Source: Roseococcus microcysteis
Lineage (GTDB): Bacteria; Pseudomonadota; Alphaproteobacteria; Acetobacterales; Acetobacteraceae
Length of the DNA: 64,000 nucleotides
Direction of reading: 5' to 3'
NCBI RefSeq assembly: GCF_014764365.1
Contig: NZ_CP061718.1
Location: 4,046,501-4,110,500, forward strand
Part shown: one piece after another, positions 1-64,000 of the stretch
How positions within the stretch are numbered: the first letter of the stretch is position 1
How the letters are laid out: every line of letters starts with the position of its first letter
Program-made: the position numbers and the translations under genes
Notes under the pieces: model-generated
What the model saw: the letters and a program-made list of their open reading frames with translations, nothing else
Databases searched by the model: none
What the model was told of the DNA's origin: nothing

Positions 1-2
1 CG

Positions 3-302
3 GCGGGGCGGCTTTCGCTGCGCTACGCCTGGCTTTCGGCGCGCTGGGGCTCGCTGCCGCTGGAGGGGGGCATCGAGGCCGCCTACCGCGCCGAGCTGGA
101 TGCGGCCGAAGACCCCGCGGCCAAGCTCGCGGAGATCGAGGAGCGGCTGAACCAGCTCCGCTCGCCCTTCCGCACGGCCGAGGCCTTCTGGGTGGAGGAG
201 ATCATCGACCCGCGCGAGACGCGGCCCCTGCTGTGCGACTTCGCCCGCATGGCCGACCCGCTGCGCCAGCCCACACCGTCGAGACTGCAAATGCGGCCCT
301 GA
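3..302 (+). CDS. Acyl-CoA carboxylase carboxyltransferase (beta) subunit, C-terminal fragment
   Basis: The frame is open from the left edge and ends at the TGA at 300-302, so only the last 99 codons or so are present. The visible end carries the stretch EIIDPRETRPLLCDF, which closely matches the C-terminus of biotin-dependent propionyl/methylcrotonyl/acetyl-CoA carboxylase carboxyltransferase subunits. In that family this region belongs to the C-terminal acyl-CoA-binding crotonase-like domain. Which acyl-CoA is used cannot be told from this fragment. The next gene, 29 bp downstream, encodes a solute-binding protein, so the two may be co-transcribed in a carboxylic-acid catabolic locus (inference). 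Confidence 0.8.
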   Translation, partial: AGRLSLRYAWLSARWGSLPLEGGIEAAYRAELDAAEDPAAKLAEIEERLNQLRSPFRTAEAFWVEEIIDPRETRPLLCDFARMADPLRQPTPSRLQMRP

Positions 303-331
303 ACGGGCGCGAACCAAGGGAGGAAAAAACA

Positions 332-1300
332 ATGATCCGACGCAGCATCCTGGGCGGCCTGGCCGTCCTGCTGGCGGGGGCGGGGCTTGCCCAGGCACAA
401 TCCCCCTTCGACCGGCCCACCCGCGTCGTGGTGGGCTTTGCGGCCGGCGGCACCACCGACATCGCGGCGCGCGTGGTGGCGGAGGGCGCCGCCGGCGAAC
501 TGGGCCATCGCGCGGTGGTGGACATCCGCACCGGCGGCAGCGGCTTCATCGCGGCCGAATACGTGGTCCGCAGCCGGCCCGACGGCGCCACCGTGCTGCT
601 CTGCCCCATGGGGCCCATGACCATCAGCCCCGAACTGCCGGGCATGAACCTGCCCATTGATGTGGGGCGCGACCTGGTGCCCATCGCGAATGTCGCGCGC
701 TCCTCCTATGTGGTGGTGACGGGGGCCAACAGCCCCTATCGCACGCTGGAGGAATTGATCGCGGCGGCGCGCGCCCGGCCCGGCGCGCTCACCTATGCCA
801 GCGCGGGCTATGGCGCGGCGCAGCACCTCTCGGGCGAGCGGCTGAAGCGCATGGCGGGCATTGACCTGCTGCACGTGCCATATCGGGGCGCGGCGCTGGC
901 CGCGGTGGATGTCATCGCCGGCCGGGCGGATTTGCTGATCACCAACCTCGGCGACGTGATGGGCCAGATCAAGGGCGGGCAACTCCGCCTGCTGGCCATG
1001 GGCGACCGCCAGGGCTGGCCCGACTTCCCCGACGCGCCCCGCCTGCCGGACATCGTGCCCGGCCTGGAGGTGATCGGCTGGTTCGGCCTCTGCGGCCCGC
1101 GCGGCATGCCCGAGGAGGCGATCGCCCGTTGGGCCTCGGCGGTCCGGGCCGGGCTGGAGGTGCCGCTGCTGCGGCAGCGTCTGCTCGACAGCGGGCTCGC
1201 GCCCAATTTCGAGGACCCCGCCACCTTCGCGCGCACCATCGCCCGCGACCGCGCCGATTGGGGCGAGGTGATCCGCGCCGCCAACATCCGGGTGGAATAG
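332..1300 (+). CDS. Bug/TctC-family tripartite tricarboxylate transporter solute-binding protein
   Basis: A 322-residue periplasmic binding protein. The ATG at 332 was chosen because AAGGGAGG (316-323) lies 8 bp upstream and the protein then opens with a signal peptide (MIRRSILGG..., hydrophobic to about residue 22, cleavage near AQA-QSP). The mature start FDRPTRVVVGFAAGGTTDIAAR is the standard Bug-family N-terminus, and the conserved YASAGYGAAQHLSGE and HVPYRGAA segments follow. Family members bind carboxylates, often for TctAB permeases. No tctA or tctB lies nearby, as is common for the expanded Bug families of Acetobacteraceae and Burkholderiales. The ligand is unknown. The neighbouring carboxylase and dehydrogenase suggest an organic acid (inference). 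Confidence 0.88.
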   Translation: MIRRSILGGLAVLLAGAGLAQAQSPFDRPTRVVVGFAAGGTTDIAARVVAEGAAGELGHRAVVDIRTGGSGFIAAEYVVRSRPDGATVLLCPMGPMTISPELPGMNLPIDVGRDLVPIANVARSSYVVVTGANSPYRTLEELIAAARARPGALTYASAGYGAAQHLSGERLKRMAGIDLLHVPYRGAALAAVDVIAGRADLLITNLGDVMGQIKGGQLRLLAMGDRQGWPDFPDAPRLPDIVPGLEVIGWFGLCGPRGMPEEAIARWASAVRAGLEVPLLRQRLLDSGLAPNFEDPATFARTIARDRADWGEVIRAANIRVE

Positions 1301-1369
1301 CGGCCAGCACCTTCCCTCGCGCCCCGCCGCCATGCTGCACTGCTGGCAAGGCAAGGGAGGGCGCGGGCG

Positions 1370-2119
1370 ATGCTGCTGCAAGGCAAGGTGGCGCTGGTCA
1401 CGGGCGGGGCGTCGGGCATCGGCCGCGCCACCGCGCTGCGCATGGCCGAGGAAGGGGCCCGCGTGCTGGTCGCGGACCGTGACGGCGAAGGGGCCGCGCG
1501 CGTGGCCGAGACCATCCGCCAGGCCGGCGGCGAGGCCCACGCCCAGCCCTGCGACGTGACAATCGAGGCCGAGGTCGCCGCCATGGTCCAGGCCGCCCTC
1601 GACACCTGGGGCCGGCTGGACTGCGCCTTCAACAATGCGGGCGTGGCCCCCGTGGAGGCCCAGCCGCTCGCGGAGATCACGCCCGAGGAATGGTCGCGCG
1701 TGCTGGGCGTGAACCTGACGGGCGTGTTCCTCTGCCTGCGCCACCAGGTCCCGGCCATGGCGGCGGGCGGGGGTGGTTCCATCGTGAACACCGCCTCCAT
1801 CGCCGGGCGCATCGCGCTTCCCAAGGCCGGCGCCTATGTCGCCGCCAAGCACGCCGTGATCGGCCTGACGCGAAGTGCCGCGCTGGACCATGCGGGGCAG
1901 GGGGTGCGGGTGAACGCCATCTGCCCGGGCTATGTCGAGACGCCGCTCGCCAGCCCCAGCATCGCGCGGCGGCGCGAGGCGATCCTGGCCCGCGTGCCGC
2001 TGCGCCGCATCGGCACGGTGGAGGAGATCGCGGATGCGGTGGTGTGGCTGCTGTCGGACCGCGCGGGCTTCGTGACGGGCGAGGCGATGGCCGCGGATGG
2101 CGGCCACACGGCCAACTGA
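1370..2119 (+). CDS. SDR-family NAD(P)-dependent oxidoreductase
   Basis: A classical short-chain dehydrogenase/reductase of 249 residues. It has the cofactor motif TGGASGIG near residue 11, NNAG near residue 88, an active-site Ser in NTASIAG, the YxxxK pair in YVAAKHAV, and a C-terminal FVTGEAMAADGG of the family type. GGGAGG at about 1355-1360 precedes the ATG. It follows the Bug gene on the same strand and ends 3 bp from the convergent monooxygenase gene. No substrate can be assigned. Cyclohexanol/alcohol-dehydrogenase-like SDRs are often paired with Baeyer-Villiger enzymes, which fits the neighbour but is not proof. Confidence 0.88.
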   Translation: MLLQGKVALVTGGASGIGRATALRMAEEGARVLVADRDGEGAARVAETIRQAGGEAHAQPCDVTIEAEVAAMVQAALDTWGRLDCAFNNAGVAPVEAQPLAEITPEEWSRVLGVNLTGVFLCLRHQVPAMAAGGGGSIVNTASIAGRIALPKAGAYVAAKHAVIGLTRSAALDHAGQGVRVNAICPGYVETPLASPSIARRREAILARVPLRRIGTVEEIADAVVWLLSDRAGFVTGEAMAADGGHTAN

Positions 2120-2122
2120 GCC

Positions 2123-3754
2123 TTACTCCGCCGCCACCGCCCGCGCCCCCGCCGTCAGCGTGAAGCCCGGATAACCCTCGGCCGCGATGGCATCGCAGCG
2201 TTCGCGATAGGTGCCAACCCCGCCCACATAGGGCATGAAGAGCTGCGGCTTGCCCGGAATATTGGCGCCCATGTACCAGGAATTCGCCTGGGGATAGAGG
2301 GTGCGGTGCGCCACCTCGTTCACATGCGCGACCCATTCCTCCTGCGCCTCGGCCGTGGGTTCCACGCGGGTCAGGCCCCGCGCCTGCATCCGCGCCAGCA
2401 GCTCCGTGACCCAATCCACATGCTGCTCGATGGACACGATCATGTTGGACAGCACGGAGGGGCTGCCCGGCCCCGTGATCATGAACATGTTGGGGAAGCC
2501 CGCCACCATCAGCCCGAGATGCGCGCGCGGCCCATCGGCCCAGAGCTGCCGCAAGGACAGCCCGCCCGCCCCGCGCAGATCCATGGCCAGGATGGTGCCC
2601 GTCATGGCGTCGAAGCCCGTGGCGCAGACCAGCGTGTCGAATTCGTGCAGGCCGGCGCGGGTGCGGATGCCGCCCTCCGTCACCTCCTCGATCGGGTCGC
2701 GGCGCAGGTCCACCAGCCGGACATTCTCGCGGTTGAAGGTCTCGTAATAGCGCGTGTCCACGCAGATGCGCTTGGTGCCGATGGGGTGGTTGGTGGGCGC
2801 CAGCGCCTCGGCCACCGCGGGGTCATGCACCATCGCGCGGATCTTGCGGCGGACGAACTCGGCGGCGGTGTCGTTCGCCTCCTTGTTCAGCAGCAGGTCG
2901 CTGAAGGACGCCATGAAGGCCGTGCCGCCCGCCTGCCAGCGGCGTTCGTATTCCGCCTCGCGCTCGGCCTCGGTCACTTCCAGCGCGGATTTCGGATTGA
3001 GTTCGTAGAGAATGCCCGTGCGCATCTTCCGCGCCGCCGCGCGCCGCGCCGCGTAGTCCTGCTTCCAGGATTGCTCGTAGGGCTCGTCCATAGGCGCGTT
3101 GCGCGAGGGGATGGAGAAATTGGGCGTGCGCTGGAACACCGTCACATGCGCCTGCTCCGCGATCACGGGAATGGCCTGGATGGCGGAGGAGCCGGTGCCG
3201 ATCACCCCCACGCGCTGGCCGGTGAAATCCACGCCCTCATGCGGCCATTGCCCGGTGTGCAGCACGCGGCCCGTGAAGCGCTCGATGCCCGGAATGTCCG
3301 GCAGCCGCGCGGAGGAGAGGCAGCCCGTCGCCAGCACCAAGTGCCGCGCCGTGATCTCCTGCGCGCGGTCAGTGGCCACGCGCCATTCGCCGGCGCTTTC
3401 ATCCCATCGCGCGCCCGTCACGCGCGTCTCGAAGCTGATGTCGCGCCGCAGGTCCAGCACATCGGCCACATGGTTCGCGTAGCGCAGGATTTCGGGCTGG
3501 GCGGCGAAGCGTTCGGACCAGCGCCAGCCCTGCTGCAATTCGTCGTGGAAGGAGTAGGAATACTGCATGCTCTCCACGTCGCAGCGCGCGCCGGGATAGC
3601 GGTTCCAGTACCAGGTGCCGCCCACGCCCGCCCCGGCCTCCACCACATGCGCGGCGAGGCCGAGGCCGCGCAGCCGATGCAGCATGTACATGCCGCCGAA
3701 GCCGGCACCCACGACAAGCACGTCGAGCCGCGAAGGCGGGGTCACTTTGGACAT
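2123..3754 (-). CDS. Flavin-containing monooxygenase of the Baeyer-Villiger (cyclohexanone monooxygenase-like) type
   Basis: A 543-residue flavoprotein. An FAD-binding GAGFGG lies at residues 16-21, followed by the GGTWYWNRYPGARCD segment typical of type I Baeyer-Villiger monooxygenases. The diagnostic fingerprint F-x-G-x3-H-x3-W-P is present at residues 160-171 (FTGRVLHTGQWP), and an NADPH-binding GVIGTGSS follows. Enzymes of this family use NADPH and O2 to convert ketones to esters or lactones. The gene runs convergent to the SDR and divergent from the ABC importer. The fingerprint makes the class secure; the ketone substrate is unknown. Confidence 0.9.
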   Translation of the reverse strand: MSKVTPPSRLDVLVVGAGFGGMYMLHRLRGLGLAAHVVEAGAGVGGTWYWNRYPGARCDVESMQYSYSFHDELQQGWRWSERFAAQPEILRYANHVADVLDLRRDISFETRVTGARWDESAGEWRVATDRAQEITARHLVLATGCLSSARLPDIPGIERFTGRVLHTGQWPHEGVDFTGQRVGVIGTGSSAIQAIPVIAEQAHVTVFQRTPNFSIPSRNAPMDEPYEQSWKQDYAARRAAARKMRTGILYELNPKSALEVTEAEREAEYERRWQAGGTAFMASFSDLLLNKEANDTAAEFVRRKIRAMVHDPAVAEALAPTNHPIGTKRICVDTRYYETFNRENVRLVDLRRDPIEEVTEGGIRTRAGLHEFDTLVCATGFDAMTGTILAMDLRGAGGLSLRQLWADGPRAHLGLMVAGFPNMFMITGPGSPSVLSNMIVSIEQHVDWVTELLARMQARGLTRVEPTAEAQEEWVAHVNEVAHRTLYPQANSWYMGANIPGKPQLFMPYVGGVGTYRERCDAIAAEGYPGFTLTAGARAVAAE

Positions 3755-4025
3755 GGTTTTCTCCCTTTGGCCGGGAGCCTATCGGGCTTCGCGCCGCCAC
3801 TTCAATGCGTTTGCGGTGCATTCTTCCTTTGCGGGATGAGGCGCTGATTTTGGAACGCCCGCCACACCGCGCGACCACCTCCAAATTCATGCTTGCTTTG
3901 CGCCGCGAACCTCGTCGCTAATGGTTGCGGCAACGGTGCACCAGAAGCGCCGGGTCATGGAGGAAAGATGGGGTCCAGGGGGGAGTCCGCGCGGCGAGCG
4001 CCTGCGCGCGGGAAAGGTGCGGCGC

Positions 4026-4800
4026 GTGGCGCTGCTTGAGGTTCGGGACATCGTGGTGCGCTTCGGTGGCGTCACCGCCGTGGGCGGCGTCTCCTTCGAC
4101 GTGGGGGAGCGCCAGATCTGCGGCCTCATCGGCCCCAATGGCGCGGGCAAGACCACGCTGTTCAACGTGATCAGCGGCATCTACCGCCCGCAGGAGGGCC
4201 AGGTGCGCTTCGCGGGCACCGTCACCACGGGCATGCCGCGGCACCGCATGGCGCCGCTGGGGCTGGGGCGCACCTTCCAGAACCTCGCGCTGTTCAAATC
4301 CATGACGGTGCGGGAGAACATCCTGGCCGGCGCGCATTCGGCCGGAAGCGCGGGCTTCCTCGCCAATGCGCTGCGCCTGCCGCGCGCGCGGGCCGAGGAA
4401 GCGGCGGCCGCGCGGCGCGCACGCGAACTCATCCATCTGCTGCAGCTCGACGCCGTGGCGGACAAGCTGGTGGTGGACCTGCCCTTCGGCACGCAGAAAC
4501 GCGTGGAGATGGCCCGCGCCCTCATCAGCGAACCCAAGCTGCTGTTGCTGGATGAGCCCGCGGGCGGGCTGAACCATGGCGAGGTGGATGAGCTGGCGGA
4601 GCTGTTCCAGCATGTCCGCCGCAGCTTCGACCTGGCCATCCTGCTGGTCGAGCATCACATGAGCCTGGTGATGCGCGTCTCCGACAAGGTGGTGGCGCTC
4701 GATTTCGGCAAGAAGATCGCGGACGGCACGCCGGACGAGGTCCGCTCCAGCCCCGAGGTGATCCGCGCCTATCTGGGCGATGGCCATGCGGAGGCCGCGC

Positions 4801-4811
<11 letters not shown>
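4026..4811 (+). CDS. livG: ABC transporter ATP-binding protein, LivG type
   Basis: First gene of a branched-chain-amino-acid-type (HAAT) importer. The frame is open from 3921, but a GTG at 4026 gives the family N-terminus (VALLEVRDIVVRFGGVTAV) and has GGAAAGG 8 bp upstream. From that start the Walker A motif GPNGAGKTT is at residues 36-44, and the signature-like FGTQKRVEMARAL and Walker B LLLLDEP lie near residues 155-180. The C-terminal EHHMSLVMRVSDKVVALDFG is characteristic of LivG rather than LivF. It overlaps livF by 11 bp, indicating translational coupling. The imported solute may be an amino acid, an amide or an aromatic acid. Confidence 0.9.
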
Positions 4812-5505
<694 letters not shown>

Positions 5506-5508
5506 ATC

Positions 5509-6380
5509 ATGGATGCCTTCCTTCTCCAGCTGGCGGCCGGCATCGCGACGGGGGCATCTATGCCTCCGTCGCCTTGGCCATCGTCATGATCTACCAGGCC
5601 ACGCACCATGTGAATTTCGCCCAGGGCGAGATGGCGACGCTCTCCACCTTCATCGCCCTCACCTTCATCCAGGCGGGGTTTCCCTACTGGGTGGCCTTCG
5701 GCGCGACGCTCGCCGTCTCCTTCGTGATGGGCGCGCTGGTGGAACGCCTCATCATGCGCCCGGTGCAGCACGCGCCGATCCTGACGCATGTGGGCGTCTA
5801 TATCGGCATGCTGCTCATCATCGGGAACCTCACGGGCTGGGTGTTCGGCTACACGACGAAGGTGTTTCCCTCGCCCTTCGAGGGCGGGGGGCCGATGCTG
5901 GGCGGGCTGCTCTCGGCGCACCAGCTGGGCAGCGTGGGCGTGACACTGGCGGTGCTGGTGCTGGTCTATCTGTTCTTCACGAAGACCTCGCTCGGGCTGG
6001 CCATGCGCGCGGCGGCGTACAACCCGCGCTCGGCGCGCCTCGTGGGCATCCGGGTGGATGTGATGCTGGCGCTGGGCTGGGGGCTGGCGGCGGCCATCGG
6101 TTCCGTGGCGGGGATGATGGTCGCGCCCATCGTCTTCCTCGACCCGAACATGATGCTGGGCATCCTGCTCTACGCCTTCGCCGGCGCGCTGCTGGGCGGC
6201 ATCGACAACCCGCCGGGCGCGGTGGTCGGCGGCTTCCTGGTGGGCGTGCTGGAGAATCTGGCCGGCGCCTACATCGTGGGCACGGAGCTGAAGCTCTCGG
6301 TGGCGCTCGTCATCATCATCGGCGTGCTGGTGCTGAAGCCCTCCGGGCTGTTCGGCCGCGTCGTCTTCTCGAGGGTGTGA
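5509..6380 (+). CDS. livH: Branched-chain amino acid ABC permease LivH, with an apparent one-base frameshift
   Basis: The expected start is the ATG at 5509, 3 bp after livF, encoding MDAFLLQLAAGIATG and then continuing in the next frame as IYASVALAIVMIYQATHHVNFAQGEM, a textbook LivH N-terminus. The change of frame falls in the G run at 5550-5554 (five G; six would restore the frame). The 872-nt span is one short of a multiple of three, and the repaired protein would be 290 residues. The rest is a normal hydrophobic permease ending with the family signature GALLGGIDNPPGAVVGG. The other operon genes are intact, so a base-calling error is the simplest reading. A truncated product starting near the TTG at 5574 would lose part of the first membrane segment. 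Confidence 0.85.
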
Positions 6381-6383
6381 GCG

Positions 6384-7400
6384 ATGAGCGCGATCCAGGA
6401 GACGCCGACCCTCGCCGCCGCCGCGCCCCGCGTCAGCATCGCAAGGCGCGGCCTGTGGCTAGCGCTGGCGCTGGCCGCGGCCCTCGCGCCGCTCTGGCTG
6501 CTGGAGAGCTTCCATCTGTTCCAGCTCACCATGGCCGTCATCATGTCGCTGGCCGTGCTGGGGCTGAACATCGTCACCGGCTACAATGGGCAGATCTCGC
6601 TCGGGCATGGCGCCTTCTTCGCCATCGGCGCCTATGTCACGGCCATATTGATGGCCCAGGCCGACTGGTCCTTCTACGCGACACTGCCCTTCGCCGCGGC
6701 CATCTGCGGCATGGTGGGCTATGCGGTGGGGTTGCCGGCGCTGCGGCTGGGGGGACTGTACCTGGCGCTCGTCACCTTCTCGCTGGCCGTGGCCGTGCCG
6801 CAACTGCTCAAGCACCGGGCGCTGGAGGATTGGACGGGCGGCGTGCAGGGCCTCTTCCTGATGAAGCCCGAACCGCCCGCCTGGCTGACCGCGCAGGTCG
6901 CCATCACGCCCGACCAATTCATGTATCTGGTCGCGCTGGTGGTGGCGGCCCTCTGCTATCTGCTCGCCTGGAACCTCATCCGCGGGCGCATCGGCCGCGC
7001 GCTGATGGCGACGCGCGACCACCCGACGGCCGCCGAGGCCATGGGCATGGACATCGCCGCGCTGAAGACCCGCGCCTTCGCGGTGAGCGCGATGATCACG
7101 GGCGTGGCCGGCGCGCTCTCGGCCGCGGCGGTGGAGTTCGTGGCGCCCGACAGCTTCACCTTCCTGCTCTCCATTTCGCTGTTTGTCGGCATGGTGGTGG
7201 GGGGTGTGGCGTCCATCCTGGGCTCCGTCTTCGGCGGGCTTTTCGTGCTCTTCGTGCCGAACATCGCGGAGAGCATCAGCCGCGCCGCGCCGGGCGTGAT
7301 CTACGGCATCATTCTCATCGTGTTTCTGTTCGTCCTGCCCGATGGGGTCGCGGGGCTGGTGCGCCGCGTCCTCGCCCGGCTGGGCGGGCGTGCGCCCTGA
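6384..7400 (+). CDS. livM: Branched-chain amino acid ABC permease LivM
   Basis: A 338-residue membrane protein starting 3 bp after livH. After a short charged N-terminus (SIARRG) there are multiple hydrophobic segments. The family-typical LNIVTGYNGQISLGHGAFFAIGAY lies near residues 54-77, RDHPTAAEAMGMDIAALKTRAFAVSA (the cytoplasmic loop contacting the ATPase) near residue 210, and a C-terminal VASILGSVFGG region follows. It pairs with LivH to form the heterodimeric channel. Part of the livG-F-H-M-binding protein operon. Confidence 0.93.
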   Translation: MSAIQETPTLAAAAPRVSIARRGLWLALALAAALAPLWLLESFHLFQLTMAVIMSLAVLGLNIVTGYNGQISLGHGAFFAIGAYVTAILMAQADWSFYATLPFAAAICGMVGYAVGLPALRLGGLYLALVTFSLAVAVPQLLKHRALEDWTGGVQGLFLMKPEPPAWLTAQVAITPDQFMYLVALVVAALCYLLAWNLIRGRIGRALMATRDHPTAAEAMGMDIAALKTRAFAVSAMITGVAGALSAAAVEFVAPDSFTFLLSISLFVGMVVGGVASILGSVFGGLFVLFVPNIAESISRAAPGVIYGIILIVFLFVLPDGVAGLVRRVLARLGGRAP

Positions 7401-7432
7401 CCAACACAACAAGAAACGAGAGGAACACATCC

Positions 7433-8641
7433 ATGACGACCACCCGCCGCCTTCTCCTCGCCGGCAGCGCCGGCGCCTTGGCCGCGCCGCAGATCGCCGC
7501 CGCGCAGGAAGCGCCCGGCGTGACGGCCACCGAGATCCATATCGGCAGCACCAACGCCCTGTCCGGCCCCGCCTCCTCCTATTCCGTCATCTCGCGCTGC
7601 CTCGAGGGCATGTTCCGCCGCCTGAACGATGAGGGCGGGGTGGGCGGTCGCCGCGTGCGCTTCACCGTCTATGACGATGGCTACCAGCCCCCGCGCACGC
7701 TGGAACAGACCCGCCGCCTGGTGGAGCGTGACCGGGTGGCCTTCCTGTTCAACCAGCTCGGCACGCCCACCAACAACGCGGTGCACCGCTATGTGAACCA
7801 GCGCCGCGTGCCGCATCTGTTCCTGGCCACCGGCGCCGACAAATGGGCGAACCCGCGCGAATTTCCCTACACGATGGGTTGGCAGCCCAGCTATCGCGTC
7901 GAGGCGCAGATCTACACCAAGCACGTGCTGGAACAGCGGCCCAATGCGAAGATCGCGCTGCTCTACCAGAACGATGATTTCGGGCGGGACTACCTGCACG
8001 GCGTGCAGGACGTGCTGGGTGATCGTTTCCGCTCCATGGTCGTCACCGCCACGAACGAGGCGACGGACCCCACCATTGACAGCCAGATCGTCCAGCTCCA
8101 GGCGACGGGCGCCGATGTGCTGATCTGCGGCGTCATCCCGCGCTTCGCCGCCCAGGCCATCCGGCGCGTGCACGACATCGGCTGGCGGCCGATGATGTTC
8201 ATGACCAATGTCTCGGTCTCGGTCGGCGTCGTCATGCAGCCGGCCGGGGTGGAGAAGGGGGTGGGCCTCATCACCTCCGACTACCGCAAGGACCAGTCCG
8301 ACCCCGCCTGGGCCAACGACCCCGGCATGAATGAATGGCGCCAGTTCATGCAGCGCTACATCCCCGATGGCGATCTGGGCGACAACAACTACACCTACGG
8401 CTATGGCGTGGGCGCGACCATGATCCAGGTGCTGCGCCAATGCGGCAACGACTTCAGCCGCGAGAATGTGATGAACCAGGCCCGCAACATCCGCCCCATG
8501 CAGCTCGCCACCCTGCTGCCGGGCGTCATGGTGCAGAGCCAGCCCGATAACTACAACGTGATCCGCCAGATGCAGCTGCAGCGCTGGAATGGGGGAAGCT
8601 GGGAACGCTTCGGCAATGTGATCGAGGGCGCGGGAAGCTGA
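7433..8641 (+). CDS. ABC transporter substrate-binding protein, LivJ/LivK-like (Peripla_BP_6)
   Basis: A 402-residue secreted binding protein from the ATG at 7433, preceded by GAGAGGAA. The N-terminus (MTTTRRLLLAGSAGALAAPQIAAAQ) is a signal peptide with a twin-arginine-like start. The mature part opens TATEIHIGSTNALSGPASS, the standard type I binding fold, and contains the family features EQTRRLVERDRVAFLFNQLGTPTNNA and ALLYQNDDFGRDYLHG. It is the last gene of the importer operon. Homologues with this N-terminus are often labelled branched-chain amino acid binding proteins, but in Alphaproteobacteria many bind aromatic or other acids. Confidence 0.9.
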   Translation: MTTTRRLLLAGSAGALAAPQIAAAQEAPGVTATEIHIGSTNALSGPASSYSVISRCLEGMFRRLNDEGGVGGRRVRFTVYDDGYQPPRTLEQTRRLVERDRVAFLFNQLGTPTNNAVHRYVNQRRVPHLFLATGADKWANPREFPYTMGWQPSYRVEAQIYTKHVLEQRPNAKIALLYQNDDFGRDYLHGVQDVLGDRFRSMVVTATNEATDPTIDSQIVQLQATGADVLICGVIPRFAAQAIRRVHDIGWRPMMFMTNVSVSVGVVMQPAGVEKGVGLITSDYRKDQSDPAWANDPGMNEWRQFMQRYIPDGDLGDNNYTYGYGVGATMIQVLRQCGNDFSRENVMNQARNIRPMQLATLLPGVMVQSQPDNYNVIRQMQLQRWNGGSWERFGNVIEGAGS

Positions 8642-8669
8642 GGCGGGAAATAGCCCGGGCCATGTGAGG

Positions 8670-8689
8670 GGGCGGCGGCATCGCCGCCC
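8670..8689 (+). terminator. Weak hairpin after the ABC importer operon
   Basis: Eight paired bases (GGGCGGCG / CGCCGCCC) around a 4-nt loop, 28 bp after the stop codon. There is no real T tract (only TT), so intrinsic termination is uncertain. It could equally be an mRNA 3'-end stabiliser. Confidence 0.3.
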
Positions 8690-8725
8690 TTGCGAACGGC
8701 GCCGGCACGCCAAGGCGTTGCGTCG

Positions 8726-8754
8726 TTGACCACATGGAAAAAAATACGTAATTT
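8726..8754 (+). promoter_or_regulatory. Candidate sigma-70-type promoter for the hybrid histidine kinase
   Basis: TTGACC at 8726-8731, a 17-bp spacer rich in A, then TAATTT at 8749-8754. It is the only clearly AT-rich stretch in this GC-rich interval. Transcription would start near 8760, about 230 bp before the chosen start codon. Confidence 0.35.
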
Positions 8755-8988
8755 TCTGACATCGCAAATCTATCGCTGGTTGAGGCGGTTCATGCCGCCT
8801 CGTCCTATGCGCGAGAAAACATCAGGCTCCGCACGGCCGTAAGGCGACTGTGTGGAACCACGCGCCTGTCAGCCACGCGGAGAGGACGCGTTGCGACCAT
8901 TTTCCGGAACCGCCATCGCCGACCCAGGGCCGAATTTGCAAGACATGTGCCGCCGCAACGCCGAGAACCACCCGAACGGAGCGGCGTG

Positions 8989-11337
8989 ATGACGAGCTTC
9001 CTCACCTCCGGGGAATGGGCCGAGGCCGGCCTGGGCGATGGCGAACTGCTCGCCCTGGCCAATATCGGCGCCTGGCGCGCGAATCTCGATGATGGTGTCC
9101 TCTTCTGGTCCCGGCGGACGCGCGAACTGCATGAGGTGGAGGAAGGCTACGTTCCCAGGCTCGACGCCGGGCTGCGCTTCTACCCCGAACCCGGGCAGAC
9201 CATCCTGCGCCAGGCGCTGGAACAGTCCTTTCGCGACGGCACGCCCTGGGATCTCGACCTGCCCTTCGTCACGGCGCGCGGCCGCGCGCTGACGGTCAGG
9301 CTGCGCGGGCGTGCGCTTCGCGGCCCGAACGGCAAGAACCTTCTCGTCGGCATCATGGAGGACATCACGGAGCTCGCGGCGCGCCGCGCCGAGCATGCCC
9401 GCCTGGCCCTGGTGGTGCAGCAGATGACGACGCCCGTCATCATCACCGATGCGGCGGGACGCACCGAGTGGGTGAACGAGGCCTTCGTGCGCACCACGGG
9501 CTACAGCCTCGCCGACCTGCTGGGCCGCAGCCCCGGCTCCGTGCTGCGGGGGCCGGGCACCGACCCGGCCACCGTGACGCTGATGCGCGAGGCCGTCCGT
9601 GCGGGCGAGGGGTTCCATGTCTCGATCGTGAACCACCGCAAGGACGGCAGCTCCTACTGGATCGAGATCGAGGCCACCCCCATCCGGGCCGCGGACGGCA
9701 CGCTCAGCGGCTTCATCGCGGTCGAGACCGACATCACGGCGCGCCGCTATGCCGAGGAGGAGGCGCGTGCCGAGATCGCCCGTCGCGGCGCGGCGGAGAC
9801 CTTGCTGCGCGAGATCATCAACACGCTCCCCTCCGGCCTCTATGTGTGCGACCCGCAGGAGCGCATCTTCCTCTGGAACGAGGCCTATCTCGCCATGTTC
9901 CCGCGCCTCGCCCCGGCGCTGCGGGCCGGCACCACGCTTGAGGGGTTGATCAGGGCCGGGGTGGCCAGCGACTCCTATGTCCATGCGTCCGGCCCGCTGA
10001 CGCCCGAGAACGAGCGCTGGATCGCGGACCTGCTGCAACGCATCCGCTCGGCCGGGCCCGACAGCCCGAGCCGTGAGGTCCCGCTGACCGGCGGGCGCTG
10101 GGCGCACGCGCTGGAGCGCCGCACGCGCGCGGGCCATATCGTGAGCCTGCGCACCGACATCACGGCGCTGAAGCACGCCATGGCGGAGGTGGAGGCGGCG
10201 GCCGAGGCGAAGAGCATGTTCCTCGCCCGCATGTCGCACGAGTTGCGGACGCCGCTGAATGCCATCCTGGGCTTCGCGGAACTGCTGCTCTCCGGCAGCG
10301 CGCCCGCCGCCGCGCAATATGACCAGCTTCGTCTGCTGCACGAGGCCGGGATGCATCTGCGCGACCTGGTGAACCGGCTGCTGGACCTCGCCAAGATCAA
10401 CGCCGGCAAGCTGGAGCTGGCGCCGGCGCCCATCGCCCTCGGCCCGCTGCTGGAAGGCTGCCTCGGCCTGCTGGGCCCGGAGGCCAGCCGCAAGGCCATC
10501 GCGCTGCGGCTCGACACCGCGCCGGGCCTGCCCGCGGCCGTCGAGGCGGACGCGACGCGGCTGCGCCAGATGCTGCTGAACCTGCTCTCCAACGCCGTGA
10601 AGTTCACGCCGCAGGGCGGGCACGTCACCATGCGCGTCGCGGCGCGGGCCGGCGGCATGGTCCGCATCGAGGTAGAGGACAGCGGCCCGGGCGTGCCCGA
10701 GGAAAAGCGCGACTGGCTGTTCCAGGACTTCACCCAGCTCGGACGGGCGGGTGATTCGGAAAGCTCCGGCACGGGCCTCGGCCTCGCGATCACGGCGCGT
10801 CTCGCGGAACTGATGAAGGGGCGCGTCGGCGTGGAAAGCGTACCGGGCCAGGGCGCCACCTTCTGGCTCGAACTGCCGCTGGAGCCCGCGCGCCTGCCCG
10901 TGGACGCGCCCGGCGCGCCAAGCGAGGCCGCCGCCGTGCCCTCGCTGCGTCTGCTGGTCGCCGATGACATCGCGCCCAACCGCATCCTCATGCGCGCGCT
11001 GCTCAGCGCCGCGGGTCATCAGGTGAGCCTCGCCACCGATGGCGCGGAGGCGCTGGCGCAAGTGGAGGCTGGCCAGTTCGACGCGGTGCTGATGGATGTG
11101 CGGATGCCCGGGATGGACGGGCTGGAGGCGACGCGCCGCATCCGTGCGCTGCCGCCGCCCTTGAACCGCACGCCAGTGATCGCCGTGACCGCCTCGGCGA
11201 TGTCCGAGGAAGTCGAGGAGTGCCGCGCCGCCGGCATGGACGCTCATATTGCGAAGCCCGTGGACCGCGAGGCGCTCTTCGCCTTGCTGCGACGCCTGCG
11301 GCCGCTCGCGCCGGAGCCGGTGCCTGGGCGGGGCTAG
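8989..11337 (+). CDS. Cytoplasmic PAS-containing hybrid sensor histidine kinase / response regulator
   Basis: 782 residues from the ATG at 8989 (GGAG at 8978-8981; the frame is open further upstream). No signal peptide or membrane segment is seen, so it should sense a cytoplasmic cue. The order is: a PAS-like domain (about 15-125), a canonical PAS/PAC (about 135-255, with TGYSLADLLGRSPG), a third PAS-like domain (about 275-390), HisKA with the phospho-acceptor His near residue 417 in MSHELRTPLNAILGF, HATPase_c with NLLSNAVKF and GTGLGLAIT, and a receiver domain with the phospho-Asp near residue 703 in VLMDVRMPGMDG and the conserved Lys in IAKPVD. No partner regulator or Hpt is adjacent (orphan). 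Confidence 0.9.
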   Translation: MTSFLTSGEWAEAGLGDGELLALANIGAWRANLDDGVLFWSRRTRELHEVEEGYVPRLDAGLRFYPEPGQTILRQALEQSFRDGTPWDLDLPFVTARGRALTVRLRGRALRGPNGKNLLVGIMEDITELAARRAEHARLALVVQQMTTPVIITDAAGRTEWVNEAFVRTTGYSLADLLGRSPGSVLRGPGTDPATVTLMREAVRAGEGFHVSIVNHRKDGSSYWIEIEATPIRAADGTLSGFIAVETDITARRYAEEEARAEIARRGAAETLLREIINTLPSGLYVCDPQERIFLWNEAYLAMFPRLAPALRAGTTLEGLIRAGVASDSYVHASGPLTPENERWIADLLQRIRSAGPDSPSREVPLTGGRWAHALERRTRAGHIVSLRTDITALKHAMAEVEAAAEAKSMFLARMSHELRTPLNAILGFAELLLSGSAPAAAQYDQLRLLHEAGMHLRDLVNRLLDLAKINAGKLELAPAPIALGPLLEGCLGLLGPEASRKAIALRLDTAPGLPAAVEADATRLRQMLLNLLSNAVKFTPQGGHVTMRVAARAGGMVRIEVEDSGPGVPEEKRDWLFQDFTQLGRAGDSESSGTGLGLAITARLAELMKGRVGVESVPGQGATFWLELPLEPARLPVDAPGAPSEAAAVPSLRLLVADDIAPNRILMRALLSAAGHQVSLATDGAEALAQVEAGQFDAVLMDVRMPGMDGLEATRRIRALPPPLNRTPVIAVTASAMSEEVEECRAAGMDAHIAKPVDREALFALLRRLRPLAPEPVPGRG

Positions 11338-11391
11338 AGCGGGATGCGTTGAGGTGGAATCACCGAAAACGTTGAATCCCGCTCTCAACGC
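11336..11391. repeat. Short palindromic intergenic element after the kinase gene
   Basis: AGAGCGGGAT at 11336-11345 is perfectly complementary to ATCCCGCTCT at 11376-11385. An overlapping alternative pairing joins GCGTTGAG (11346-11353) with CTCAACGC (11384-11391). The left arm overlaps the kinase stop codon. Similar GAGCGGGAT...ATCCCGCTC palindromes recur as dispersed elements in several alphaproteobacterial genomes (my recollection, not checked). It may also act as a transcript end, though there is no T tract. Confidence 0.45.
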
Positions 11392-11542
11392 AGCCTGCTC
11401 CAGCGCAGCTTCGCGGGCTGGGATGTGGGGCAGGGGTCTGTCGCAATTTGGCGCCGGACGCCCAGGTGCTGCGTGACGCGCCGCACCGCGGCCCCGGCGC
11501 GAGGGGGGAAGATGTTCACGGATCGGGTGTGGGAGGGGGAAC

Positions 11543-11635
11543 TGGCGGAGGGGATGGGATTCGAACCCACGATAGGACTTGACATCCTATAACGGTTTAG
11601 CAAACCGCCGCCTTCGGCCACTCGGCCACCCCTCC
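11543..11635 (-). tRNA. tRNA-Ser (anticodon GCU)
   Basis: A class II tRNA of 93 nt including an encoded CCA (complement of 11543-11545). The acceptor stem GGAGGGG (11629-11635) pairs perfectly with 11547-11553. The anticodon loop reads TTTGCTAAA with GCT in the centre, and a long variable arm follows (TTATAGGATGTCAAGTCCTA), as expected for serine. The T loop carries TTCGAAT. It decodes AGC and AGU. Confidence 0.96.
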
Positions 11636-11672
11636 GCAGGAGTGGAAAGTCACACGGCGTATGCAGTCGCGG

Positions 11673-11701
11673 GTGATACAGCCCCAATCCGCCCCCGTCA
11701 A
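11673..11701 (-). promoter_or_regulatory. Candidate promoter of tRNA-Ser
   Basis: On the minus strand TTGACG (complement of 11696-11701), a 17-bp spacer, then TATCAC (complement of 11673-11678). Transcription would start about 30 nt before the mature 5' end. The same -10 hexamer TATCAC occurs before tRNA-Phe in this window. Confidence 0.45.
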
Positions 11702-11740
11702 ATGCCGCAACCGGGGGGGCACGGCCCCCCGGCCAGCCCT

Positions 11741-12373
11741 TCAACCCAGCGACACCTCGAAGCCCCGCGCCGTCGCCGGCCGGGCCATCATCCGCTCATA
11801 CCAGGCGGCCACATTGGGCAGGTCGTCGAAGGGCACCTGGTGCCGCTCATGCCGCCAGGCCCAGCCGATGATGGCGAAGTCGGCGATCGAGGGCTCGCCC
11901 TCCGTCGCCACGAAGTCCCGCCCCGCCAGGCGCCGGTCCAGCACGCCATAGAGGCGCTTGGTCTCGGTGTGGTAGCGGGTGAAGCCATAGTCCCGCGCCG
12001 GGCCCTCGGGCTGCATCAGGAAGTGGTGCACCTGGCCGGGCATGGGGCCGAAGCCACCCATCTGCCACATCAGCCACTCCATCACCGGCACGCGGGCGGC
12101 GAGGTCCTTCGGCCAGAACTTGCCGGTCTTCTCGGCCAGATACCACAGGATGGCGCCGCTCTCGAACACCGTGGCCGGCTTGCCCTCGGGGCCGTTGGGG
12201 TCACGGATGGCGGGAATTCGGTTGTTCGGCGCGAATTTAAGGAACTCCGGGTTAAACTGTTCGCCCTTTGAGATGTTCACTGGGTGCACGCTGTAGTCCA
12301 GCCCCATCTCCTCAAGGGCCACGCTGATCTTGCGGCCATTGGGGGTGTTCCAGGTGTGCAGTTCGATCGTCAT
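11741..12373 (-). CDS. Glutathione S-transferase family protein, YfcG-like disulfide-bond oxidoreductase
   Basis: 210 residues from the ATG at 12373. The N-terminal thioredoxin-like half begins MTIELHTWNTPNGRKISVALEE and continues GEQFNPEFLKFAPNNRIPAIRD, closely resembling E. coli YfcG/YghU and yeast Ure2p in the glutathione-binding loop (TPNGRKI, NNRIPAI, ESGAI). The C-terminal half is the all-helical GST domain with DFAIIGWAWRH. YfcG-type enzymes reduce disulfides with glutathione rather than conjugating xenobiotics. It is flanked by tRNA-Ser and, divergently, by the TM2 gene. Confidence 0.88.
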   Translation of the reverse strand: MTIELHTWNTPNGRKISVALEEMGLDYSVHPVNISKGEQFNPEFLKFAPNNRIPAIRDPNGPEGKPATVFESGAILWYLAEKTGKFWPKDLAARVPVMEWLMWQMGGFGPMPGQVHHFLMQPEGPARDYGFTRYHTETKRLYGVLDRRLAGRDFVATEGEPSIADFAIIGWAWRHERHQVPFDDLPNVAAWYERMMARPATARGFEVSLG

Positions 12374-12448
12374 GCGGGGCCTCGTTCCGGAAGGGACAAG
12401 GTTCCATATGCCGCAAGCGCCACGCCAAGACAAAGGTTCGCTCCACCC

Positions 12449-12751
12449 ATGCCTCCCCGCCACGACGATTACGCCGCCATGCGCTACCACGCCAACGCCA
12501 AGTCCCTGGTCGCGGCCTACCTGATCTGGTTCTTCCTGGGCTATGGCGGCATCCACCGCATGTATCTGGGCCGCTGGGTCTCGGGCCTCGTCATGCTCGG
12601 CGTCTTCGTGATGTCCTGGGTGCTGTCGCTGGTGTTCATCGGCTATATCGGGCTCGGCTTCATCCTGGTCTGGTGGGCGCTGGACGCGGTGCTGATGCCG
12701 GGGATGGTCAGCCGCAGCAACGAGGCGCTGATCCGCCGCCTCTCGCGCTGA
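12449..12751 (+). CDS. TM2 domain-containing small membrane protein
   Basis: 100 residues from the ATG at 12449; a second ATG at 12479 is possible, and the ribosome site is weak. It has two hydrophobic segments (about 20-42 and 47-80) joined by the hallmark FFLGYGGIHRMYLGRWVSG of the TM2 family, that is, a DxF/G-HR-YLG type loop. The function of bacterial TM2 proteins is not established. It stands alone between a divergent GST gene and glmU. Confidence 0.8.
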   Translation: MPPRHDDYAAMRYHANAKSLVAAYLIWFFLGYGGIHRMYLGRWVSGLVMLGVFVMSWVLSLVFIGYIGLGFILVWWALDAVLMPGMVSRSNEALIRRLSR

Positions 12752-12843
12752 CACGAAGCGCAAGAAAGCGTGGGCGGCGCGCCCTTGCCGCCCCGTGAAC
12801 CCCTCGGCTAGACCGCGAAGCCGTTGCAGCTCAGGGGCCAAGG

Positions 12844-14148
12844 ATGCGCGCCGCCATCATTCTCGCCGCGGGGCAGGGCACCCGCATGCGGTCCGCCCAG
12901 CCCAAGGTGATGCACCAGCTTGCGGGACGGCCGATGGTGCAGCACCTGCTGGCCGCCTGCGCGCCGGTGTTCCAGCGCATCGTGGTGGTGGTTGGGCCGG
13001 GCATGCAGGACCTCGTCGCCGCTGTCGTCCCGCACGCCACGGTGGTGCAGCAGGAACGCCTGGGCACCGGCCACGCCGCCCGCATCGCGGCACCCCTGCT
13101 GGAGGGCTTCGCGGGCGATGTGGCCGTGCTCTATGGCGACAACCCGCTGATCACGACCGAGACCCTGGAACGTCTGGTCGCCGCGCGCGAGACGACGGAC
13201 CTCGCCTTGCTGGCCATGCGCCCGGCCGAGCCCGGCCGCTATGGCCGCGTGGTGCTGGACGAAGCAGGGCAGGTGGCGCGCATCGTCGAACATGCGGACG
13301 CGACCGAGGCCGAACGCGCCATTCCCCTCTGCAATGCCGGCGTGGTCTGCGCCGCGGCGCCGAACCTGTTCCGCTGGCTCTCCGGCCTGCGCAACGACAA
13401 CCGCCAGGGCGAATACTACCTGACGGACGTGGTCGCCGCCGCCCGCGCCGAGGGCCTTCGCACCACCGCCGTCGAGGCGCCGGAGGCCGAACTCCGCGGC
13501 ATCAACACCCGCGTCGAACTCGCCGCCGCCGAGGCCGAGATCCAGTCCCGCCTGCGCGAGGCCGCCATGCTGGGCGGCGCCACCCTGACCGACCCCGCCA
13601 GCGTGACGCTGGCCTGGGACACGCGCCTCGCCCCCGATGTGGTGGTGGAATCGCATGTGGTCTTCGCCCCCGGCGTCACGGTGGAGGAGGGGGTCCGCAT
13701 CCGCGCCTTCTCCCACCTGGAGGGCTGCGTGGTGCGCGCGAATGCCATCGTGGGCCCCTATGCGCGGCTGCGCCCGGGCGCCGATGTGGGGCAGGGCGCC
13801 CATGTCGGCAATTTCGTGGAGCTGAAGGCGGCCAGCCTCGGCCCCGGCGCCAAGGCGAACCACCTGACCTATCTGGGCGATGTGAGCGTGGGCGCGGGTG
13901 CGAATATCGGCGCCGGCACCATCACCTGCAACTATGACGGCGTGAACAAGCACCGCACCGAGATCGGCGAAGGCGCCTTCATCGGCAGTGACACCGCCCT
14001 TGTCGCCCCGGTACGTGTGGGCGCGCGCGCCATCACCGCCGCCGGCAGCGTCATCACCGAGGATGTGCCGGATGACGCGCTGGCCATCGCGCGCGGCCGC
14101 CAGGCCAACAAGCCAGGCCGCGGCGTGACGCCGCGCCGCAAGAGCTGA
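12844..14148 (+). CDS. glmU: Bifunctional UDP-N-acetylglucosamine pyrophosphorylase / glucosamine-1-phosphate N-acetyltransferase
   Basis: GlmU makes UDP-GlcNAc, the precursor of peptidoglycan and lipid A, in two cytoplasmic steps. The N-terminal uridylyltransferase domain begins with the nucleotide-binding ILAAGQGTRMRSAQPKVMHQLAG and includes YGDNPLI. The C-terminal left-handed beta helix (about 240-434) carries hexapeptide repeats and the acetyltransferase segment LKAASLGPGAKANHLTYLGD and GTITCNYDG. At 434 residues it is slightly shorter than the E. coli enzyme. AGGGG at about 12833-12837 precedes the ATG. glmS follows 10 bp later, so two pathway steps are co-expressed. Confidence 0.97.
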   Translation: MRAAIILAAGQGTRMRSAQPKVMHQLAGRPMVQHLLAACAPVFQRIVVVVGPGMQDLVAAVVPHATVVQQERLGTGHAARIAAPLLEGFAGDVAVLYGDNPLITTETLERLVAARETTDLALLAMRPAEPGRYGRVVLDEAGQVARIVEHADATEAERAIPLCNAGVVCAAAPNLFRWLSGLRNDNRQGEYYLTDVVAAARAEGLRTTAVEAPEAELRGINTRVELAAAEAEIQSRLREAAMLGGATLTDPASVTLAWDTRLAPDVVVESHVVFAPGVTVEEGVRIRAFSHLEGCVVRANAIVGPYARLRPGADVGQGAHVGNFVELKAASLGPGAKANHLTYLGDVSVGAGANIGAGTITCNYDGVNKHRTEIGEGAFIGSDTALVAPVRVGARAITAAGSVITEDVPDDALAIARGRQANKPGRGVTPRRKS

Positions 14149-14158
14149 GGAGAGGCCC

Positions 14159-15982
<1,824 letters not shown>

Positions 15983-16115
15983 GCACAACGCCAACAAACA
16001 GGGCAGGGGGCTGCGCCGGGCCCCCTGGATTGCCCGGAATTCGCCCTTGGCGGCGGCGCGGTCCTGAACAATTGGTCTCCCGGAACGGACATCCTGTCCC
16101 GGCCGGAGAGAGCAC

Positions 16116-17197
<1,082 letters not shown>

Positions 17198-17201
<4 letters not shown>

Positions 17202-17689
17202 ACCGCGCCGCCGACACGCTGGAGGGGGTGGTCGAATGGCTCGGCCGCCTTTCCGCCGTGGCCCTCATCGGGCTGGTGCTGGTGATGGCGGGCAATGTGC
17301 TGCTGCGCTACGGCTTCTCCGCCGGCAGCGTCTGGGCGCAGGAGCTGGAATGGCACCTGATGTCGCCCATCGCGCTGCTGGGGGCCGCCTGGGCGTTGAA
17401 GCATGGCGAGCATGTGCGGGTGGACGTCTTCTACGCCCGCATGAGCGAGGTGTGGCAGCGGCGGGTGGAATTCCTCTCCTGCCTCGCCGGGCTGCTGGTC
17501 AGCCTTGCCGTCATCTGGCTGTCCTGGCGCTATGTCATGCAGTCCTGGATGCAGGGCGAGGGCTCGGCCAATCCGGGCGGCATTGATGCGCGCTACATCC
17601 TGAAGGGCTTCATTCCCTTGGGCTTCGCGCTGCTGGCACTGCAATTCACCGCGCTTCTTCTCCGCCTCGCGCCGCAATTGCGGCGCTGA
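17198..17689 (+). CDS. TRAP transporter small permease (DctQ)
   Basis: 163 residues from a GTG at 17198 that overlaps the stop of the binding-protein gene (GTGA). There are four hydrophobic segments, including GLVLVMAGNVLLRYGF, the conserved QELEWHLMSPIALLGAAWALKHGEHVRVDVFY, and a last helix before LRRLAPQLRR. DctQ forms the scaffold of the Q-M membrane pair. The large permease starts 15 bp downstream. Confidence 0.9.
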
Positions 17690-17704
17690 CACCGGAAACT
17701 CCCC

Positions 17705-19030
17705 ATGCCGATCCAGGAAATCTACGCCATCGCCATGCTGCTCGCCTTCTTCGGGCTGCTGCTGGTGGGGGTGCCGGTGGCGCTGACGCTCGCCATCTCG
17801 GGCTTCGTCTTCGGCTGGCTGGGCTTCGGGCCCATGCTGTTCAACCTGCTGCCGGCGCGCATCTACGGCGTGGTGACGAACTACACCCTGCTGGCCATTC
17901 CCCTCTTCGTCTTCATGGGCGTCATGCTGGAGAAGTCCCGCCTGGCGGAAGACCTGATGGCCGTGGTGGGCCGCCTCGCGGGCAATCTGCGGGGCGGGTT
18001 GGCGCTCGGCGTCGTCTTCGTGGGCGTGCTGATGGGGGCTACCACGGGCATCGTGGGGGCCACGGTGGTGACGCTGGCGCTGCTGGCGCTGCCGGCCATG
18101 ATGCAGCGCGGCTATGACCGGGGGCTCGCCTGCGGCGTCATCTGCGCCTCGGGCACGCTCGGGCAGATCATCCCGCCCTCGCTGATCCTGATCCTGATGG
18201 CGGACATCATGAACCTCTCGGTCGGTACGCTCTTCGCCGCCGCGGTGTTTCCGGGCCTGCTGCTGGCCGGCATGTTCGCGGCCTATGTCATCATCCTCGG
18301 CATGGTGCGGCCCGACATGGCGCCGCCCGTGCCGGCCGAGGAACGCGCGCTGATCGATACGCGGCAATTGCTGCTGCGCCTGCTGCGCGTGGTGCTGCCG
18401 CCGGTGGGGCTCATCGTGGCGGTGCTGGGTTCCATCATCGCGGGCATCGCCGCCCCCACCGAGGCGGCGGCCATGGGTGCCTTGGGCGCCGTGCTGGTCA
18501 CCGCCCTGGGCCGCCGCTTCAACGCCACCCTGCTGTGGGAAAGTGCCGCCGCCGCCGCGCGCATCACGGCCATGATGATGTTCGTGCTGATCTGCGCGCA
18601 GGTCTTCGCGCTCGCCTTCCGCGGCCTGCGCGGCGAGCAATTGGTGGAGGACCTCTTCGCCTTCCTCCCCGGCGGCGTGAACACCGACATCCTCTTCATG
18701 CTGCTGCTGATCTTCGTGCTGGGCTTCTTCCTGGAATGGATCGAGATCTCCTACATCGCGGTCCCCCTCTTCCTGCCCATCTTCGCGAGTTCCGGCGTGG
18801 ACCCGGTGTGGCTGGCGGCGCTGATCGCCGTGATGCTCCAGACCTCCTTTCTCACCCCGCCCTTCGGCTGGGCGCTGTTCTTCCTGCGCGGCGCTGCCCC
18901 CCCCGAGATCACCACCGGCCAGATCTACCGCGGTGTGCTGCCCTTCGTGGCCCTGCAGATCCTGGCGGTGGGGGCGGTCTTCGCCTTTCCCGCACTGGCC
19001 ACCTGGCTGCCGCGCGCCATCGGCTGGTAG
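17705..19030 (+). CDS. TRAP transporter large permease (DctM)
   Basis: 441 residues with about twelve hydrophobic segments. Family marks include ALTLAISGFVFGWLG, LLAIPLFVFMGVMLEKS, GATTGIVGATVVTLALLALPAMMQRGYDRGLACGVICASGTLGQIIPPSLILI and the C-terminal TPPFGWALFFLRGAAPPEI. It is the sodium-coupled transport subunit. It completes a P-Q-M operon immediately downstream of glmS but separated from it by 133 bp, so probably independently transcribed. Confidence 0.94.
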   Translation: MPIQEIYAIAMLLAFFGLLLVGVPVALTLAISGFVFGWLGFGPMLFNLLPARIYGVVTNYTLLAIPLFVFMGVMLEKSRLAEDLMAVVGRLAGNLRGGLALGVVFVGVLMGATTGIVGATVVTLALLALPAMMQRGYDRGLACGVICASGTLGQIIPPSLILILMADIMNLSVGTLFAAAVFPGLLLAGMFAAYVIILGMVRPDMAPPVPAEERALIDTRQLLLRLLRVVLPPVGLIVAVLGSIIAGIAAPTEAAAMGALGAVLVTALGRRFNATLLWESAAAAARITAMMMFVLICAQVFALAFRGLRGEQLVEDLFAFLPGGVNTDILFMLLLIFVLGFFLEWIEISYIAVPLFLPIFASSGVDPVWLAALIAVMLQTSFLTPPFGWALFFLRGAAPPEITTGQIYRGVLPFVALQILAVGAVFAFPALATWLPRAIGW

Positions 19031-19099
19031 CCCCGGTTTCATTGCCGCGACGGAGCGCCTACATGGGCGGGGTCACGCAACGGCCCAGGAACCCCGCCC

Positions 19100-20482
19100 A
19101 TGCCCCATGATTTCGACCTCTTCGTCATCGGCGGCGGCTCGGGCGGGGTGCGGATGGCCCGTATCGCGGCGGGCCATGGCGCCCGCGTGGCGGTGGCCGA
19201 GGAACGCTTCTGGGGCGGCACCTGCGTGAATGTCGGCTGCGTGCCCAAGAAGATCATGGTCCAGGCCGCCGAATATGGCCGCTGGGCCGAGGACGCCGCC
19301 GCCTTCGGCTGGGACATCGCCAAGGGCGCGCATGACTGGGCCAAGCTCGCCGCCGCGCGCGATGCTGAAGTCACGCGCCTGTCCGGCATCTATGGCCGCC
19401 TGCTGCAAGGCGCGGGCGTGACCAGCTTCGACGCCCGCGCCACCTTCGAGGACGCGCACACCCTGCGCGTGGGCGACCAGCGCGTCACCGCCGAGCGCAT
19501 CGTGGTCGCGACCGGTGGCCGCGCCACGCGGCTCGACATTCCGGGCGCCGAACTCGGCCTCATCAGCGATGACCTCTTCACCCTGCCCAGGCTGCCGAAG
19601 AAGGTGGCCATCCTGGGCGCGGGCTATATCGCCCTCGAATTCGCGGGCCTCCTGCACGGGCTGGGCGCGGAGGTGGAGGTCTTCCACCGCTCCGCCCAGG
19701 TGCTGCGCGGCTTCGACAATGATGTGCGCCTCTGCCTGACGGAAGCCATGACGGCCCAGGGCATCCGCATGGAGGGGGGCGTGAACGCCACGCGCCTCTC
19801 GCGCCTCGATGACGGCCGCATCCTCCTCAGCCTCTCCAACAACGGCACGCGGGATGTGGACGCGGTCTTCTTCTGCACCGGCCGCAGCCCCAACACCGAG
19901 GGGCTGGGGCTGGAGCGCGCGGGGGTGAAGGTGGCGGAAGGCGGCGCCATCCCGGTGGACGAGGACCACGCGACCAACATCCCCCACATCTACGCCATCG
20001 GCGACGTGACGGACCGGCTGAACCTGACCCCCATGGCGACCGCGGTCGGCCACGCCCTGGCCGACACCCTCTATGGCAACAACCCCCGCCGGGCGAGCTA
20101 CGAGAACGTGCCGACGGCCATCTTCACCTCGCCCCCCGTGGGCACGGTGGGGCTCTCGGAGGAGGAGGCCGCGCGCCGCGGCCCGGTGGACATCTACCTC
20201 ACCCGCTTCACCCCCATGCGCCACACCATCACCAAGCGGGACGGCATGCGGGTGATGATGAAGCTGGTGGTCTGCCAGCAGAGCCAGCGCATCCTGGGCG
20301 CGCACATGGTGGGCGAGGATGCGGCCGAGATCATGCAGGGCATCGGCATCGCCGTCCGCATGGGCGCCACCAAGGCGGATTTCGACCGGACCATCGGCAT
20401 CCACCCCACGGCGGCCGAGGAATTCGTGACGCTGCGCACACGCACGCGTGTCGCGGGGGTCACCGCTGACGCGGCGGAATAG
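19100..20482 (+). CDS. gor: Glutathione-disulfide reductase
   Basis: 460 residues. The N-terminal FAD site is FVIGGGSGGVRMARIAAGHGARVAVAEE, followed by the redox-active disulfide in GGTCVNVGCVPKK. The NAD(P)-binding site is AILGAGYIALEFAGLLHGLGAEVEVFHRS; the basic residues after the second Rossmann strand favour NADPH. The C-terminal catalytic His-Glu pair is in IGIHPTAAEEFVTL. The set fits glutathione reductase rather than lipoamide dehydrogenase. It keeps glutathione reduced in the cytoplasm. Confidence 0.93.
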   Translation: MPHDFDLFVIGGGSGGVRMARIAAGHGARVAVAEERFWGGTCVNVGCVPKKIMVQAAEYGRWAEDAAAFGWDIAKGAHDWAKLAAARDAEVTRLSGIYGRLLQGAGVTSFDARATFEDAHTLRVGDQRVTAERIVVATGGRATRLDIPGAELGLISDDLFTLPRLPKKVAILGAGYIALEFAGLLHGLGAEVEVFHRSAQVLRGFDNDVRLCLTEAMTAQGIRMEGGVNATRLSRLDDGRILLSLSNNGTRDVDAVFFCTGRSPNTEGLGLERAGVKVAEGGAIPVDEDHATNIPHIYAIGDVTDRLNLTPMATAVGHALADTLYGNNPRRASYENVPTAIFTSPPVGTVGLSEEEAARRGPVDIYLTRFTPMRHTITKRDGMRVMMKLVVCQQSQRILGAHMVGEDAAEIMQGIGIAVRMGATKADFDRTIGIHPTAAEEFVTLRTRTRVAGVTADAAE

Positions 20483-20550
20483 GCCCAGAGGTAGCCACGC
20501 GCCCGGGCCTGTCCTAGTGTCATGGACCTTTCTTCACTGGAGTGACGGCC

Positions 20551-21933
20551 ATGGCGCGTGAATGGCGCCCCGATTCCTGGCGGCAAATGCCCATCCGGCA
20601 AGTGCCGGACTATCCCGACACGGCGGCCCTCGCCGCCATGGAAGCCAAGGTCAAGACCTTTCCGCCGCTGGTTTTTGCAGGCGAGTGCGAGCGATTGAAG
20701 GCCGCGCTCGCCGAAGCTGCCCAAGGCCAGGCCTTCGTCCTCCAGGGGGGTGATTGCGCCGAAAGCTTTGCCGACTTCCATGCCGACGCCATCCGCGACA
20801 GCTTCAAGGTGCTGCTGCAGATGGCGGTCGTGCTGACCTTCGGCGCCGGCATGCCGGTGGTGAAGCTGGGCCGCATGGCGGGGCAGTTCGCCAAGCCCCG
20901 CAGCAGCGATGTCGAAACCCAGGATGGCGTGACGCTCCCCTCCTACCGGGGCGACATCATCAATGGCGCGGCCTTCACGCCCGAGGCCCGCGTGCCCGAC
21001 CCCGCGCGGATGGAATTCGCCTATCTGCAATCGGCCGGCACGCTGAACCTTCTGCGCGCCTTCGCCACCGGCGGCTTCGCCGATCTGCACCAGGTCCATC
21101 GCTGGAACCTCGACTTCGTGGCGCGCTCGCCGCTGGCCGACCAGTATGAGGGCCTGTCCAACCGGATTGATGAGACGCTGCGCTTCATGGCCGCCTGCGG
21201 CATGAACAGCGACAACGCGCCCCAAATCCGCGAGACGGCCTTCTACACCAGCCATGAATCGCTGCTGCTGCCCTATGAGGAGGCGCTGACCCGCCAGAGC
21301 AGCACCCACCACCGGACCTATGCGTGCAGCGCGCATTTCCTCTGGATTGGCGACCGCACCCGCCAGCCGGACGGCGCGCATGTGGAATTCCTGCGCGGGG
21401 TGGCGAACCCCATCGGCATGAAGGTCGGCCCCTCCATGGAGGCGGGCGAGCTGGTGCGGCTCACCGAAATCCTGAACCCGCGCAATGAGGCCGGGCGCCT
21501 TACCCTCATCTCCCGCATGGGGGCCGAGAAGGTGGAGACGAAGCTCGCCCCCCTGGTGCGCGCGGTGCGCGAGGCCGGCCGCCAGGTGGTCTGGCTGTGC
21601 GACCCCATGCACGGCAACACCACCACCCAGAACGGCTACAAGACCCGCAGCTTCGACGCCATCCTGGACGAGGTGCGCCGCTTCTTCGACGTGATGGCGG
21701 CCGAGGGCGCCCATGCCGGCGGCGTGCATGTCGAGATGACGGGCCGCGACGTGACCGAATGCGTGGGCGGCGCGCAGAAACTCACGGCGGCCGACCTCTC
21801 GGCCAACTACGCCACCTTCTGCGACCCCCGGCTGAACGCCGAGCAGTCGCTGGAGCTGGCCTTCCTCATCGCCGAGGAATTGAAGGCCCACCGCGCCCGC
21901 CCCGAGCGCATCCCCGCCCGGGCCGCGCAGTAG
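20551..21933 (+). CDS. 3-deoxy-7-phosphoheptulonate synthase, class II
   Basis: 460 residues from the ATG at 20551 (GGAG at 20539-20542; an in-frame GTG at 20542 is less likely). This is the plant/mycobacterial-type (AroA II) DAHP synthase that starts the shikimate pathway from PEP and erythrose-4-phosphate. Recognisable stretches are [43 protein letters not shown], the PEP/metal region [12 protein letters not shown], and [21 protein letters not shown]. The next gene begins 5 bp later. Confidence 0.96.
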
Positions 21934-21938
21934 CGCCC

Positions 21939-23069
21939 ATGCGGGATGAGGAGATCGCGGGGCGGACCGACAGCTATTTCAACCGCACCCGCCGCATCGT
22001 CGAAAAATTCGGCGATGCCCGCGTCACCTACGCCGTCTTCCTGCGCCGGCCGGTGGTCTCGGCCCCCCGGCTGGCGGTGGAATTCCTCGAAGCCGTCTCG
22101 GCGCGGCGTGGCACACCCATCGAGATCGAGGTGAAATACCCCGAAGGGTCCTGGGTGGGGGCGGGCGACCCGTTGCTCTACCTCACCGGCTCCTTCGCCT
22201 GCCTGGCCGACCTTGAAACCCTCTATCTCCAGAAGCTGGGCCCGGCCTGCGTGGCCGCGCACAACGCCTACCAGATGTGCCTCGAACTGCCCGGCACCGC
22301 CTTCCTGGCCATGGAGGCGCGGCACTGCGCCGGCCAGGAGATGCAGGAGATGATGGCCTATGCCGCCAGCGTGGGCAGCGCCGCCGCGAAGCGGGAGGGC
22401 GCGCGCGGCTTCATCGGCAACGCCAATGACGCGACGGCGCATTGGTTCGGCGCCAAGGCCGGGCGCGGGACCATGCCCCATGCCCTCATCGGCTATGCGG
22501 GCTCCACTTTGCGCGCGGCCGAGATGTTCCACGCCACCTACCCGGACGACGATCTGACGGTGCTGGTGGATTATTTCGGCCAGGAGGTCACGGACAGCCT
22601 GGCCGTCTGCGCCCGCTTCCCCGAACTGGCGGCGGCGGGCCGGATGGCCGTGCGGCTCGACACCCATGGCGGCCGCTTCCTGGAAGGGCTCGATCCGGCC
22701 GAGAGCTATGCGGTGCTGGAACGCCACGCGCCGGCGGCCATCCGCCGCTATCGCAGTGAAACCGAGCTGCGCCACCTGGTCGGCACCGGCGTTTCCGCCG
22801 CCGCCATCTGGCGCGTGCGCGAGGCGCTGGACGCGGCGGGCTATCCCAAGGTCCGCATCGTGGGTTCCTCCGGCTTCGGGGTGGGCAAGTGCCGGGTGAT
22901 GGCCGAGGCGCGCGCGCCGCTGGACCTGGTCGGCACCGGCAGCTTCATCCCCGACCTCTGGAGCGAGACCTACGCCACCGCGGACATCGTGGACTATGAC
23001 GGGGTGGCGCGGGTGAAGGTGGGCCGCGAATTCCTGCTGCGGAAGAACGGGCAAAGGCGCGGGAGCTGA
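21939..23069 (+). CDS. Nicotinate phosphoribosyltransferase family protein
   Basis: 376 residues from the ATG at 21939, 5 bp after the DAHP synthase gene. The N-terminus DSYFNRTRRIVEKFGDARVTYAVFLRR, the quinolinate/nicotinate-PRTase barrel segments GFIGNANDATAHWFGAKAGRGTMPHALIG (containing the family's reactive His) and LVDYFGQEVTD, and VGSSGFGVGKCRV support nicotinate phosphoribosyltransferase (COG1488). That enzyme makes nicotinate mononucleotide for the Preiss-Handler route. The adjacent NAD synthetase strengthens the call. Confidence 0.87.
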   Translation: MRDEEIAGRTDSYFNRTRRIVEKFGDARVTYAVFLRRPVVSAPRLAVEFLEAVSARRGTPIEIEVKYPEGSWVGAGDPLLYLTGSFACLADLETLYLQKLGPACVAAHNAYQMCLELPGTAFLAMEARHCAGQEMQEMMAYAASVGSAAAKREGARGFIGNANDATAHWFGAKAGRGTMPHALIGYAGSTLRAAEMFHATYPDDDLTVLVDYFGQEVTDSLAVCARFPELAAAGRMAVRLDTHGGRFLEGLDPAESYAVLERHAPAAIRRYRSETELRHLVGTGVSAAAIWRVREALDAAGYPKVRIVGSSGFGVGKCRVMAEARAPLDLVGTGSFIPDLWSETYATADIVDYDGVARVKVGREFLLRKNGQRRGS

Positions 23070-23105
23070 ATTGACCGCGCCCCGCACCCTGCCTACTTCC
23101 ACGCC

Positions 23106-24770
23106 ATGACCCAGCGCCTCCGCATCGCCCTCGCGCAGATGAACCCCCATGAGGGCGCGCTGCGGACCAATGCCGCCAAGATCCGCCGCCTCCGCGCCGA
23201 GGCGGCCGCCCAGGGCGCGGACCTGCTGGTGACGCCCGAATTCAGCATCGCGGGCTACCCGCCCGAGGATCTGGTGCTGAAGCCCGCCTTCTACGACATG
23301 TGCGTGGCGGAGATCGAAGCCCTGGCGGCGGACACCGCCGATGGCGGGCCTGGCCTCATCATCGGCGGCCCGTGGAAGGATGGCGGGAAACTCTACAACG
23401 CGGCCTTCCTGCTCGATGGCGGGAAGATCGTGGCCCGCCGCGCCAAGCACGAGCTGCCCAATTACGGCGTCTTCGACGACAAGCGCGTCTTCGACGCCGG
23501 CCCGGCCCCCGGCCCCGTGGTGTTCCGCGGCACCCGCATCGGGCTGATGATCTGCGAGGATTGGTGGTTCCCCGCCGTCTCGGAAACCCTGGTGGAGAGC
23601 GGCGCGGAACTGCTGCTGGCCATCAACGGCTCCCCCTTCGAGCTGGACAAGAGCGAGGCGCGGATAGACCTCGCCGTGGCGCGGGTGGTGGAGACGGGGC
23701 TGCCCTTCGTCTTCCTGAACCAGAATTGCGGGCAGGACGAGCTGGTCTTCGACGGCGCCAGCTTCGTGCTGAACGCCGACCGCAGCCTGGCCGTGCGCCT
23801 GCCCTCCTTCACCGAGACCATGGTCGTCACCGATTGGGGGCATGAAGGGGAGGGGTGGCGCTGCGAGCCCCAGCCGCTCGCCGCGCCGCTCGGCCATGAG
23901 GCGCAGATCTACGCGGCCATGACGCTGGGCCTGCGCGACTATGTGGAGAAGAACGGCTTTCCCGGCATCGTGCTCGGCCTCTCGGGCGGCATTGACAGCG
24001 CCCTCTCCGCCGCCGTCGCCGCTGATGCGCTGGGGCCGGACCGGGTGCGCGCCGTCATGCTGCCCTCGCCCTACACCAGCGCGGAAAGCCTGGAGGATGC
24101 GGCGGAATGCGCCCGCCTGCTGGGCATCCGCTATGAGAGCGTGAACATCGGCCCCGCCATGGAGGCCTTCGCGGGCATGCTGGCGCCGGCCTTCGGCAAC
24201 CGCCCGCCCGACATCACGGAAGAAAACATCCAGTCCCGCATCCGTGGCGTGACGCTGATGGCCATGTCCAACAAGTTCGGCGACATGCTGCTGACCACGG
24301 GCAACAAGAGCGAGATGAGCACGGGCTACGCCACCATCTATGGCGACATGTGCGGCGGCTATTCCGTGCTGAAGGATGTCTACAAGACCGACGTCTTCGC
24401 CGTCTGCCGCTGGCGCAACGCGAATGTCCCGCATGACGCGCGGGGCCCGCGTGGCCCCGTGATGCCCGACCGCGTGATCACCAAGCCCCCCAGCGCCGAG
24501 CTCAAGCCCGACCAGAAGGACCAGGACACCCTGCCGCCCTATGACGTGCTGGACGCCCTGCTGATGGGCCTCGTCGAGGAGGAGCGCGGCGTGGATGAGA
24601 TGGTGGCCAAGGGCTTCGACCGCGCCCTGGTCCTGCGCGTCTGGCGCATGCTGGACCGCGCCGAATACAAGCGCCGCCAGGCGCCGCCCGGCGTGAAGAT
24701 CGGCCGCCGCGCCTTCGGCCGCGACCGCCGCTACCCCATCACCAACGGCTTCACGGGGCTGATCGCATGA
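23106..24770 (+). CDS. nadE: Glutamine-dependent NAD+ synthetase
   Basis: 554 residues. The N-terminal nitrilase-fold glutaminase has its triad in TPEF, KHELPN and the catalytic Cys of LMICEDWW. The C-terminal synthetase has the ATP pyrophosphatase motif GLSGGIDSALSAAVA, then SRIRGVTLMAMSNK and LLTTGNKSEMSTGYATIYGDMCGGYSVLKDVYKTDVF. It amidates nicotinate adenine dinucleotide, the last step of NAD synthesis. Its stop overlaps the next start (ATGA). Confidence 0.97.
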   Translation: MTQRLRIALAQMNPHEGALRTNAAKIRRLRAEAAAQGADLLVTPEFSIAGYPPEDLVLKPAFYDMCVAEIEALAADTADGGPGLIIGGPWKDGGKLYNAAFLLDGGKIVARRAKHELPNYGVFDDKRVFDAGPAPGPVVFRGTRIGLMICEDWWFPAVSETLVESGAELLLAINGSPFELDKSEARIDLAVARVVETGLPFVFLNQNCGQDELVFDGASFVLNADRSLAVRLPSFTETMVVTDWGHEGEGWRCEPQPLAAPLGHEAQIYAAMTLGLRDYVEKNGFPGIVLGLSGGIDSALSAAVAADALGPDRVRAVMLPSPYTSAESLEDAAECARLLGIRYESVNIGPAMEAFAGMLAPAFGNRPPDITEENIQSRIRGVTLMAMSNKFGDMLLTTGNKSEMSTGYATIYGDMCGGYSVLKDVYKTDVFAVCRWRNANVPHDARGPRGPVMPDRVITKPPSAELKPDQKDQDTLPPYDVLDALLMGLVEEERGVDEMVAKGFDRALVLRVWRMLDRAEYKRRQAPPGVKIGRRAFGRDRRYPITNGFTGLIA

Positions 24771-25141
24771 GCGAGGAATTGCTCGCCCCGCCGGAGGGCC
24801 TCGAGGTCCGCATCCTGGACCTCTCCGGCGCCAATGGCACGGAGCCGGTGGAGGTGGTGCGCGGCTTCACCTCGCTCGCCCACGCCAATGCCTTTGCCCG
24901 CCGTCGCGTGCGCGACAGTGTCGAGATCTGCCGCGCCCGCGGCATGACGCCCGAACAGGTGCGCGACGCCTGGTTCGCCTTCGGCGAGGATGCCGAGGTG
25001 GGCGGCGTGGAGGACGGCGCCTGGAAAAGCGCCACCGAACTCGCCCACTTCACCGCCACCCCCTGCCGCGACCGGGAGGAGCGCAACTGGCGCATGCTCG
25101 ACCCCCGCGGCGACGCCGACGAAGACGACGGCGAGGAATAG
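24767..25141 (+). CDS. Conserved-looking hypothetical protein coupled to nadE
   Basis: 124 residues, start overlapping the nadE stop by 4 bp, and gltX follows 7 bp later. It is soluble, with an acidic C-terminal tail (DPRGDADEDDGEE). The core EVVRGFTSLAHANAFARRRVRDSVEICRARGMTPEQVRDAWFAFGEDAEV is helical and mixed-charge, with no motif that I recognise. The GC3-rich codon usage matches its neighbours and the tight coupling indicates a real gene. Function unknown. Confidence 0.7.
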   Translation: MSEELLAPPEGLEVRILDLSGANGTEPVEVVRGFTSLAHANAFARRRVRDSVEICRARGMTPEQVRDAWFAFGEDAEVGGVEDGAWKSATELAHFTATPCRDREERNWRMLDPRGDADEDDGEE

Positions 25142-25148
25142 GCCCCAG

Positions 25149-26483
25149 ATGAAACTCCGCTTCGCCCCCTCTCCCACGGGGCATCTGCATGTGGGCAATG
25201 CGCGCATTGCCCTCGCCAACTGGCTCTTCGCCCGCAAATCCGGCGGCCACCTCCTGCTACGCCTGGACGACACCGACACCCAGCGCTCCCGCCAGGATTA
25301 TGCCGAGGCGATCGAGGAGGACCTGCGCTGGCTCGGCCTCGACTGGGACGAGCTGGTCCGCCAGTCCGACCGCCTGGACCGCTACGCCGCCGCCGCCGAG
25401 GCGCTGAAGGCCTCAGGCCGCCTCTACCCCTGCCTCGAGAGCGAGGAGGAACTGGCGTACAAGCGCGAGCAGCAGCGCCGCGCCGGCCGCCCGCCCCTCT
25501 ATGACCGTGCGGCCCTCAAGATGACGCCGGAGCAGCTTTCCCGCGCCATGGCCAATGGCAAGGTGCCGTATTGGCGCTTCAAGCTGTCCAACACCACGGT
25601 CGAATGGCAGGACCATGTGCTGGGCCGCCGCGCGGTGAAGCTTTCGGCCATCAGCGACCCGGTGCTGGTGCGCGCCGATGGCTCGCCCCTCTACACCTTC
25701 ACCTCCGTTGTGGACGACCTGGACATGGGCATCACCCATGTGATCCGTGGCGAGGACCATGTGACCAACACGGGCATCCAGCTCGACCTCTTCGCGGCGC
25801 TGGGCGGTGATCCGCGCAAGCTGGCCTTCGCCCATCTGCCCCTGCTGACGGATGCCGATGGCGGGCCGCTGTCCAAGCGCATCGGCAGCCTCTCGCTGCG
25901 GCAGTTGCGGCGTGACGGGATCGAGGCCGCCTCCATCACCGGCTACCTGGCGGGGCTGGGCACCTCGCACGACCCCGCGCCGGGCGCCCCGCGTGACCTG
26001 CTGCCGGGCTTCAACCTCGGCGCCGTCTCCCATTCCTCGCCGCGCTTCGACCCGCGGCAGATGATGGGGCTGAACCGCAAGCTGCTGCACGCGCTGCCCT
26101 TCGCGGAGATCGCCCCCCGCCTGCCCGAGGGCGCCACCGAGGCCTTCTGGGACGCGGTGCGCGGCAATCTCGACACGCTGCCCGAGGCCAAGCACTGGTG
26201 GGAGGTGGTGCAGGGCCACATCGCGCCCATCCCCCAGCCGGACGAAGCCGAATACCTGGCCCACGCGCGCGAGAATCTGCCCCCCGAACCCTGGGACGAC
26301 GCGACCTGGACCAGCTGGACCAACGCGCTCAAGGCCATCAGCGGCCGCAAGGGGAAGGGGCTGTTCCTGCCCCTGCGCCGGGCGCTGACCGGCGAGGACC
26401 AGGGCCCCGACATGAAGCAGCTTCTGCCCCTGATCGGCCGCGCGCGGACCGAGGCGCGGCTGGCGGCCTCGCTCCAGCCTTGA
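25149..26483 (+). CDS. gltX: Glutamyl-tRNA synthetase
   Basis: 444 residues from the ATG at 25149. The class I HIGH motif is HVGN in MKLRFAPSPTGHLHVGNARIALANW. The family block LLLRLDDTDTQRSRQDYAEAIEEDLRWLGLDWDE follows, then ISDPVLVRADGSPLYTFTSVVDDLDMGITHVIRGEDHVTNTGIQLDLFAALG. The KMSKS equivalent is LSKRIG. The C-terminal anticodon domain is compact. Alphaproteobacteria often carry two GltX enzymes, one of which may prefer tRNA-Gln for the transamidation route; which this is cannot be decided here. Confidence 0.95.
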   Translation: MKLRFAPSPTGHLHVGNARIALANWLFARKSGGHLLLRLDDTDTQRSRQDYAEAIEEDLRWLGLDWDELVRQSDRLDRYAAAAEALKASGRLYPCLESEEELAYKREQQRRAGRPPLYDRAALKMTPEQLSRAMANGKVPYWRFKLSNTTVEWQDHVLGRRAVKLSAISDPVLVRADGSPLYTFTSVVDDLDMGITHVIRGEDHVTNTGIQLDLFAALGGDPRKLAFAHLPLLTDADGGPLSKRIGSLSLRQLRRDGIEAASITGYLAGLGTSHDPAPGAPRDLLPGFNLGAVSHSSPRFDPRQMMGLNRKLLHALPFAEIAPRLPEGATEAFWDAVRGNLDTLPEAKHWWEVVQGHIAPIPQPDEAEYLAHARENLPPEPWDDATWTSWTNALKAISGRKGKGLFLPLRRALTGEDQGPDMKQLLPLIGRARTEARLAASLQP

Positions 26484-26577
26484 AACAAGGGCCCAAGCGG
26501 GCGCATAACCCCCGCATGGGCCAGAGCAAGACCTGTCGCTGACGACATCGCGCCACCTGCTGCGCGCCCGCCAGCCC

Positions 26578-28011
26578 ATGCCCTCACGGATTTCCCAGAT
26601 GCCCCAGCTTCGCTTCCACAACAGCCTGACCCGGCGCGAGGAGGCGTTCACGCCGCTCGATGCCGGCCATGTGCGCCTCTATGTCTGCGGCCCCACCGTC
26701 TATGACCTGGCGCATCTGGGGAACGCCCGCCCCGTGGTGGTGTTCGACGTGCTGGCGCGGCTGCTGCGGCGGCTTTATCCGCGCGTGACCTATGCGCGGA
26801 ACATCACGGACGTGGACGACAAGATCAACGCCCGCGCCCGCGAGAGCGGCGAGCCCATCAGCGCCATCACGAGCCGCACCACCGCCGATTTCCACCGCGA
26901 CATGGCGGCGCTGAACTGCCTGGCCCCCGATGTGGAGCCGACGGCGACCGGCCACATCGCGGAGATGATCGCGCTGACGGAAAAGCTGATCGCCCGCGGC
27001 CACGCCTATGCGGCCGAGGGCCATGTGCTGTTCAGCGTGGGCAGCTTCGCCGACTACGGAAAACTCTCCGGCCGCAACCAGGACGAACTCCTGGCCGGCG
27101 CGCGCGTGGACGTGGCCCCCTACAAGCGTGACCCCGGCGATTTCGTGCTGTGGAAGCCCAGCGACGCCGACACGCCCGGCTGGGACAGCCCCTGGGGCCG
27201 CGGGCGGCCTGGCTGGCATATCGAATGCTCCGCCATGTCCTGGCGCCATCTGGGCGAGACCTTCGACATCCATGGCGGCGGGCATGACCTGCTCTTCCCG
27301 CACCATGAGAACGAGGTGGCGCAATCCCGCGCCGCCTTCGGCACCCCCTTCATGGCCCACACCTGGCTGCACAACGGTATGCTGCTGGTGGATGGGGAGA
27401 AGATGTCGAAGAGCCTCGGCAACTTCCTCACGGTGCAGGACGTGCTGGCCCGCGGCCCCTGGGCGGGCGAGGCGTTCCGGCTGTTGCTGTTGCGCACGCA
27501 TTACCGTGCGGCGCTGGACTTCACCCTCGTCGCGCTGGACGAGTGCAAGGCGGAACTGGACGATTTCTACGCCATGCTTGCCCGCCCCGCGCCCGAGGCC
27601 GAGGCGCCCGCCGCCATGGTCGAATGGGTGCTCGAACCCCTGCATGACGATTTGAACACGCCGCTGGCGCTCGCCCGCCTGCGCGACCTCCGCACGCTGG
27701 AAAACGTCGCCTCCGTCGGCGGCTCCCCCGCCGCCGTGCATGCCCGCACGCCCGCCCCCTGGGACCCGGCACCGGGCGAGGCGCGCGCCGCCATTCTCGA
27801 AGCCGCGCAAATTCTGGGCCTGCCCCTGCACGACGCCGCCGCTTGGCGCCAGGGTGGCGGCGATGCCGAGGTCGAGGCCGCCATCGCCGCCCGCCTCGCC
27901 GCCCGCGCCGCCAAGAACTGGAAGGAGGCCGACCGCATCCGCGACGACCTGAAGGCCCAGGGCATTATCCTGGAGGATGGCGCCGGCGGCACGACGTGGC
28001 GTAGAGCCTGA
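26578..28011 (+). CDS. cysS: Cysteinyl-tRNA synthetase
   Basis: 477 residues from the ATG at 26578; an in-frame ATG at 26599 ([15 protein letters not shown]) fits the family start better and neither has a strong ribosome site. Motifs: [25 protein letters not shown] (HIGH equivalent HLGN), [26 protein letters not shown] (zinc ligand Cys), the [15 protein letters not shown] zinc/cysteine site and KMSKSLGNF. The C-terminal helical domain is present. The stop overlaps the trmJ start (TGATG). Confidence 0.96.
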
Positions 28012-28822
28012 TGCGTGAGGAAGGCGCCGCCCCCTTGTCGCGCCGGAGGGCGAGACGCCCATCATCGTCCTCGTCCGCCCGCAACTGCCCGAGAATATCG
28101 GCACCACCGCCCGCGCCATGGCCAATGGCGGCCTGTTCCACCTGCGGCTGGTGGCGCCGCGCGAGGGCTGGCCGAAGGAACGCGCCTGGGCCGCCGCCTC
28201 CGGCGCCGACCGCATCCTGGACGCCGCCACGGTCCACCCCACGGTGGACGACGCCATCGCCGATTGCCACCGCGTCTTCGCCACCTGTCCGCGCCCGCGC
28301 CATGTCATCATGCCCGTGATGACGGCCCGCGCCGCCGCCACCGAACTGCGCGGCCTGCGCGCCCGCAACCTCCGCACCGCCATCCTCTTCGGCCCCGAGC
28401 GCGCGGGGCTGGAGGCCGAGGACCTGGCCCGCGCCGACACGCTGGTGCGCTACCCGCTGAACCCGGAATTTTCGTCATTGAACCTGGCCCAGGCCGTCAT
28501 GGTGCTGGCCTATGAATGGTGGGTGGCGGCCGATGAAACCCCGCCCGTGCGGCTGCAAACCCACAAGACCGGCGTCGCCACCCGCGACTCCCTCGAAAAC
28601 TTCATGGGCCACCTGATCGCGGAGCTGGACGCCTGCGGCTTCCTGCGCAACGAAGCCAAGCGCCCCGGCATGGTGCGCAATCTGCGCCATTGGTTCACCC
28701 GTGGCGAAGTGACCGAGCAGGAGCTGCGCACGCTGCACGGCGTGGTGGCCGAGCTCTCGCGCGGCCGCATGCGCCATGGCCGCCCCGAACCCGACGCCTC
28801 AAGGACCCCCGATGACGACTGA
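28011..28822 (+). CDS. trmJ: tRNA (cytidine/uridine-2'-O-)-methyltransferase TrmJ, with an apparent one-base frameshift
   Basis: A SPOUT methyltransferase acting on Nm32 in the tRNA anticodon loop. The ATG at 28011 overlaps the cysS stop and reads MREEGAAP. The conserved N-terminal IIVLVRPQLPENIGTTARAM then lies in another frame. Adding one C to the run at 28030-28034 (five C) joins them as [19 protein letters not shown]. The 812-nt span is one short of a multiple of three. Later motifs ILFGPERAGLEAEDL and NPEFSSLNLAQAVMVLAYE form the SAM-binding knot. No start codon other than CTG exists between the in-frame stop at 28016 and the internal ATG at 28118, so an intact gene needs the repair. Probably a sequencing artefact. 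Confidence 0.87.
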
Positions 28823-29210
28823 AGACGAGGCCCACGCCACGCTGCGCGCCCGCGGCCGGCGGGAGATGCGCGAAATCCTGGGCGCGCCCTTCACCGAGGC
28901 GCATGACGCCGCGACCACGCCCTTCACCGCGCCCGTCGCCGCGCTGGTGGAGGAGATGGCCTATGCCAGCCTCTGGACGCGCCCGCATCTGGACCGCAGG
29001 CAGCGCAGCCTCATCACGCTGGCCATGCTCTGCGCGCTGAACCATCCGGAGGAGCTGCGCATCCATCTCGTCGCCGCGCTGAACAATGGCTGCACGGCGG
29101 AGGAAATCCGCGAGGTCTTCACCCATGCCGTCGCCTATTGCGGCTTCCCCTCCGCCATTGATGCGCTGCGCATGGCCGAGGCGGTGCTGAAGGAAGAGGG
29201 GAAGCTGTAG
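28812..29210 (+). CDS. Carboxymuconolactone decarboxylase/AhpD-like family protein (first of a tandem pair)
   Basis: 132 residues from the ATG at 28812, which overlaps the end of trmJ by 11 bp. The sequence RQRSLITLAMLCALNHPEELRIHLVAALNNGCTAEEIREVFTHAVAYCGFPSAIDALR is the CMD-family core, close to 4-carboxymuconolactone decarboxylase (PcaC) itself. The family includes decarboxylases and alkylhydroperoxidases; the CxxC of AhpD is absent. No other pca genes are nearby, so a protocatechuate role is not established. Confidence 0.88.
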   Translation: MTTEDEAHATLRARGRREMREILGAPFTEAHDAATTPFTAPVAALVEEMAYASLWTRPHLDRRQRSLITLAMLCALNHPEELRIHLVAALNNGCTAEEIREVFTHAVAYCGFPSAIDALRMAEAVLKEEGKL

Positions 29211-29283
29211 CGCCGTCACGTTTGCGCCATGGGCCGACCCGTGGCGAAATGACCCGGTGCGGTCAACGCCGGGAGGAACGAAG

Positions 29284-29679
29284 ATGAACGAACAGGAAGC
29301 CCACGCCACGCTGCGCGCCCGCGGTCGGCAGGAGATGCGCGAAATCCTGGGCGCCGCCTACACCGACGCGCGCGACGCCAGCACCACCCCCTTCAACCAG
29401 GCCATCCGCGCCCTGTCGGAGGAGATGGCCTACGCCACCCTCTGGACCCGCCCGCATCTCGACCGCAAGCAGCGCAGCCTCATCACGCTCGGCATGCTGT
29501 GTGCGCTGAACCACCCGCACGAACTCCGCATCCATCTGGTGGCCGCGCTGAACAATGGCTGCACGGCGGAGGAGATCAGCGAGGTCTTCACCCACGCCGT
29601 CGCCTATTGCGGCTTCCCCGCCGCCATTGACGCGCTGCGCATGGCGGAGCAGGTGCTGAAGGAACAAGGCAAACTGTAA
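29284..29679 (+). CDS. Carboxymuconolactone decarboxylase/AhpD-like family protein (second of a tandem pair)
   Basis: 131 residues from the ATG at 29284 with a strong GGGAGGA upstream. It differs from the preceding gene product at only about 20 of some 127 aligned residues, so the two arose by tandem duplication. It has its own ribosome site and a 73-bp gap from the first copy, so it is separately translated. The function is as uncertain as for the first copy. The convergent comF gene ends 39 bp downstream. Confidence 0.88.
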   Translation: MNEQEAHATLRARGRQEMREILGAAYTDARDASTTPFNQAIRALSEEMAYATLWTRPHLDRKQRSLITLGMLCALNHPHELRIHLVAALNNGCTAEEISEVFTHAVAYCGFPAAIDALRMAEQVLKEQGKL

Positions 29680-29718
29680 GCCTGGATCGGTGCGGCTGCT
29701 TCGCGCCGTCGGCGACGA

Positions 29719-30485
29719 TCAGGCGCCCTCCATCCGCGGGTCCGGCACCCGCGCCGCCGCCAGCACATCCACCCGCGCCGCCCCGCCCGCCAGCAGGGCG
29801 CGGGCGCAGGCATCGGCCGTGGCGCCGCTGGTCAGCACGTCATCCACCAGCACCACCCGCCGCCCGGCCAACAGCCGCGCGGCGCCAGGCGCCAGCCCGA
29901 AGGCGCCTTCCAGCTCCATCGCGCGGTCGCGCGCGCCCATCTCGCCCAGGGGCCGCGTGCGCCGCAGCCGTCGCAGCAGCAGCGGCCGGTGCGGCACGCC
30001 CGACAGGCGTGACAGCGCCGCCGCCAGCAGCGCCGCCTGGTTGTGCCGCCGCGCGAAGAGGCGCCAGCGGTGCAGCGGCACGGGCAGCAGCATGTCGGCC
30101 TCGGCCAGCAATTCGCGCCCCGCGCGGGCCATGTGGCGGGCGAGGGGGCGGGCCATCTCCACCGCGTCGCGGTGCTTGAAGGGCAGGATCAGCGCCTTGG
30201 CGCCGGCGTCATAGCGCAGCGCCGCGCGGGCTGCGGTGAAGGCAGGGGGGCCTCGACGCAGGCCTCGCACCAGGCGCCGTCGGCCATGGGCGTGCCCATG
30301 CCCGCATGCGGGAAGGGCACCCCGCAACGCACGCAGAAGGGCGCCGAGACGAAGGAAAGCTTGCCGAAGCAGTCGGCGCAGAGCCCGCCCTGCGCCTCCA
30401 CCGGGGCGTCGCAGGTCAGGCAATGGGGGGGCAGCAGCGCGTCCAGCGCGCCGATGCCCAGTCGCCGTAAGGCCCCCGCTACCAA
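29719..30485 (-). CDS. comF: ComF family protein (phosphoribosyltransferase), with an apparent one-base frameshift
   Basis: The N-terminal part (TTG start at 30485, overlapping the rhodanese stop by 7 bp) has the zinc-ribbon-like LLPPHCLTCDAPVEAQGGLCADCFGKL and CVRCGVPFPHAG. The C-terminal part, in another frame, has LILPFKHRD, PVPLHRWRLFARRHNQAALLA and the PRPP-binding VVLVDDVLTSGATADACA. They join if one base is added to the G run at 30245-30250 (six G on the plus strand), giving CVEAPPAFTAARAALRYD. The span of 767 nt is one short of a multiple of three. ComF proteins assist DNA uptake in competent species; their role elsewhere is unclear. Confidence 0.85.
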
Positions 30486-32014
30486 GCCCCGAAGGGCGCG
30501 TCACCGTCGCGCGCCACCTCATGCACCAGGTCAATCTCCCAGGAGAGATAGGCGTGCATGGCCTCCTCGATGCCGCTGTTGCGGTCATAGGGGCGGAGGT
30601 ACCAGTCCACACAGGCCTCGTCCGGCGGGTTCTGCCGGTCGGTGGCGAGGGGCAGGCCGGCGGCGCGCCAGGCGGCGACCCCGCCTTCCAGCACCCGGGC
30701 GCCCAAAGTCTCCGCCGCCGCCAGATGCGCCAGCAGCGGGTCGGGTGCGGTGATGACGACCGGCCCCGTGATCTCCGGCAGCCGCCCGCGCACCGCCCAG
30801 ACGCTGCCCGGGATATGCCCGGCCCGGAAATCGATGGACCGCGCGAGGTCCACCACCGTCACCCCCGTCTCCTTCGCCAGCGCCTCCGGCGTCACGACGG
30901 GCGCCGAGGGCGTGTGCGTCAGCGAGGGCACCCAGGGCCCCGTCTCCAGCGCGCCCGAGAGCGGGTCGGTGACGACGAACACCTCCCACCCCCCCATCAA
31001 CCGCAGCCAGGAGGCGCTCATCCGCGCGCGCACCGTGTCGTTGTCGGCCAGGATGACGCGCGCGCCCCGCACCGCGATCCATTGGTCGGTGGCCTGCACC
31101 AGCTGCCCGCCGGGCGCGTGGCGGAAGCCCGGAATGTGCCCGGCCGCGTATTCATCGAGTGCCCGCACATCCAGCGCATAGGTGGTGCGGCCAGCCTCGG
31201 CGCGCATGGCCTCGGCCTCGGCGCGGGTGCATTCGCGCACCCCTGTCCGGGCCGCGAAGGCCGTGGCGCGCTCCAGGGCCAGGGCGGCGGTGGCGGGCGT
31301 GCCGGGCGGGTAGCTCGCGCTCTGCCCGCGCGCGACCTGCAGCCCGGCCAGCTCCCACCCCATGGTGCCGTTGCGAAGTGCGACGACCTTGTTGGGCACG
31401 CCCGCCTGGCGCAGGCTCTCCGCGCCCATGATGCTGCGGGTGCGTCCCGCGCAATTCACCACGATGGTCGTCTCGGGGTTCGGCACCAGATCCGCGATGC
31501 GATAGGCCAGCTCACCGCCCGGCACGTTCACCCCGCCCGGAATGCTCATCCGCTGGAACTCGTCCATCGGCCGGCTGTCGAGGATGACGAGATCCGTCCC
31601 CGCCTTCACCAGCGCGTCCAGCTCCTTCGCATCCAGGCTTTCGGTGCCGTAGTGGTGCTCCACCCATTCGCCGAAGGCCTTGGAGGGCACATGCACGCCC
31701 GTGAAGACCACATAGCCCGCCGCCTCCCAGGCCGGGGTGCCGCCTTGCAGCACATGGACATCGGTCGCGCCGATGCCCTCCAGGAAGGCCGCGAGCTTCT
31801 CCGCATGACCCTCGCCGCCATCCACGCAGACCACCGTCGCGTCCAGCCGCGGCAGCAGCGCCCGTGCCCGGATCTCCCGCTTGGAGAGCGGGCAGGGGAC
31901 GGCCCAGAACAAATGGCCATGGCCGAACTCGCCCTCCTCGCGCGCGTCGAGGATGGCCAGTTCGCGCCCCGCGCCGATCCACGCCTTCAGCGTGGCCGCA
32001 TCCACCACTTGCAT
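30479..32014 (-). CDS. Multidomain rhodanese-related sulfurtransferase
   Basis: 511 residues containing four rhodanese-like repeats (roughly 1-100, 125-225, 260-355, 365-460), each with a DxR/EF...GHIPG-type CH2A segment. Only the second keeps a catalytic cysteine, near residue 188 in VVNCAGRTRS. The equivalent loops of the others read VDGGEG, ADNDTV and APDPLL. Its ATG shares one base with the stop of the cysteine dioxygenase gene (TGATG), so the two are translationally coupled. Cysteine dioxygenase plus rhodanese is a recurrent pairing for cysteine sulfur oxidation. Cytoplasmic, no signal peptide. Confidence 0.88.
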   Translation of the reverse strand: MQVVDAATLKAWIGAGRELAILDAREEGEFGHGHLFWAVPCPLSKREIRARALLPRLDATVVCVDGGEGHAEKLAAFLEGIGATDVHVLQGGTPAWEAAGYVVFTGVHVPSKAFGEWVEHHYGTESLDAKELDALVKAGTDLVILDSRPMDEFQRMSIPGGVNVPGGELAYRIADLVPNPETTIVVNCAGRTRSIMGAESLRQAGVPNKVVALRNGTMGWELAGLQVARGQSASYPPGTPATAALALERATAFAARTGVRECTRAEAEAMRAEAGRTTYALDVRALDEYAAGHIPGFRHAPGGQLVQATDQWIAVRGARVILADNDTVRARMSASWLRLMGGWEVFVVTDPLSGALETGPWVPSLTHTPSAPVVTPEALAKETGVTVVDLARSIDFRAGHIPGSVWAVRGRLPEITGPVVITAPDPLLAHLAAAETLGARVLEGGVAAWRAAGLPLATDRQNPPDEACVDWYLRPYDRNSGIEEAMHAYLSWEIDLVHEVARDGDAPFGAW

Positions 32015-32628
32015 CAGCGGTCGGTGCCGGCGGTCGGCTTCATGAAGCTCTTGTTGTAGAAGCTGACCTCGCCGGTCTTGTCGTCGAAGGCGCGGCGGCC
32101 CTCCAGCTTTTCCAGCGCCAGCCCATACATGTGCAGGTGGCGCGTCGGCCGCTCGCCGGTGGTGTGGATGGAATGGATGTCCTCGGGCATCAGCGCGATG
32201 CCGCGGCCGGGCTCCACCATGATCTCCTCGCGCACGCGCATCTCGCAGCGCGCGGGGTCGGAGCCGTCATCCACGCGGTCATAGACCTTGTTCAGCTCCT
32301 GCCCGTCCACGGCGACGACCACGGCCCAGGTGGTGTGGTCATGCGGCTTGGTGGAATTGCCGGGGTTCAGCGCGTTCAGGTAGAGGGCGAAGCGGTTGTT
32401 GTCCTCCTCGCGCAGCAGATAGCGGTTGCTGCCCTTCTCGCCATTGGGCGGGGGCGGGAATTCGCTGGAGGGAAACAGGTGTTCCTGGGCGGCCAGTTGC
32501 AGCAGCTCGGCCTTGATGGCCTCCAGCGCCTCGCGCGTGACGCCCATGCGGGTTTCGATCTCGCGCACGCGGCCGACGGCGGCGGCGACGGCGGCGGTGC
32601 GGGCCGCCTTGACGTCCATGGTGTTCAT
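32014..32628 (-). CDS. Cysteine dioxygenase family (cupin) protein
   Basis: 204 residues from the ATG at 32628, preceded by AGGAGG. The cupin core shows HDHTTWAVVVAVDGQELNKVYDR with the metal-binding His-x-His, and the third ligand His lies in IHSIHTTGERPTRHLHMYG. This matches bacterial cysteine dioxygenase / 3-mercaptopropionate dioxygenase-like proteins, Fe(II) enzymes that oxidise a thiol to a sulfinate. Whether the substrate is cysteine or a related thiol cannot be settled. It is the first gene of the dioxygenase-rhodanese-comF operon and is divergent from the methyltransferase. Confidence 0.86.
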   Translation of the reverse strand: MNTMDVKAARTAAVAAAVGRVREIETRMGVTREALEAIKAELLQLAAQEHLFPSSEFPPPPNGEKGSNRYLLREEDNNRFALYLNALNPGNSTKPHDHTTWAVVVAVDGQELNKVYDRVDDGSDPARCEMRVREEIMVEPGRGIALMPEDIHSIHTTGERPTRHLHMYGLALEKLEGRRAFDDKTGEVSFYNKSFMKPTAGTDR

Positions 32629-32695
32629 GGCTCGGTTCCTCCTCGATGCGGCCCCGATGCTACCCCCGCTTGCGCCGGGGCGCCACGGGCCGCAC

Positions 32696-33574
32696 ATGAA
32701 CTCGGTGGAAGCCGCACCCGAGATCTTCGACCGCACCCTGCTCGCCCGCCGCCGCGCCCGCGCGGCCCCGCGCGTGCACGAGGTGGCGCCCATCCTCGAC
32801 GCCGCCGCCGAGATCCTGCTCGACCGCCTCGACGACACCACGCGCCGCTTCACCCGCGCGCTGGACCTGGGCGGGCGCGGCGCCGTGGCACCGCTTCTGG
32901 CCGCGCGCGGCATTCCCTTCGTGGTGTCCATGGACCTCGCCGCGCCCATGGCGGCCCGCGCGGGTGGCATGCCCATCGCCGCCGATGAGGAATGGCTCCC
33001 CTTCGCACCGCACAGCTTCGACCTGATCGTGGCCAGCCTCAGCCTGCACATGGTCAATGACCTCCCGGGCGCCCTGGTCCAGCTGCGCCAGGCCCTGGCG
33101 CCCGACGGGCTGTTCCTGGCCAGCCTGCCCGGCCTCGGCACGCTGCAGCCCCTCCGCGAAGCCCTCGCCGCCGCCGAGAGCGAAACCCGTGGCGGCATTT
33201 CGCCCCGCGTCTCGCCCTTTCCTGAACTGCGGGACCTGGCTTCCCTTCTGCAACGCGCGGGCTTCGCCCTGCCGGTGGCGGACCAGGACCGGCTTTCGCT
33301 GGAATGGCGCCACCCCATGGCCCTGGTGGCCGACCTGCGGGCGGCCGGCGAAACCAACGCCATCCGCGCCCGTGACCCCCGCACGCCACCGCGCGCCCTC
33401 TTCCCCCAGGCCTTCGCCACCCTGCCGCTGCGCCACGACGCCCCCATCCTGGTGATGACCGGCTGGGCGCCGCACGAGAGCCAGCAGAAACCCGCCCGCC
33501 CCGGCAGCGCCACCACCCGCCTGGCCGACGCCCTGGGCACCACGGAACACAAGGCGGGCGACCGGGCGGGGTAG
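32696..33574 (+). CDS. SAM-dependent methyltransferase-fold protein, BioC/NDUFAF5-like
   Basis: 292 residues from the ATG at 32696 (an in-frame ATG at 32657 is possible). IFDRTLLARRRARAAP near the N-terminus followed by RALDLGGRGAVAPLLAARG (motif I), LPFAPHSFDLIVASLSLHMVNDLPGALVQLRQALAPDGLFLASLPG (motifs II-IV) matches the alphaproteobacterial homologues of the mitochondrial complex I factor NDUFAF5, often labelled BioC-like. Motif I is LGGRG rather than LGCGTG. A role in complex I assembly is inferred by homology only. Confidence 0.82.
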   Translation: MNSVEAAPEIFDRTLLARRRARAAPRVHEVAPILDAAAEILLDRLDDTTRRFTRALDLGGRGAVAPLLAARGIPFVVSMDLAAPMAARAGGMPIAADEEWLPFAPHSFDLIVASLSLHMVNDLPGALVQLRQALAPDGLFLASLPGLGTLQPLREALAAAESETRGGISPRVSPFPELRDLASLLQRAGFALPVADQDRLSLEWRHPMALVADLRAAGETNAIRARDPRTPPRALFPQAFATLPLRHDAPILVMTGWAPHESQQKPARPGSATTRLADALGTTEHKAGDRAG

Positions 33575-33601
33575 GGGGCGCTCGGCGCCGCCGGGGAGGG
33601 C

Positions 33602-33789
33602 GCCGCCCTCCCCAGACCCCTCCCGCCGGGGGCCTTGGCCCTCGGAACCCGTCTCATGGCCATTTGCAGGGAGGGGCATGGTGCGTCCGTGACCACAGGC
33701 GCGCCTGTGACGCCCCTCCCTGCAAATGGCCATCACAGATGGGGTCAGGGGCCCATGGCCCCTGGCGGGGGTGGTCTGGCGGGGGCGGC
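33602..33789. repeat. Large imperfect inverted repeat with a perfect 22-bp core
   Basis: The gap between the methyltransferase and yqeY genes is almost entirely one foldback. The core arms 33656-33677 and 33712-33733 (beginning ATGGCCATTTGCAGGG on the left) are perfectly complementary over 22 bp. The loop contains a further 16-bp perfect palindrome, CACAGGCGCGCCTGTG, at 33694-33709. The complementarity continues imperfectly outward to about 33602 and 33789. It looks like a mobile or MITE-like intergenic repeat, and it would also serve as a strong barrier between convergent transcripts. There is no T tract. Confidence 0.7.
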
Positions 33790-33818
33790 AGCCCCTGCCA
33801 GCGGGCCCAGGCGCGCCC

Positions 33819-34271
33819 TTACCCGCCCAGTGCCGCCTTCACCAGCGGGCCGGCCTTGGCCATGTCCAGGCTGGCGGCGTGTTTGGCTTTCAGGGCGGCC
33901 ATGACCTTGCCCATCTCCTTGATGGAGGCGGCGCCCGTTTCGGCCACGGCCTGCTGGACGGCGGCGGCCATGGCGGCCTCGTCCATCTGCTGGGGGAGGA
34001 AGGATTCGATGACGCTGATCTCGGCCTCTTCCTTTTCGGCGAGTTCCGGCCGGTTGCCCTGGCGGTAGAGTTCCACGGATTCGCGACGCGACTTCGCCAT
34101 GCCCCGCAGCATGGCGATGATGGCGGCGTCATCCACCGGCGGGCCGGGGCGGGCGGCGATGTCCGTGTCCTTGAGCTTGGCCGTGATCATGCGGAGCGCC
34201 GCGGTGCGCGGCGCGTCCTTGGCGAGCATGGAGGTCTTGAGTTCGGCGGTGAATCGGTCGCGCAGGCTCAT
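33819..34271 (-). CDS. GatB/YqeY domain-containing protein
   Basis: 150 residues from the ATG at 34271, preceded by AGGAAG. MSLRDRFTAELKTSMLAKDAPRTAALRMITAKLKD, ESFLPQQMDEAAMAAAV and the C-terminal MGKVMAALKAKHAASLDMAKAGPLVKAAL are the YqeY family pattern, related to the tail domain of the amidotransferase subunit GatB. Function is not established; a tRNA-binding role is suspected. It is divergent from carA, a common arrangement in Alphaproteobacteria, so the 86-bp interval with the palindrome at 34327-34345 could affect both genes. Confidence 0.9.
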   Translation of the reverse strand: MSLRDRFTAELKTSMLAKDAPRTAALRMITAKLKDTDIAARPGPPVDDAAIIAMLRGMAKSRRESVELYRQGNRPELAEKEEAEISVIESFLPQQMDEAAMAAAVQQAVAETGAASIKEMGKVMAALKAKHAASLDMAKAGPLVKAALGG

Positions 34272-34321
34272 GGCGGGCTTCCTATGCGTGGAGGGTTTTT
34301 CCCAGGGCGTGTGATCTCGCC

Positions 34322-34350
34322 TTGAAGTGGGAAGTGATTTCCCACATAGT
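34322..34350 (+). promoter_or_regulatory. Candidate carA promoter with a palindromic operator in its spacer
   Basis: TTGAAG at 34322-34327 and CATAGT at 34345-34350 are separated by 17 bp. The spacer is occupied by a perfect inverted repeat, GTGGGAA (34327-34333) / TTCCCAC (34339-34345), with a 5-nt centre. Transcription would start near 34357, essentially at the ATG at 34358, predicting a leaderless message. A protein bound to the repeat would block RNA polymerase. Confidence 0.5.
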
Positions 34351-34357
34351 CTAGCCC

Positions 34358-34570
34358 ATGCGCAGTGTGGAAGACATCCTCGCCCTCATGGGTGGGGCCG
34401 AAGCGGCCGCCGTAACCTGTCAGGTGGGCACCGAGGCCATCCGGAAATGGCGACAGGCCCGCGCCATCCCGGCCCGCCACTGGGCCGCGGTGATGCAGGC
34501 CACCGGCCTTCCGCTGGACGCCCTGCCTGGGGCACCCTCCTCCACGCCGCGCCCAACCAAGGAAACGCCG
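34358..34570 (+). other. HTH-like domain fused in frame upstream of CarA
   Basis: 71 codons with GC3-rich, clearly coding usage. The sequence [36 protein letters not shown] and [18 protein letters not shown] has the pattern of Cro/YdaS-type DNA-binding domains: a helix, a recognition helix with KWRxxxxIP, then HW...ATGL. It is followed by a Pro/Ser/Thr-rich linker ([15 protein letters not shown]) reaching the CarA start. With the palindrome 12 bp upstream, autogenous control of carA is a natural inference. Not a domain of ordinary CarA proteins. Confidence 0.7.
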
Positions 34571-35731
34571 ATGACCGAGACCGCCCCCGAAGGTGCCACC
34601 GCCGCGCTCGTGCTGGACGATGGCAGCGTCTTCTGGGGCCGCGGCTTCGGCGCCCATGGCACCGCGGTGGCCGAGATCTGCTTCAACACCGGCATGACGG
34701 GCTACCAGGAGACGCTGACCGACCCCTCCTACGCCGCGCAGATCATCGCCTTCACCTTCCCGCATATCGGCAATGTCGGCACCAACCCCGAGGACATGGA
34801 GGCGGCCAACCCCGCCTGCCGCGGCCTGGTGGTGAAGCAGGATCTGACCGAGCCCGCCAATTATCGCGCGACGGCGCATCTGCAGGACTGGCTGAAGCGC
34901 CACAACATTCCCGGCATCGCGGGCGTGGACACGCGGGCGCTGACCATCCGCATCCGCGATGGCGGCGCGCCCAATGGCGTGCTGGCCTATCCGGCCGATG
35001 GCCGCTTCGACATCGCGGCGCTGACGGCCCAGGCGAAGTCCTGGCCCGGCCTGGAGGGGATGGACCTCGCCAAGGATGTCACCGCCCGCCAGGCCTATGC
35101 CTGGGACGAGACGCGCTGGTCCTGGGGCACGGGCTTCGGCAAGCAGGAGGCCCCGCGCTTCCGCGTCGTGGCGCTGGACTATGGCGCGAAGCGCAACATC
35201 CTGCGCTGCCTGGCCGATGCCGGCTGCGCCGTGACCGTGCTGCCCGCCACCGCCACCGCCGAGGATATTCTCCGCGAGAAGCCCGACGGCGTGTTCCTCT
35301 CCAACGGCCCCGGCGACCCGGCGGCGACGGGCGAATACGCCGTGCCCGCCATCCGGGCGGTGCTGGAGCAGCGGATTCCCACCTTCGGCATCTGCCTCGG
35401 GCATCAATTGCTGGCGCTGGCCCTGGGCGCGCGCACCTACAAGCTCGATCGCGGGCACCGCGGCGCCAACCAGCCCGTGCAGGACCTCGCCACCGGCCGC
35501 GTCGAGATCACCAGCCAGAATCACGGCTTCGCGGTGGATGCCTCCACCCTGCCTTCCACGGCCAAGGTGACGCATATCAGCCTCTTCGACGGCAGCAATG
35601 AGGGCATCGCGGCCACCGACCGCCCGGCCTTCAGCGTGCAATACCACCCCGAGGCGAGCCCCGGCCCGAGCGACAGCCACTACCTCTTCCACCGCTTCGT
35701 GGCGATGATGGCGGAGGCCAAGGCGGCCTGA
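34358..35731 (+). CDS. carA: Carbamoyl-phosphate synthase small subunit with an in-frame N-terminal HTH segment
   Basis: The glutaminase subunit of carbamoyl-phosphate synthase (arginine and pyrimidine synthesis). The CarA part starts at Met72 (ATG at 34571, AAGGA at 34558-34562) and runs [17 protein letters not shown] to [16 protein letters not shown], with the catalytic Cys in [17 protein letters not shown]. It is 386 residues, normal for the family. The same frame is open, without a stop, from the ATG at 34358. The extra 71 residues form a helix-turn-helix-like domain (separate entry). Translation could begin at either ATG, giving a 457-residue fusion or plain CarA, or both. It leads a long co-directional gene run that includes carB 2.6 kb downstream. 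Confidence 0.93.
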
Positions 35732-35754
35732 ACCATCAAAGGGAGGGGTTTGCG

Positions 35755-36513
35755 ATGTTCGACCTGTCAGGGCGCGTGGCCCTCGTCACCGGGGGCAATG
35801 GCGGCATCGGGCTCGGCTTCGCGCGGGGGCTGGCGCGCAATGGCGCCGCCGTGATGGTGGCCGGGCGTGACGCGGCCAAGAACGCGGCGGCCGTCACGGC
35901 GCTGGAGGAACTCGGCGCCACCGCTGCCAGCGTGGAGGTGGACGTCACCGACCCGGACTCGCTGAAGGCCATGGTGGCCCGCTGCGTGGAGGTGCTGGGG
36001 CGCCTCGACATCCTGGTGAACAATGCCGGCACCAATATCCGCCGCCCGCCCGAGCAGGTGACGCTCCAGGACTGGCACACGGTGCTGAACACCAACCTGA
36101 CGAGTGCGATGTTCGCGGCCCAGGCGGCCTATCCGCACATGAAGGCGGGTGGCGTGGGCCGGGTGATCAACAACGGCTCCATGCTCTCCATCTTCGGCAT
36201 GCCGCTGCATGCGGCCTATGCCTCGTCCAAGGGGGCGGTGGTGCAGCTGACGAAGTCCCTCGCCACGGCCTGGGCGAAGGATGGCATCACGGTGAATTGC
36301 GTGCTGCCGGGCTGGATTGACACCGACCTGACGCGCGGCGCCCGCCGCGACATTCCCGGCCTGGACGACAATGTGCGCGCCCGCGCCCCCGCCGGCCGCT
36401 GGGGCACGCCCGAGGATTTCGAGGGGATCGCGGCCTTCTACGCCTCCGACGCCGCCGCCTACATCACCGGCACATCCATCGCGGTGGATGGCGGGTATTC
36501 GATCCAGGGCTGA
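35755..36513 (+). CDS. SDR-family oxidoreductase (gluconate/2-deoxygluconate dehydrogenase-like)
   Basis: 252 residues from the ATG at 35755, with GGGAGGGG upstream. TGGNGGIGLGFARGLARNGAAV is the cofactor site, NNAGTNIRRP near residue 85 the structural motif, and YASSKGAVVQLTKSLA the catalytic YxxxK. ITGTSIAVDGGYSIQG is the typical end. NNAGTNIR with this length is common in sugar-acid dehydrogenases of the gluconate 5-dehydrogenase group, but the substrate is not certain. It follows carA by 23 bp. Confidence 0.87.
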   Translation: MFDLSGRVALVTGGNGGIGLGFARGLARNGAAVMVAGRDAAKNAAAVTALEELGATAASVEVDVTDPDSLKAMVARCVEVLGRLDILVNNAGTNIRRPPEQVTLQDWHTVLNTNLTSAMFAAQAAYPHMKAGGVGRVINNGSMLSIFGMPLHAAYASSKGAVVQLTKSLATAWAKDGITVNCVLPGWIDTDLTRGARRDIPGLDDNVRARAPAGRWGTPEDFEGIAAFYASDAAAYITGTSIAVDGGYSIQG

Positions 36514-36515
36514 TT

Positions 36516-36890
36516 ATGGACCTGCCCGCCTGGATGCGCTTCGAGGAGCTGTCGGCCGCGCATCCGCGCGTGCTCTCGCTGCGCGCCACCGAGCAGTTCC
36601 TGCTGCTGGCCAGCTACAAGCTGTGGCGCGAGGATGTCTCGCCCATTGATGGCGCCGCACTCGACAAGCTCCGCAGCCGCCTCTCGCCACACCCAAGGCG
36701 GGAGCAGAACCTGCAATTCGGCCGCAACGTGCTGGAGACGGCGCTGGAACGCCTCAGCACCGCGGGGCTGATCGAGCTCGGCGAACACGGCCTCACCCCC
36801 GCGCTGCGCGCCGTGGACGAGATCGAACGCGCCATGGGCCAGGGCAAGCGCGACGTGGAGCCGATGCTGCGCCGGCTGCTGGAGGGCTGA
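36516..36890 (+). CDS. Hypothetical protein, possible small winged-helix-like
   Basis: 124 residues starting 2 bp after the SDR stop and ending 4 bp before the lysE-type gene, so clearly in the operon. It is soluble and helical, with MDLPAWMRFEELSAAHPRVLSLRATEQFLLLASYKLWRED and RNVLETALERLSTAGLIELGEHGLTPALRAVDEIERAM. The tail resembles the helix-plus-wing of a small HTH protein, but I recognise no family. Function unknown. Confidence 0.65.
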   Translation: MDLPAWMRFEELSAAHPRVLSLRATEQFLLLASYKLWREDVSPIDGAALDKLRSRLSPHPRREQNLQFGRNVLETALERLSTAGLIELGEHGLTPALRAVDEIERAMGQGKRDVEPMLRRLLEG

Positions 36891-36894
36891 GCGC

Positions 36895-37533
36895 ATGCCC
36901 TCGCTCGACACGCTGCTGGTCTTCGCCGCCCTCTCGCTGGGGCTCGCCATCACGCCGGGGCCGAACATGCTCTACCTCGTCTCGCGCTCGCTCGCGCAGG
37001 GCACGCGGGCGGGGATGGTGTCGCTGATCGGCTGCCAGGCGGGGTCGCTCGCCATCATGCTCTGCGCGGCGGCGGGCATCACGGCCGCGCTGCTGGCCAT
37101 CCCCTATGCCTGGGATGCGCTGCGGCTGGGCGGCGCGGCCTATCTGATGTGGCTCGCCTGGCAATGCGTGCGGCCGGGGGGCGAGCCGCTCTTCGCGCCC
37201 CGCGCCCTGCCGGCCGAGCCCGATGGGCGCCTGTTTGCCGTGGGCTTCGCCACCGCCGCGCTGAACCCCAAGGTGGCGCTGTTCTATGTGGCCGTGCTGC
37301 CGCCCTTCCTCGACCCCGCGCGGGGCGATGTGTTCGTGCAGGCGGCCATATTGGGCGCGGTGCAGATCGGGCTTTGCACGGCCTTCGACGCGGTGCTGGT
37401 GCGGGGTGCGGCGGCCACCGCGCGCTTCCTGGGCAGCAATCCGGGCTGGATGGCGGTGCAACGCTGGCTGCTGGGCGGCGCGCTGGCGCTGATCGCGGTG
37501 AAGCTCGCGCTGACCGATGGGCGGAGCGGCTGA
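36895..37533 (+). CDS. LysE/RhtB family translocator
   Basis: 212 residues with about six hydrophobic segments. The N-terminal LGLAITPGPNMLYLVSRSLAQGTRAGMVSLIGCQAG is the family signature, with LNPKVALFYVAVLPPFLDP in the middle. These proteins export amino acids such as lysine, threonine or homoserine; the solute is unknown here. Being in the carA-carB cluster, arginine-related export is conceivable but speculative. Its stop overlaps the next start (TGATG). Confidence 0.9.
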   Translation: MPSLDTLLVFAALSLGLAITPGPNMLYLVSRSLAQGTRAGMVSLIGCQAGSLAIMLCAAAGITAALLAIPYAWDALRLGGAAYLMWLAWQCVRPGGEPLFAPRALPAEPDGRLFAVGFATAALNPKVALFYVAVLPPFLDPARGDVFVQAAILGAVQIGLCTAFDAVLVRGAAATARFLGSNPGWMAVQRWLLGGALALIAVKLALTDGRSG

Positions 37534-37799
37534 TGGCCGACACGCTGCTGACCCTCTTCGCGCTGGGCGCGCTGCTGGCGGGCACGACGCTGGTGGCGTT
37601 GGTGACCGTGATCGCGCTGGGCGGCTTCATCCGCCGGCGGAGTGCCGCCTTCGGTACCTCCATGCTCATGCTGGGACTGCTGCTGCACGCCATCGGCTTC
37701 GCACCACCGGGCAACCCCTGGCCGGTGGTGATCCTGGTGACCGTGTCGCACGGCATCGCGGCCCTGGTGCTGTGGTGGAAGGGCAGGGTGGCGCGATGA
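37533..37799 (+). CDS. Three-helix mini membrane protein 1 of a coupled trio
   Basis: 88 residues starting within the lysE-type stop (TGATG) and ending in ATGA with the next gene. Three hydrophobic segments (about 4-32, 39-57, 63-82) are predicted. His52 lies in LLLHAIGF and His73 in TVSHGIAAL, both inside membrane segments. No known family is recognised. The shared layout with the next two genes suggests a set of diverged paralogues. Confidence 0.7.
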   Translation: MADTLLTLFALGALLAGTTLVALVTVIALGGFIRRRSAAFGTSMLMLGLLLHAIGFAPPGNPWPVVILVTVSHGIAALVLWWKGRVAR

Positions 37800-38065
37800 A
37801 CGGTTTCCTTCTGGGGCTGATGGCGCTGGGCTATTCGGGCCTGGTGCTGTTCTGGATGGCGCATTCGCTGAAGAAGCTGATGCGCCCCATGCGCGCGGCC
37901 ATCGTCGCCTTCGCCCTCTCCTGCACGGTCCACAGCGTGACCCTGCTGATGCTGGAGCCCGAGCACGTCTCCACCGCCCTGGCGCTCTGGGGCGTGCCGC
38001 ATCTGCTGCTGCTGCCGGCCCTGCTGTGGTCGGCCTGGAAACAGGAAAAGGGGGGGCAAGCGTGA
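37796..38065 (+). CDS. Three-helix mini membrane protein 2 of a coupled trio
   Basis: 89 residues, ATGA overlap with gene 1 and GTGA overlap with gene 3. Hydrophobic segments lie at about 4-25, 33-52 and 58-80. His46 ([11 protein letters not shown]), His57 and His69 ([13 protein letters not shown]) align by position with His46, His58 and His69 of the following protein. Function unknown. Confidence 0.7.
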
Positions 38066-38322
38066 CCCAGATTCTCATTATCCTGCAGGGGCTGCTCTAC
38101 ACGGGGCTGGTCGTGACCATGCTCTCGCGCGTCACGCAGCGGCGCTGGCCCGGCGCGCCGGGCATCCTGGCGGCGGCCGCGGCGTCGCTCGCCCTTCACC
38201 TGCTTCTGACATTGCTCATCCCCGCGCCCTGGCACGTCACCTGGTGGGTGTTCGTGATCCCGGGCCACATCCTCACCCCCGCGCTGCTGGTCTTCCTCGC
38301 GCGGCGCAACACAGGCGGCTGA
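38062..38322 (+). CDS. Three-helix mini membrane protein 3 of a coupled trio
   Basis: 86 residues from a GTG at 38062 that overlaps the stop of gene 2. Hydrophobic segments lie at about 3-22, 33-54 and 58-80. His46 ([10 protein letters not shown]), His58 and His69 ([13 protein letters not shown]) match gene 2 in spacing. carB begins 2 bp after the stop. Function unknown. Confidence 0.68.
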
Positions 38323-38324
38323 TC

Positions 38325-41582
<3,258 letters not shown>

Positions 41583-41684
41583 CCTCACGGGTGGGGGCGA
41601 TCAGGCACCCACCCTCCCCCCTTCGTCGCCGCATTGTGCAACGGGTTTGCCGGCGAGAAGGGCATCTTTGAAGGAAGACTGCCC

Positions 41685-42158
41685 GTGCAGAAGTTCCCGA
41701 TGACCGCTGAGGGGCTGGCCAAGCTGGAAGAGGAACTGCGGCATCTGAAATCCGAGGAGCGCCCGGCCATCATCCGGGCGATCGCGGAGGCGCGGGCCCA
41801 TGGCGACCTCTCGGAGAACGCCGAATACCACGCCGCGCGGGAACGCCAGTCCTTCATCGAGGGCCGCATCGGCGAACTCGAATCCATCATCCCCTCCGTC
41901 GAGGTCATTGACGTCTCCAAGATCACCGGCAACCAGGTGCGCTTCGGCGCCCGCGTCACCATCGTGGACGAGGAGACCGAGAAGGAGACCACCTACCGCA
42001 TCGTCGGCCAGTATGAGGCGGACATGAAGACGGGCTCCATCTCGCTCTCCTCCCCGCTCGCCAAGGCGCTGATGGGCAAGACGGTGGGCGACAGCGTCGA
42101 GGTCCCGGCCCCCGGCGGCGCGCGGGCCGTGGAGATCACGGCCGTCGCCTACAGCTGA
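41685..42158 (+). CDS. greA: Transcription elongation factor GreA
   Basis: 157 residues from a GTG at 41685, chosen because AAGGA (41670-41674) precedes it and the family start is [18 protein letters not shown]. The N-terminal coiled coil carries the acidic tip [20 protein letters not shown], and the C-terminal FKBP-like domain ends [17 protein letters not shown]. It rescues backtracked RNA polymerase by stimulating transcript cleavage. It is 103 bp from carB and 11 bp before the dehydratase gene. Confidence 0.96.
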
Positions 42159-42169
42159 AGGCGCGCCAC

Positions 42170-43408
42170 ATGTCCGCAGACGCCGCGGTGGCGCTGGGCA
42201 CCAAGCCCGCCGTCACCCTCGCCGACATCCGCGCGGCCGCCGAGCGCATCAAGGGCGCCGTCATCCGCACGCCCACGCTGGAGAACCCGGCGGTCAGCCG
42301 CGCCGCCGGCACGCGGGTGCTGCTGAAGCTGGACAACCTCCAGGCCACCGGCGCCTTCAAGGAGCGGGGGGCGGCCAACCGCCTCGCTCTGCTGACGGCG
42401 CGGGAGAAGGCGGCGGGCGTCATCGCCATGTCGGCCGGCAACCACGCCCAGGCGGTGGCGCGCCACGCGCAGCTGGCCGGCGTGGCCGCCACCATCGTCA
42501 TGCCGCGCTTCACCCCGGCCACCAAGGTGGTCCGCACCGAGTTCTGGGGCGCGCGCGTGGTGCTGTTCGGCGAGAGCCTGGCCGAAGCCGCCTCCCACGC
42601 CCATGAACTTGCGCTGCGCGAGGGGCTGACCTTCATCCACCCCTATGACGACCCGGCCGTGATCGCGGGGCAGGGGACCATGGCGCTGGAAATGCTGGAG
42701 GATGCGCCGCAGATCGAATGCCTCGCCATCCCGGTCGGCGGCGGCGGCCTGTGCTCGGGCGTGGCCACGGCGGTCGCGGAGCTGCGGCCGGGCCTGCCCG
42801 TCTTCGGCGTGGAGGTGGAGGGCTACCCCGCTATGGCACAGCGCCTGGCGGGCCAGCCCGTCGCGGTCGGCGGGCCCACCATCGCGGAAGGCATCGCGGT
42901 GCGCGACGTGGGCGAGAAGGCCGTCGCCATCCTGCGCGGCCTCGGTGTGGAGGTGCTGCTGGTGCCCGAGCGCGCGGTCGAACAGGCGGTCGCCCTGCTG
43001 GCCGAGGGCGCCAAGGTCGTGGCCGAGGGCGCCGGCGCCGTGGGCCTGGCCGCCGTGCTGACCCATCCGGACCGCTTCAAGGGCAGGGTGGTGGGCACCA
43101 CCGTCTGCGGCGGCAATATTGACGCCCGTGCCCTGTCCAACGTGCTGCTGCGGCAATTGCTGCGGGACGGGCGCATCCTGCGCCTGCATTTCGACATCCC
43201 CGACCGGCCGGGCGTGCTGGCCGACATCTCGAAGCGCATCTCCGACGTGGGCGGCAACGTCATCGAGGTGAAGCACCAGCAGCTTTTCGGCGCGCCCACC
43301 GTGCAGAGCACGGAGCTGCACCTGATGGTGGAGGTGCGCGACGCCGCCCAGGGCGATGCCATCATCGCGGCGAGCGAGGCGGGGGGCTATGTGGTCCGGC
43401 GGGGCTGA
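42170..43408 (+). CDS. ilvA: Threonine ammonia-lyase (threonine dehydratase)
   Basis: 412 residues. The PLP lysine is in ATGAFKERGAANRL near residue 66, and PVGGGGLCSGVATAVAEL is the phosphate-binding glycine loop. A C-terminal ACT domain (RILRLHFDIPDRPGVLADISKRISDVGGNVIEV) indicates allosteric control. The single ACT domain and length resemble the TdcB/IlvA-short group. It deaminates threonine to 2-oxobutanoate for isoleucine synthesis or catabolism. It ends just before a strong terminator. Confidence 0.93.
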   Translation: MSADAAVALGTKPAVTLADIRAAAERIKGAVIRTPTLENPAVSRAAGTRVLLKLDNLQATGAFKERGAANRLALLTAREKAAGVIAMSAGNHAQAVARHAQLAGVAATIVMPRFTPATKVVRTEFWGARVVLFGESLAEAASHAHELALREGLTFIHPYDDPAVIAGQGTMALEMLEDAPQIECLAIPVGGGGLCSGVATAVAELRPGLPVFGVEVEGYPAMAQRLAGQPVAVGGPTIAEGIAVRDVGEKAVAILRGLGVEVLLVPERAVEQAVALLAEGAKVVAEGAGAVGLAAVLTHPDRFKGRVVGTTVCGGNIDARALSNVLLRQLLRDGRILRLHFDIPDRPGVLADISKRISDVGGNVIEVKHQQLFGAPTVQSTELHLMVEVRDAAQGDAIIAASEAGGYVVRRG

Positions 43409-43430
43409 AGGCCAGGCCGCCGCCAAATGA

Positions 43431-43456
43431 AAAGGGGCGCCTCTCGGCGCCCCTTT
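43431..43456. terminator. Bidirectional intrinsic terminator between ilvA and the OmpA-like gene
   Basis: An 11-bp perfect stem, AAAGGGGCGCC (43431-43441) with GGCGCCCCTTT (43446-43456), and a TCTC loop. The A run on one side and T run on the other suit termination in both directions, as expected between two convergent genes (stops at 43408 and 43485). Confidence 0.85.
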
Positions 43457-43484
43457 CCGTTTCCGGCAAGGAAAGTCCCGCGCC

Positions 43485-44579
43485 TCAGCGCAGGACGATT
43501 TCCACGCGGCGGTTCTGCGGCTCGCGCACGCCCTGGGCGGTCGGAACGAGCGGACGATCGAAGCCGAAGCCCTGGATCGTGATCTCGTTCCGGTTGATGC
43601 CGCGGCGCACCAGCTCGGCGGCCACCGCCTCGGCGCGACGCACCGACAGACGCTGGTTGTAGGCGGCGGCACCGGTGCGGTCCGCATGGCCCGAGACCTC
43701 GATGCGGGTCGAGGACACGGTGCGGGCGTTGGTGGCGGCCTCCGCGATGATCTGGCGGGCGCGGTCGGTCAGGTCGGCGCGATCCCAGTCGAAGAACACG
43801 AGGAAGGTGCGGGCCGGGGCCGGGGCCGGGGCGGGCGCCGGGGCCACGACCGGCGTGGGCGCCGGCGTGCCGAAGGCATAGCGCAGGCCGAGCAGCACGG
43901 CGTGGTTGTGGTTGTCGCCGCGGAAGCTGCCGCGCGTCTCGACCGCCGTGAAGCGCGCCGAGCGGGCGTCACGCTCGCGGGTGTTCAGGTAGCGGTACTC
44001 GGTGGTCAGCGACAGGCCGGGAACGACGGCGTCCAGACCGACCGCGATGCCCGCGATGCCCTGGAAGGCCAGGCGGCCCGAGCCCTTGATGACCGCGACG
44101 GTCGAGCCGGTGAAGTCACCGCGCACGTCGTCGTAGTCGCTCCACATGAAGCCGAGGCCCGCACCCACATAGGGGTTGATGGAGAAGCCACCCAGGTTCA
44201 CGCCCACGGGGATGTCGTAATAGGCGTTGCCCATCACGCCATACTGGCGGAGCCAGCCCTGCTGCCGGTTGGCGCGCACGCCGCCGGCCGAGATGTGGTC
44301 CACCTGGTTCTCGCGGTAGGCGGCCTCGATCTCGGCGCGGATGCCGTTGCCGAAGGCGTAGCCCGCGTTCAGCACCACCACATGGCCGGTGCGGAAGTCG
44401 ATGCGGCCGCCCACCGGGCCGAAATTGCCATTTTCGCGCGAATGGAAATTCGCACCCACGCCGAGGCCGACATAGAAGCCGCTGGCCGGCTGCGTCTGCA
44501 TCTGCGTCTGCGCGGAGGCGCCGGTCACGGCCAGGGCCATCGCGCCCAGCGTCGCGGCACCGAGGATCGTCTTTTTCAT
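43485..44579 (-). CDS. OmpA-family outer membrane protein
   Basis: 364 residues. A signal peptide (MKKTILGAATLGAMALAVTGASAQ) is followed by an eight-stranded-type beta barrel (alternating aromatic strands such as FYVGLGVGANF, HVVVLNAGYAFGNGIRAEIEAAYRE, TEYRYL, HAVLLGLRYAFG). An Ala-Pro-rich linker (about 240-255) leads to a C-terminal OmpA peptidoglycan-binding domain with FLVFFDWDRADLT, SGHADRTGAAAYNQRLSVRRAEAVAAEL and a final NRRVEIVLR. It anchors the outer membrane to the cell wall. It lies alone between the terminator and its own promoter. Confidence 0.95.
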   Translation of the reverse strand: MKKTILGAATLGAMALAVTGASAQTQMQTQPASGFYVGLGVGANFHSRENGNFGPVGGRIDFRTGHVVVLNAGYAFGNGIRAEIEAAYRENQVDHISAGGVRANRQQGWLRQYGVMGNAYYDIPVGVNLGGFSINPYVGAGLGFMWSDYDDVRGDFTGSTVAVIKGSGRLAFQGIAGIAVGLDAVVPGLSLTTEYRYLNTRERDARSARFTAVETRGSFRGDNHNHAVLLGLRYAFGTPAPTPVVAPAPAPAPAPARTFLVFFDWDRADLTDRARQIIAEAATNARTVSSTRIEVSGHADRTGAAAYNQRLSVRRAEAVAAELVRRGINRNEITIQGFGFDRPLVPTAQGVREPQNRRVEIVLR

Positions 44580-44612
44580 CTACCCGCTCTCCGTTCTTCG
44601 AATCTCAAGGTT

Positions 44613-46355
<1,743 letters not shown>

Positions 46356-46356
<1 letters not shown>

Positions 46357-47249
46357 TGCCGCTCGACTGGGACAAGCTGCGCGTCTTCCACGCCGTCGCC
46401 GAAGCCGGCTCCTTCACCCATGCGGGTGAGACGCTGGCGCTCTCGCAATCCGCCGTGTCGCGGCAGATCCAGGCGCTGGAGGAGGCATTGTCCGTGCCGC
46501 TCTTCCACCGCCATGCGCGGGGCCTGATCCTGACCGAGGCGGGCGAGACGCTGAACCGCACCGTGCGCGAGGTCTTCGCCAAGCTCGCCATGACCGAGGC
46601 GCTGCTGACCGAGGGGCGCGAACGCCCCGCCGGCCGCCTCAAGATCACGACCACCACGGGCTTCGGCGGTTCCTGGCTCGCCCCGCGCCTGCACCGCTTC
46701 CTGGAGGCCTATCCCGAGATCAACGTCTCGGTCGTGCTGGACGACGCGGACCTGGATCTGGCCATGCGCGAGGCCGATGTCGCCATCCGCATGCACGCCC
46801 CCCGCCAGCCCGATCTGATCCAGCGGCATTTGGCCACCTTCGGCTGGAAGGTGGTGGGCAGCCCCGACTACCTGAAGCGCATGGGCATGCCCCAGCGGCC
46901 CGAGGACCTGGACGCGCACCGCCTCATCGTCTGGGGCGACTACCGCCCGCCGGTCGAGGAGATCAACTGGCTGGCCGAGGTCGGCCGCAAGGCGGGGCAG
47001 GGGCGGCGCGGCTCGGTGGAGGTGAACAGCCTCAACGGCATGCTGCGCGCCGTGCAGTCGGGCCTCGGCATCGCCGCCATGCCCGACTACATGGGGCCGG
47101 AACTGGACGGGCTGGTGGCCGTGCTGCCGGAGCTGAAGGCGCCCAAGATCAACGCCTATTTCGTCTATCCGGAGGAGATGCGGGCCTCGAAGCGGGTCTC
47201 GGTCTTCCGGGATTTCCTGGTCACGGAATTGACTCAGGCCCAAGGCTGA
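46356..47249 (+). CDS. LysR family transcriptional regulator linked to trxB
   Basis: 297 residues; its ATG at 46356 overlaps the trxB stop. The N-terminal HTH is WDKLRVFHAVAEAGSFTHAGETLALSQSAVSRQIQALEEALSVPLFHRHARGLILTEAGE. The effector domain lacks further recognisable specificity. Coupling to trxB hints at redox control, but LysR genes usually regulate divergent targets and none is present, so this is inference. Confidence 0.92.
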
Positions 47250-47401
47250 CGGGCATCATGCAGGGGCACCGCAAAATACCCGTCAGGGTTGCATGAATTT
47301 ATGTGCCTCGCGTGACTTTTCTGCGGCAAATCCCTTCGTCCGGCGCATGACTGGCCCGAAGATTTGACGCATCCGCATGACGCGGGAGCGATTACATTGC
47401 C

Positions 47402-47511
47402 GGTATCGGTTGATTGACGCCGATAGGGTCGTTTTCGATCCTTCGTCTCCCAGACGTGAAGCCTCCCTGTATTGACTGCCCGCCGCCCCCCGGGGTGGCG
47501 GGCTTTTTTTT
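47402..47511 (+). ncRNA. Candidate small RNA (about 110 nt)
   Basis: Three short hairpins precede a terminator: TATCGG/CCGATA (47404-47409 / 47420-47425), a weaker hairpin around 47426-47441, and CGTCT/AGACG (47444-47448 / 47452-47456) with a CCC loop. An unpaired CCTCC (47462-47466), complementary to a Shine-Dalgarno sequence, follows before the terminator stem. It lies 150 bp downstream of the LysR stop, so it could instead be that gene's 3' leader-out. No convincing promoter spacing was found (TTGACG at 47364 is too far from TACATT at 47393). No Rfam family is recognised. Confidence 0.4.
47478..47511 (+). terminator. Strong intrinsic terminator
   Basis: A GC stem GCCCGCC (47478-47484) / GGCGGGC (47497-47503), extended inward by further G-C pairs to a tight loop, followed by eight T (47504-47511). 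One of the two clearest intrinsic terminators on the plus strand in this window. Confidence 0.88.
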
Positions 47512-47590
47512 GCACCACGACATGCTCGCGCAGGTTGTGGAATTCACTGTTGTTTTTTCGGTTGGGGAATATCTGGTGGCTCAGCGGCGA

Positions 47591-47620
47591 TTGCGCGCAA
47601 TCCTCGGTGCCCGATATGCT
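47591..47620 (+). promoter_or_regulatory. Candidate promoter of the EAL-domain gene
   Basis: TTGCGC (47591-47596), an 18-bp spacer and TATGCT (47615-47620). Transcription would start near 47627. AGGAGG at 47652-47657 then serves as the ribosome site, but the codon 5 bp later is CTG (47663), making the true start unusual or mis-sequenced. Confidence 0.35.
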
Positions 47621-47683
47621 GGCCACGTCAGCATCGGCCGCAAAAGCGGCCAGGAGGCCCCACTGCCCATCCCGGTCCCCGTC

Positions 47684-49912
47684 GTGCCGGCATCCTGGGC
47701 CGACCTGCTGCTCAGGCCCCTGCTCGCCCTGATCGCCGCCGGCCTGCTTGGCCTCGGCGCATTGACGATGGCCGGCTGGCAGGCGGACGCCCTGGCGCGC
47801 GAGGAGGAGGGGCGGCGTCTCGCCCAGGCCATCCAGTTGCAGGGGCAGGAGACGCTGCGCCTGCTCGAACCCTTCGCCGTCTCGGACGAGGCCGCGCTGA
47901 ACCTCCATGCCGAGCCCGACCCGCGCTGGGCCCAGCGCGAGCTGGCCCGGCATATGGGCCTGCTGCAGCAGGATGTGGCGCTGCTGGTCCGGCCCGACGG
48001 TTTCCTGGAATTGGCGCTGGCGGGGCGCGAGGTGCTGCCGCCTGGCCAGGCCGCGCCCATGCTGGCGCAGTTGGCGCCGGCCATCGCGGCGCTGCGCGGG
48101 CAGCGCAATGCCCACCGGCCCCAGGCCACCACGCTCGGCACCACGCAGGGGCAGGGGCTGCGCCTGCTGCTGACCACGCGGATCTCCGGCCGGCCGGCCC
48201 AGGTGGCGCTGGCCACCATCATCCCCGCCACCCAGATCGGGAACCTGCCACCGCCGCCGCCCCCCATCGTGGTCATGCTGCGCTGGCTGGACAGCCCGGC
48301 CTTCCTGCGCGGCCTGTCCAGCGCCCAGATGCTGGCGGGGCTGCGCGTCGCCCCCGTGCTGGCCGAGGAGGGGCTCGCCACCCTCACCCTGCCTGACGCC
48401 ACCGGCGCGCCGGTCTTGCGCCTCGCCTGGGACGCCCAGCGCCCCGGCGCCGCCCTGCGGAACGATGTGCTGCCCTTCGTCTGGGCCAGCGTGGTGCTGG
48501 TGGGGCTCGCGGCCTTCTGGTCCGCGTGGCGACTGCGCCGCTCCGTCCGGTCCCTGGCCGCGCGTGAGCGCGAGGCCGCCATCGCCGCCCACACCGATGC
48601 GCTGACCGGCCTGCCCAACCGCCGCGCCCTGCTGGCCGAGGCGCCCGCCTTGATCGCCGCGCAGCCCATGCTGCTGATGGTGCTGGATTTCGACCGCTTC
48701 AAGCGTGTGAACATGGGCCTGGGCCACGCCGCCGGGGACCGTCTTCTCGCCGCCACCGCCCAGCGCCTCGGCGAATGGCTGCGCGACACGCAGGAGCAGG
48801 CGCGGTTGTACCGTCTGGAGGGCGACCAGTTCGTCCTGCTGCAGCCCGCGCCCGCCGAGCTGCCGGCCCAGGCCCGCGGCCCGGCGCTGCGCCTCTTCGC
48901 GCGGCTGCGGCGGGCCGTCCGCCAGGCGGTGCTGCTGGAGGGCGGCGAGATCCGGCTCGACGTCTCGGCCGGCATGGTGCTGTCCCCCGCCCATGGCGCC
49001 ACGCTGGACGCGCTGCTGCGCCACGCCGATGCCGCCACCCATGCCGCCAAGCGCGAGGGCCGCGGCCGCGCCCTGATGTTCGAGCCGCGCCTCGACCGCC
49101 AGCACGAGCACCGGCTGGCGCTGGAGGCCGCCCTGCTGCGCGCCCTGCGCGAGGGGCTGCTGCATGTGCATTACCAGCCGCAATTCGACGCCCGCACGGG
49201 CGCGCTGCGCGGGGCCGAGGCGCTGGTGCGCTGGGACGACCCGCGGCTGGGCGCCATCTCGCCCGCCGAATTCATCCCGCTGGCGGAGGAGATGGGCGTG
49301 ATCTCCGACGTGGCGCTGCTGGTGCTGCGCCAGGCGGTGGCCTTGCTGCGCGACCCCGCGATTCCGCGCCTGTCGGTGAACCTCTCGGTCATGCAGCTGC
49401 GCCGCGACGGCTTCCTGGACCAGGCGCTGTCCGTGCTGGCCGAGGCCGGCATCCCCCCCGCGCGCATCGAGTTCGAGGTGACCGAGGGCGTGCTGGTCGA
49501 GGACACGGTGGCGGTGAAGCACCGGCTGGACGCGCTGCGCGCGGCGGGCTTCGCGCTGGCGCTGGATGATTTCGGCACGGGCTTCTCGGCCCTGGCCTAT
49601 CTGCGCCTGTTCCGCTTCGACCGCCTCAAGATAGACCGCAGCTTCATCCGCGACCTGGGCCAGGAGGCCGAGGCGGCCGCGGTGGTGTCCAGCGTGATCA
49701 ACCTGGGCCACGGCCTGGGGCTTGAGGTGGTGGCCGAGGGCGTCGAGGCGCCGGCGCAGTTGGCGGAATTGCGCCGCCTGGGCTGCGACCTGGTGCAGGG
49801 CTACCTGACCGGCGCGCCCATGCCGCCGGGCGCGCTCAAGCTGCTGGCCGCGCGCGCGAGCGAGGCGGGCATGCGCCAGGACCATGCGTTGCGTGACCCT
49901 GCCCCTCTTTGA
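47684..49912 (+). CDS. Membrane-anchored cyclic-di-GMP phosphodiesterase (degenerate GGDEF plus EAL)
   Basis: 742 residues from the GTG at 47684, the first ordinary start after the promoter; the real start may be the CTG at 47663, which sits behind AGGAGG. A membrane helix lies near residues 8-30 and a second near 260-283, flanking a periplasmic sensor region. The GGDEF domain has the signature replaced by EGDQF (about 379-383), so cyclase activity is unlikely. The EAL domain is intact: EALVRW (from about 512), DDFGTGFSAL, KIDRSFI, EVVAEGVE and QGYLTGAPM. Predicted to hydrolyse c-di-GMP under control of a periplasmic signal. Confidence 0.88.
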   Translation: MPASWADLLLRPLLALIAAGLLGLGALTMAGWQADALAREEEGRRLAQAIQLQGQETLRLLEPFAVSDEAALNLHAEPDPRWAQRELARHMGLLQQDVALLVRPDGFLELALAGREVLPPGQAAPMLAQLAPAIAALRGQRNAHRPQATTLGTTQGQGLRLLLTTRISGRPAQVALATIIPATQIGNLPPPPPPIVVMLRWLDSPAFLRGLSSAQMLAGLRVAPVLAEEGLATLTLPDATGAPVLRLAWDAQRPGAALRNDVLPFVWASVVLVGLAAFWSAWRLRRSVRSLAAREREAAIAAHTDALTGLPNRRALLAEAPALIAAQPMLLMVLDFDRFKRVNMGLGHAAGDRLLAATAQRLGEWLRDTQEQARLYRLEGDQFVLLQPAPAELPAQARGPALRLFARLRRAVRQAVLLEGGEIRLDVSAGMVLSPAHGATLDALLRHADAATHAAKREGRGRALMFEPRLDRQHEHRLALEAALLRALREGLLHVHYQPQFDARTGALRGAEALVRWDDPRLGAISPAEFIPLAEEMGVISDVALLVLRQAVALLRDPAIPRLSVNLSVMQLRRDGFLDQALSVLAEAGIPPARIEFEVTEGVLVEDTVAVKHRLDALRAAGFALALDDFGTGFSALAYLRLFRFDRLKIDRSFIRDLGQEAEAAAVVSSVINLGHGLGLEVVAEGVEAPAQLAELRRLGCDLVQGYLTGAPMPPGALKLLAARASEAGMRQDHALRDPAPL

Positions 49913-49936
49913 CATCCCCGCCACGGGTGATAAGGG
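49909..49936 (+). promoter_or_regulatory. Candidate promoter of tRNA-Pro
   Basis: A perfect TTGACA at 49909-49914 overlaps the stop codon of the EAL gene (TGA 49910-49912). TAAGGG at 49931-49936 follows after 16 bp. Transcription would start only a few bases before the tRNA 5' end. Confidence 0.45.
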
Positions 49937-49945
49937 AAGCGCCGT

Positions 49946-50022
49946 CGGAGCGTAGCGCAGCCTGGTAGCGCATCAGTCTGGGGGACTGGGGGTCGTGGGT
50001 TCGAATCCCGCCGCTCCGACCA
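49946..50022 (+). tRNA. tRNA-Pro (anticodon GGG)
   Basis: 77 nt with encoded CCA. The acceptor stem CGGAGCG (49946-49952) pairs with CGCTCCG (50012-50018). The D arm is AGCGCAGCCTGGTAGCGC. The anticodon stem TCAGT/ACTGG encloses the loop CTGGGGG with GGG at positions 34-36. T loop TTCGAAT. It decodes CCC and CCU. Confidence 0.96.
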
Positions 50023-50031
50023 CGCCGCCCC

Positions 50032-50718
50032 TCACCCCAACAGCGCCGGCAGTTCCGACAAATCCCGGATTTCGCGCGCGATGACGCCCGGCAGCCGCTC
50101 CGGCCGCTGGCCCTGGCGGTTGCACCACACCACCTGCATGCCGAAGGCCGCCGCCGCATGCGCGTCCCAGGCATTGGAGGAGAGGAAGGCGATTCGCGCG
50201 GCCGGCAGGCCCAGCCTTTCCTCCACCAGCCGATAGACGCGCGGGTCGGTCTTGTAGGTCCGGACCGCGTCCACCGACAGCACGGCGTCGAACATCGCCG
50301 CCAGCCCCGCATTCTCCACCACCGCCCCCAGCATGTCCGGGGAGCCGTTGGAGAGGATGGCCATGCGCTGCCCGTGCCCGCGCAGCGCGGCCAGCAGCGC
50401 GGGCACCTCGGGGAAGGGGTCGAGCTTCAGATAGAGGCCCATCAGCCGGTCCCGCAGCCCCGGCGTGGCGGCCAGGTCCATCGCGTCCAGCGCGTGGTCC
50501 AGCGCCTCGCCCGTCACCTGCCAGAAGGGGGCATAGAGGCCCTGCATGCCGCGCAGCCAGGAATATTGCAGCTGCTTGTCGCGCCACAGCGCGGTCAGGG
50601 CCGGGCCGCGCGGCCCCAGCGCATCGGCGCAGGCGGCGGCGGCCGAGGCGAAGTCGAACAACGTGCCATAGGCGTCGAAGACGCAGGCCCGCACATCCTC
50701 CAGCGCGGCGGCGCTCAT
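50032..50718 (-). CDS. Haloacid dehalogenase, type II (L-2-haloacid dehalogenase-like)
   Basis: 228 residues. The HAD nucleophile Asp15 is in ACVFDAYGTLF. The type II markers follow in order: LQYSWLRGMQGLYAPFW (substrate-site Arg), ILSNGS (motif II), the conserved Lys in YKTDPRVY (motif III) and FLSSNAWDAHAAAAFGM (motif IV). This set distinguishes true L-2-haloacid dehalogenases from phosphatases of the superfamily. The enzyme inverts and hydrolyses 2-haloalkanoic acids. The physiological role here is unknown. Confidence 0.9.
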   Translation of the reverse strand: MSAAALEDVRACVFDAYGTLFDFASAAAACADALGPRGPALTALWRDKQLQYSWLRGMQGLYAPFWQVTGEALDHALDAMDLAATPGLRDRLMGLYLKLDPFPEVPALLAALRGHGQRMAILSNGSPDMLGAVVENAGLAAMFDAVLSVDAVRTYKTDPRVYRLVEERLGLPAARIAFLSSNAWDAHAAAAFGMQVVWCNRQGQRPERLPGVIAREIRDLSELPALLG

Positions 50719-50839
50719 GGCCGTGTGCCGAGGGCGGGGCGGGGCGGGCGGGCGGTCATGGCGATCTCCGGCGCGGAGGGCGCAGCTTGCGCCGCGCGGG
50801 AGGGGCGGGGAAGGGAAAAGCGGGCGGGCTGCCTTAATT

Positions 50840-50858
50840 GCGAGTGATTATCAATATC
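50840..50858 (+). promoter_or_regulatory. Fur-box-like site upstream of the periplasmic phosphatase gene
   Basis: GCGAGTGATTATCAATATC matches the E. coli 19-bp Fur consensus (GATAATGATAATCATTATC) at 14 positions, in an otherwise GC-rich interval. It ends 41 bp before the ATG at 50900, a position suited to repression by iron-loaded Fur. Confidence 0.5.
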
Positions 50859-50899
50859 GGTAAACTCCCCCCGGTGCCTTCCGCACCCGGAGACCTGCC

Positions 50900-51529
50900 A
50901 TGCAACGCCGCACCCTCCTGGCGCTGACCCTGTCCGCCCTGCCGGCCCACCTCGCCCTCGCCGCCGACCCGCCCACCGACATCGCGAACCCCCTTCCGCC
51001 CGCGCGCCTGCTGGAGGCGCTGCGCGGCGGCGGCCATGTCATCTACCTCCGCCACGCGCCGACCGAGCGGGAAGGCGCCGACCAGGTCAGCGCCGTCATG
51101 GGCCAGTGCAGCACCCAGCGCGTGCTGGGCGAGGAGGGGTGGCAGCAGGCCCGCGCCCTGGGCGCCGCCTTCCAGCGCCTGGCCATCCCGGTGGGGGAGG
51201 TGGTGAGCAGCCAGTATTGCCGCGCCTGGCAGACCGCCGACCTGGCCTTCGGCCGCCACCGCCAGGATGCCGCGCTGAACTTCGAACCCGCCGAGGAGTA
51301 CAGCGCGGCCCAGCGCGCCGCCATGCGCGACCGGCTGCGCCCGCTGCTCGCGGCCGCGCCGCCCGCCGGGCGCAACACCGTGCTGGTCGGCCATGACGAC
51401 CCCTTCGAGGCCGCGACGGGCATCTACCCCGAGCCGATGGGCGTGGCCTGGGTGGTGCGGCCGGGCGGCGCGGAGGGCTTCACCCTGCTGGGCCAGATCC
51501 GGCCCGGGGATTGGGCCGGGCTGCGCTGA
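50900..51529 (+). CDS. Secreted histidine phosphatase (phosphoglycerate mutase-like) family protein
   Basis: 209 residues. A signal peptide (MQRRTLLALTLSALPAHLALA-AD) sends it to the periplasm. The catalytic RH pair is in VIYLRHAPTERE, a second conserved Arg in SSQYCRAWQTADLAFG and the second His in VLVGHDDPF, as in branch 1 histidine phosphatases. The substrate is unknown. The Fur-box-like site upstream suggests iron-responsive expression. Confidence 0.86.
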   Translation: MQRRTLLALTLSALPAHLALAADPPTDIANPLPPARLLEALRGGGHVIYLRHAPTEREGADQVSAVMGQCSTQRVLGEEGWQQARALGAAFQRLAIPVGEVVSSQYCRAWQTADLAFGRHRQDAALNFEPAEEYSAAQRAAMRDRLRPLLAAAPPAGRNTVLVGHDDPFEAATGIYPEPMGVAWVVRPGGAEGFTLLGQIRPGDWAGLR

Positions 51530-51535
51530 GCTTCG

Positions 51536-52537
<1,002 letters not shown>

Positions 52538-52590
52538 GCGTTGGATATGGGCATCCGGGGTGTGCGCGGAAACCCTTGGGAGGCCACTCG

Positions 52591-53205
52591 TCAGCCCCTG
52601 CCCAACGCCGCGCGGATGAGCGCCGCGCCGCACTGGCGCAGTGACGCCGCCGCACGCGGTTCGCCCAGATAGCTCCGCGCGGCGATGGCCCCCTCGATCA
52701 GCACGGAGAGATGGTCCGCCAGCAGCGCGGGCGAAGCGGCCCCCGCCTGCGCGGCCAGGGCCTCGATGCGGGCATGGTGGCCGCGCTTGAACTCGGCCAC
52801 CACCTGGTAGGTGGGGTGCTCCGGGTCGCGGAACTCCGCCTGCGCCAGCAGCATGGGGCAGCCGCAGACGCCGGGCGTCTCGACCTCGACGGCCATGGCC
52901 TCGATCAGCGCGTGCAGGCGGCCCTCGGCGTCCGGTGCCTTGGCCACGCTCTCTGCCACCCAGGCGTCATGCTCCGCCGCATCCTCGGCCAGGATGGCGG
53001 CGACCAGCGCGTCCTTGCTGGGAAAGTTGCGGTAGAGGCTCATCTTCGTCGCACCGGCCACGCGGCACACCTCCTCGACGCCGGTGGCGCGGATGCCCTG
53101 GCGCTCGAACAAGGCCCGCGCCGCGTCCTGGATGCGGTCAGCCGCGCTGGGCTTCGCAGCGGCGGGCTTGGCAGCGGGCGGGTGGGCGGCGGTGTCGCCG
53201 GGCAT
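52591..53205 (-). CDS. TetR family transcriptional repressor of the RND efflux operon
   Basis: 204 residues from the ATG at 53205, with a strong AAGGAGG. After an Ala/Pro/Lys-rich tail (about 1-22) comes the Tet[53 protein letters not shown]. The C-terminal ligand domain includes [18 protein letters not shown], often seen in AcrR-like repressors. It is divergent from the efflux genes across a 111-bp region containing two operator-like sequences, the classic local-repressor arrangement. Confidence 0.92.
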
Positions 53206-53257
53206 CTCGATCCTCCTTGCCTAAAGTTCATCTCGCAACGCACAAATGGTCACTTGC

Positions 53258-53302
53258 TGATACTGACCGGTAACTCTATCTGATACGAACCGGTCGGTAT
53301 CA
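53258..53302. promoter_or_regulatory. Tandem TetR-type operators
   Basis: At 53281-53302 a 22-bp inverted repeat has arms TGATAC and GTATCA around a central ACCGGT. At 53258-53274 a second copy keeps the left half and centre (TGATACTGACCGGT) but not the right arm. They sit 23 bp apart between the divergent tetR and efflux genes, the right-hand one ending just before the AGGAG ribosome site (53305-53309). Confidence 0.65.
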
Positions 53303-53316
53303 TCAGGAGATAGGCC

Positions 53317-54498
53317 ATGACCCCTCCCGCGCGCAAGGCCTCAACGCAAGACGATAGCCTTTGGCTGTCATGGCTGGCCCGCTTCCAGGGCGCGGCGGTG
53401 GGCGCCGCCATGATCGTGGCCGCGCCCATGGCCCTGGCCCAGCCCGCGCCGCCCTCCGTCACGGTGGCGGCACCTTTGTCCCGCCCCGTGACCGAATGGC
53501 AGGAACACACCGCGCGCATCGAGCCCTCCGCGCGCGTGGACATCCGCCCCCGCGTCTCCGGCCAGGTGGCCGAGGTGCATTTCACGGATGGCGCCATCGT
53601 CCGCGCCGGCGAATTGCTGTTCACGCTGGACCAGCGCCCCTTCGCCATCGCGCTGGAGAATGCGCGGGCCGAGGTCGCGCGCAACCAGGCGCGCGTCCTG
53701 CTCGCGCGGCAGCAGGTGGCGCGCTACGAGCCGCTCGCCGCCAGCCGCATCGCCCCCCAGGCCGAGATCGACACCCGCCGCGCCAATCTGCGCGAGGCCG
53801 AGGCCGGGCTCGCCGCCGCCCAGGCCGCTGAGCGCCAGGCGGCGCTGGACCTCGAATTCACCGAAATCCGCGCCCCCCGCCCCGGCCGCGTCAGCGACCG
53901 CCGGGTGGATGCGGGCAACCTGGTGCAGCAGGGCGAGACGGCGATGACGACGCTGCTGGCGCTGGACCCCGTCTACGTGACCTTTGACGCCAGCGAGGCC
54001 GAATACCTCCGCCAGGCGCGCTCCGCCCGCGCCGGGCTGCGCGGCGCGAGCCTGCCCATCCAGCTGCGCCTGATGGACGAGGCCGAGTTCAGCCGCGAAG
54101 GCCGCGTGGATTTCGTGGACAGCGCCTTCGACCCGCGCAGCGGCACCATCCGCATCCGCGCCGTGATGCCCAACCCGGACCTGTTCCTGACGCCCGGCGG
54201 CTTCGCCCGCATCCGCCTCTCGACCGGCGAGGAGCCGGCCCTGCTGGTGCCCGATGCCTCCGTCATGGCGGACCAGACCGGGCGCATGGTGCTGACCGTG
54301 GCCCCCGACGGCACGGTGACGCCGCGCCAGGTGCGCCTCGGCCAGCTCAGCGAGGGGCTGCGCGTGGTCCGCAGCGGCCTGGCACCCGGGGACCGCGTCA
54401 TCATCGGCGGCCTGCACCGCGCGCGGCCCGGCATGCGCGTGACGGCGGAGCCCGGGAATATCGGCCCCGGCCCCTTCGCCGCCGCCACCCAGCGCTGA
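53317..54498 (+). CDS. RND efflux periplasmic adaptor (membrane fusion protein)
   Basis: 393 residues from the ATG at 53317. A signal-like hydrophobic stretch (about 24-43) is followed by the HlyD/AcrA core: EHTARIEPSARVDIRPRVSGQVAEVHFTDGAIVRAGELLFTLDQRPF (lipoyl half), an alpha hairpin with RLQQ-type heptads (about 100-155), then EIRAPRPGRVSDRRVDAGNLVQ and LTPGGFARIRL (barrel). It lacks a clear lipobox. It links the inner-membrane pump to an outer-membrane channel, which is not encoded in this cluster. Confidence 0.93.
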   Translation: MTPPARKASTQDDSLWLSWLARFQGAAVGAAMIVAAPMALAQPAPPSVTVAAPLSRPVTEWQEHTARIEPSARVDIRPRVSGQVAEVHFTDGAIVRAGELLFTLDQRPFAIALENARAEVARNQARVLLARQQVARYEPLAASRIAPQAEIDTRRANLREAEAGLAAAQAAERQAALDLEFTEIRAPRPGRVSDRRVDAGNLVQQGETAMTTLLALDPVYVTFDASEAEYLRQARSARAGLRGASLPIQLRLMDEAEFSREGRVDFVDSAFDPRSGTIRIRAVMPNPDLFLTPGGFARIRLSTGEEPALLVPDASVMADQTGRMVLTVAPDGTVTPRQVRLGQLSEGLRVVRSGLAPGDRVIIGGLHRARPGMRVTAEPGNIGPGPFAAATQR

Positions 54499-54528
54499 CC
54501 CTTCACCGTTCCGCCAAAGGCCGCCCCG

Positions 54529-57500
54529 ATGCGCTTCGCCCGCTTCTTCATTGATCGCCCGGTCTTCGCCGCGGTGATTTCCATCGCGATCACGCTGATC
54601 GGCGCCATCACGGCCTTCCGGCTGCCGGTGTCCGAATACCCCGAGATCGCGCCGCCCAGCGTGACCATCACCGCCATGTATCCCGGCGCCACCGCCGAGA
54701 CGATCGCCGAAACCGTGGCCGGGCCCATCGAGCAGGAGGTGAACGGCGTGGACGGGCTGCTCTACGTCACCTCCCAGGCGACGGGCGACGGGCGCCTCAC
54801 CGTCACCGTCGTCTTCCGCCAGGGCGTGGACGCGGACCAGGCGCAGGTGCTGGTGCAGAACCGCGTGGCGGTGGCCGAGCCGCGCCTGCCCGAGGAGGTC
54901 CGTCGCCTCGGCATCACCGTGCGCAAGGCGAGCCCGGACTTCCTGCTGGTGATCCATATCACCTCGCCCGATGGCAGCCGGGACCATGAATACATCTCCA
55001 ACTACGCCACGCTGAACATCCGCGACCGCCTGGCGCGCATCGAGGGCATCGGCGACACGCAGATGTTCGGCGCGCGCGACTACGCCATGCGCGTCTGGCT
55101 CGACCCCGACCGCATCGCGGCGCGCGGGCTGACGGCGGGCGAGGTGGTGCAGGCGCTGCGCGCCACCAATGTGCAGGTGGCCGCCGGCGCGCTGGGCCAG
55201 GCGCCGCGCGCCGAGACGGCCGGCGCCTTCGAATTCGCGGTGCTGACGCAAGGCCGCCTCGCCACGCCGGAGGAATTCGGTGAGCAGGTGATCGCGACCG
55301 GCGAGGGCGGCGCGCCGCTGCGCCTGCGCGACGTGGCGCGGGTCGAGATCGGCGCGAACGACTACACGGTGAACGCGCTGCTGAACAACCAGCTCGCCAC
55401 CGCCATCGTGCTGTTCCAGCGCCCGGGCAGCAACGCGCTGGACACCGCGGCCGCCGTGCGCGCGAGCATGGAGGAAGCCGCGCAGAGCTTCCCCGCCGGC
55501 ATCGGCTACAGCATCGTCTATGATCCCACGCGCTTCATCGCGCAGAGCATGCAGGCGGTGCTGGTCACCTTCGCCGAGGCGGTGCTGCTGGTGGTGCTGG
55601 TGGTCATCCTCTTCCTGCAGAACTGGCGCGCGGCCATCATTCCGCTGCTGGCCATCCCGGTCTCCATCATCGGCACCTTCGCGGTGCTGCTGGCGCTGGG
55701 CTTCACGCTGAACACGCTGACCATGTTCGGGCTGATCCTCGCCATCGGCATCGTGGTGGATGACGCCATCGTGGTGGTGGAGAATGTGGAGCGGCACATG
55801 GCCGGTGGCTTGTCGGCGCTGGAGGCCGCGCGCCGGACGATGGACGAGGTGGGCTTCGCCCTCATCGCCATCGCGCTGGTTCTGGTCGCGGTCTTCGTGC
55901 CCACGGCCTTCATCCCCGGCATTTCCGGCGCCTTCTACCAGCAATTCGCGGTGACCATCTCGGTGGCCACCATCTTCTCCGCCATCGTCTCGCTCACGCT
56001 GTCGCCGGCGCTGGCGGCCATCATGCTCAAGCCGCACACGCATCACGCGGGGCCGCGTCCGCTTCTGCTGCGGCCATTCGGCGCCTTCGCGCGCGGCTTC
56101 AACTGGGTCTTCGACCGGATGTCCATCGGTTATGGCGGGCTGACGCGGCGGCTGGTGCGCCTCCCGGTGATGCTCATGCTGATCTATGGCGGGCTGCTGG
56201 CGGCGACCGGCTGGACCGTGACGGCCACACCCACGGGCCTCATTCCCCCGCTGGACCGCGGCTACTTCATCGCGGCCTTCCAGCTCCCGCCCGGCGCCAA
56301 CCTCTCGCGCACCGATGCCGTGGTGCGGCGCGCCTCGGATGCCATCATGGCGACGCCGGGTGTCGCGAGCGCCGTGGCCTTCGTGGGCTTCGACGGCGCC
56401 ACCTTCACCAACGCGCCCAATTCGGGCGTGATCTTCGCGAGCCTGGAACCCTTCGAGGACCGCTCCGCGCAGGGCCTGACGGCGGGCGGCATCCTGGCCG
56501 ACCTGCAAGGCCGGCTGATGGGCGATCCGGATGCGCTGGTCTTCGTCCTCGCCCCGCCCTCCGTGCCCGGCATCGGCACCGGCGGCGGCTTCAAGCTGAT
56601 GATCCAGGACCGCGCCGGCCGCGGCCCCCAGGCCATGGAGGCCGCGCTGCACGCGGTGATGGGCGCGGCCAACCAGACGCCCGGCATCGCCTTCGCCTTC
56701 AGCCTGTTCAACACCAACACGCCCCAGGTCCGCACGCACATTGATCGCGCGCGGGCGGAAATGCTCGGCGTGCCGGTCAGCCGCGTGCATGAGGCGATGG
56801 GCGTCTATCTCGGCTCCGCCTTCGTGAACGACTTCAATCTGCTCGGCCGCACCTGGCGCGTGACCGCCCAGGCCGACGCGCCATATCGCACCGGCATCGA
56901 GGACATCGCCCGGCTGCGGACCCGCAGCGAGAGCGGCGCGATGGTGCCGCTGGGCAGCCTGGCCACCTTCCAGGAGACCTCCGGCCCCTACCGCATGCCG
57001 CGCTACAACCTGTTCCCGGCCGTGGAATTGCAGGGGGCCGCCATGCCGGGCGTCTCCACCGGACAGGCCATCGCGCTGATGGAGCGCGTGCTGGCGGAAA
57101 GCCTGCCCGAGGGCTTCACCTATGAATGGACCGAGATCGCCTTGCAGGAGAAGCTGGTGGGCAACACCGCGCCCATCGCCTTTGGGCTCGCTGTGGTCTT
57201 CGTCTTCCTCGTGCTGGCGGCCATGTATGAGAGCTGGCTGCTGCCGCTCGCCATCGTGCTGATCGCGCCCATGTCGGTGCTGGCCGCCCTGATGGGGGTG
57301 CGCTACGCCGGGCTCGACAACAATGTGCTGGTGCAGGTCGGGCTGGTGGTACTGGTGGGGCTGGCCGCCAAGAACGCCATCCTCATCGTCGAGTTCGCCC
57401 GCCAGGCGGAGGCCGAGGGCGCGAGCCGCTGGGATGCCGCGGTGGCGGCCGCGCGCACCCGGCTGCGCCCCATCCTGATGACGAGCCTGGCCTTCATCCT

Positions 57501-57696
57501 GGGCGTGCTGCCGCTGACCATCGCGACCGGCGCCGGCGCGGAGATGCGGCAGAGCCTGGGTGTCGCGGTATTCTACGGGATGCTGGGCGTGACCCTGTTC
57601 GGGCTGCTGTTCACGCCGGTGTTCTACGTCGTCGCGCGCGCGCTGGCGCGGCGGCGGGGGGCGCGCGCCGTGGCGGCCGGCCAACATGTCACGTGA
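54529..57696 (+). CDS. RND multidrug efflux permease (HAE1/AcrB family)
   Basis: 1055 residues. It opens MRFARFFIDRPVFAAVISIAITLIGAITAFRLPVSEYPEIAPPSV, the HAE1 first helix and porter domain. The proton-relay Asp pair is in LILAIGIVVDDAIVVVENVERHM (fourth helix), and the second half has GLAAKNAILIVEFARQ and MTSLAFILGVLPLTIATGAGAEM. Twelve membrane helices and two large periplasmic loops are expected. It follows the adaptor by 30 bp. No outer-membrane factor follows, so it probably borrows one. Confidence 0.96.
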   Translation: MRFARFFIDRPVFAAVISIAITLIGAITAFRLPVSEYPEIAPPSVTITAMYPGATAETIAETVAGPIEQEVNGVDGLLYVTSQATGDGRLTVTVVFRQGVDADQAQVLVQNRVAVAEPRLPEEVRRLGITVRKASPDFLLVIHITSPDGSRDHEYISNYATLNIRDRLARIEGIGDTQMFGARDYAMRVWLDPDRIAARGLTAGEVVQALRATNVQVAAGALGQAPRAETAGAFEFAVLTQGRLATPEEFGEQVIATGEGGAPLRLRDVARVEIGANDYTVNALLNNQLATAIVLFQRPGSNALDTAAAVRASMEEAAQSFPAGIGYSIVYDPTRFIAQSMQAVLVTFAEAVLLVVLVVILFLQNWRAAIIPLLAIPVSIIGTFAVLLALGFTLNTLTMFGLILAIGIVVDDAIVVVENVERHMAGGLSALEAARRTMDEVGFALIAIALVLVAVFVPTAFIPGISGAFYQQFAVTISVATIFSAIVSLTLSPALAAIMLKPHTHHAGPRPLLLRPFGAFARGFNWVFDRMSIGYGGLTRRLVRLPVMLMLIYGGLLAATGWTVTATPTGLIPPLDRGYFIAAFQLPPGANLSRTDAVVRRASDAIMATPGVASAVAFVGFDGATFTNAPNSGVIFASLEPFEDRSAQGLTAGGILADLQGRLMGDPDALVFVLAPPSVPGIGTGGGFKLMIQDRAGRGPQAMEAALHAVMGAANQTPGIAFAFSLFNTNTPQVRTHIDRARAEMLGVPVSRVHEAMGVYLGSAFVNDFNLLGRTWRVTAQADAPYRTGIEDIARLRTRSESGAMVPLGSLATFQETSGPYRMPRYNLFPAVELQGAAMPGVSTGQAIALMERVLAESLPEGFTYEWTEIALQEKLVGNTAPIAFGLAVVFVFLVLAAMYESWLLPLAIVLIAPMSVLAALMGVRYAGLDNNVLVQVGLVVLVGLAAKNAILIVEFARQAEAEGASRWDAAVAAARTRLRPILMTSLAFILGVLPLTIATGAGAEMRQSLGVAVFYGMLGVTLFGLLFTPVFYVVARALARRRGARAVAAGQHVT

Positions 57697-57994
57697 TGCA
57701 CGCGCGGGGTGATCTGCCAGGAAAGCCCCCAGCGCTCCTTGCACCAGCCGCAGTCGCCTCCTGCCCGCCATCACCGGCTATCGGGAGGCGCGTCCGGCCA
57801 GCCGCGCGACACCGCACGCTGATGGCCGCGCTCGCTTTCCTGACCTCGGGCGCATAGGTGCGGTTCCCGGAGTTCCGCTGCGCCCCGTTGGCGGGCGGCA
57901 AAAAGAAAGCTTGGCGCGGAAGGAATGATGCGGCTGAGCGGAGCGAAGTCGAACCGGCGCGATGGGTTGGCGGGCGGCATGGCGCGGAAGGAAA
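57697..57994. other. 298-bp gap without a supported gene
   Basis: Between the efflux permease and tRNA-Phe. No coding frame has convincing codon structure and no terminator with a T tract is seen. It contains GC-rich sequence with some short A tracts (GGCAAAAAGAAAG near 57899). Nothing recognisable. Confidence 0.5.
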
Positions 57995-58070
57995 TGGTGC
58001 CCAGGGCCGGAATCGAACCAGCGACACTGCGATTTTCAGTCGCATGCTCTACCAACTGAGCTACCTGGGC
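57995..58070 (-). tRNA. tRNA-Phe (anticodon GAA)
   Basis: 76 nt with encoded CCA (complement of 57995-57997). The acceptor GCCCAGG pairs with CCTGGGC. D arm AGCTCAGTTGGTAGAGC; anticodon stem GCGAC... with loop CTGAAAA and GAA in the centre; T loop TTCGATT. It decodes UUC and UUU. Confidence 0.97.
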
Positions 58071-58085
58071 GCCGTTGGTCGCGGG

Positions 58086-58114
58086 GTGATAGCCAAGCCC
58101 GGCCGGGCTGTCCA
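58086..58114 (-). promoter_or_regulatory. Candidate promoter of tRNA-Phe
   Basis: On the minus strand TGGACA (complement of 58109-58114), 17 bp, then TATCAC (complement of 58086-58091), about 16 bp before the mature 5' end. The spacer contains the palindrome AGCCCGGCCGGGCT. The -10 is identical to that before tRNA-Ser. Confidence 0.45.
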
Positions 58115-58117
58115 CCC

Positions 58118-58300
58118 TCACCCGCGCGGGTTTTCGTCCTCATCGGCCTCGGTGGCGGGAATGGCGTAGCCGCCGGTGAACCAACGCCCCAGATCCACCT
58201 GCCGGCACCGCTCCGAGCAGAAGCTGGCGCGCCGTTGGCCGGGCTCGCGCGGGGCCGGGATGGGGCGGCGGCAGATGGGGCAGGGGCGGGGTTCAGGCAT
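58118..58300 (-). CDS. yacG: DNA gyrase inhibitor YacG (zinc protein)
   Basis: 60 residues. The four zinc cysteines are in CPICRRP and SFCSERCRQVDLGRWFTGGYAIP, exactly the YacG arrangement, and an acidic C-terminus (EADEDENPRG) follows. YacG binds the GyrB C-terminal region and inhibits gyrase in E. coli. Its start overlaps the end of the RNase E/G-like gene by 8 bp, so it is translationally coupled. Confidence 0.93.
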   Translation of the reverse strand: MPEPRPCPICRRPIPAPREPGQRRASFCSERCRQVDLGRWFTGGYAIPATEADEDENPRG

Positions 58301-59357
58301 CGGTCACCTCGGGCTGGGCGGCCTCGCGCAGGGCCAGTTCGTGGCGGGTGTCCTCGGCATATTCCTCCAGCGCGCCGGGCAGGGCGCGCAGCGCCTCCAG
58401 CACACGGGCGGGGGCGTGCAGGGCCATCCGCCGGGCGGGGGCGGCCGCCGCCTCCCGCGCCGCCTGGCGCAGCAGGGCCAGGCCCTGGGCGAGCGCCTGG
58501 TCGGCCAGCACCTCGTGCAAGGGCGGGTGGATTCGCCTCCGCCGCATCTCGAACAAGCCCAGCGGGCCGAGGCCCAGATACTCCACCAGCGAATCGCCGC
58601 CCAGCGCGGCGCGCAGCGCCGGTTCCAGCGCCGCCCGCTGCCTGGTCGTGAGCCCCGCCACATCGAGCAGGATGGGCCCCGCCAGATCCCGCAGCCGCAT
58701 CTGCCGCGCGAATTCGGGGATGGCGCGGGCATTCACCACGGCGGGGTCCGCGCCGCCCGAATCGACATCCACCGCCGTCAGCGCGGGCAGGGGCGAGATG
58801 ATGAGCCGCCCGCCGCCTTCCAGCGCTACCGCCGGGCCGTGCAGCGCCTCGATCTCGGTCTCCAGCGCATCGTCGAAGGGGGGGGCGAGGGAGGCGCGCG
58901 GGCCCAGCGTGGCGCGCAGGCGGGCCAGTTCGGCGGGGCTGTCGGTCAGCACGCGCGCCTCGGGGAATTGCGCGGCCCAGCGCAGCGCCTGGTCGGGGCC
59001 GCGCGCCAGGACGCCCTCGCCGGGCAGGTCCGCCACACGGGCCGAGACGCGGGCGCCCTTGCCGCCCTGGGCGGCGCGGAGGATGCGCAGGGGAAGGCGC
59101 GTGCCCTCGGGCGGCAGGCGGCGCGCCTCGGTCTCATTGGCGGGCAGGAAGCCGCTTTCTCCACCCGGTAGCTCGACGAAGGCGCCGGACAGGGCGGGCA
59201 TCACGGCCACCACGCGCCCACGCACCACATCGCCCACGCCATCCGGGCGGCCAGGGCGTTCCAGGCGGAAGCCTTGCAGCACCCCATCCCGCAGCAGCGC
59301 CACCCGGCGCTCGCCGGGGGCGCGGCCGACATGGATCTCGGTCAGGGGCGCAGCCAT
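58293..59357 (-). CDS. Ribonuclease E/G-like protein (divergent, short)
   Basis: 354 residues from the ATG at 59357, overlapping maf by 16 bp. An S1-like N-terminal part (GDVVRGRVVAVMPALSGAFVELPGGESGFLPANE) is followed by the RNase E/G catalytic fold, with LTAVDVDSGG corresponding to the first catalytic Asp region. The second region reads ILLDVAGLTTRQR where RNase E has IDFIDM, so one acidic residue is replaced by Gly. The CPxC zinc-link is also absent. Catalytic competence is therefore doubtful. The maf-RNase-yacG order is conserved in Alphaproteobacteria. Confidence 0.85.
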   Translation of the reverse strand: MAAPLTEIHVGRAPGERRVALLRDGVLQGFRLERPGRPDGVGDVVRGRVVAVMPALSGAFVELPGGESGFLPANETEARRLPPEGTRLPLRILRAAQGGKGARVSARVADLPGEGVLARGPDQALRWAAQFPEARVLTDSPAELARLRATLGPRASLAPPFDDALETEIEALHGPAVALEGGGRLIISPLPALTAVDVDSGGADPAVVNARAIPEFARQMRLRDLAGPILLDVAGLTTRQRAALEPALRAALGGDSLVEYLGLGPLGLFEMRRRRIHPPLHEVLADQALAQGLALLRQAAREAAAAPARRMALHAPARVLEALRALPGALEEYAEDTRHELALREAAQPEVTDA

Positions 59358-59917
59358 CCGCAGCCGCGCAGGAGCTGGGCCGTCTCGAAGAGCGGCAGCC
59401 CCACCACGTTGGAATGGCTGCCCGAGAGGAAGCGCACGAACATCTCGGCCCTTCCCTGGATGGCGTAGCCGCCGGCCTTGCCCTGCCATTCGCCGGTTTC
59501 GACATAGGCGTTGATCTGCTGGTCGGTCAGGCGCTGGAAGGCGAGGGTGGTGCTGACTAGGCGCTGCCGCAGCGCGCCATCGGGCAGGCGGAGCGCCACG
59601 CCCGTATGCACCTGGTGCCGCCGGCCCGAGAGCAGGGTGAGGAAACGCCGGGCTTCCTCCGCATCCGCGGGCTTGCCCAGGATGCGGCGGCCCACGCCCA
59701 CCACGGTGTCGGCTGCGAGCACCAGGGCGCCGGGGGCCTCCACGGCGCGGGCCTTGGTCTCGGCCAGGCGGCGCGCCAGCAGGCGCGGCAGCTCGGCCTT
59801 CAGCGGCGTCTCGTCCACATCCGCCGGGGCCACGCGGTCCGGCACCACGCCGATGCGCGCCAGCAGCTCCAGGCGGCGGGGGCTGGCGGAGGCGAGGAGG
59901 AGGGGGGTGTCAGGCAT
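59342..59917 (-). CDS. maf: Maf family nucleoside triphosphate pyrophosphatase
   Basis: 191 residues. It opens LLLASASPRRLELLARIG with the SxSPRR motif, has the VDE segment in ADVDETP, then KARAVEAPGALVLAADTVV and YVETGEWQGKAGGYAIQGRAEMFVRFLSGSHSNVVGLPL, all standard Maf features. The protein hydrolyses non-canonical or modified NTPs. A 221-bp gap separates it from infA. Confidence 0.95.
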   Translation of the reverse strand: MPDTPLLLASASPRRLELLARIGVVPDRVAPADVDETPLKAELPRLLARRLAETKARAVEAPGALVLAADTVVGVGRRILGKPADAEEARRFLTLLSGRRHQVHTGVALRLPDGALRQRLVSTTLAFQRLTDQQINAYVETGEWQGKAGGYAIQGRAEMFVRFLSGSHSNVVGLPLFETAQLLRGCGWLRP

Positions 59918-60104
59918 CAGGGGGTCCGGCGTTCAGCGGCAGGCACGGGTGGCGTCCAGCCAGCGCAACGGCAGGCCCGTGGCGCCCCTCGCCCACGCTC
60001 CGGCCGCAAGGCGGCCGGCGGCGCCCGTGGCACCTGACGGCAGTCGCCACCGAAACGCGCCGAAAGCCAAGCCGCCGGAGGCGGCGCCCGGCGCCTGAGG
60101 GCAT

Positions 60105-60156
60105 CAAAAAAACGTTTCGGTTCAAGTGAGCCGCAGGCTCACTTGAACCGAAACGT
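60105..60156 (-). terminator. infA terminator whose stem includes the end of the coding sequence
   Basis: A perfect 21-bp stem, 60136-60156 with 60112-60132, and a 3-nt loop. The first arm contains the last five sense codons and the stop of infA. On the minus strand the second arm is followed by a T tract of six (complement of 60106-60111). This is the longest perfect stem among the intrinsic terminators in the window. Confidence 0.88.
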
Positions 60157-60357
60157 GATTCTTCCCTTGGTCAGGTCATAGGGCGTCATTTCGACATTCA
60201 CACGGTCGCCCGCCAGCACCCGGATGCGGTTCTTGCGCATCTTCCCCGAGGTGTGGGCCAGGACCATGTGCTCATTGTCCAGCTTCACGCGGAACATGGC
60301 GTTGGGCAAAAGTTCAACGACCTGGCCGCTGAACTCAATCATATCCTCTTTCGACAT
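60139..60357 (-). CDS. infA: Translation initiation factor IF-1
   Basis: 72 residues, the invariant IF-1 size. [30 protein letters not shown] and [38 protein letters not shown] form the S1/OB fold and match the family almost residue for residue. It binds the ribosomal A site during initiation. It is transcribed alone or with upstream hisD and ends in its own strong terminator. Confidence 0.99.
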
Positions 60358-60453
60358 TCGCTTCCTTGGGCATCTCGGGGTGGGCGCGGATGATCGCGCC
60401 GCGGTCAGCCCCCGGCGCCGGCGGGGCCTAGATGCGCCCGGAACGAGCGATGG

Positions 60454-61773
60454 TCAAGTTTTGGCCATCATCCCCGGCGCGTTGCTTTGCAGCCGGGTGG
60501 AGACGCTGAGGCCATGCGCCCCCAACCCCTCCGCCTGCGCCAGCGCCACCGCGGCCGGCCCGATGGCGGCGAGGCCCGCCTCGCTGCACTCCACCCAGGT
60601 GGTGCGCTTCAGGAAATCGAAGACGGAAAGCCCCGAGGCGAAGCGGCTGGTGCGCCCCGTGGGCAGCACATGGTTGGGCCCGGCCACATAGTCGCCGATG
60701 GCCTCGGGCGTGTGGCGGCCCAGGAAGGCCGCGCCCGCGTGGCGGATTTTTCCGAACAGCGCGCGGGGGTTGGCCACCATGATCTGCAAATGCTCGGGGG
60801 CGAGGCGGTTGGTCAGCGCCGCCGCCTCCTCCATGTCGCGCACCAGGATCACGGCGCCGTGGTCGCGCCAGGATTCGCCGGCGATGCCCGCGCGCGGCAG
60901 GGTCTCCAGCTCACGCGCAACGGCGGCGGCGACGGCGTCGGCGAAAGCCGTGTCATCGGTGATGAGGATGGACTGCGCCGCCTCGTCATGCTCCGCCTGG
61001 GCCAGCAGGTCGAGCGCCACATGGTCCGGGTTGTTGTCGCCATCGGCGAGGATGACCACCTCGGACGGGCCGGCGATGGAATCGATGCCCACGCGGCCGA
61101 ACACCTGGCGCTTCGCTTCGGCCACATAGGCATTGCCCGGCCCCACGATGCGGTCCACGGGCGCGATGCTCCGCGTGCCCCAGGCCAGGGCCGCCACCGC
61201 CTGCGCCCCGCCGACGCGCCAGATCTCCGACACACCCGCGCGATGCGCGGCGGCCAGCACCAGCGGGTTGATGGCGCCCTCGGTGGCCGGCACGGCGATG
61301 GCGATGCGCCCCACCCCCGCCACCCGCGCCGGCAACGCGTTCATCAGCACCGAGGAGGGGTAGGCCGCCTTGCCCCCCGGCACATAGAGGCCCACCGCAT
61401 CCAGCGCGCCCCAGCGCATACCGACCGCCACGCCATCGGTGCCGGGGAGGTCGAGGTCGGTGGGAAGCTGCGCCCGGTGAAAGGCCTCGATGCGCGCGGC
61501 CGCCACGTCCAGCGCGGCCAGCAGGTCAGGGGGGATGGAGGCCAGCGCGGCCTCCACCTCGGCCTCCGTCACGCGCAGGGCCGCGGCGCTTTCCGGCGCC
61601 CAGCCATCCCAGCGCGCGGTGTAGCGCAGCAGCGCCGCATCGCCCTCTTCGCGCACGGCGGCGATGATGGCGGAGACCGCCGCATCCACCCGCGTCGTCG
61701 TGTCGCGGCCGTCTTCCAGGATGGCGGTGAAGGCGGCCTCGAAGCCGGCATCCGTGGTGGAGAGGCGCTTCAT
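60454..61773 (-). CDS. hisD: Histidinol dehydrogenase
   Basis: 439 residues. Family signatures are the NAD-binding VDRIVGPGNAYVAEAKRQVFGRVGIDSIAGPSEVVILAD and the zinc/catalytic histidine region HAGAAFLGRHTPEAIGDYVAGPNHVLPTGRTSRFASGLSVFDFLKRT. It catalyses the last two steps of histidine synthesis (histidinol to histidine). It lies 52 bp after hisG. Confidence 0.98.
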   Translation of the reverse strand: MKRLSTTDAGFEAAFTAILEDGRDTTTRVDAAVSAIIAAVREEGDAALLRYTARWDGWAPESAAALRVTEAEVEAALASIPPDLLAALDVAAARIEAFHRAQLPTDLDLPGTDGVAVGMRWGALDAVGLYVPGGKAAYPSSVLMNALPARVAGVGRIAIAVPATEGAINPLVLAAAHRAGVSEIWRVGGAQAVAALAWGTRSIAPVDRIVGPGNAYVAEAKRQVFGRVGIDSIAGPSEVVILADGDNNPDHVALDLLAQAEHDEAAQSILITDDTAFADAVAAAVARELETLPRAGIAGESWRDHGAVILVRDMEEAAALTNRLAPEHLQIMVANPRALFGKIRHAGAAFLGRHTPEAIGDYVAGPNHVLPTGRTSRFASGLSVFDFLKRTTWVECSEAGLAAIGPAAVALAQAEGLGAHGLSVSTRLQSNAPGMMAKT

Positions 61774-61825
61774 GCCGCCTCCGATCGCCGGAGGGCCTCG
61801 GCCCGGAGGCGTGAATCGGTGGCCA

Positions 61826-62518
61826 TCATGCGCTCTGGTCCATCGCCGCGCGGAAACGGTCCACGAAACCCGTGATCTCCTCCGGCCGCGTCTTCAGCGC
61901 GGTGCGGTTGACGATGAGGCGCGAGGTGACATGCGCGATCACCTCCGTCTCCACCAGTCCATTGGCCTTGAGGGTGGAGCCGGTTTGCACCAGGTCCACG
62001 ATCACGCGCGAAAGCCCGAGCGAGGGCGCCAGCTCCATCGCCCCGTTCAGATGCACCACCTCGGCCTGGATGCCGCGCGCGGCGAAATGGCGGCGGGCGA
62101 TGTTCGGGTATTTCGTCGCCACCGCGATGCGCGACCAGGCGCGCCAATCCTCGCGCCCCGCCGTCACCACCTGCTCCGCCACCGAGACGCGGCAGCGCCC
62201 GATGCCGAGGTCGAGCGGCGCGTAGATCTGGTCCGTGTCGTATTCCATCAGCACATCGGCCCCGCAGACGCCGATCTGCGCCGCGCCATGCGCCACGAAG
62301 GTGGCGACGTCGAAGGGCCGCACGCGCACCACGTCGAGGGCCGCGTCATTGGTCGGGAAGCGCAGGCGGCGGCTGTCCTCGTCGGTGAAGTCGGGGGCGG
62401 GGATGATGCCGGCCCGCGCCAGGAAGGGCGCCAGCTCCTTCAGGATGCGCCCCTTGGGCAGGGCCAGCACCAGGCCGGTGGCGCTGTCGGCGAAATGCGT
62501 GGTCATGGGCATGTCCAT
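61826..62518 (-). CDS. hisG: ATP phosphoribosyltransferase, short form
   Basis: 230 residues from the ATG at 62518, which shares a base with the murA stop. ALPKGRILKELAPFL near the start, DVVRVRPFDVATFVAHGAAQIGVCGADVLMEYD, and the PRPP loop IVDLVQTGSTLKANGL are HisG features. The C-terminal regulatory domain of long-form HisG is absent. Short-form enzymes normally need the HisZ subunit for activity and feedback control; hisZ is not in this window. First step of histidine synthesis. Confidence 0.96.
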   Translation of the reverse strand: MDMPMTTHFADSATGLVLALPKGRILKELAPFLARAGIIPAPDFTDEDSRRLRFPTNDAALDVVRVRPFDVATFVAHGAAQIGVCGADVLMEYDTDQIYAPLDLGIGRCRVSVAEQVVTAGREDWRAWSRIAVATKYPNIARRHFAARGIQAEVVHLNGAMELAPSLGLSRVIVDLVQTGSTLKANGLVETEVIAHVTSRLIVNRTALKTRPEEITGFVDRFRAAMDQSA

Positions 62519-63779
62519 CAATTGGGCAGCCTTTCGATCTCGGCACCCACGGCGGCGAGCTTCGCCTCCACCCGCTCATAGCCGCGGTCGAGGTGATAGA
62601 CGCGGTTGACGATGGTCTCGCCCTCGGCGGCGAGCCCCGCCAGCACCAGGCTGACCGAGGCGCGCAAATCCGTCGCCATCACCGGCGCGCCGGACAGCTT
62701 CGGCACCCCGCGCACGATGGCGCTGCTGCCATGGAAGTTGATGCGCGCGCCCATGCGCGTGAGTTCCGGCACATGCATGAAGCGGTTCTCGAAGATGGTC
62801 TCCGTGATCATGGAGGCCCCCTCGGCCACGCACATCAGCGCCATGAACTGCGCCTGCATGTCGGTGGCGAAGCCGGGGAAGGGCTCGGTCATCACATCGG
62901 CGCCGCGCAGCCCGTTCATGCGGGAGACGGTGAGGCCCGTATGCGTCTCGGCCACGTCCACGCCCGCCTCGCGCAGCACGCGCGCCACGGAGCCCAGATG
63001 TTCGAGGCGCGCGCCTTCCAGGTGCAGCGTGCCGCCCGTGATGGCGGCGGCGCAGGCATAGGTGCCGGCCTCGATGCGGTCGGGCACCACGGGGTGGGTG
63101 GCGGGCAGCAGGGTGGCGCCGCCCTCGACGCGCAGCCGGTCGGTGCCGATGCCCTCGATCCGCGCGCCCATCCGCATGAGGCACATGGCGAGGTCGGTGA
63201 TCTCGGGCTCGCGCGCCGCGTTCACCAGCTCCGTCTCGCCCTGGGCGAGGCAGGCGGCCATGAGCAAATTCTCGGTGGCGCCGACGCTCACCTGCGGGAA
63301 GAGGATGCGCGCGCCGCGCAACCCGCCTGGCGGGGCCTTGGCCTCGATATAGCCCGCCGTGATCTCGATCTCGGCGCCCATCTCCTGCAACCCCTTGATG
63401 TGCAGGTCCACGGGCCGGGTGCCGATGGCGCAGCCGCCGGGCAGCGAGACACGCGCGCGCCCGTGCCGGGCCACGAGCGGCCCCAGCACCAGCACCGAGG
63501 CGCGCATCTTCCGCACGATGTCATAGGGCGCTTCGAGGTTGCTGGCCGAACCCGACAGGGTCAGGGTGCGCGCCGCCTTGTCATGCTCCACATTCAGCCC
63601 GTGCTGGCGCAGCAGGGCGCGCATGGTGGCGATGTCGGCCAAATCCGGCGCGTTGGTCAGCGTGAGCGGCCCATCGGCCAGCAGGGCGGCCGCCATCAGC
63701 GGCAGGGTGGCGTTCTTGGCGCCGGAGATGGGGACGCTGCCATTCAGCGCGCGCCCCCGCGGATGCGGATGCGGTCCAT
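62518..63779 (-). CDS. murA: UDP-N-acetylglucosamine 1-carboxyvinyltransferase MurA, with an apparent one-base frameshift
   Basis: The first committed step of peptidoglycan synthesis. The ATG at 63779 begins MDRIRIRGG, then the frame meets a stop. Inserting one base in the run at 63754-63758 (five C on the plus strand) restores [25 protein letters not shown], the canonical MurA N-terminus with the essential Lys-Asn. The 1262-nt span is one short of a multiple of three. The repaired protein is 420 residues. The catalytic Cys loop is intact in [12 protein letters not shown]. As murA is essential and the visible rest is perfect, a sequence error is very likely. Confidence 0.9.
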
Positions 63780-63791
63780 GGTCAGCGCTCC

Positions 63792-64000
63792 CTAAAGCCT
63801 CGGAAGCGCGACGCCGCGCTGCCCCATGTATTTCCCCTTGCGGTCGGCATAGCTCACTTCCGGCGCGCTTTCGCCCTTCAGGAAGAGGAACTGGCAGATG
63901 CCCTCATGGGCATAGACCTTGGCCGGCAGGGGGGTGGTGTTGCTGATCTCGATGGTCACCTGGCCTTCCCATTCGGGCTCCAGCGGCGTCACGTTCACGA
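63792..64000 (-). CDS. dcd: dCTP deaminase, C-terminal part
   Basis: The frame is open to the right edge and ends at 63792. The visible 68 residues or so include [39 protein letters not shown] and end [20 protein letters not shown], the conserved end of alphaproteobacterial dCTP deaminases, which make dUTP from dCTP. The gene is cut by the window edge. murA starts 12 bp downstream, so both may share a transcript. Confidence 0.92.

What the first reader, a model, noticed from the sequence alone, without database searches (positions are those of the whole stretch)
34358..34570. Helix-turn-helix domain encoded in frame with carA
An open, GC3-biased stretch of 71 codons upstream of the normal CarA start has a Cro/YdaS-like pattern (KWRxxxxIP...HW...ATGL) and runs into CarA through a Pro/Ser/Thr-rich linker with no stop. 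A DNA-binding domain on the glutaminase subunit of carbamoyl-phosphate synthase would be a new kind of direct gene control, if translated as a fusion. The internal ATG at 34571 has its own AAGGA, so dual products are possible.
Basis: partly seen in the sequence, partly recalled or inferred. Interest (0 to 1): 0.78.

Follow-up and report, generated by a model that had tools for sequence, protein, structure and literature searches.

The report
Enzyme subunit carrying its own repressor
In acetic-acid bacteria and their relatives, the small subunit of the enzyme that makes carbamoyl phosphate begins with a Cro-like DNA-binding domain, and its gene's promoter carries a matching conserved operator, so the enzyme very probably switches off its own gene.

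Summary
Frame 34358-35731 encodes a Cro-like HTH, a short linker and a complete CarA. The HTH was matched in 278 of 299 genomes of the family; 138 of 149 CarA loci read carry it in the CarA frame. NCBIfam already names the domain (NF046037, carph-isopro); my searches found no paper on its function. New here: (1) A palindrome TGGGAA-N5-TTCCCA fills the 17-bp -35/-10 spacer, starting 29-31 nt before the HTH ATG; 125 of 129 distinct loci have it within 120 nt upstream, often with a second copy ~39 bp further up. (2) The transcript is predicted to start at the HTH ATG, so the long product is probably leaderless. (3) The linker keeps an SD-preceded in-frame ATG in 85 of 125 loci, against 3 and 0 in other frames: two products are likely. 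(4) Recognition helix and operator change together in one genus. (5) HTH and operator are lost together. Best reading: an autorepressing trigger enzyme. HTHs of this type also open HisZ, CoaBC, PyrB, ArgB, SerA, PdhA, NnrDE and Ccr frames elsewhere in Alphaproteobacteria; two of these sets have their own conserved operators. All evidence is computational.

The parts
34322..34327 (+). -35 element TTGAAG of the carA promoter
   Evidence: In 116 aligned loci the first three bases are T 97%, T 91%, G 91%, at a fixed 6 bp before the operator
34328..34344 (.). Proximal operator O1, TGGGAA-GTGAT-TTCCCA, exactly the 17-bp -35/-10 spacer
   Evidence: Only site with 10 or more of 12 in the 64-kb window and only exact copy in the 4.2-Mb genome; conserved in the family
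34345..34350 (+). -10 element CATAGT
   Evidence: Second base of the hexamer A in 88% of 116 loci; start point predicted at or next to 34358 (inference)
34288..34304 (.). Distal operator O2, degenerate in this genome (GTGGAGGGTTTTTCCCA, 9 of 12), 40 bp upstream of O1
   Evidence: 115 of 129 loci have a distal site at 9 of 12 or better, mostly 37-41 bp upstream (no shuffle control was run for this distal stretch)
34358..34528 (+). Cro-like HTH domain (carph-isopro), residues 1-57; predicted leaderless start ATG at 34358; recognition helix residues 25-34
   Evidence: NF046037 57.8 bits; AF2 helices 4-11, 14-20, 25-34, 39-49; Foldseek to Cro proteins
34529..34570 (+). Pro/Ser/Thr-rich linker, predicted disordered
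   Evidence: pLDDT below 50 for residues 63-71 in the full-length model
34559..34563 (+). Shine-Dalgarno AAGGA for the internal start
   Evidence: SD of 4 nt or more before 85 of 102 linker ATGs vs 15 of 452 CarA-body ATGs
34571..35731 (+). carA proper, CPSase small subunit, internal start ATG 34571
   Evidence: TIGR01368 462.7 bits, cut-off 307.35; C346, H430 and E432 invariant in 61 aligned sequences

Best explanation
The gene makes an enzyme subunit with its own repressor domain. Steps supported by comparative evidence: a Cro-like HTH is fused to the N-terminus of CarA; its cognate operator is the palindrome TGGGAA-N5-TTCCCA, placed exactly between the -35 and -10 boxes, usually with a second operator about 39 bp upstream. 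Steps inferred: HTH-CarA dimers, brought together by the CarAB assembly, bind the operator and exclude RNA polymerase, so carA is autorepressed. The transcript starts at the HTH ATG, so the long form is made from a leaderless mRNA, while ribosomes entering at the internal SD make plain CarA. The long form is the sensor-repressor, the short form dilutes it. A further and weaker inference is that the oligomeric state of CPSase (in E. coli ornithine favours tetramers, UMP the single heterodimer) decides how well the paired HTHs bind two palindromes, which would couple pathway status to transcription.
For: Fusion: HTH match in 278 of 299 genomes; 138 of 149 CarA loci read have it in the CarA frame. 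Operator: 125 of 129 distinct loci have 10 or more of 12 positions in 120 nt upstream; shuffles give about 0.4 of 129, the reversed pattern 0, 120 nt of downstream coding sequence 1 of 129. Fixed place: of 116 loci with a proximal site of 8 of 12 or better, 112 start at -29, -30 or -31 from the HTH ATG; columns -22 to -9 carry 0.02-0.19 bit, the inner five columns of each arm 1.5-2.0. Dedicated site: the exact palindrome was found at 69 places in 41 of 60 genomes; of the 30 places that got a locus, 28 lie at HTH-carA. Reader and site change together: 6 of 6 genomes of genus g68 have Q33 to S, and CCGGAA-N5-TTCCGG (5) or TTCCGA (1). Coupled loss: three genomes of the family with carA but no HTH (G029, G116, G210) score 8, 7 and 9 of 12 in 400 nt, and 13 of 13 HTH-less carA loci scored outside the family 7 or 8. 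Dual start: 85 of 125 loci vs 3 and 0 in other frames; where the operator is at -29 to -31 the HTH ATG has an SD in 9 of 111, otherwise in 9 of 18. Fold: Cro. CPSase oligomers: PMC6245113, passages read.
Against: No transcript start, peptide or binding assay was available. Four of 129 loci fall below 10 of 12: L084 and L215 (9) and L086 (8) have CCGGAA-type sites, L188 (6) keeps the HTH and has no recognisable site. The co-change is not perfect: L086 has a CCGGAA site with Q33, genus g83 (T33) has mixed sites, and in five of six g68 genomes the perfect site is the distal one, the proximal one being degenerate. 40 of 125 loci have no SD-preceded linker ATG (36 if GTG and TTG count), so the short form is not universal. 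The loci are related, so counts are not independent. Two of 30 fetched exact palindromes, and 11 repeats in G072, are not at carA. L164 has HTH and CarA in different frames. Repression rather than activation is inferred from operator position only. Ligand sensing through oligomer state has no direct support.
Confidence: 0.82

Rival explanations
1. The HTH is translated with CarA but another, unlinked regulator binds the palindrome.
For: Palindromic operators are common, and no binding assay exists; L188 has the HTH without the site.
Against: In g68 the recognition helix of the fused HTH and the operator arms change together in 6 of 6 genomes; HTH and operator are lost together; 28 of the 30 exact palindromes that got a locus lie at HTH-carA.
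Confidence: 0.07
2. The HTH-CarA binds the operator but activates or fine-tunes rather than represses.
For: The distal operator lies upstream of the promoter, where activators can sit.
Against: In the aligned loci the proximal operator occupies the whole -35/-10 spacer of normal 17-bp length, where binding should block polymerase.
Confidence: 0.1
3. Only the short CarA is made; the in-frame HTH stretch is a leader or an uncoupled small ORF that happens to lack a stop.
For: An internal ATG with SD is conserved and the HTH ATG mostly has no SD; a 71-codon open stretch has chance probability 0.30 at this GC.
Against: The frame is kept in 138 of 149 loci read although the linker varies in length and sequence; a separate small gene would have gained stops. 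Leaderless mRNAs starting with ATG exist in Gluconobacter oxydans, an acetic acid bacterium (PMC5756330, passages read).
Confidence: 0.05
4. Chance or assembly artefact.
For: One genome in few contigs (L164) has the two parts in different frames.
Against: HTH match in 98 of 102 genera sampled, frame kept in 138 of 149 loci.
Confidence: 0.01

Closest known systems
NCBIfam NF046037 carph-isopro domain
   Same: The HTH segment is a member: 57.8 bits against a cut-off of 38.
   Different: I saw only the family's name and description line, which give no function, operator or dual start. My guess that the name means carbamoyl phosphate plus the Ile-Pro motif is unverified.
PutA and BirA (trigger enzymes that repress their own operons)
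   Same: An enzyme that is also a transcriptional repressor of its own pathway genes (PMC6978683, passages read).
   Different: Different enzyme; from recall, PutA has a ribbon-helix-helix and BirA a winged HTH. Here a phage-Cro-like HTH, an operator in the promoter spacer and two probable translation starts.
E. coli carAB control by PepA and PyrH
   Same: Trigger enzymes act on the carAB promoter (PMC6245113, passages read).
   Different: There the enzymes are unlinked (PepA, PyrH) and work alongside ArgR, PurR, RutR and IHF; here the regulated subunit itself carries the HTH.
Phage Cro proteins (Xfaso1, N15, P22)
   Same: Same fold: Foldseek probability 1.00, 1.00 and 0.99, TMq 0.58-0.66; small palindromic operator (recalled).
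   Different: Cro is a free small repressor; Foldseek E-values are weak (0.02 at best, none at 0.001), and Pfam P22_Cro is below cut-off.

Membership tests
NCBIfam NF046037 carph-isopro | Whole-protein score at or above curated cut-off 38 bits | tested here: met
   57.8 bits alone, 53.1 within the full ORF
Pfam P22_Cro (PF14549) | Score at or above gathering cut-off 30.2 | tested here: not met
   19.3 bits
Pfam YdaS_toxin (PF15943) | Score at or above gathering cut-off 30 | tested here: not met
   16.7 bits
CPSase small subunit (TIGR01368) | Score at or above 307.35 bits | tested here: met
   462.7 bits over residues 82-452
CPSase small subunit (TIGR01368) | Glutaminase Cys, His, Glu conserved (roles recalled, not from a call) | tested here: met
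   C346, H430, E432 invariant in 61 sequences
Trigger enzyme with own DNA-binding domain (PutA/BirA type) | Enzyme domain and DNA-binding domain in one polypeptide | tested here: inconclusive
   One open frame, both domains predicted with confidence and conserved in frame; translation as one chain not shown
Trigger enzyme with own DNA-binding domain (PutA/BirA type) | Conserved operator-like site at its own promoter | tested here: met
Trigger enzyme with own DNA-binding domain (PutA/BirA type) | Direct DNA binding and regulation in response to a metabolic signal | not testable with these tools
   Needs gel shift and expression assays

The most novel reading that the evidence does not exclude
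HTH-CarA is one case of a general device: a Cro-like HTH grafted repeatedly in Alphaproteobacteria onto the front of metabolic enzymes, many of them (from general knowledge) feedback-sensitive. Each graft would turn the enzyme into a ligand-responsive, single-target repressor of its own gene, with its own palindromic operator and, at least for CarA, two translation starts. Seen so far besides CarA: HisZ, CoaBC, PyrB, ArgB, SerA, PdhA, NnrDE and Ccr, with conserved operators tested for HisZ (14 of 14 distinct upstreams, two copies each) and CoaBC (16 of 21).
Probability: 0.55. Interest if true: 0.92.

Novelty: new variant of a known kind. Interest (0 to 1): 0.83.

Why it matters
Carbamoyl phosphate feeds both arginine and pyrimidine synthesis, and in E. 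coli its enzyme is controlled by many unlinked regulators (PMC6245113, passages read). Here the enzyme subunit seems to be its own regulator, with promoter, operators and both starts packed into about 300 bp. It gives a simple, directly testable model of how a metabolic enzyme becomes a transcription factor. If the wider pattern holds, it shows one type of DNA-binding domain being fused again and again to different metabolic enzymes, each with a private operator.

Tried and rejected
A separate small HTH gene upstream of carA was considered and rejected because the frame runs on into CarA in 138 of 149 loci read. A regulon was looked for and not found: the own genome has one exact palindrome and four other GGGAAN5TTCCC sites; I looked by eye at the largest ORFs around those four and recognised no carbamoyl-phosphate, arginine or pyrimidine biosynthesis gene, without a profile search. 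The sequence search of PDB with the HTH gave two chance hits to designed proteins. dN/dS pooled over 1597 pairs (HTH 0.255, a 75-codon slice of CarA 0.371) is distorted by near-saturated synonymous sites, so I rely only on the two closest pairs. The patterns I wrote for PyrB and ArgB loci did not reach threshold (0 of 3 each); for PyrB I mis-specified the gap, since one search lists perfect arms of 7-8 bp with a 5-bp gap in 3 of 3; ArgB remains weak. One search read minus-strand loci on the wrong strand; one search corrected this for CarA loci.

Dropped before counts. Of the 80 loci only L061-L098 (38) entered; the other 42 are distant CarA genes, four of which (L099, L101-L103) were scored as controls. 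Of 149 sequences, 11 had no HTH in the CarA frame, 2 (L171, L213) had no Met by my rule, and the remaining 136 fell to 129 distinct. 4 of these lacked the CarA core pattern, leaving 125 for the internal-start count; an earlier version on 115 loci gave a similar picture before the script stopped. Because my rule demands Met, the all-ATG start count is not evidence. In one search, 15 of 15 HisZ loci (14 distinct upstreams), 3 of 3 PyrB, 22 of 24 CoaBC (21 distinct) and 3 of 4 ArgB were scored; the 24 CoaBC loci are 24 of the 37 matching genomes.

Literature: full-text searches for carph-isopro, carbamoyl phosphate synthase with HTH and trigger enzyme (one review), carA with Acetobacter and HTH and three wider ones listed no paper on this fusion. 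Subscription journals are mostly not in that library.

Full report
What is in the sequence. The frame 34358-35731 (+) is open for 457 codons: residues 1-57 form a helix-turn-helix, 58-71 a short linker, and from Met72 on it is CarA. The window lies in a 4.2-Mb single-contig genome. Genome G175 of the same genus has a contig of the same length as a Roseococcus sp. SYP-B2431 record that encodes the same gene, so the genus is probably Roseococcus, Acetobacteraceae (inference). Upstream and divergent is a YqeY gene (33819-34271, -).

Is it more than chance. Openness alone is not strong evidence: a random 71-codon stretch of this GC is stop-free with probability about 0.30. Conservation is. 278 of 299 genomes of the family, in 98 of 102 genera, have a match to residues 1-71; each match in the capped list is free of stops, and most listed open frames exceed 450 codons. 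In 138 of 149 CarA loci read, the HTH lies in the CarA frame; these loci were mostly chosen because they match, so this is not a prevalence. Of the 21 genomes without a match, 20 were tested for CarA: 3 (G029, G116, G210) have a CarA hit over nearly its whole length and no HTH, 4 gave only a partial CarA, 13 gave no CarA hit (which also held G088). In a class-wide survey with the NCBIfam model, 74 of 289 genomes had a match; among the 50 loci I inspected from places in it (L031-L060 and L226-L245), only L053, from the same family, was a CarA fusion. So the CarA fusion looks restricted to this family in my sample, apart from one HTH-CarA contig whose record is titled Acidobacteria (L086) and several titled only Proteobacteria or Rhodospirillales.

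The domain. NCBIfam NF046037 (carph-isopro) matches at 57.8 bits against a cut-off of 38; Pfam P22_Cro and YdaS_toxin match below cut-off. AlphaFold2 on 63 aligned sequences gives helices 4-11, 14-20, 25-34 and 39-49, mean pLDDT 80.8; in the full-length model (mean 88.9) the HTH blocks average 87-97 and residues 63-71 are below 50. The best Foldseek matches in PDB are Xfaso1 Cro (3bd1), N15 Cro bound to operator (6on0) and, lower, P22 Cro (1rzs), probabilities 1.00, 1.00 and 0.99, but E-values only 0.02-0.25. G12, E26, A27, K30, W31, P38, H41 and G50 are invariant in 63 sequences.

The operator. At 34328-34344 stands TGGGAA-GTGAT-TTCCCA. It fills exactly the 17 bp between TTGAAG (34322) and CATAGT (34345). 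Among 129 distinct HTH-carA loci, 125 have 10 or more of the 12 palindrome positions within 120 nt upstream; shuffled upstreams give about 0.4 of 129, the reversed pattern 0, and 120 nt of downstream coding sequence 1. Of 116 loci with a proximal site of 8 of 12 or better, 112 have it starting 29, 30 or 31 nt before the HTH ATG; the TTG of the -35 box is 91-97% conserved and the A of the -10 box 88%, while columns -22 to -9 carry 0.02-0.19 bit. A second site lies mostly 37-41 bp further up (115 of 129 at 9 of 12 or better; both sites in 105 of 129; no shuffle control for the distal stretch). In the window this distal site is degenerate (34288-34304, 9 of 12).

Who reads it. The exact palindrome was found at 69 places in 41 of 60 genomes, usually once or twice per genome; the reversed control pattern was found 6 times in 5 of 60. 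Of the 30 places that got a locus, 28 lie directly upstream of HTH-carA; the rest of the 69 were not all checked. One genome (G072) has 11 copies elsewhere (see noticed). In genus g68, 6 of 6 genomes have Q33 replaced by S in the recognition helix; five have CCGGAA-N5-TTCCGG (the distal site, the proximal one being degenerate) and one CCGGAA-N5-TTCCGA at the proximal place. In genus g83, with T at 33, sites are mixed, and L086 has the changed site with Q33 but altered residues 25-26, so the code is not a single residue. The three genomes that lost the HTH score 7-9 of 12 in 400 nt, and 13 of 13 HTH-less carA loci that I scored outside the family have 7 or 8. L188 has the HTH and no site, an unexplained exception.

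Two starts. With the -35 box at about -35 from the HTH ATG, the start point is predicted at the ATG itself (inference from spacing). The HTH ATG has an SD in only 9 of 111 loci with the operator at -29 to -31, but in 9 of 18 of the others. In contrast 85 of 125 loci have an in-frame ATG in the linker preceded by an SD of 4 nt or more, against 3 and 0 in the other two frames; 85 of 102 linker ATGs have the SD, against 15 of 452 ATGs inside CarA. Leaderless mRNAs, nearly all starting with ATG, and an aGGAg ribosome site are documented in Gluconobacter oxydans (PMC5756330, passages read). So a long HTH-CarA and a short CarA from one gene are the likely products where that ATG exists.

How it probably works. 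An operator in the promoter spacer should block polymerase when occupied, so the fusion is most simply an autorepressor (inference). E. coli CPSase moves between heterodimer and tetramer with UMP and ornithine (PMC6245113, passages read); two palindromes offer four half-sites, which a tetramer carrying HTHs could fill. That signal step is a hypothesis only. The short form could dilute HTHs in the assembly.

Beyond CarA. HTHs of this type open frames of other enzymes in other alphaproteobacterial families: HisZ, CoaBC, SerA, PyrB, ArgB, PdhA, NnrDE and Ccr, from nine proteins scanned with NCBIfam. The enzyme parts score above a curated cut-off except HisZ, whose models match strongly (E to 4.5e-84) but below cut-off; the HTH part passes the NF046037 cut-off in the SerA, PyrB, NnrDE and Ccr proteins, scores 31.8-35 bits in PdhA, ArgB and one HisZ, and was not listed at E 1e-5 for CoaBC and the other HisZ. 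Mitofilin-type proteins carry it too (two proteins). A HisZ-type HTH was matched in 15 of 18 genomes of its family, and 14 of 14 distinct upstreams carry two copies of ATTCATA-N3-TATGAAT (shuffles 0.14). A CoaBC-type HTH was matched in 37 of 41 genomes; 16 of 21 upstreams scored have TTCACA-N4-TGTGAA (shuffles 0.09). A PyrB-type HTH, in 3 of 11 genomes, has a 7-8-bp-arm palindrome at -60 or -61 in 3 of 3. An ArgB-type HTH, in 4 of 4 genomes, has only weak palindromes. In these sets the enzyme was identified by profile in one or two loci each; for the rest I rely on the HTH match and frame length. Many loci are close relatives, so the counts are not independent. The architecture (domain at the front, palindrome just upstream, often in pairs) nevertheless repeats with different operator sequences.

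Verdict. A real, conserved HTH-CarA fusion with its own operator and probably two products: a new variant of the trigger-enzyme kind, possibly one of a series. The domain name is known; my searches found no published function.

Noticed in passing
L226-L231, L293-L307: A related HTH opens HisZ (ATP phosphoribosyltransferase regulatory subunit) frames in two alphaproteobacterial families (f49, f19; HisZ by profile in L226 and L230, below curated cut-offs); in f49 two copies of ATTCATA-N3-TATGAAT lie upstream of the start.
   Followed up: partly
L232, L233, L316-L339: HTH match in 37 of 41 genomes of family f109 in frames long enough for CoaBC (CoaBC by profile in L232 only); 16 of 21 upstreams scored have TTCACA-N4-TGTGAA.
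   Followed up: partly
L240, L308-L310 (PyrB); L241-L244, L312-L315 (ArgB): HTH in the frame of aspartate carbamoyltransferase (by profile in L240) and of acetylglutamate kinase (by profile in L242, L241 by eye), so arginine and pyrimidine enzymes recur as partners.
   Followed up: partly
L239, L236, L050, L057: Single loci with the HTH in the frame of SerA, PdhA, NnrD/NnrE and crotonyl-CoA reductase.
   Followed up: no
L035, L040 and similar loci: The domain is also the N-terminus of Mitofilin/Mic60-type proteins (for two; similar frames by eye in others), which raises the question of what a Cro-like HTH does there.
   Followed up: no
L245 (own genome C1:510186-510365, -): A second, stand-alone domain of this type in a 116-codon ORF of the same genome.
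   Followed up: no
G072, 11 places: One genome has 11 copies of an exact palindrome, mostly TGGGAAGGTGTTTCCCA, on ten contigs and none on the contig of its HTH-carA, perhaps a mobile repeat.
   Followed up: no
window 34358-35731 and 38244-41582: carA and carB (carB recognised by eye) lie on the same strand but are separated by about 2.5 kb of other ORFs, so carB may have its own promoter outside this control.
   Followed up: no
L164 (G088): HTH with operators upstream of CarA but in another frame; real split or sequencing indel not decided.
   Followed up: partly
L086: An HTH-CarA contig whose record is titled Acidobacteria; mislabelled bin or transfer not decided.
   Followed up: no
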